20,389 bases of DNA, from positions 1 through 20,389 of the forward strand of contig CALIVE010000063.1 in the NCBI GenBank assembly GCA_938048445.1, written 5' to 3'. The notes beneath the pieces were generated by a model. It made no database searches and was not told the DNA's origin. It saw only the letters and a program-made list of their open reading frames with translations. The translations under genes were made by a program, and so were the position numbers. Below, one piece after another: positions 1 through 20,389 of this stretch (positions are counted from its first letter, which is position 1; each line of letters opens with the position of its first letter). This DNA is from Minisyncoccota bacterium. GTDB taxonomy: Bacteria > Patescibacteriota > Minisyncoccia > UBA6257 > HR35.

Positions 1-134
1 TCTTCGATTTTATGTTTTTCTGAAAGTTCCTTAAAATCATTTTCAATTGCATTTTTTCGCGATTCAAGAAATTTATTGAATGTATTTAATTCTTGTGGAT
101 ATTTTAATTCTGGTGAGAAATAGTTTTTACTCAT
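1..134 (-). CDS. Partial unidentified ORF, N-terminal 44 residues
   Basis: An ATG at 134 opens a frame that stays open to the left edge of the window, giving the first 44 residues (starts MSKNYFSPELKYPQELN). The visible part is hydrophilic and charged, helix-prone, with no signal peptide or membrane segment. I do not recognise the family from this fragment. It lies 25 bp downstream of the M19 dipeptidase stop codon on the same strand and is probably the third gene of the FolE2/dipeptidase operon. There is no Shine-Dalgarno sequence before the ATG, like most genes here. Confidence 0.6.
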   Translation of the reverse strand, partial: MSKNYFSPELKYPQELNTFNKFLESRKNAIENDFKELSEKHKIE

Positions 135-159
135 TCTTATAATATTATATTCGGAGATT

Positions 160-1110
160 TTAAATTAACTCAATAAACAATCTAAAAGCATTATCAAAAA
201 GTAGATAATTTGGCAAACGATAAGTAATTATTTTTTTATAAAAATCACAATAATTTATTAAGCCTTTATAATTATTATTAAATTTAAAACCAAAAAAATC
301 TGTCCCTAAACCTAAATTGTCTTTACATAATTTTCGAGCATATAAGAATTGTCTATACCAATAAAGAAAACTAACTTTATCTTTTTTTTGAATAGCGTAT
401 GGCAAAAATGTTAAACCAATTATACCTCCTCTTTCTTTAACAGTCTTTAAAATCTCATCATCTAAATTTTGTTCAAAGTCTACTTCTCTTTTAATACCAT
501 TATGGGAAAAAATAAATGGCTTCTTATAATATTTAACAATATCTTTAAAGGTATAAACCGAAGAATGAGCTAAATCAACAACTACTGGCAGTTTTTCTAA
601 AATTTTAATCAACCTAAGTCCATCCTTTGTTAAACCATTTTTAGAGGTCGTCTTTAAAGAAGTAGAAAATTTTGAATCAATATTCCAATTTAAACCAAAA
701 ACTCTAATACCTCTATCAATTAATTTATAGATATCATCGGGTTGATTTAAAAAATTCAAACCCTCTACTCCTAAGATTATTCCAATTTTGTTACTCTCCA
801 AAATATTTCTTAATTCTTTGTTATTTTTAATTAAACGAAAAGCATTGAACTTACTTATCCATTTTAAAAAATTATCTAATCGTTGAAAAAATTTGTTAAA
901 CTTTATCGGAAGCCATTGATTATTAACATATTCAAAAGGGAAAATATTTACTATAGCTATTTTAAGACCTGCTCTTTTAAATTGCGGTAGATCTCCATGT
1001 CTTTTAAAGTCAACCACATCTAAATTTTTGAATTTCATATTCAGAAATTCTGGATATCTAAAATAAACCTCAAGGTCGAGATGAAGATCAAAAATTTTCT
1101 TTTTAGGCAT
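160..1110 (-). CDS. Membrane-dipeptidase family (peptidase M19) metallohydrolase
   Basis: 316-aa amidohydrolase-fold protein of the renal/membrane dipeptidase family, which uses a binuclear zinc site to cleave dipeptides. All expected metal ligands are visible at family spacing: H10 and D12 in DLHLD, the bridging E116 in GVEG, H182 in DLAHSS, H203 in FSHN, and D271 in LGLGTDFFG. The distance H182 to H203 (21 residues) equals that of the mammalian enzyme. No signal peptide is seen, so it is probably cytoplasmic. Its start overlaps the end of the upstream FolE2/MptA-type gene by 8 bp, implying translational coupling. A role with that enzyme is unknown; peptide scavenging or a divergent amidohydrolase reaction are both possible. 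Family assignment is firm, substrate is not. Confidence 0.85.
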   Translation of the reverse strand: MPKKKIFDLHLDLEVYFRYPEFLNMKFKNLDVVDFKRHGDLPQFKRAGLKIAIVNIFPFEYVNNQWLPIKFNKFFQRLDNFLKWISKFNAFRLIKNNKELRNILESNKIGIILGVEGLNFLNQPDDIYKLIDRGIRVFGLNWNIDSKFSTSLKTTSKNGLTKDGLRLIKILEKLPVVVDLAHSSVYTFKDIVKYYKKPFIFSHNGIKREVDFEQNLDDEILKTVKERGGIIGLTFLPYAIQKKDKVSFLYWYRQFLYARKLCKDNLGLGTDFFGFKFNNNYKGLINYCDFYKKIITYRLPNYLLFDNAFRLFIELI

Positions 1111-2188
1111 TAATTTTTAAATTTTTAATAATATTCCCAAAACTATCTTTAATCTCTACTTTTAAATTATGGAAATGAATACTTTCATTAACCTCTACTA
1201 AAATTTCAATAAAGCTTTTGGGGTCTAATTTATTATATAAATTCTTAACAATATTTTTCACAATTTCTCGCGCTGCATCTTCGCAAAATTGTTCTTTAAT
1301 AAGAGCTTCCTTTATAAATTCGAACTCATCTTTACCACTTAATAATTCTCTTGTTATTAGAACACTTTCATCCAAGATAGAATATAGATCTACATAAGTA
1401 ATATTATCTTGAGAATTCTCAATGATCACAGTAGCCTCACCTAAATTAGTATGAGTTCCAAAGTTTATAAATGATGCTAAACGGTAAATTTCTTTATCAT
1501 CAAAGTTTAATCTTTTTAATTTATGGTAAAAATCTCTAATAGCCCATCGCTGAGGACAAGGACAAGCATTCATAAATGGAACAGATAAGCCAAGCTTATA
1601 AATTAGATTATTTGAACCCATAAGCTCAGCCTGGAAGATAACTTTTAAAAGCTCATGAGCTGGTCGCCCCGAAGAATTTTTATTAACTAACTTCTCATAA
1701 TAAAATTCTATTTCTATTTTCCCGGAATTTCTATTTTGAAGCTCAGCAGCGTATTTAAGTAAATTAGTTGCGTAGTGCTTTAAATTAAGACCTAACTCTT
1801 GAAATTGTTGCATAGCTTTTTCTATTCGTGACATATGTAAACCGCGTTGATCAGGAGGTAAATCAAAAAATATCTTAATATCTGCTTCAACTTCGATTAT
1901 TTTTTGTTGATCAAAAATATCTTTAATTTTTATTTTATGCTTTCTATTAGTAACACCAACCTTAGGTAAAGGGAAAATTACGTTTGGCTTAGCCGCTGGC
2001 ATATCAACAAAATGTTTTTCATTAATATTATCAAAGTTATGTATGTTTTTATATTTGAGTAAACACTCTTTATCTTCGGATGGTTCCTTGTTAAGGTTAT
2101 AAAATTCATTAATTTCTTGGTTTACAACTAAAAAAGGCTCGACTTTTTTATTTTTACGTATTATTCTGCTTAAAACTCTTTTTATCAT
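1103..2188 (-). CDS. folE2: GTP cyclohydrolase, FolE2/MptA family (divergent, MptA-like spacing)
   Basis: 361-aa protein of the GTP cyclohydrolase FolE2/MptA family (COG1469), which opens GTP to a dihydroneopterin phosphate, the first step to folate, pterins or 7-deazapurines. Seen: a family start MPAAKPN..KVGV at about 63-79, RGLHMSR (115-121), CPCPQ with metal-ligand candidates C209/C211, H246 in GTHTNLG, and the terminal ESIHFH (335-340). About 35 residues separate CPCPQ from the His, as in archaeal MptA; bacterial FolE2 has about 10. The usual HNQR is replaced by HTNL. The first 62 residues are an unrecognised extension; a shorter start at Met63 is possible. No Shine-Dalgarno. A promoter/hairpin leader lies upstream (2264-2436). 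The symbol is by family only; archaeal-type mptA is equally defensible. Confidence 0.82.
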   Translation of the reverse strand: MIKRVLSRIIRKNKKVEPFLVVNQEINEFYNLNKEPSEDKECLLKYKNIHNFDNINEKHFVDMPAAKPNVIFPLPKVGVTNRKHKIKIKDIFDQQKIIEVEADIKIFFDLPPDQRGLHMSRIEKAMQQFQELGLNLKHYATNLLKYAAELQNRNSGKIEIEFYYEKLVNKNSSGRPAHELLKVIFQAELMGSNNLIYKLGLSVPFMNACPCPQRWAIRDFYHKLKRLNFDDKEIYRLASFINFGTHTNLGEATVIIENSQDNITYVDLYSILDESVLITRELLSGKDEFEFIKEALIKEQFCEDAAREIVKNIVKNLYNKLDPKSFIEILVEVNESIHFHNLKVEIKDSFGNIIKNLKINA

Positions 2189-2228
2189 TAATTTTCAACG
2201 ATTTTTTAATCACGACCGCTAAAAATTA

Positions 2229-2266
2229 TTTAAAAGTAATTAAAGAGTAATTTAAAAGTAATTAAA
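2229..2266. repeat. Two 16-bp direct repeats, 22-bp period
   Basis: The 16-mer TTTAAAAGTAATTAAA occurs at 2229-2244 and again at 2251-2266, between the leader terminator and the folE2-type start codon. It may be a tandem binding site or simple AT-rich duplication. Confidence 0.5.
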
Positions 2267-2285
2267 AAGGCCGGGTTGCCCCGGC
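2264..2285 (-). terminator. Compact intrinsic terminator with GCAA tetraloop
   Basis: Read on the minus strand this is GCCGGG-GCAA-CCCGGC followed by CTTTTT: a 6-bp all-GC stem, a GNRA-type loop and a T-tract at 2268-2264. It sits after the sod gene and after the strong promoter at 2407-2436, and 76 bp before the FolE2-type start codon. It therefore ends a short transcript or attenuates the folE2 operon. Confidence 0.75.
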
Positions 2286-2347
2286 TGAAGCGATTTTTAG
2301 AAATAATATTATTTAAATTAAATCACTTCAGCCGGAGCACCTCGGCC
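2269..2347 (-). promoter_or_regulatory. Long leader hairpin overlapping the terminator
   Basis: Arms 2347-2326 and 2290-2269 can form a 22-position stem (20 pairs including one G-U; two mismatches) around a 35-nt loop. The 3' arm contains the whole compact GCAA terminator, so the two folds are mutually exclusive. The 5' arm lies inside the last third of a 24-codon mini-ORF (codons for GRGAPAE), so ribosome position could decide which fold forms. Caution: the long stem also abuts the T-tract, so it could itself terminate. The direction of any switch is not determined by sequence. Confidence 0.6.
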
Positions 2348-2392
2348 AAACAAAATAACAAACAAGATAATTGAATTTATTCTTTTATGCAT
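2318..2392 (-). CDS. Putative 24-aa leader peptide / mini-ORF
   Basis: An ATG 14 nt after the -10 box (about +8 from the predicted transcription start) opens a 24-codon ORF ending in TAA. The peptide has a basic start (MHKRIN), a hydrophobic run IILFVILF, and the tail GRGAPAEVI. Five of 24 residues are Ile. Codons 16-22 form the 5' arm of the long hairpin. It may be an attenuator leader, a tiny hydrophobic membrane peptide, or a chance ORF in a small RNA. No Shine-Dalgarno sequence. Confidence 0.4.
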   Translation of the reverse strand: MHKRINSIILFVILFGRGAPAEVI

Positions 2393-2406
2393 TATTAATT
2401 TATCTT

Positions 2407-2436
2407 ATTTTAGCATAACAAAATTTTGTTTGTCAA
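2407..2436 (-). promoter_or_regulatory. Sigma70-type promoter with 14-bp palindrome in the spacer
   Basis: Minus-strand TTGACA (2436-2431), an 18-bp spacer and TAAAAT (2412-2407) give a near-consensus promoter with a predicted start near 2400. The spacer holds a perfect 14-bp palindrome, AACAAAATTTTGTT (2417-2430), placed where a repressor would block polymerase. The -35 overlaps the stop codon of the sod gene. It drives the mini-ORF/hairpin leader and, by readthrough, the folE2-type operon. Confidence 0.7.
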
Positions 2437-3065
2437 GAGTTAACCTTATTTAGTGCTTCTAAATACCTTTCTTCTATCTTCTCCCAATTAACAACATTCC
2501 ACCAAGCTTGGATATATTCATTTCTTCGATTCTGATACTTTAGATAATAGGCGTGTTCCCAAACATCAAGCCCCATAATTGGTAAATCACCATTCATTAA
2601 AGGACTATCTTGATTAGGAAGAGAATAAACTTTTAACTCTTTTTGAGGAGTTAAAACTAACCAAGCCCAACCAGAACCAAAATGTTTAAGTGCTACTTCA
2701 GAAAATAAATTTTTAAAATTTTCAAATGAACCAAAGGTATTTTCAATAGCTTCAGCTAATTTCCCTGCTGGTTTATTGCCTCCATTTGGTTTCATAATTT
2801 CCCAAAAAAGAGAATGATTATAATGACCACCACCATTATTCCGAACTGCAATCTTTATTTCTTCAGGAAGTTGATTTAAATTTTTCAAAATTTCTTCTAA
2901 TTCTAAATTATGAAACTCAGAATATTTCTCTAAGGCAGAATTTAAATTATTAATATAGCCTTGATGATGTTTGGTATGATGAATTTCCATTGTCATTTTA
3001 TCAATACAAGGCTCCAAGGCATCATAAGGATAGGGTAAAGATGGAAGAGTGTAGGGATATTTCAT
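2433..3065 (-). CDS. sodA: Superoxide dismutase, Fe/Mn family (Mn-type signature)
   Basis: 210-aa cytoplasmic enzyme that dismutates superoxide to oxygen and hydrogen peroxide. The four metal ligands are present: H29 (MEIHHTKHH), H83 (GGGHYNHS), D166 and H170 (DVWEHAYY). Gly at 77-79 before the second ligand and Q151 in NQDSP are the pattern of Mn- rather than Fe-specific enzymes. Length is normal and there is no signal peptide. It lies 14 bp downstream of an FMN-reductase-family gene on the same strand, so the two probably form an oxidative-stress unit with tRNA-Ser further upstream. No terminator of its own is seen before the promoter that overlaps its stop codon. Family certain, metal preference inferred from sequence. 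Confidence 0.95.
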
Positions 3066-3079
3066 TATTTAAATTTAAA

Positions 3080-3595
3080 TTAATCGCGACTTAATTTTTC
3101 GATGTAATATTTTAATTCATCAAATAAAATTTTAAGGAATTTTTTGTAGTCTTCTTTTTCATTTTCAAAATTTTTAACATCAGAAAAATAAACAGCATTT
3201 CTTAAAGGTATCATTGAAAGCTCTATACAAACTAATCTTAATTGTTCGACCATCCTTGATCCACCTAATTTACCAACAGAAACACCACAAATACCTACTG
3301 GCTTATGAGAATATTCTTCATAAAAGTTATCTAGTAAAAGTTTTAGTTCTCCTGGAAAAGAATGATTATATTCTGGAGAAACAATTATAAATCCCTGAGC
3401 CTTATTAAAAATCTCTGAAAGTTTATTTCTTTTTTCTTCATTCATTTCTCCAGTAAAAGGAGAGTTTAGCCAGTCTCGTGGATTAACAATAAGAGCTTCA
3501 AGTCCATAATTTTTTGCTTCTTCAAGAACAAATTCAGCAATTTTTTCAGAATTAGATCCCCTTCTTCCTGTTCCTAAAATTATAGGAATAAACAT
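3080..3595 (-). CDS. NAD(P)H-dependent FMN reductase-family flavoprotein
   Basis: 171-aa flavodoxin-fold protein of the NADPH-dependent FMN reductase family (COG0431), which carries FMN and reduces flavins, quinones or azo compounds with NAD(P)H. Seen: the FMN phosphate loop GTGRRGSNSEKIA (8-20), the isoalloxazine loop SPEYNHSFPGELKLLLD near 73-89, and GGSRMVEQLR near 111-120. Soluble, normal length. It is transcribed ahead of the superoxide dismutase (14-bp gap) and may be co-transcribed from the tRNA-Ser gene 44 bp upstream, since no convincing separate promoter is visible. Pairing with SOD suggests a role in redox defence; the real substrate cannot be told. Confidence 0.88.
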   Translation of the reverse strand: MFIPIILGTGRRGSNSEKIAEFVLEEAKNYGLEALIVNPRDWLNSPFTGEMNEEKRNKLSEIFNKAQGFIIVSPEYNHSFPGELKLLLDNFYEEYSHKPVGICGVSVGKLGGSRMVEQLRLVCIELSMIPLRNAVYFSDVKNFENEKEDYKKFLKILFDELKYYIEKLSRD

Positions 3596-3639
3596 TATGA
3601 TTAATTTTTTAATAAATTAAGACGAGTTTGTATTACAAG

Positions 3640-3722
3640 CGGAGGGGGTGGGATTCGAACCCACAAGGGCGTAAAGCCCAATGGCTTTCGAGGCCATCCC
3701 AATTCCATTCTGGCACCCCTCC
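3640..3722 (-). tRNA. tRNA-Ser(CGA)
   Basis: 83-nt cloverleaf: acceptor GGAGGGG/CCCCTCC, anticodon arm ATGGC-CTCGAAA-GCCAT with anticodon CGA, a long class II variable arm, and T arm GTGGG-TTCGAAT-CCCAC. Discriminator is G and CCA is not encoded. It lies 17 bp after the small membrane-protein gene and is probably processed from the same transcript. Decodes UCG. Confidence 0.95.
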
Positions 3723-3739
3723 TTTTAAAAAATTTTACT

Positions 3740-4045
3740 TTATTTTGCAAAAAATTCCGATAGTCTTAAAAATAAATTAGCTAAAAAATTTTTTATCTTA
3801 ATCCAAATATTAACTAAATCTATCCCAAAAATATTCTTAACTAACTCTGGGATTTTTTCAAGATCAATATTCAAAGTCTCTTTTAAAAATTGACTAAATT
3901 TAATCCAACCAAGTTTTAATGTATTGATAAAAACATCTTTATTAAAATAAGGTTTTAACCAATCCCAAAAACTTTGTGGTAACAACCCAAAAATAAATAG
4001 AATAATTAAGAATATAAAAATAAACCTTAAAATCTGGAATATCAT
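3740..4045 (-). CDS. Small single-pass membrane protein, unknown function
   Basis: 101-aa protein with one N-terminal transmembrane segment (about residues 4-22, ILRFIFIFLIILFIFGLLP). An aromatic, amphipathic helical region (WDWLKPYF and repeated hydrophobic/Lys patterns) follows. I recognise no family. Its ATG overlaps the gltX stop codon (ATGA at 4045-4042), so translation is coupled to gltX, and tRNA-Ser follows 17 bp downstream. It is the last protein gene of the tsaE-polA-kinase-gltX run. The coupling and sensible membrane topology make it likely real. Confidence 0.7.
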   Translation of the reverse strand: MIFQILRFIFIFLIILFIFGLLPQSFWDWLKPYFNKDVFINTLKLGWIKFSQFLKETLNIDLEKIPELVKNIFGIDLVNIWIKIKNFLANLFLRLSEFFAK

Positions 4046-5463
4046 TTTAACTTTTCTATTGCTTTTTCAATTAATTCAATTGTTTTCTTTTTCCCAAAAA
4101 TTAGAATAATATCTATTGGTGGCGGAGATGCTTCTAAACCTGTAACTGCAACTCTTAATGGCCAATAAGTTAAGCCTTTATCTTCATTTAATGAATCTAA
4201 AACTGTTTTTAGAAATTCATAATTAAATTTTTCTTCAGGAATATTTTCTAACGAATTTTTAATAGTTATTAAAGAATTTTTTATCTGTTCAAAAGTGTAA
4301 TCTTTCCAAATTAAAAGCTCCTTAGGATAATCTATTTCTTGATAGAAAAATTTAACAGTTGTAAAAATATCTCTTATTGTATTAGCTCTTTCTTTTCCTA
4401 ATTCTATAATTTTATAAGTATCTTCCGCGGAATAAACTTCAAGATAATTTCTCAAATCATTAAGATAAGGGTCATTCAAAATCAACTTTTCAATTTCTTG
4501 AGGAGATTTCTTTCGTAAATAAACTCGATTAAGCCAAATCAATTTTTTAGGATTAAAAGCAGAATGTCTTACCTCAACATCTTCTAATCTAAATTCTTTA
4601 ATTATCTCTTCTAAACTAACTACTTCCTTTTGTCCTAAGGGATGCCAACCTAACAAAACTAAAAAATTAACAATTGCCTCAGGTAAATATCCTTCTTGTC
4701 GATATTCTTGAATGCTTTTAGCACCATGTCTTTTTGATAATTTCCCACCACTTTCACCTAAAATCAAAGGAAGATGGGCATAAATAGGTAATTTCCAATT
4801 CATTGCTTTATAAATTAAGATTTGTTTTGGAGTATTAGGAATGTGTTCAGCTCCTCTAATTATATGAGTTATTCCTTGATAATAATCATCAACAGGAGTA
4901 GCTAAATGAAATAAGGGTTCTTCTTCTGATTTGGCAATTACAAAATCTCCTAATAAACTCAAATCATATTTAACCTCTCCTCTTAGTAAATCTTTGAATG
5001 TTAAAATTTGTTTAGGAACTTTTAATCTTATTACATAAGGAACATTTTGTGATAATTTTGTGTTTACTTCTTCTTTGGTAAGCTTAGCGCAAGTTCCATC
5101 ATATCTTGGTGGTTCACCTCGAGTAATTTGCTCTTGTCTTTTTGCTTCCAGTTCTTCTTTTGTGCAAAAACATCTGTAGGCTTTTTCTTTTTCAATTAAT
5201 TCCTCGATAACCTTACGATAAATTTCAATTCTTTCAGATTGAAATATTGGCCCTTCATCATAATTAATTCCTAACCATTTTAAGCTTTCAATAATATCTT
5301 CAACAAAGATTTCCTTTGATCTTTCTTTATCAGTGTCCTCAATTCTTAAAATGAAAAATCCTTTCTGGCTTTTAGCGAAGATATAATTAAAAAGAGCGGT
5401 CCTCGCTGAGCCTAAATGTAAATAGCCAGTTGGCGAAGGAGCAAATCTTGTTCTAATAACCAT
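4042..5463 (-). CDS. gltX: Glutamyl-tRNA synthetase
   Basis: 473-aa class I aminoacyl-tRNA synthetase that charges tRNA-Glu (and, in organisms using the amidotransferase route, often tRNA-Gln). Seen: PSPTGYLHLGS with HIGH-equivalent HLGS (16-19), C98/C100/C125 at the zinc-site positions of the E. coli enzyme, HIIRGAEH near 200-207, and the KMSKS loop KLSKR (241-245). A helical anticodon-binding domain completes a normal length. The start MVIRTRFAPSPTG is the expected one. It follows the sensor-kinase gene by 3 bp and overlaps the next gene by 4 bp. Stop codon is TGA, which argues against reassignment of TGA in this organism. No Shine-Dalgarno. Confidence 0.97.
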   Translation of the reverse strand: MVIRTRFAPSPTGYLHLGSARTALFNYIFAKSQKGFFILRIEDTDKERSKEIFVEDIIESLKWLGINYDEGPIFQSERIEIYRKVIEELIEKEKAYRCFCTKEELEAKRQEQITRGEPPRYDGTCAKLTKEEVNTKLSQNVPYVIRLKVPKQILTFKDLLRGEVKYDLSLLGDFVIAKSEEEPLFHLATPVDDYYQGITHIIRGAEHIPNTPKQILIYKAMNWKLPIYAHLPLILGESGGKLSKRHGAKSIQEYRQEGYLPEAIVNFLVLLGWHPLGQKEVVSLEEIIKEFRLEDVEVRHSAFNPKKLIWLNRVYLRKKSPQEIEKLILNDPYLNDLRNYLEVYSAEDTYKIIELGKERANTIRDIFTTVKFFYQEIDYPKELLIWKDYTFEQIKNSLITIKNSLENIPEEKFNYEFLKTVLDSLNEDKGLTYWPLRVAVTGLEASPPPIDIILIFGKKKTIELIEKAIEKLK

Positions 5464-5466
5464 TAA

Positions 5467-6723
5467 TTAAATTATAAGTTCTTTTTGGGTTGGAAGTTCA
5501 ATTGTTATTTTTGTCCCTTCATCTTTCTTAGATTCAATAGCAATTTCACCTTTATGAATTTTTATTAAATTTTTTGATAAATAAAGACCTAAACCTGTAC
5601 CTGTAGGGTGAATTTCTCGAGCAATTGGAGAACGGTAGTATTTTTCAAACAAATGTTTTAAATCTTTTTCAGAAAATCCTATACCTGTATCTTGAATCGT
5701 AATTTTAACATATGGTCTGTCCTTTAATTTTTCAACATTGATATTTATTTCTCCATTTTCTTTATTGTAAATAACAGCATTTTCTATTAAAGGATAAAGA
5801 GCTAAAAAGATTACTCTATTATCGAAATAAAATTTTTTAGCTTCTTCATCAAGAACAATTTTTACATTTAGATTTTTGTTATGAATTTCCACCTCTAACA
5901 AATCCAAGGAGGATTTTAAAATTTCTTCAATATCATTTTCCTCAATTGATAACCTAAACTTACCTGATTCAATTCGATTTAACCAAATCACTGATTCAGC
6001 AAGAATTATTGCTTTAGAAATTGTTCGGAAAAGAATATTTACTATATTTTTACTATCCCCAACAATATTTTTATCCTGCAGGAGAATTTCGAGCCCCCAT
6101 TTGAGTTGATTCAAAGGAGTTCTCAAATGATGGGCAAGTAAATTTAAAAATTCACTTTTTTCTTTTATTTCTTTAGCAAAAACAGTTTTGTCAATAACTA
6201 TTTTAATATTAAAAAAATCTGGACCAATCTTTAATTTTGAAGAAATTAAATCAAAAATCAGCTCATCTCTAAAGTTTACTTCAACAATTTCAACATCATT
6301 TTTTTCTTTTATCTTAACTGAATTTGCAATTAAAACTGGAAAGAAAATTAAAGATAAATTTTGGTAAATTGGATTATTTAAAATCCAAGTACCTATTTGA
6401 AGATTTAAAAGGTTTTCTTTAGAAAGATTAGTAAATTGCTCAAAGGGTTTATTGAAATAAACTAATTTCATATTGACATCATATAAGCAGATAGGAGTAT
6501 TGATTAAATTCAAAAATTCTTCCATTTGCTCAAATATACTTTCTTTTTTCTCTAACCTTGCAACTCTTTCAGAATAATACCATAGAATAATTAACCCTAT
6601 GCTTATAATAAGTATCAAAAAAATAACCAGTTTGACCTGGTTAAACTCTTGTAAAAATAAGCCAACAATACTTACTAAAAAAATTATTAAAATTGCCCCA
6701 GTTATTAAATTTTTAAATGTCAT
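5467..6723 (-). CDS. Membrane sensor histidine kinase with PAS-like domain
   Basis: 418-aa two-component sensor kinase. Two transmembrane helices (about 7-24 and 31-50) with almost no loop between them are followed by a PAS-like region (about 63-180). The dimerisation/phosphoacceptor domain has H198 in LAHHLRTPLN. The ATPase domain has N-box N315 (LIENAVIYN), DTGIG (345-349), LFEKYYRS and GTGLGL (375-380). With no extracellular domain it should sense a membrane or cytoplasmic signal. No response regulator is encoded nearby, so it is an orphan kinase. Its start overlaps the polA stop by 4 bp (ATGA) and gltX follows after 3 bp, an odd place for a sensor. The HHLRTPL box is a common variant in Patescibacteria kinases. 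Confidence 0.92.
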   Translation of the reverse strand: MTFKNLITGAILIIFLVSIVGLFLQEFNQVKLVIFLILIISIGLIILWYYSERVARLEKKESIFEQMEEFLNLINTPICLYDVNMKLVYFNKPFEQFTNLSKENLLNLQIGTWILNNPIYQNLSLIFFPVLIANSVKIKEKNDVEIVEVNFRDELIFDLISSKLKIGPDFFNIKIVIDKTVFAKEIKEKSEFLNLLAHHLRTPLNQLKWGLEILLQDKNIVGDSKNIVNILFRTISKAIILAESVIWLNRIESGKFRLSIEENDIEEILKSSLDLLEVEIHNKNLNVKIVLDEEAKKFYFDNRVIFLALYPLIENAVIYNKENGEININVEKLKDRPYVKITIQDTGIGFSEKDLKHLFEKYYRSPIAREIHPTGTGLGLYLSKNLIKIHKGEIAIESKKDEGTKITIELPTQKELII

Positions 6724-9221
6724 TTTAACTCAGAAAATGTTTTACCAATAGCAGATTTGACTTTTAAAGGAACCGTTAATTCAATAACATTTTCCATAAT
6801 TTTTTTAAATTCTTCTTTTATCTCTTCAATTATATCATCTTCGACTTCAAAAATCAGTTCGTCATGGATTTGTAAAACTATCCTTACTTTGTCAGAAAGT
6901 TTTTTATTAAAAATATACTCAGTAATTTGAATCATAGCTAATTTAAGGATATCAGCAGCTGTTCCTTGAATTGGAGTATTTATTGCTATTCGATAGGCTT
7001 TATTTTGCTCACCATAAGCTCGCGAATAAATTTCAGGAATTAGCCTTTTCCTTCCTAAAATTGTTTCTGCATAGCCAAAATTTTTTGCTTTTTCAATAAA
7101 ATCGTCAATCATTTTTTTAACCCCTGGGAAGTTTTGGAAATATTTTTTAATTAAGTCTTTGCTTTGTGTCAAAGATAATCCTGTTCTTTCACTTAAACCT
7201 TTTGCAGAAATTCCATATAAAATACCGAAATTAATTATCTTTGCATATCTTCTTGTTTTTTCATTTTCTTCCTTAAAAAGCAATTTAGCAGTAATTGAAT
7301 GAATATCTAAGTCTTGCTGAAAAATATTAATAAGGTTTAAGTCTTGAGAAAAATGGGCAGCTATTCTTAACTCAATTTGAGAATAGTCTAAAGCTAAAAA
7401 AGAAAAATTATCTTCGGAAACAAAACATTTTCTTAATTTTCTGGCTAATTCACCTTCAATAGGGATGTTCTGTAGATTTGGTTCTTCGGAAGAAATTCTT
7501 CCTGTGGCAGAGCCAGTAATTTCAAAATTTGTTTTGATCCTTTTATTATCTTTATCAAAATATTTCAACAAATTAGCAATAAATGTATTTAAAATTTTAG
7601 CATTTTCTCGATATAAAATAATTTTTTCAATAATTGGATGGGTACCTAAAAGTTTTAGCAATTCGCTTTCTTGAGTTGAAATTTCTCCCTTAGGTGTTTT
7701 TTTCAACCCTTTTGTTGGTAGTTTTAATTTTGAAAATAAAATATTTCTTAATTCAATTGGTGAGTTAATATTAAAAACAACTCCTGCAAGCTCATAAATT
7801 TCTTTTTTATTTTTATCGATTTCATTTTTAAGAAAAGCCTTGAATTCTTCCAAGTGGTTTAAATTAAGTAAGATACCATTAAGTTCCATTATAGCTAATA
7901 CCAAAGATGTTTTTTGATCAAGATGTAATACATTTTCTAAATCAAGTTCCTTTATTTTATTAGCTAAATCAGTATATATTTTTTCAAAATTCTCCAGGAT
8001 AAATAAAATTATTTCTTTTTCATTAGTGAAAACTTTTGTTGAATAATAATTAGCTAATTTTTCTAAGGTAATTTTATTCAAAGGAGTTGATAACCATAAA
8101 GCAATCTTTAAATCAAAAAATTTTTTCTCATCCAAAAGACTTCCAAAAAACTTGTAATAGTTTTTAAAAAATGTTTTCAAATCAAAGATAATAATTTTTT
8201 GAGCTTGCAAAATTTTTTGCAAATTTTCCTGACTATAATCTAATTGATAAAAATTTTCCTTACTTTTAAGATAAAAGGTGTTTTCAAGAGCAATTAAAAA
8301 AATTTCATCACCAATTTCTTTTAACTCTTTAGAAAATTCTCTTTTTGCACTTGTAAATAGTTTTGAGCCTGATTCGTATTTTTTAGTAATTCTTTCAATT
8401 ATAGATTTAAAACCTAACTCTTTAAAAAACTCAAGAAGTTTTGATGGTTCGGGAAATTGATATTTTTCAAGTTTTAAATCAATATTCAATGTTCGATTGA
8501 TAGTTGTAAGTTCTTTATTTAATAATAATCTTTCTCTATTTTCTAAAATTAATTTTTTAAATGTTGGATCAATTAATCCTTGTTCAGCTGATTCTATTAT
8601 TCTTTCAATACCACCATATTTTTTTAAAAGGAAAATTGCTGTTTTAGGACCAATTCCTTTTATTCCTATTATATTGTCTGATGGATCTCCGACCAAAGCT
8701 TTTAAATCAGGTAAAAGCTTTGGGGAGATACCATATTTTTCTTCAACTTTTTTTTCATCATATACTTCTATTTCAGTAATTCCTTTTTTTAAAAAATAAA
8801 CAATCGTATTTTTATCAACAAGCTGAAGGGTATCTAAATCTCCGGAGATTATAATATTTAATTTTTCTCTATCTAATAAAGAACCAATTAGGTCATCAGC
8901 TTCATAATTTAATTTTTCAACTACAGGAATATTTAAAAGTGCGAAAAGTTTTTTAATCAATGGTAATTGAATTTTTAAATCATCAGGTGTTTTAGGCCTT
9001 GTTGCTTTGTATTCTTTAGATTTTAAATGTCTAAATGTAGGCGCAGGACTATCAAAGCAAGCTATTAAATAATCTGGCTTTTCATCAATTATTCTTAAAA
9101 GAATATTAGTAATACCATAGATAGCATTTGTAGGTATCCCCTGAGGAGATTGTAAAAAAGGTAATGCATGATAAACTCGATGAATAATTGAATTAGCATC
9201 TAAAAGAATTTTTTTCTCCAT
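6720..9221 (-). CDS. polA: DNA polymerase I (proofreading domain degenerate)
   Basis: 833-aa family A DNA polymerase for Okazaki-fragment maturation and repair. The 5'-nuclease domain (about 1-285) keeps its acidic residues (D8; EADDLIG 107-113; SGDLD 126-130) and the DNA-binding loop GIKGIGPKTA. The middle region (about 300-420) has the 3'-5' exonuclease fold outline, but the DTET motif is missing (ALENTF at the place), so proofreading is probably lost, as in Taq. The polymerase domain has motif A D612 (DYSQIEL), motif B R657...K661...F665G..Y669, and motif C H786-D787-E788. tsaE ends 2 bp upstream and the sensor kinase overlaps by 4 bp. Confidence 0.97.
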   Translation of the reverse strand: MEKKILLDANSIIHRVYHALPFLQSPQGIPTNAIYGITNILLRIIDEKPDYLIACFDSPAPTFRHLKSKEYKATRPKTPDDLKIQLPLIKKLFALLNIPVVEKLNYEADDLIGSLLDREKLNIIISGDLDTLQLVDKNTIVYFLKKGITEIEVYDEKKVEEKYGISPKLLPDLKALVGDPSDNIIGIKGIGPKTAIFLLKKYGGIERIIESAEQGLIDPTFKKLILENRERLLLNKELTTINRTLNIDLKLEKYQFPEPSKLLEFFKELGFKSIIERITKKYESGSKLFTSAKREFSKELKEIGDEIFLIALENTFYLKSKENFYQLDYSQENLQKILQAQKIIIFDLKTFFKNYYKFFGSLLDEKKFFDLKIALWLSTPLNKITLEKLANYYSTKVFTNEKEIILFILENFEKIYTDLANKIKELDLENVLHLDQKTSLVLAIMELNGILLNLNHLEEFKAFLKNEIDKNKKEIYELAGVVFNINSPIELRNILFSKLKLPTKGLKKTPKGEISTQESELLKLLGTHPIIEKIILYRENAKILNTFIANLLKYFDKDNKRIKTNFEITGSATGRISSEEPNLQNIPIEGELARKLRKCFVSEDNFSFLALDYSQIELRIAAHFSQDLNLINIFQQDLDIHSITAKLLFKEENEKTRRYAKIINFGILYGISAKGLSERTGLSLTQSKDLIKKYFQNFPGVKKMIDDFIEKAKNFGYAETILGRKRLIPEIYSRAYGEQNKAYRIAINTPIQGTAADILKLAMIQITEYIFNKKLSDKVRIVLQIHDELIFEVEDDIIEEIKEEFKKIMENVIELTVPLKVKSAIGKTFSELK

Positions 9222-9223
9222 TT

Positions 9224-9670
9224 TTAATAGGAAGATATTATTAATTTTCTTTTTTTACCTATTTTTTCTAAATGAAGTTTCTTAAATTTAATTTTTTTTC
9301 TTTTTAAATAAGCTTCTAATTTCTCACCCCATTCAATTGCAAAAATATTATTTTTTTCCTTTATTTTTTTCTTGAAATTCAATTTTAAAAGAGTTTTAGC
9401 GTCTATTCTATAAAGGTCAATATGATGCAAAGAATAATTTAGATTATTTAATCGAAAGGGATATATTTGCCAAATTATAAAAGTTGGACTTTTTACAATA
9501 CTTTTAATTCCTAAATTTTTTCCTATCTCTTTAATAAAAGTAGTTTTGCCAGCACCTAAATGTCCTTGAAAAAGTAAAATTACTCTTTTTTTCTTCTGTA
9601 ACTCTGATTTCAAATCTTTTGTAAATTTTTTTAAAAATCTTTTTGTTTCTTTTAAGTTATTAAAAATCAT
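9224..9670 (-). CDS. tsaE: tRNA threonylcarbamoyladenosine biosynthesis ATPase TsaE
   Basis: 148-aa P-loop protein that drives turnover of the TsaB-TsaD complex making t6A37 in ANN-decoding tRNAs. Seen: Walker A GHLGAGKTT (36-44), KSPTFIIWQIY (59-69, family SPTF motif), HIDLYR (82-87) and IEWGEKL (111-117). The C-terminus is strongly basic. I chose the ATG at 9670 (MIFNNLKETK). The frame also allows a TTG at 9679, but that lies in the base of the preceding hairpin and adds only three residues. polA follows after 2 bp. The upstream gap holds only the hairpin terminator, so tsaE expression needs readthrough or a promoter inside the preceding ORF. Confidence 0.93.
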   Translation of the reverse strand: MIFNNLKETKRFLKKFTKDLKSELQKKKRVILLFQGHLGAGKTTFIKEIGKNLGIKSIVKSPTFIIWQIYPFRLNNLNYSLHHIDLYRIDAKTLLKLNFKKKIKEKNNIFAIEWGEKLEAYLKRKKIKFKKLHLEKIGKKRKLIISSY

Positions 9671-9677
9671 CAAGAAC

Positions 9678-9707
9678 AAAGATACCCTCCGAATGGAGGG
9701 TATCTTT
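9678..9707 (-). terminator. Strong hairpin terminator, possibly bidirectional
   Basis: A perfect 13-bp stem, AAAGATACCCTCC / GGAGGGTATCTTT (9678-9690 and 9695-9707), closes on a 4-nt loop. On the minus strand it is followed by a T-rich run (TTTGTTCTTG); on the plus strand by TTTTATTC. It begins at the stop codon of the acidic ORF and ends 7 bp before tsaE. It most likely ends the 23S-yebC-acidic-ORF transcript, with partial readthrough into tsaE. Confidence 0.8.
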
Positions 9708-9895
9708 TATTCTATTTCTTCGCCTTCTTCAAACTCTTCTTCAAATTCTTCTCCAAATTCTTCCTCTTCTGGTTCTTCTTCGAATTCTTCTGTATCAAAT
9801 TCTTCTTCTAACCACTCCTCTTCATCTTCCTTTTCAAATTCTTCCTCTTCTTCCAACAATTCTTCATCATCTTGGAGGAGTAATTTAGTAATCAT
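9707..9895 (-). CDS. 62-aa hyperacidic small protein, unknown
   Basis: 62-residue ORF with 34 Glu and 4 Asp but only 2 Lys; Phe, Trp and Leu punctuate the acidic runs (patterns such as EEEF and EEF). It starts 24 bp after the yebC stop codon on the same strand, with a weak purine stretch before the ATG. The TAA stop is the first base pair region of the hairpin terminator. I recognise no family. The composition suggests a disordered polyanion, for example a nucleic-acid mimic or a chaperone for basic ribosomal proteins; this is inference only. GAA-rich DNA can make spurious ORFs, but the position between yebC and the terminator and the clean start support a real gene. Confidence 0.6.
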   Translation of the reverse strand: MITKLLLQDDEELLEEEEEFEKEDEEEWLEEEFDTEEFEEEPEEEEFGEEFEEEFEEGEEIE

Positions 9896-9919
9896 TCGTT
9901 TCTTATTTTTAATCCGACC

Positions 9920-10618
9920 TTACCTCAAATTACTAAAAACCTCATAAACATCATTGTGATCTAATAATTCATCAATAAAATTATTTATCTTCTCTAATAC
10001 CTCTTTATTTTCAATATTAACATAAGATTTAGGCACAAATTGAATTTCTGTGGATAAAACCTTAATATTTGAATTTTCTAATATTTCCTTAGTTTTATAA
10101 AGATTATTAACAGAAGTGTATAAAATTACGCTTTTTTCTTTCTCTTCAAAATCTTCTAATAATGATTGTAATTTTTCTATTAACATTTCGTTAAAGTTTT
10201 CCTTCTCGATTTCTATTACACCTTTTTCTTCAAAAAGCCATAATACTGAGCCTGGTTCAGCTAATTTGCTACTATATTTATTTAAAATAGACTTAATCTC
10301 ACTTATAGTTCTATTTTTATTATCTGTCATTCCTTTTATAATTAAAGCCACTCCCATTGGTGCATAAACTTCTAAAGTCAATTCCTCAGCTTTCAAAGTT
10401 TCAGTTTTCTTAAGATTTCTTTCAATAGTTTCTTGGGGTATACCAAATTTTTTAGCTCTTTCAATAGCGTTTTTCAACTTAGGATTTGTTTCAGGATTAG
10501 GATTTTCTCGAGCAGCAACTAAGATTGCATTGATTAATTTCCCAATGATTTGACTTCTTTTTTTATCTATAATTGCTTTCTTATGCTTAACTTGTGCCCA
10601 ATGAGAATGTCCTGCCAT
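9920..10618 (-). CDS. yebC: YebC/TACO1-family translation factor
   Basis: 232-aa YebC/PmpR/TACO1-family protein. The family was long annotated as transcriptional regulators; recent work links it to ribosomes and relief of stalling at proline-rich stretches. The hallmark start MAGHSHWAQVKHKKAIIDKKRSQ is at 10618, followed by IERAKKFGIPQETIERNLKK and YAPMGVALIIKGMTDNKNRT. The frame is open a further 36 codons upstream, but that part lies inside the 23S rRNA gene and is rejected. The ATG is only 17 bp past the 23S processing stem, with no promoter or terminator between, so yebC is probably co-transcribed with 23S rRNA. No Shine-Dalgarno. Confidence 0.95.
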   Translation of the reverse strand: MAGHSHWAQVKHKKAIIDKKRSQIIGKLINAILVAARENPNPETNPKLKNAIERAKKFGIPQETIERNLKKTETLKAEELTLEVYAPMGVALIIKGMTDNKNRTISEIKSILNKYSSKLAEPGSVLWLFEEKGVIEIEKENFNEMLIEKLQSLLEDFEEKEKSVILYTSVNNLYKTKEILENSNIKVLSTEIQFVPKSYVNIENKEVLEKINNFIDELLDHNDVYEVFSNLR

Positions 10619-10635
10619 TTTACTAACAAAATTAA

Positions 10636-10656
10636 AAAGTACAATTCTTTGCACCT

Positions 10657-10665
<9 letters not shown>
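10636..10665 (-). repeat. 23S rRNA processing stem, 3' arm
   Basis: This 30-nt segment is the inverted complement of 13586-13615 with a single G-U position. The two flank the 23S gene and would pair to form the RNase III-type processing stalk extending helix H1. Confidence 0.85.
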
Positions 10666-13585
<2,920 letters not shown>

Positions 13586-13594
<9 letters not shown>

Positions 13595-13615
13595 AGGTGC
13601 AAAGAACTGTACTTT
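13586..13615 (-). repeat. 23S rRNA processing stem, 5' arm
   Basis: Pairs with 10636-10665 over 30 positions (29 Watson-Crick plus one wobble), enclosing the whole 23S gene in the precursor. Confidence 0.85.
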
Positions 13616-13641
13616 GTTTTTTCAGGACAATCTTAAACCAA

Positions 13642-13655
13642 CTTTAAAGAGAGCA
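13642..13655 (-). promoter_or_regulatory. boxA-like rRNA antitermination motif (tentative)
   Basis: Minus-strand TGCTCTCTTTAAAG resembles the rRNA boxA TGCTCTTTAA with two extra bases. It lies between the rRNA promoter and the 23S 5' end, the expected place for NusB/NusE loading. Confidence 0.35.
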
Positions 13656-13723
13656 TTCCTTATCAACAATTCTTTACATTATATAGTTTAATGCAATCTA
13701 ATAAATTTTCCCTTCTTTAGATA

Positions 13724-13752
13724 ATTATAACCTTATTTAAATATTATTTCAA
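13724..13752 (-). promoter_or_regulatory. 23S rRNA promoter
   Basis: Minus-strand TTGAAA (13752-13747), a 17-bp spacer and consensus TATAAT (13729-13724) give a predicted start near 13716, about 100 nt before the processing stem. It sits just past the TM-helix gene's stop codon. A further TATAAT-like site occurs nearer the gene but without a good -35. Confidence 0.75.
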
Positions 13753-13762
13753 GATCTTTAAA

Positions 13763-14461
13763 TTATTCTAAAAGTTTTTCCTTAACCTTGGTTAAAAGTT
13801 CCTTAGCTATTTCTTGGCCACCTAAGCCAAATGCTAAACCGAAAGCAATAGATAAAGCTAAAACAATTCCTCCGATTATAAGTCCTATAATTTCTCGAGT
13901 AATTCCTAATTGATATAAAGCATTAGCAATACCGAAAATAACAACTGCATAAAATACTACTTCTGAAGCTTGTCGAGCTCCCTTGAGCTCTAAACCTTTA
14001 AACCATACATAACTTACGCGTCTTAGAAAGTCTCCCAAGAATAAAGAACCAACAACTATCAAACCAGCAATTAAGGCTGTTGGAAGATAAGCGATAATTT
14101 GTTCTATAAATTGGTTGATTCGAAACCAACCCAAAGTATCGAAAGCTGACATCCAAAAGAGGACCCAAACGACCCAGAATACAAGAGCTCCTAAAAACTC
14201 CTCTGTTTTTAAAGCAACATTTGCTTTTTCTAAAAATTTTCCAAAACCTGCTGAGCTTAGAAATTCATTTATTTTTAATCTTTCAACAACAAATCTTACT
14301 ACAAACTCAATAGCTTTAGCTACCGCAAATCCTATAATTACAACAACTACAGCGATTGTTAAATGAAGTATACCATCAATAAGTCTTTGACCGTAGCTTA
14401 ACCAATAAAACCCTAAGGTTTCTAATGGCGATTGTGCAGAAAATTGTGGTTGGATAGGCAT
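13763..14461 (-). CDS. TM-helix-repeat (mechanosensitive-channel-like) membrane protein
   Basis: 232-aa integral membrane protein with about five transmembrane segments (30-56, 89-107, 124-144, 166-184, 190-212). It ends with the glycine-rich FGLAFGLGGQEIAKELL (207-223). This matches the conserved TM-helix repeat family related to MscS-type small-conductance channels. The MscS beta domain is absent, so it may form a pore or just a membrane scaffold; ion conduction is unproven. It is one of the few genes here with a clear ribosome-binding site: AAGGA at 14472-14468, 6 nt before the ATG. A hairpin (14482-14513) and an extended -10 promoter (14536-14544) lie upstream. Confidence 0.82.
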   Translation of the reverse strand: MPIQPQFSAQSPLETLGFYWLSYGQRLIDGILHLTIAVVVVIIGFAVAKAIEFVVRFVVERLKINEFLSSAGFGKFLEKANVALKTEEFLGALVFWVVWVLFWMSAFDTLGWFRINQFIEQIIAYLPTALIAGLIVVGSLFLGDFLRRVSYVWFKGLELKGARQASEVVFYAVVIFGIANALYQLGITREIIGLIIGGIVLALSIAFGLAFGLGGQEIAKELLTKVKEKLLE

Positions 14462-14481
14462 CTCGTTTCCTTATTGAAGCG

Positions 14482-14513
14482 AAATCCGATTAGCCGTTTC
14501 GGCAACCGGATTT
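14482..14513 (-). promoter_or_regulatory. 5'-UTR nested hairpin before the TM-helix gene
   Basis: Minus strand AAATCCG...CGGATTT (7-bp outer stem) encloses GCCG-AAA-CGGC, separated by a small asymmetric internal loop (GTT/TAAT). It is not followed by a T-tract and ends 9 nt before the Shine-Dalgarno sequence. It could be an mRNA-stabilising or regulatory element. It matches no riboswitch class I can name. Confidence 0.5.
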
Positions 14514-14535
14514 GGAAAATTTAATTAATTTTAAA

Positions 14536-14544
14536 ATTTTAACA
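14536..14544 (-). promoter_or_regulatory. Extended -10 promoter for the TM-helix gene
   Basis: Minus-strand TGTTAAAAT (TG motif at 14544-14543 plus TAAAAT at 14541-14536). No clear -35. Predicted start near 14529 gives a leader of about 68 nt that holds the hairpin. It is divergent from the promoter at 14587-14614. Confidence 0.5.
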
Positions 14545-14586
14545 TAGATTAAAAAAATATTTTTAGAAACTGTGGATAAGATAGTC

Positions 14587-14614
14587 TTGATTTTTAACAT
14601 TTTTGGGTTATAAT
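14587..14614 (+). promoter_or_regulatory. Promoter for the mini-ORF/190-aa gene leader
   Basis: TTGATT (14587-14592), a 16-bp spacer and consensus TATAAT (14609-14614), predicted start near 14621. The first ATG follows the -10 by 14 nt, exactly as in the minus-strand leader at 2392. Confidence 0.7.
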
Positions 14615-14628
14615 TTTATAATAAAAGA

Positions 14629-14694
14629 ATGAATAAGTTACTTTTTGAAAAAATTAATTTGTATAAGAAGTTCATTGTCGCAACCCCGGTATAG
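14629..14694 (+). CDS. Putative 21-aa leader peptide / mini-ORF
   Basis: ATG about 8 nt from the predicted transcription start, 21 codons (begins MNKLLFEKI, ends FIVATPV), stop TAG at 14692-14694. The stop lies one base before the 5' arm of a 16-bp hairpin, so a ribosome finishing this ORF would cover that arm. It could be an attenuator leader or a chance ORF in an untranslated leader. No Shine-Dalgarno. Confidence 0.4.
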   Translation: MNKLLFEKINLYKKFIVATPV

Positions 14695-14695
14695 C

Positions 14696-14750
14696 GGGCC
14701 TATTTGGTTTTTTATTTTTTTAAAATAACCATATAAAACCAAATAGGCCC
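14696..14750 (+). promoter_or_regulatory. Long leader hairpin, candidate antiterminator
   Basis: Perfect 16-bp stem, GGGCCTATTTGGTTTT (14696-14711) with 14735-14750, around a 23-nt AT-rich loop. Its 3' arm shares GGCCC (14746-14750) with the 5' arm of the following terminator, so only one of the two can form. Unlike the 2269-2347 hairpin it does not abut a T-tract. Confidence 0.6.
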
Positions 14751-14768
14751 CAAGAAAAGGGGCCTTTT
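14746..14768 (+). terminator. Intrinsic terminator in the 190-aa gene leader
   Basis: GGCCCC-AAGAAAA-GGGGCC followed by TTTT, then AAAATTTT: 6-bp GC stem (14746-14751 with 14759-14764), 7-nt loop. It lies 14 bp before the downstream ATG, so it would act within the leader as an attenuator rather than after a gene. Confidence 0.65.
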
Positions 14769-14782
14769 AAAATTTTGTAACC

Positions 14783-15355
14783 ATGAACGAAATGCAAATT
14801 TTAGAAAAAATTAAAGAGATAAGGTCCATAGATATTAACCCAATTAAATTAAAAGAATACTTTAATAAACTGACACCTCAAGAAATTGAGGTTTCTTTAG
14901 ATTTTCTAAAAAATTTAGACTTTTATAGGTTTAAAATCGAAAATTTTGAAATTTCTAATGAAGAATCTATGAAAAATCTATTCTTAGTTTTAGCTCTTAA
15001 AAATGAAATTAAAAATAATTTTGAAGAACCCAAAAAGGTTGAAGTAGAACTTTTAAAAGCTATAAATTCCTTAGAAGAAGAAACCAAATATAAAACTGTA
15101 AAGATATATCTTAGTAAGGGAATCCATATTTTAAAAAGCAATATAGATGATATTGAATTTAAATATAAAAAAATTATCTTAAAACACTTTCATGATTTAG
15201 GTGGATTTGAAAACAGTATATGGGGAATAAAAATTAATTATGATTTATTTTTAGATTTAACTAAAAATATAGACTATTCTCTGGTAGAAAAATTGGAAAA
15301 TAAAATAAAAGTTGTAAACAAAGATTCTTTTATTATGCTTATAAACCTATTTTAA
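14783..15355 (+). CDS. 190-aa hypothetical protein, unknown family
   Basis: 190-aa, soluble, Lys/Glu/Asn/Ile-rich and mostly helix-predicted; no signal peptide, membrane segment or catalytic motif I recognise. The N-terminus (MNEMQILEKIKEIRSIDINPIK) could be a helical interaction domain. The ATG at 14783 has a second Met four residues later and no Shine-Dalgarno. It is preceded by a promoter, mini-ORF and alternative hairpins, so expression is likely controlled by premature termination. Its 3' end overlaps the convergent lamin-tail gene by 9 bp. Flanking conserved genes suggest chromosomal rather than mobile origin. Function unknown. Confidence 0.75.
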   Translation: MNEMQILEKIKEIRSIDINPIKLKEYFNKLTPQEIEVSLDFLKNLDFYRFKIENFEISNEESMKNLFLVLALKNEIKNNFEEPKKVEVELLKAINSLEEETKYKTVKIYLSKGIHILKSNIDDIEFKYKKIILKHFHDLGGFENSIWGIKINYDLFLDLTKNIDYSLVEKLENKIKVVNKDSFIMLINLF

Positions 15356-16552
15356 GAAAAAGATAACCAAACCACTAATAATTAAAGCCAATAAAAATCC
15401 TATAAAAATCACCTTGAGATCAGCTATATTAAAAATATTTGCGGGTTGTTTAATTTGGAAAGAAGGATTATAAATATTTTCATCAAAGGCTAAGTTTTCT
15501 TTTTGATTATTTAAAGGGGTTTTTAAAGTTAAATTTTTTTCTTCAATTTCTTCACTAAAGATATTTTCTTTGCCAGGTGTTGGAATTGTCCATCGCCATT
15601 TCCCATATTCGTCTCGAGCAAAACTTTTACCTTCAGGTGCCTTTCCTGTATATTTGATTGAAAACAACTCTTTTTCTTTTCCAAGCAAAATTGTTATTTC
15701 TTCTCCTTTATTTTTAATATTAAAATTTAATTCTTTTTTAGAAAAAACCTTAAATTCCTTAGGTTTAATCACCCCAAAAAGTCTATGGGATTTATTTCCA
15801 ATTTTTAAAAAAATTTTATTTAAATCTAATTCTTCATCACCTTCATTATAAATCTCAATAAATTCATCCTCATCTTTACCATAAGGATTGGGTAAGAATT
15901 CAGTAATCAATAAATTAGAATAATCTGGTTCTTGAATTTCAGTTATTTCTTGTTTGGATATTTCTTCTTTTATAGTTGGAGTTGATGTTTCCTCTTTTAA
16001 ACTTAAAAAGTTTTCAGATGAAGTTGTAACTTGAATATCTTTTTGTTTATTAACCAAAGGCTCAGGATAAATACAAGGTTTTCCATTTTTAAAATTACCT
16101 TCCTTAATAATTCCACTTTCAGAAATTAAACTATAACCATTACCATTAGCTCCTAAGGAAGATGAATACTTAAACTCTGCTAAAGTATTTTTATTTTTAT
16201 CTAAAATCTTAATTTCTCCTTCTTTATTTTTTAAAGTAAAAGATGATTCAACTATTCGACAGTTTATTTGAGAGTATTCTTCTAAAAATTTATTTTTGTC
16301 TTGAACAAAAATTATTATTTCATTTCTTCTCCAAATAAAATTTTCACCTTTCAATAAACGATTTTTACCGTCATAAATCCTCCACCCATTTCTTCCCGTT
16401 AAAACTTCGAAATCATTACCTAAATTAATTGCTTCAAACCACTCGCGATCTTTATCATTACCTTCTGGATTATACATTACTTCAGTAATTAAAATTTGAG
16501 CTGAGCTTATAAAAGGAAAGAAAAGCAAAAGGAAAAATAACCTTAATAACAT
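15347..16552 (-). CDS. Secreted, C-terminally anchored lamin-tail-domain protein
   Basis: 401-aa envelope protein. Residues 1-18 form a signal peptide (hydrophobic core, ISSA-Q cleavage-like end). Two lamin-tail domains follow: one from ILITEVMYNPEGNDKDREWFE (about 20-130), one from LLITEFLPNPYGKDEDEFIEIYN (about 213-320). A Ser/Thr/Glu-rich linker separates them, and a transmembrane helix (about 378-400) ends the chain. Lamin-tail domains are beta-sandwich modules common on secreted proteins of Patescibacteria. The layout suggests a protein displayed outside and held by its C-terminus. It is the last gene after rplS (6-bp gap) in the serS-tRNA-rplS run. No catalytic motif is visible; adhesion or wall binding is inference. 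Confidence 0.88.
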   Translation of the reverse strand: MLLRLFFLLLFFPFISSAQILITEVMYNPEGNDKDREWFEAINLGNDFEVLTGRNGWRIYDGKNRLLKGENFIWRRNEIIIFVQDKNKFLEEYSQINCRIVESSFTLKNKEGEIKILDKNKNTLAEFKYSSSLGANGNGYSLISESGIIKEGNFKNGKPCIYPEPLVNKQKDIQVTTSSENFLSLKEETSTPTIKEEISKQEITEIQEPDYSNLLITEFLPNPYGKDEDEFIEIYNEGDEELDLNKIFLKIGNKSHRLFGVIKPKEFKVFSKKELNFNIKNKGEEITILLGKEKELFSIKYTGKAPEGKSFARDEYGKWRWTIPTPGKENIFSEEIEEKNLTLKTPLNNQKENLAFDENIYNPSFQIKQPANIFNIADLKVIFIGFLLALIISGLVIFFLK

Positions 16553-16558
16553 TATTTA

Positions 16559-16912
16559 CTAAGAAGCGGTTGTTTTGAGTTTTTTTCTAAGTTTTTTCTC
16601 AGATAGAGTTCTGATAAAGTATAGTTTAGCTCTTCTTGTTTTTGCTTGGCCTAAGATTTCAATCTTTTTTATGATTGGAGAATGGTATGGATAAATTTTT
16701 TCAATATATTGTCCAGCCACTTTTCCTCTTACAACAAAGGTTTTGTTTAAACTATTTTTATTTCTGACAGCGATAATTATTCCTTCAAATGGAGCAACTA
16801 TTTCTTTACCCTTTTCTTCGAAAATTTGCCACACTCTAACAGTCATTCCCGGTTTAATTTCAGGCAAATCTTTTCTTTTAAATTTTGTTCCAAATTGCTG
16901 AATTAAAGACAT
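16559..16912 (-). CDS. rplS: 50S ribosomal protein L19
   Basis: 117-aa L19, which binds 23S rRNA and forms the bridge to the 30S subunit. The family core is clear: KPGMTVRVWQIFEEKGKE, PFEGIIIAVRNKNSLNKTFVVR, YPYHSPIIKKIEIL, and RRAKLYFIR near the end. Length is normal. The ATG lies two bases beyond the discriminator of tRNA-Lys, so tRNA 3'-end processing would leave an mRNA with a one-base leader. There is no room for a promoter or Shine-Dalgarno. The usual neighbours trmD and rimM are absent. Confidence 0.97.
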   Translation of the reverse strand: MSLIQQFGTKFKRKDLPEIKPGMTVRVWQIFEEKGKEIVAPFEGIIIAVRNKNSLNKTFVVRGKVAGQYIEKIYPYHSPIIKKIEILGQAKTRRAKLYFIRTLSEKKLRKKLKTTAS

Positions 16913-16913
16913 T

Positions 16914-16986
16914 TGCCCCGGGAGGGATTCGAACCCCCGACCTCCTGCTTAAAAGGCAGTTGCTCTACCAGCTGAGCTACCGGGGC
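16914..16986 (-). tRNA. tRNA-Lys(TTT)
   Basis: 73-nt cloverleaf: acceptor GCCCCGG/CCGGGGC, D arm AGCTCAGCTGGTAGAGC, anticodon loop CTTTTAA with anticodon TTT, T loop TTCGAAT. Discriminator A, CCA not encoded. Lies 6 bp after tRNA-Ala, and rplS starts immediately after it. Confidence 0.96.
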
Positions 16987-16992
16987 TTAAAT

Positions 16993-17064
16993 TGGACCGG
17001 GAGGGAATCGAACCCTCAACCTCCGGTGTGCAAAACCGGCGTTCTTCCATTGAACTACCGGCCC
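16993..17064 (-). tRNA. tRNA-Ala(TGC)
   Basis: 72-nt cloverleaf with anticodon arm CCGGT-TTTGCAC-ACCGG (anticodon TGC). The acceptor GGGCCGG/CCGGTCC contains the G3-U70 pair that defines alanine identity. Discriminator A, no encoded CCA. Lies 10 bp downstream of serS. Confidence 0.96.
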
Positions 17065-17074
17065 TTAAAGCATT

Positions 17075-18358
17075 TTAAATTATATCAAAATTTAAGTACT
17101 TAGTTAAGACCTCAGGAACTTTTATATGACCATCTTTTGTTTGGTAATTTTCAATAATTGCAATTAAAGTTCTTCCAATCGCTAAAGCAGTTGCATTTAA
17201 AATATGAACATATTCTAATTTATTTTTCCTTTTAAATCTAATGTTTAATCTTCTTGCTTGAAAGTCAGTTGTGTTTGAACATGAATGTGTTTCTCGGTAT
17301 CTATTTTCGCTTGGAATCCAAGCTTCAATATCAAATTTTTCTGCAGTCGGATGTCCTAAATCTCCTGTACAAATATGTAAAACCCTATAGGGAATTTTTA
17401 AAGCTTGCATCACATATTCTTCAACTGCTAATAAAAATTTATGTTCCTCAACAGACATTTCTGGCAAAGCAAAAGATACCATTTCTAATTTATCAAATTG
17501 ATGGACACGAAATATACCCCGAGTATCTTTTCCATAACTTCCTGCTTCTCTTCGAAAACAAGTTGAAAAACCTAAAAATCTTATTGGTAAATTTTTAATA
17601 TCAATTATCTCATCTTTAAAATAAGGAACAAGTGAATGTTCTGCAGTCCCAACAAGTACTAAGTTATCCTCAAGTATTTTATATACCTCAATATCACCAG
17701 AATCTACATAACCTAAAGACCACATTATTTCTGGTTTAATCATAACTGGAGGAACAATAGGAATAAAAGTTTTAGTTTCCACTTTTAGATTATTTTCTTT
17801 AATAATTTTTTCAATTACATCCAAGTTTGTTAACTCATCAAAAATAAACTTTACTAAAGCAAACTCTAAAATTACTAATTGATTTTTTAAATAACCAAAA
17901 CGAGGTCCTGAGATTTTACTTGCTCTTTTAACATCAATAAGATCTAATTCTTCAGCTAAAGTTAGGTAATCTTTGATTTTAAAATCAAAATTTGGTTTCT
18001 CGCCTACTTCTTTTAAAACAACATTATCTTTTTCATCTTTACCTACAGGAACCCATGGAAAGGGAGGATTAGGTATTTTTCTTAAAATTTCGTAGACTTC
18101 TTTTTCCAAAGTATCTAAAGCCTCCTCTAAGATTTTAATTTCTTTTTTGATATTTTTAAGTTTTTCTTTTTCCTGAAGTGATATATTTTTTTTAGAACTA
18201 CTTTTCAAAATATGCCTTAATTCATCTCTTCTTTGTATTAATTTATTCTGCTTCTTTTTTTTCTCAATCAAAGTACCAATATCAACAAAGACATTCTTTT
18301 TTAAACAAGCCTCTTTAAAATAATCTGGGTCTTCTAAAACTTTTTTTATGTCTACCAT
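17075..18358 (-). CDS. serS: Seryl-tRNA synthetase
   Basis: 427-aa class II synthetase charging tRNA-Ser. The N-terminal coiled-coil arm that grips the long variable arm spans about 30-95 (Lys/Glu heptads). Catalytic motifs: VGTAEHSLVPYF (236-247), motif 2 STCFRREAGSYGKDTRG (265-281), TGDLGHPTAEKFDIEAW, and motif 3 NATALAIGRTLIAIIENYQ (388-406). Starts MVDIKKVLEDPDYFKEA as expected. The ATG is 7 nt from a TATAAT, so the mRNA is probably leaderless. Divergent FtsQ-like gene 15 bp away; tRNA-Ala, tRNA-Lys and rplS follow on the same strand. Confidence 0.97.
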   Translation of the reverse strand: MVDIKKVLEDPDYFKEACLKKNVFVDIGTLIEKKKKQNKLIQRRDELRHILKSSSKKNISLQEKEKLKNIKKEIKILEEALDTLEKEVYEILRKIPNPPFPWVPVGKDEKDNVVLKEVGEKPNFDFKIKDYLTLAEELDLIDVKRASKISGPRFGYLKNQLVILEFALVKFIFDELTNLDVIEKIIKENNLKVETKTFIPIVPPVMIKPEIMWSLGYVDSGDIEVYKILEDNLVLVGTAEHSLVPYFKDEIIDIKNLPIRFLGFSTCFRREAGSYGKDTRGIFRVHQFDKLEMVSFALPEMSVEEHKFLLAVEEYVMQALKIPYRVLHICTGDLGHPTAEKFDIEAWIPSENRYRETHSCSNTTDFQARRLNIRFKRKNKLEYVHILNATALAIGRTLIAIIENYQTKDGHIKVPEVLTKYLNFDII

Positions 18359-18361
18359 TTT

Positions 18362-18371
18362 TATAATTATA
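18362..18371. promoter_or_regulatory. Palindromic shared -10 box for two leaderless genes
   Basis: The palindrome TATAATTATA gives a consensus TATAAT on each strand (plus 18362-18367; minus 18371-18366) in the 15-bp gap between the serS and FtsQ-like start codons. Each -10 is 6-7 nt from an ATG, so transcription would start at about the A of each start codon. Neither side has a good -35. Confidence 0.5.
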
Positions 18372-18373
18372 CA

Positions 18374-19030
18374 ATGCGAATAAAAAATAACTTTCGTAAA
18401 GTAATTAGATTTTTATTTATTATCTCTTTTTGTTTTCTGCTATTATCTATTCTTTTTCAATTAAATTTTACTTTAAAAGAAAATTCAAAAGTTTTAGGAA
18501 AAAAGAATTTGTTATTGTTCATTTTAACGAAAAAATTGATGGTCAAAAAGATTTTTGAAGATGAGAGCGATGTTATAAAAGTAAATTTTAAAATAGATTT
18601 TAAAAAATTAGAGATTATTGTTGAAAAACTTAAAGATGAACCTGTAGCTATAATATGCTCCAAAGAATGTTTTTATTTAAGCAAATATTCTTATATTTAT
18701 AAACCAAAGGATAATCGTTTTTCAATTAATAGAATAAAAATTTTTAGCGCTAATCCTGTTTATGAAAATTCTTATCTTTTACCAAATATTACTTTAGCTT
18801 TGGCAAAAATTTTTGAGTATTCAAATCTAAAACTACTTCCTTTAAAAGAAGTTTATATCCTTTCAAACCTTGATTTAAAAATAAGAACTCAAAATTTTTA
18901 TTTCTTAGTTGACCCTTTCCAGGATATTAATCAGCAATTAAAAAAGTTATCTTTTTTTCTGGATAACTACAAAAATTCTCCTTTTTCACAAATAGATCTT
19001 CGGATCCCTCAAAAAATTTTTTTTAAATAA
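18374..19030 (+). CDS. FtsQ/DivIB-like cell-division protein
   Basis: 218-aa protein with a short basic cytoplasmic N-terminus, one transmembrane helix (about 10-30) and an external domain. The pattern VLGKKNLLLFI...DFKKLEIIVEKLKDEPVAIICSKECFYLSKYSYIY follows the FtsQ POTRA domain (tL.I.v.Er.PvAi.....yylD..G.iy). The end IDLRIPQKIFFK (207-218) matches the FtsQ terminal iDLR.p..v motif. It would link septal wall synthesis to FtsB/FtsL. Identity is by pattern, without close similarity. Divergent from serS and convergent with the zinc-ribbon gene (2-bp gap). Probably leaderless. Confidence 0.65.
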   Translation: MRIKNNFRKVIRFLFIISFCFLLLSILFQLNFTLKENSKVLGKKNLLLFILTKKLMVKKIFEDESDVIKVNFKIDFKKLEIIVEKLKDEPVAIICSKECFYLSKYSYIYKPKDNRFSINRIKIFSANPVYENSYLLPNITLALAKIFEYSNLKLLPLKEVYILSNLDLKIRTQNFYFLVDPFQDINQQLKKLSFFLDNYKNSPFSQIDLRIPQKIFFK

Positions 19031-19032
19031 TT

Positions 19033-19203
19033 TTATTTTTTAGGAAGGCATTCTCGATGATATACAGGCCTTTTTAGATTTCCATTCTCATCACGATAGG
19101 GATCAAAGGGAAGTTCTTTGATCTCCTGACCACATTTTTGACAAACCCATTTTTCTCCAGGTTTTGGCCTATACATCCTCCTTCCACTTCTTCGAGACTG
19201 CAT
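19033..19203 (-). CDS. 56-aa zinc-ribbon-like small protein
   Basis: A short ORF, easily missed. It is basic at the start (MQSRRSGRRMYRPKPGEKW), then C21-Q-K-C24-G, ELPFDPYRDENGN, and H49-R-E-C52 near the end, a likely one-zinc ribbon (CxxC plus HxxC). The Arg-rich head suggests nucleic-acid or ribosome contact. Small CxxC proteins of this style are common in Patescibacteria, but I cannot name the family. It has its own good promoter (19236-19263). The ATG at 19203 is taken; Met10 is an alternative. It ends 2 bp from the convergent FtsQ-like gene. Confidence 0.8.
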   Translation of the reverse strand: MQSRRSGRRMYRPKPGEKWVCQKCGQEIKELPFDPYRDENGNLKRPVYHRECLPKK

Positions 19204-19235
19204 AAAAAAAATTAATTAATAACCGACAAACTCTA

Positions 19236-19263
19236 ATTATAACAATTAAATCTTAAAAATCAA
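19236..19263 (-). promoter_or_regulatory. Promoter of the zinc-ribbon gene
   Basis: Minus-strand TTGATT (19263-19258), a 16-bp spacer and TATAAT (19241-19236); predicted start near 19229, about 25 nt before the ATG. The hexamers and spacer are the same as in the plus-strand promoter at 14587-14614. Confidence 0.7.
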
Positions 19264-19264
19264 A

Positions 19265-20080
19265 TTATAGTAATTTCTCCTTAAGGAAAACAATAATTTT
19301 TTCAATTAAATCGCTATCTAAAAGATCAGTCCCGTGGGCTTGACTGTCTAAAATATAAATAGTTGAAGAAGGTGTAAGTTTTTTAAATAAATCTAAGGAA
19401 GTTATACTTTGTAAATCATTCCTGCCAATTATTACTAAAATTTTATTCTCAAAATCTTTTTTCAAAAATTCTTCTATCTTAATTCCCCGATAATTAATAC
19501 CCGGCGAAAGAAGAACAACTGCTTTAATTAATTGATTTTGAAAAAGAAATTGTAAAGATAAATTGGCTCCAATACTTGCTCCTATTAAAAATTGATTTTC
19601 AATCGGAAAACCTTCTTTTTTTAAAAATTCACTTGCAGCTTTGATATCATAAATTGAAGCTTGGTGCTCATCATCAGTAAAATTTTTATAGTTCAAAAAA
19701 CCTTTAGTTGAGTTAATGCTTTCGCCATGCCCTCTTAAATCAATTGCTAATGCTGAGTAACCTGCTTCTTGCAATTTTTTAGCTAAATTAACAAAACTTT
19801 TTCTATCCGAAGGCATCATATGAATTAAAATTCCAGCAAATTTACTATTAGGAGCTTGATAATAGTCAGCTACGATTTTTACTCCATCTTCAGTTTCAAA
19901 AGAAACAGTTTTTATATTAGATTGTAAATTTCCTAATTTTGGTGATGTTATTTCAATATTACCTTGATTCCTTCTTTCAATTGATTTTGAAAGATATTGT
20001 CTTATAAAAAGAAAAGAAAGAATTAACAAAATAAGCAAAAGTACTAAACCGAAAATAAGAATATTTATTTTCTTACTCAT
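19265..20080 (-). CDS. Membrane-anchored alpha/beta hydrolase
   Basis: 271-aa serine hydrolase of the alpha/beta fold. An N-terminal transmembrane helix (about 6-27) probably places the catalytic domain outside the membrane. Catalytic triad candidates: nucleophile S169 in GASIGA (167-172), D222 in GRND, and H249 in AHGTD. The oxyanion-side strand (ILIHMMP) and IDLRGHGES (113-121) fit esterase/lipase-like members. Substrate is unknown; lipid or peptide ester processing is possible. Its ATG lies 8 nt after the end of tRNA-Asp with no promoter between, so the mRNA probably arises by tRNA processing. Confidence 0.88.
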   Translation of the reverse strand: MSKKINILIFGLVLLLILLILSFLFIRQYLSKSIERRNQGNIEITSPKLGNLQSNIKTVSFETEDGVKIVADYYQAPNSKFAGILIHMMPSDRKSFVNLAKKLQEAGYSALAIDLRGHGESINSTKGFLNYKNFTDDEHQASIYDIKAASEFLKKEGFPIENQFLIGASIGANLSLQFLFQNQLIKAVVLLSPGINYRGIKIEEFLKKDFENKILVIIGRNDLQSITSLDLFKKLTPSSTIYILDSQAHGTDLLDSDLIEKIIVFLKEKLL

Positions 20081-20088
20081 TCGATTTG

Positions 20089-20163
20089 CGGGGGCGACGG
20101 GATTTGAACCCGCGACCTCAGCCTTGACAGGGCTGCGCGCTAACCAGGCTGCGCCACGCCCCC
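20089..20163 (-). tRNA. tRNA-Asp(GTC)
   Basis: 75-nt cloverleaf: acceptor GGGGGCG/CGCCCCC, anticodon arm CAGCC-CTGTCAA-GGCTG with anticodon GTC, T arm CGGG-TTCAAAT-CCCG. Discriminator G as expected for Asp; CCA not encoded. Confidence 0.96.
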
Positions 20164-20187
20164 TTAATTAATAGGCCTTTATAAATT

Positions 20188-20195
20188 ATTATAAT
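20188..20195. promoter_or_regulatory. Overlapping divergent -10 boxes (tRNA-Asp / prepilin)
   Basis: The palindrome ATTATAAT supplies TATAAT on the plus strand (20190-20195, toward the prepilin, 14 nt before its ATG) and on the minus strand (20193-20188, toward tRNA-Asp). No convincing -35 on either side. Confidence 0.4.
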
Positions 20196-20209
20196 AATTT
20201 CTAGTAAAA

Positions 20210-20389
20210 ATGTTAAACAAAAAATCCTTTACCTTAATAGAACTTATTATTGTCTTAGCTATTATAGCTAGCTTAACAGCTATCCTCCTTGTTATTATTA
20301 AACCTACTCAATTTTTTAAAAATGCTCGTGATACTCGAAGAATTGTTGACCTTAAAAGAATAGATGAATTAATAAATACAATGACAGCT
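20210..20389 (+). CDS. Type IV prepilin-like protein, N-terminal 60 residues
   Basis: Runs off the right edge. The start MLNKKS-FTLIELIIV is a type III (prepilin) signal: a short basic leader, cleavage before Phe7, the conserved Glu at mature position 5, then a hydrophobic helix to about residue 30. The following ARDTRRIVDLKRIDELI is typical of pilin-like proteins of Patescibacteria. It would be processed and methylated by PilD and assembled into a pilus or pseudopilus. Residue -1 is Ser instead of the usual Gly. Other pilus genes would lie outside the window. Confidence 0.88.
   Translation, partial: MLNKKSFTLIELIIVLAIIASLTAILLVIIKPTQFFKNARDTRRIVDLKRIDELINTMTA

What the first reader, a model, noticed from the sequence alone, without database searches (positions are those of the whole stretch)
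14587..14782. A second promoter-mini-ORF-hairpin leader with mutually exclusive stems
The plus strand repeats the same architecture at an unrelated locus: TTGATT-16-TATAAT, 14 nt to an ATG, a 21-codon ORF, then two stems that share GGCCC. These are a perfect 16-bp stem whose 5' arm starts just after the stop codon, and a GC terminator with T4 14 bp before the next ATG. A ribosome at the stop codon would mask the first arm and free the terminator, so translation of the leader should reduce expression of the 190-aa gene. The matching ATG spacing at both loci suggests a shared regulatory class.
Basis: partly seen in the sequence, partly recalled or inferred. Interest (0 to 1): 0.72.

Follow-up and report, generated by a model that had tools for sequence, protein, structure and literature searches.

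The report
Ribosome-controlled genetic switch in Patescibacteria
A short leader in front of an uncharacterised gene looks like a conserved on/off switch in a family of tiny, mostly uncultured bacteria: when a ribosome finishes the leader peptide transcription should stop, and when it stalls the gene should be read.

Summary
The finding holds, and comparison strengthens it. All stated features are at the stated coordinates. All 12 homologues of the 190-aa gene with readable upstream DNA (11 family genomes plus L100) share the layout: promoter, 16-30-codon uORF ending just before, in or just past the 5' arm of an antiterminator, and a terminator hairpin sharing the antiterminator's 3' arm. The antiterminator covaries (9 of 13 pairs compensatory; score 0.431 vs 0.199 shuffled, 0/500). 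Ribosome-masked folding predicts the same switch in all 21 leaders tested: stalled part-way = antiterminator, at the stop = terminator. An imperfect scan of one complete genome showed no third case with a gene. Best reading: a ribosome-mediated transcription attenuator, a known kind, in Patescibacteria, without a consistent control-codon run. Signal and in-vivo termination are not shown; the window's T tract is short. The protein, seen in one family of 244 genomes of the order, has a predicted DPP III/DUF6421-like fold.

The parts
14571..14579 (+). TGTGGATAA box (complement TTATCCACA) just upstream of the -35; DnaA-box-like or MraZ-box-like, unassigned
   Evidence: TGTGGAWAA upstream of the promoter in 10 of 12 leaders (10 of 11, where G005 has TATCCACAG; none in L100). 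Box plus TTGA: 10 of 44 hits in 17 family genomes are this locus; reversed-pattern control 23.
14587..14614 (+). sigma70-type promoter, TTGATT-16-TATAAT
   Evidence: 2 promoter-like sites found, 1.6 expected from shuffles; -35/-10 pairs in all 11 family homologues and in L100
14629..14694 (+). leader uORF, 21 codons + TAG (MNKLLFEKINLYKKFIVATPV*)
   Evidence: a uORF at this place in 12 of 12 leaders; chance test
14696..14711 (+). segment 2: 5' arm of the antiterminator
14735..14750 (+). segment 3: 3' arm of the antiterminator, overlapping the 5' arm of the terminator
14746..14764 (+). terminator hairpin GGCCCC-AAGAAAA-GGGGCC
   Evidence: called only on the minus strand by the consensus scan
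14765..14768 (+). short T tract (T4, then AAAATTTT)
14783..15355 (+). 190-aa gene behind the leader; protein with predicted DPP III/DUF6421-like fold (HxxxH absent in this genome's copy)
2407..2436 (-). promoter of the second leader (TTGACA-18-TAAAAT)
2318..2392 (-). uORF of the second leader (MHKRINSIILFVILFGRGAPAEVI*)
2320..2335 (-). second leader: 5' arm of antiterminator
2281..2296 (-). second leader: 3' arm of antiterminator
2270..2285 (-). second leader: terminator hairpin GCCGGG-GCAA-CCCGGC, followed by T5 at 2268-2264
1103..2188 (-). folE2/mptA-like GTP cyclohydrolase, first gene of the operon behind the second leader
   Evidence: Pfam GCHY-1 E 9.5e-37; NCBIfam MptA and FolE2 models matched below their cut-offs
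160..1110 (-). peptidase-M19-like gene, second gene of that operon
   Evidence: Pfam E 1.1e-47; follows folE2 in G000, G001, G008, G005

Best explanation
The element is a ribosome-mediated transcription attenuator. RNA polymerase starts a few bases before a short leader ORF; a ribosome loads and follows. If it translates the peptide to the end, it covers the 5' arm of the antiterminator (segment 2), segment 3 is left to pair with segment 4, the terminator hairpin forms and the 190-aa gene is not transcribed. If the ribosome stalls part-way, before it covers segment 2, segments 2 and 3 pair, the terminator cannot form and polymerase reads into the gene. Shown here by sequence comparison: layout, uORF, both stems, covariation, and the ribosome-position switch in silico. 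Inferred: that the hairpin terminates in vivo, that the uORF is translated, and that the trigger is a general slowdown of elongation (shortage of charged tRNA, or a ribosome inhibitor) rather than one amino acid. A second copy of the same design precedes the GTP cyclohydrolase-M19 operon.
For: Layout in 12 of 12 readable homologues and in 9 of 9 GTP-cyclohydrolase-operon leaders (4 folE2; 5 GTP cyclohydrolase II: identity). Covariation: 89.5% of cells paired, 9 of 13 pairs with compensatory change, score 0.431 vs 0.199 (0/500); further pair types 17 vs 12.8 (7/500); slid registers score at most 0.277. Cross-species arm swaps pair worse: antiterminator -24.5 vs -15.7 kcal/mol, terminator -16.0 vs -12.9, 0 of 20,000 permutations each. 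Ribosome mask: minimum terminator probability along the uORF at most 0.11 and at the stop at least 0.83 in 16 of 16, with footprints of 9, 12 and 15 nt; 5 more leaders have minimum 0.00 and stop 0.67-1.00. The consensus scan finds no promoter-like site between the uORF start and the 190-aa ATG, so the gene seems to need read-through.
Against: No transcript, Term-seq or ribosome data. The window's T tract is only T4 and the consensus scan does not call a plus-strand terminator, but calls the hairpin on the minus strand; G008's tail (TTTAAAAATTT) is weaker still and my scan missed it. The untranslated RNA is not uniform: 17 of 21 fold to the antiterminator (G002 only just, 0.41), but G008, G003, G015 and L100 fold to the terminator. 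Peptides are poorly conserved, so selection on the peptide is uncertain. In G000 arm 2 begins after the stop codon, whereas in the others the ORF runs into it. Folds are equilibrium folds, not cotranscriptional. In the terminator arm test the own pairing was not the best in its row for 6 of 11 species.
Confidence: 0.78

Rival explanations
1. Amino-acid-specific attenuator of the trp/his/ilv type: stalling at particular control codons senses one charged tRNA.
For: In the 9 GTP-cyclohydrolase leaders the nine codons before the switch point are 70% Ile/Leu/Phe/Val in frame against 49% and 50% in the other two frames, e.g. IILFVILF in the window. Below-threshold Rfam resemblance to Phe_leader (22.2 bits, gathering 55) and Trp_leader (16.5, gathering 41).
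Against: In the 12 190-aa leaders the in-frame value (47%) hardly differs from one neighbouring frame (44%; the other 29%). In 15 pooled uORFs the largest enrichments over the proteome are Cys 1.71 (4 residues), Gly 1.64 and Phe 1.52. The genes behind the leaders are not recognisable amino-acid biosynthesis genes.
Confidence: 0.2
2. The uORF is read out at initiation: any failure to start translation leaves the RNA in the antiterminator form, so the element measures ribosome supply or start-codon recognition rather than stalling.
For: 17 of 21 ribosome-free leaders fold to the antiterminator. By my reading the ATG is 8-21 nt from the -10 in 19 of 21 leaders and 34-35 nt in G008 and G005. SD-like motifs precede only 11 of 490 G008 ORFs taken from the first ATG.
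Against: G008, G003 and L100 fold to the terminator without a ribosome and switch on only with a ribosome part-way through the uORF; G015 also folds to the terminator when free, but switches on as soon as a ribosome sits on the start codon. Short 5' UTRs are common in G008 (8 of 17) and so are not special to these leaders.
Confidence: 0.25
3. Metabolite riboswitch or protein-binding leader, with the uORF incidental.
For: Mutually exclusive stems are also used by riboswitches; folE genes elsewhere are under riboswitches (recalled).
Against: No Rfam family reaches its gathering score in the leader. Apart from promoter, box, the two stems and a short C-rich stretch before arm 2, I see nothing conserved in the 190-aa leaders. 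A uORF is present in 21 of 21 leaders and exceeds chance.
Confidence: 0.05
4. The hairpin is mainly a terminator for minus-strand transcripts, or ends a stand-alone small RNA, and the 190-aa gene is expressed independently.
For: The consensus scan calls the hairpin as a terminator on the minus strand, with a better T tail there than on the plus strand. Promoter-to-hairpin unit of about 150 nt; weak below-threshold sRNA hit (BTnc231).
Against: It does not explain a uORF in 12 of 12, nor an antiterminator that covaries and competes with the hairpin. The hairpin ends 9-28 nt before the gene start in the 10 homologues measured and no promoter-like site lies between uORF and gene in the window.
Confidence: 0.07

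Closest known systems
whiB7/wblC uORF attenuator (Actinobacteria)
   Same: Full translation of the uORF gives a Rho-independent terminator; disturbed translation gives an antiterminator; responds to antibiotics and amino-acid starvation (passages of review PMC11550727).
   Different: Different gene, phylum and sequences; here the inducer is unknown and the gene is not a WhiB factor.
bmrB-bmrCD attenuator of Bacillus subtilis
   Same: Leader peptide with predicted terminator, antiterminator and anti-antiterminator; the translating ribosome is the sensor (passages of PMC4191407). A CCC/GGG pairing before arm 2 could play the third role in some leaders here (inference from folds).
   Different: BmrB is 53 aa and its ORF contains the terminator; the target is a multidrug transporter.
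ilvB1/ilvBNC and trp amino-acid attenuators
   Same: A ribosome reaching the stop codon masks the antiterminator so that the terminator forms (passages of PMC13236596).
   Different: Those have dedicated control codons and regulate the matching biosynthesis genes; no such run in the 190-aa leaders.
DPP III (peptidase M49) and DUF6421 / PolE proteins, for the gene product
   Different: About 190 aa instead of 369-722; no HExxGH; HxxxH in 8 of 12 homologues and absent from the window's own copy; best PDB match by sequence E 0.13, another protein; nothing above Pfam or NCBIfam cut-offs in 10 members.

Membership tests
Ribosome-mediated transcription attenuator | short ORF at the start of the transcript | tested here: met
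   12 of 12 homologues, 9 of 9 GTP-cyclohydrolase leaders; chance test on 13. That it is translated was not tested.
Ribosome-mediated transcription attenuator | mutually exclusive antiterminator and terminator hairpins | tested here: met
Ribosome-mediated transcription attenuator | strong U tract making the hairpin an intrinsic terminator | tested here: inconclusive
   window T4 only, plus-strand terminator not called by the consensus scan; G008 weaker; longer T runs in several others
Ribosome-mediated transcription attenuator | ribosome position decides which stem forms | tested here: met
   in silico only: 16 of 16 vs 24 of 640 shuffles; 5 further leaders switch, 3 of 5 above the strict threshold
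Ribosome-mediated transcription attenuator | regulated read-through in vivo | not testable with these tools
   no expression data held
Amino-acid (trp/his/ilv-type) attenuator | run of control codons for the regulated amino acid | tested here: not met
   190-aa leaders. The GTP-cyclohydrolase leaders have an Ile/Leu/Phe bias, but behind them is no such biosynthesis gene.
whiB7/bmrB-type antibiotic-responsive attenuator | induced by ribosome-targeting drugs | not testable with these tools
   needs a reporter assay
Known Rfam cis-regulatory families | score at or above the family gathering threshold | tested here: not met
   no leader hit at gathering; bacterial leader families below it: Phe_leader 22.2 of 55, Trp_leader 16.5 of 41
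Dipeptidyl peptidase III (M49), gene product | HExxGH zinc motif | tested here: not met
   no HExxGH in the 31-row alignment; motif as described in PMC12614342 (passages)
DUF6421 (PolE-like), gene product | HE/DxxHx(21-23)E motif | tested here: not met
   HxxxH in 8 of 12 homologues, as HDxxH in 4 (G003, G013, G004, G015); absent in G000, G001, G008, G012. In the 11 sequences the invariant Glu residues follow 1 and 11 residues later, none at 21-23.
DPP III/DUF6421 fold, gene product | same fold | tested here: inconclusive

The most novel reading that the evidence does not exclude
One lineage-specific translation-stress regulon: in a family of Patescibacteria with few Shine-Dalgarno motifs, stalled ribosomes switch on two units, a small DPP III/DUF6421-fold protein encoded beside the 23S rRNA gene and a GTP cyclohydrolase-M19 operon. 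The two belong to one pterin- or GTP-derived pathway or scavenging response, and the switch is so central that it was kept when FolE2 and GTP cyclohydrolase II were exchanged.
Probability: 0.15. Interest if true: 0.75.

Novelty: new member of a known kind. Interest (0 to 1): 0.55.

Why it matters
Gene regulation in Patescibacteria is little explored. In the rows listed by three text searches of the held library (20, 10 and 8 rows of 1,787, 123 and 72 papers, titles and abstract beginnings seen) I saw no leader-peptide attenuator described for them; other papers and subscription journals were not seen. A conserved ribosome-sensing switch would mean that these very reduced bacteria monitor translation, and would name what they switch on. 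It gives a testable handle on an orphan protein family, and suggests a regulatory leader retained while the enzyme behind it was exchanged for one of another Pfam family.

Tried and rejected
Viral contigs: no relative of the 190-aa protein. Rfam: no leader family at gathering; the 22 weak hits are mostly microRNA models matching the hairpin. Pfam and NCBIfam: nothing above cut-off for the 190-aa family. PADLOC: one weak hit, E 0.0042, in one of three proteins, not pursued. PDB by sequence: one match, E 0.13. Foldseek against viral models: none at E <= 0.001.

Idea that the locus lies at the replication terminus of G008: dropped. I first took a TTWTCCACA cluster at 617 kb for oriC, but it lies upstream of mraZ (Pfam), and the cumulative GC-skew minimum is at about 370 kb and maximum at about 625 kb. 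Idea that the TGTGGAWAA box proves DnaA control: not accepted, because the same word occurs among GTGG repeats upstream of mraZ in G008, and L100 lacks it.

Matching ATG spacing as evidence of a shared class: rejected. Arrest-peptide (RAPP/RAGP-like) reading of the GTP-cyclohydrolase leaders: R-x-x-P in 3 of 9 (RGAP, RGFP, RGYP; peptides), and a ribosome held there would give the terminator state; left as a lead (search listing only). Pro before arm 2 as a control codon: it may be a by-product of a CCC stretch that can pair with arm 2; undecided. Idea that a near-leaderless uORF senses folate/formyl-Met: not tested, not used.

The first genome scan was too strict; the looser scans also miss G008's own 190-aa leader, so 'two units per genome' rests on one genome and an imperfect scan. 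In one search the window plus G008 gave 19 candidates, 5 switching, 3 with a gene; the reversed control gave 21 candidates, 9 switching (4 rows from one place), 1 with a gene. G014's homologue starts at a contig end, so its 190-aa leader is left out of all counts.

Full report
WHAT IS THERE. The window is contig C63 of a 638-kb genome. Its relatives are Patescibacteria: contigs with the same lengths as contigs of three family genomes (G002, G004, G005) are deposited as Candidatus Parcubacteria bacterium KatS3mg096, Patescibacteria group bacterium SKYB30 and Candidatus Paceibacterota bacterium RSWP22. Every feature of the finding is at the stated place: promoter 14587-14614, uORF 14629-14694, 16-bp stem 14696-14711/14735-14750, hairpin 14746-14764 with T4, gene start 14783.

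WHAT A CONSENSUS SCAN SAYS. In 14540-14830 it finds two promoter-like sites (1.6 expected from shuffles) and no plus-strand terminator, because four T are too few for its rule; it calls the hairpin on the minus strand. Single features are thus not impressive in so AT-rich a sequence. The case rests on comparison.

CONSERVATION. A profile search of the family finds the 190-aa protein in 12 of 17 genomes; in 244 genomes of the order it is found in 11, all of this family (G011 falls below the cut there). Eleven of the 12 have upstream DNA, and all 11 have promoter, uORF, antiterminator and terminator hairpin. A twelfth leader, L100, fetched afterwards from a contig labelled Thermodesulfobacteriota that carries similar MscS-like and lamin-tail neighbours (my reading), also has them. 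Nine family proteins compared are 22-52% identical to the window's, and the leaders align poorly outside the stems, so I take survival of the layout as a sign of selection.

STRUCTURE. On the stem alone (11 sequences, 13 pairs) 89.5% of cells pair, 9 pairs show compensatory changes, and the covariation score is 0.431 against 0.199 in shuffles (0 of 500) and at most 0.277 when the register is slid; the weakest measure, further pair types, is reached by 7 of 500 shuffles. One bulged base of G013 was dropped, the arms were placed in register by hand, and the stem was derived from these sequences, all of which favour the true register. Swapping arms between species weakens the antiterminator from -24.5 to -15.7 kcal/mol on average and the terminator from -16.0 to -12.9 (0 of 20,000 permutations each); own arms rank first in their row for 8 of 11 antiterminators and 5 of 11 terminators.

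THE SWITCH. I folded each leader with everything up to a ribosome at each codon masked. In 16 of 16 leaders (11 homologues, L100, 4 folE2) the terminator probability drops to 0.11 or less for some codon and is 0.83 or more at the stop, with three footprint sizes. For the window's leader the antiterminator holds for ribosomes on codons 1 to 17-19 and the terminator from there to the stop. Shuffled leaders with the real hairpin pass in 24 of 640. Five GTP cyclohydrolase II leaders behave alike (minimum 0.00, stop 0.67 to 1.00; 3 of 5 above the strict threshold, shuffles 9 of 200). Without any ribosome 17 of 21 fold to the antiterminator (G002 only just), but G008, G003, G015 and L100 fold to the terminator; in their folds a C-rich stretch before arm 2 tends to pair with it. 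What all 21 share is 'stalled part-way = on, finished = off'. In G008 the 'on' stretch is only two codons, in G003 and L100 seven.

NOT A CLEAR CONTROL CODON, AND SPACING IS ORDINARY. In 15 pooled uORFs the largest enrichments over the G008 proteome are Cys 1.71 (4 residues), Gly 1.64 and Phe 1.52; Asp and Glu are scarce (11 of 334 residues, 3.3% against 11.7%). Nine codons before the switch point are 47% Ile/Leu/Phe/Val in the 190-aa leaders (other frames 44% and 29%) but 70% in the GTP-cyclohydrolase leaders (49% and 50%), so an amino-acid component is possible there. Of 17 G008 ORFs with a strong promoter within 100 nt, 8 start 5-14 nt after the -10, and 11 of 490 ORFs have SD-like motifs (starts taken as the first ATG), so the short distance to the uORF start is ordinary.

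SECOND UNIT. folE2 homologues occur in 4 of 17 family genomes and all 4 have such a leader. The M19 gene that follows occurs in 9 of 17. In the 5 without folE2 a GTP cyclohydrolase II stands in its place (Pfam E 1e-35 to 3.5e-39 in 5 of 5), and all 5 have such a leader. The window's folE2 uORF ends RGAPAEVI* and G009's GTP-cyclohydrolase-II uORF ends RGFPAEVI*; the stems there are also nearly identical, so this may be RNA-level conservation. Either way the leader seems to have outlived an exchange of the enzyme. A promoter-free scan of all of G008, requiring a gene, finds the folE2 leader and nothing else, and nothing in the reversed control; it misses G008's own 190-aa leader. With a promoter requirement the window plus G008 gave 5 switching candidates, 3 with a gene (the window's two leaders and G008's folE2 leader); the reversed control gave 9 switching rows, 1 with a gene. 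The same scan detects 10 of the 11 family 190-aa leaders and 3 of 3 folE2 leaders outside the window.

PROMOTER BOX. TGTGGAWAA lies upstream of the -35 in 10 of 12 leaders. In 17 family genomes box plus TTGA gives 44 hits, 10 of them this locus, against 23 for the reversed pattern, so the other 34 are not far above background. It matches the DnaA box (recalled) but also words in the GTGG repeats before mraZ in G008, so what binds it is open.

VERDICT. A conserved leader with the anatomy of a ribosome-mediated transcription attenuator; a new member of a known kind (closest: whiB7 and bmrB leaders), before an orphan gene and a GTP cyclohydrolase operon in Patescibacteria, for which the rows I saw in three text searches listed none. 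Translation of the uORF, termination in vivo and the signal are not shown.

Noticed in passing
L107-L111 (G009, G010, G004, G011, G014) vs window 160-2188: FolE2-like protein and GTP cyclohydrolase II replace each other at the head of the same operon (cyclohydrolase - M19 - third gene), each behind the same kind of leader. The third gene of G001 has only a weak match to 2-oxoadipate dioxygenase (HGLS, E 0.004, below cut-off).
   Followed up: partly
window 14571-14579: TGTGGAWAA box upstream of the -35, in 10 of 12 leaders; DnaA- or MraZ-box-like.
   Followed up: partly
window 14483-14512: A hairpin (AATCCG...CGGATT) just upstream of the divergent MscS-like gene; inverted repeats of other sequence lie at a similar place in G001, G012 and G008, perhaps a second structured leader on the other strand.
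   Followed up: no
L100 (JAUQQL010000027.1): Contig labelled Thermodesulfobacteriota carries the gene, leader and similar neighbours; possibly a binning error.
   Followed up: no
G008 genome (L051-L070, L075-L086): SD-like motifs precede only 11 of 490 ORFs of 120 aa or more taken from the first ATG, so initiation is apparently mostly SD-independent.
   Followed up: partly
15 leader peptides (window 14629-14694, 2318-2392 and relatives): Leader peptides are poor in Asp and Glu (3.3% vs 11.7% in the proteome) without an obvious reason.
   Followed up: no
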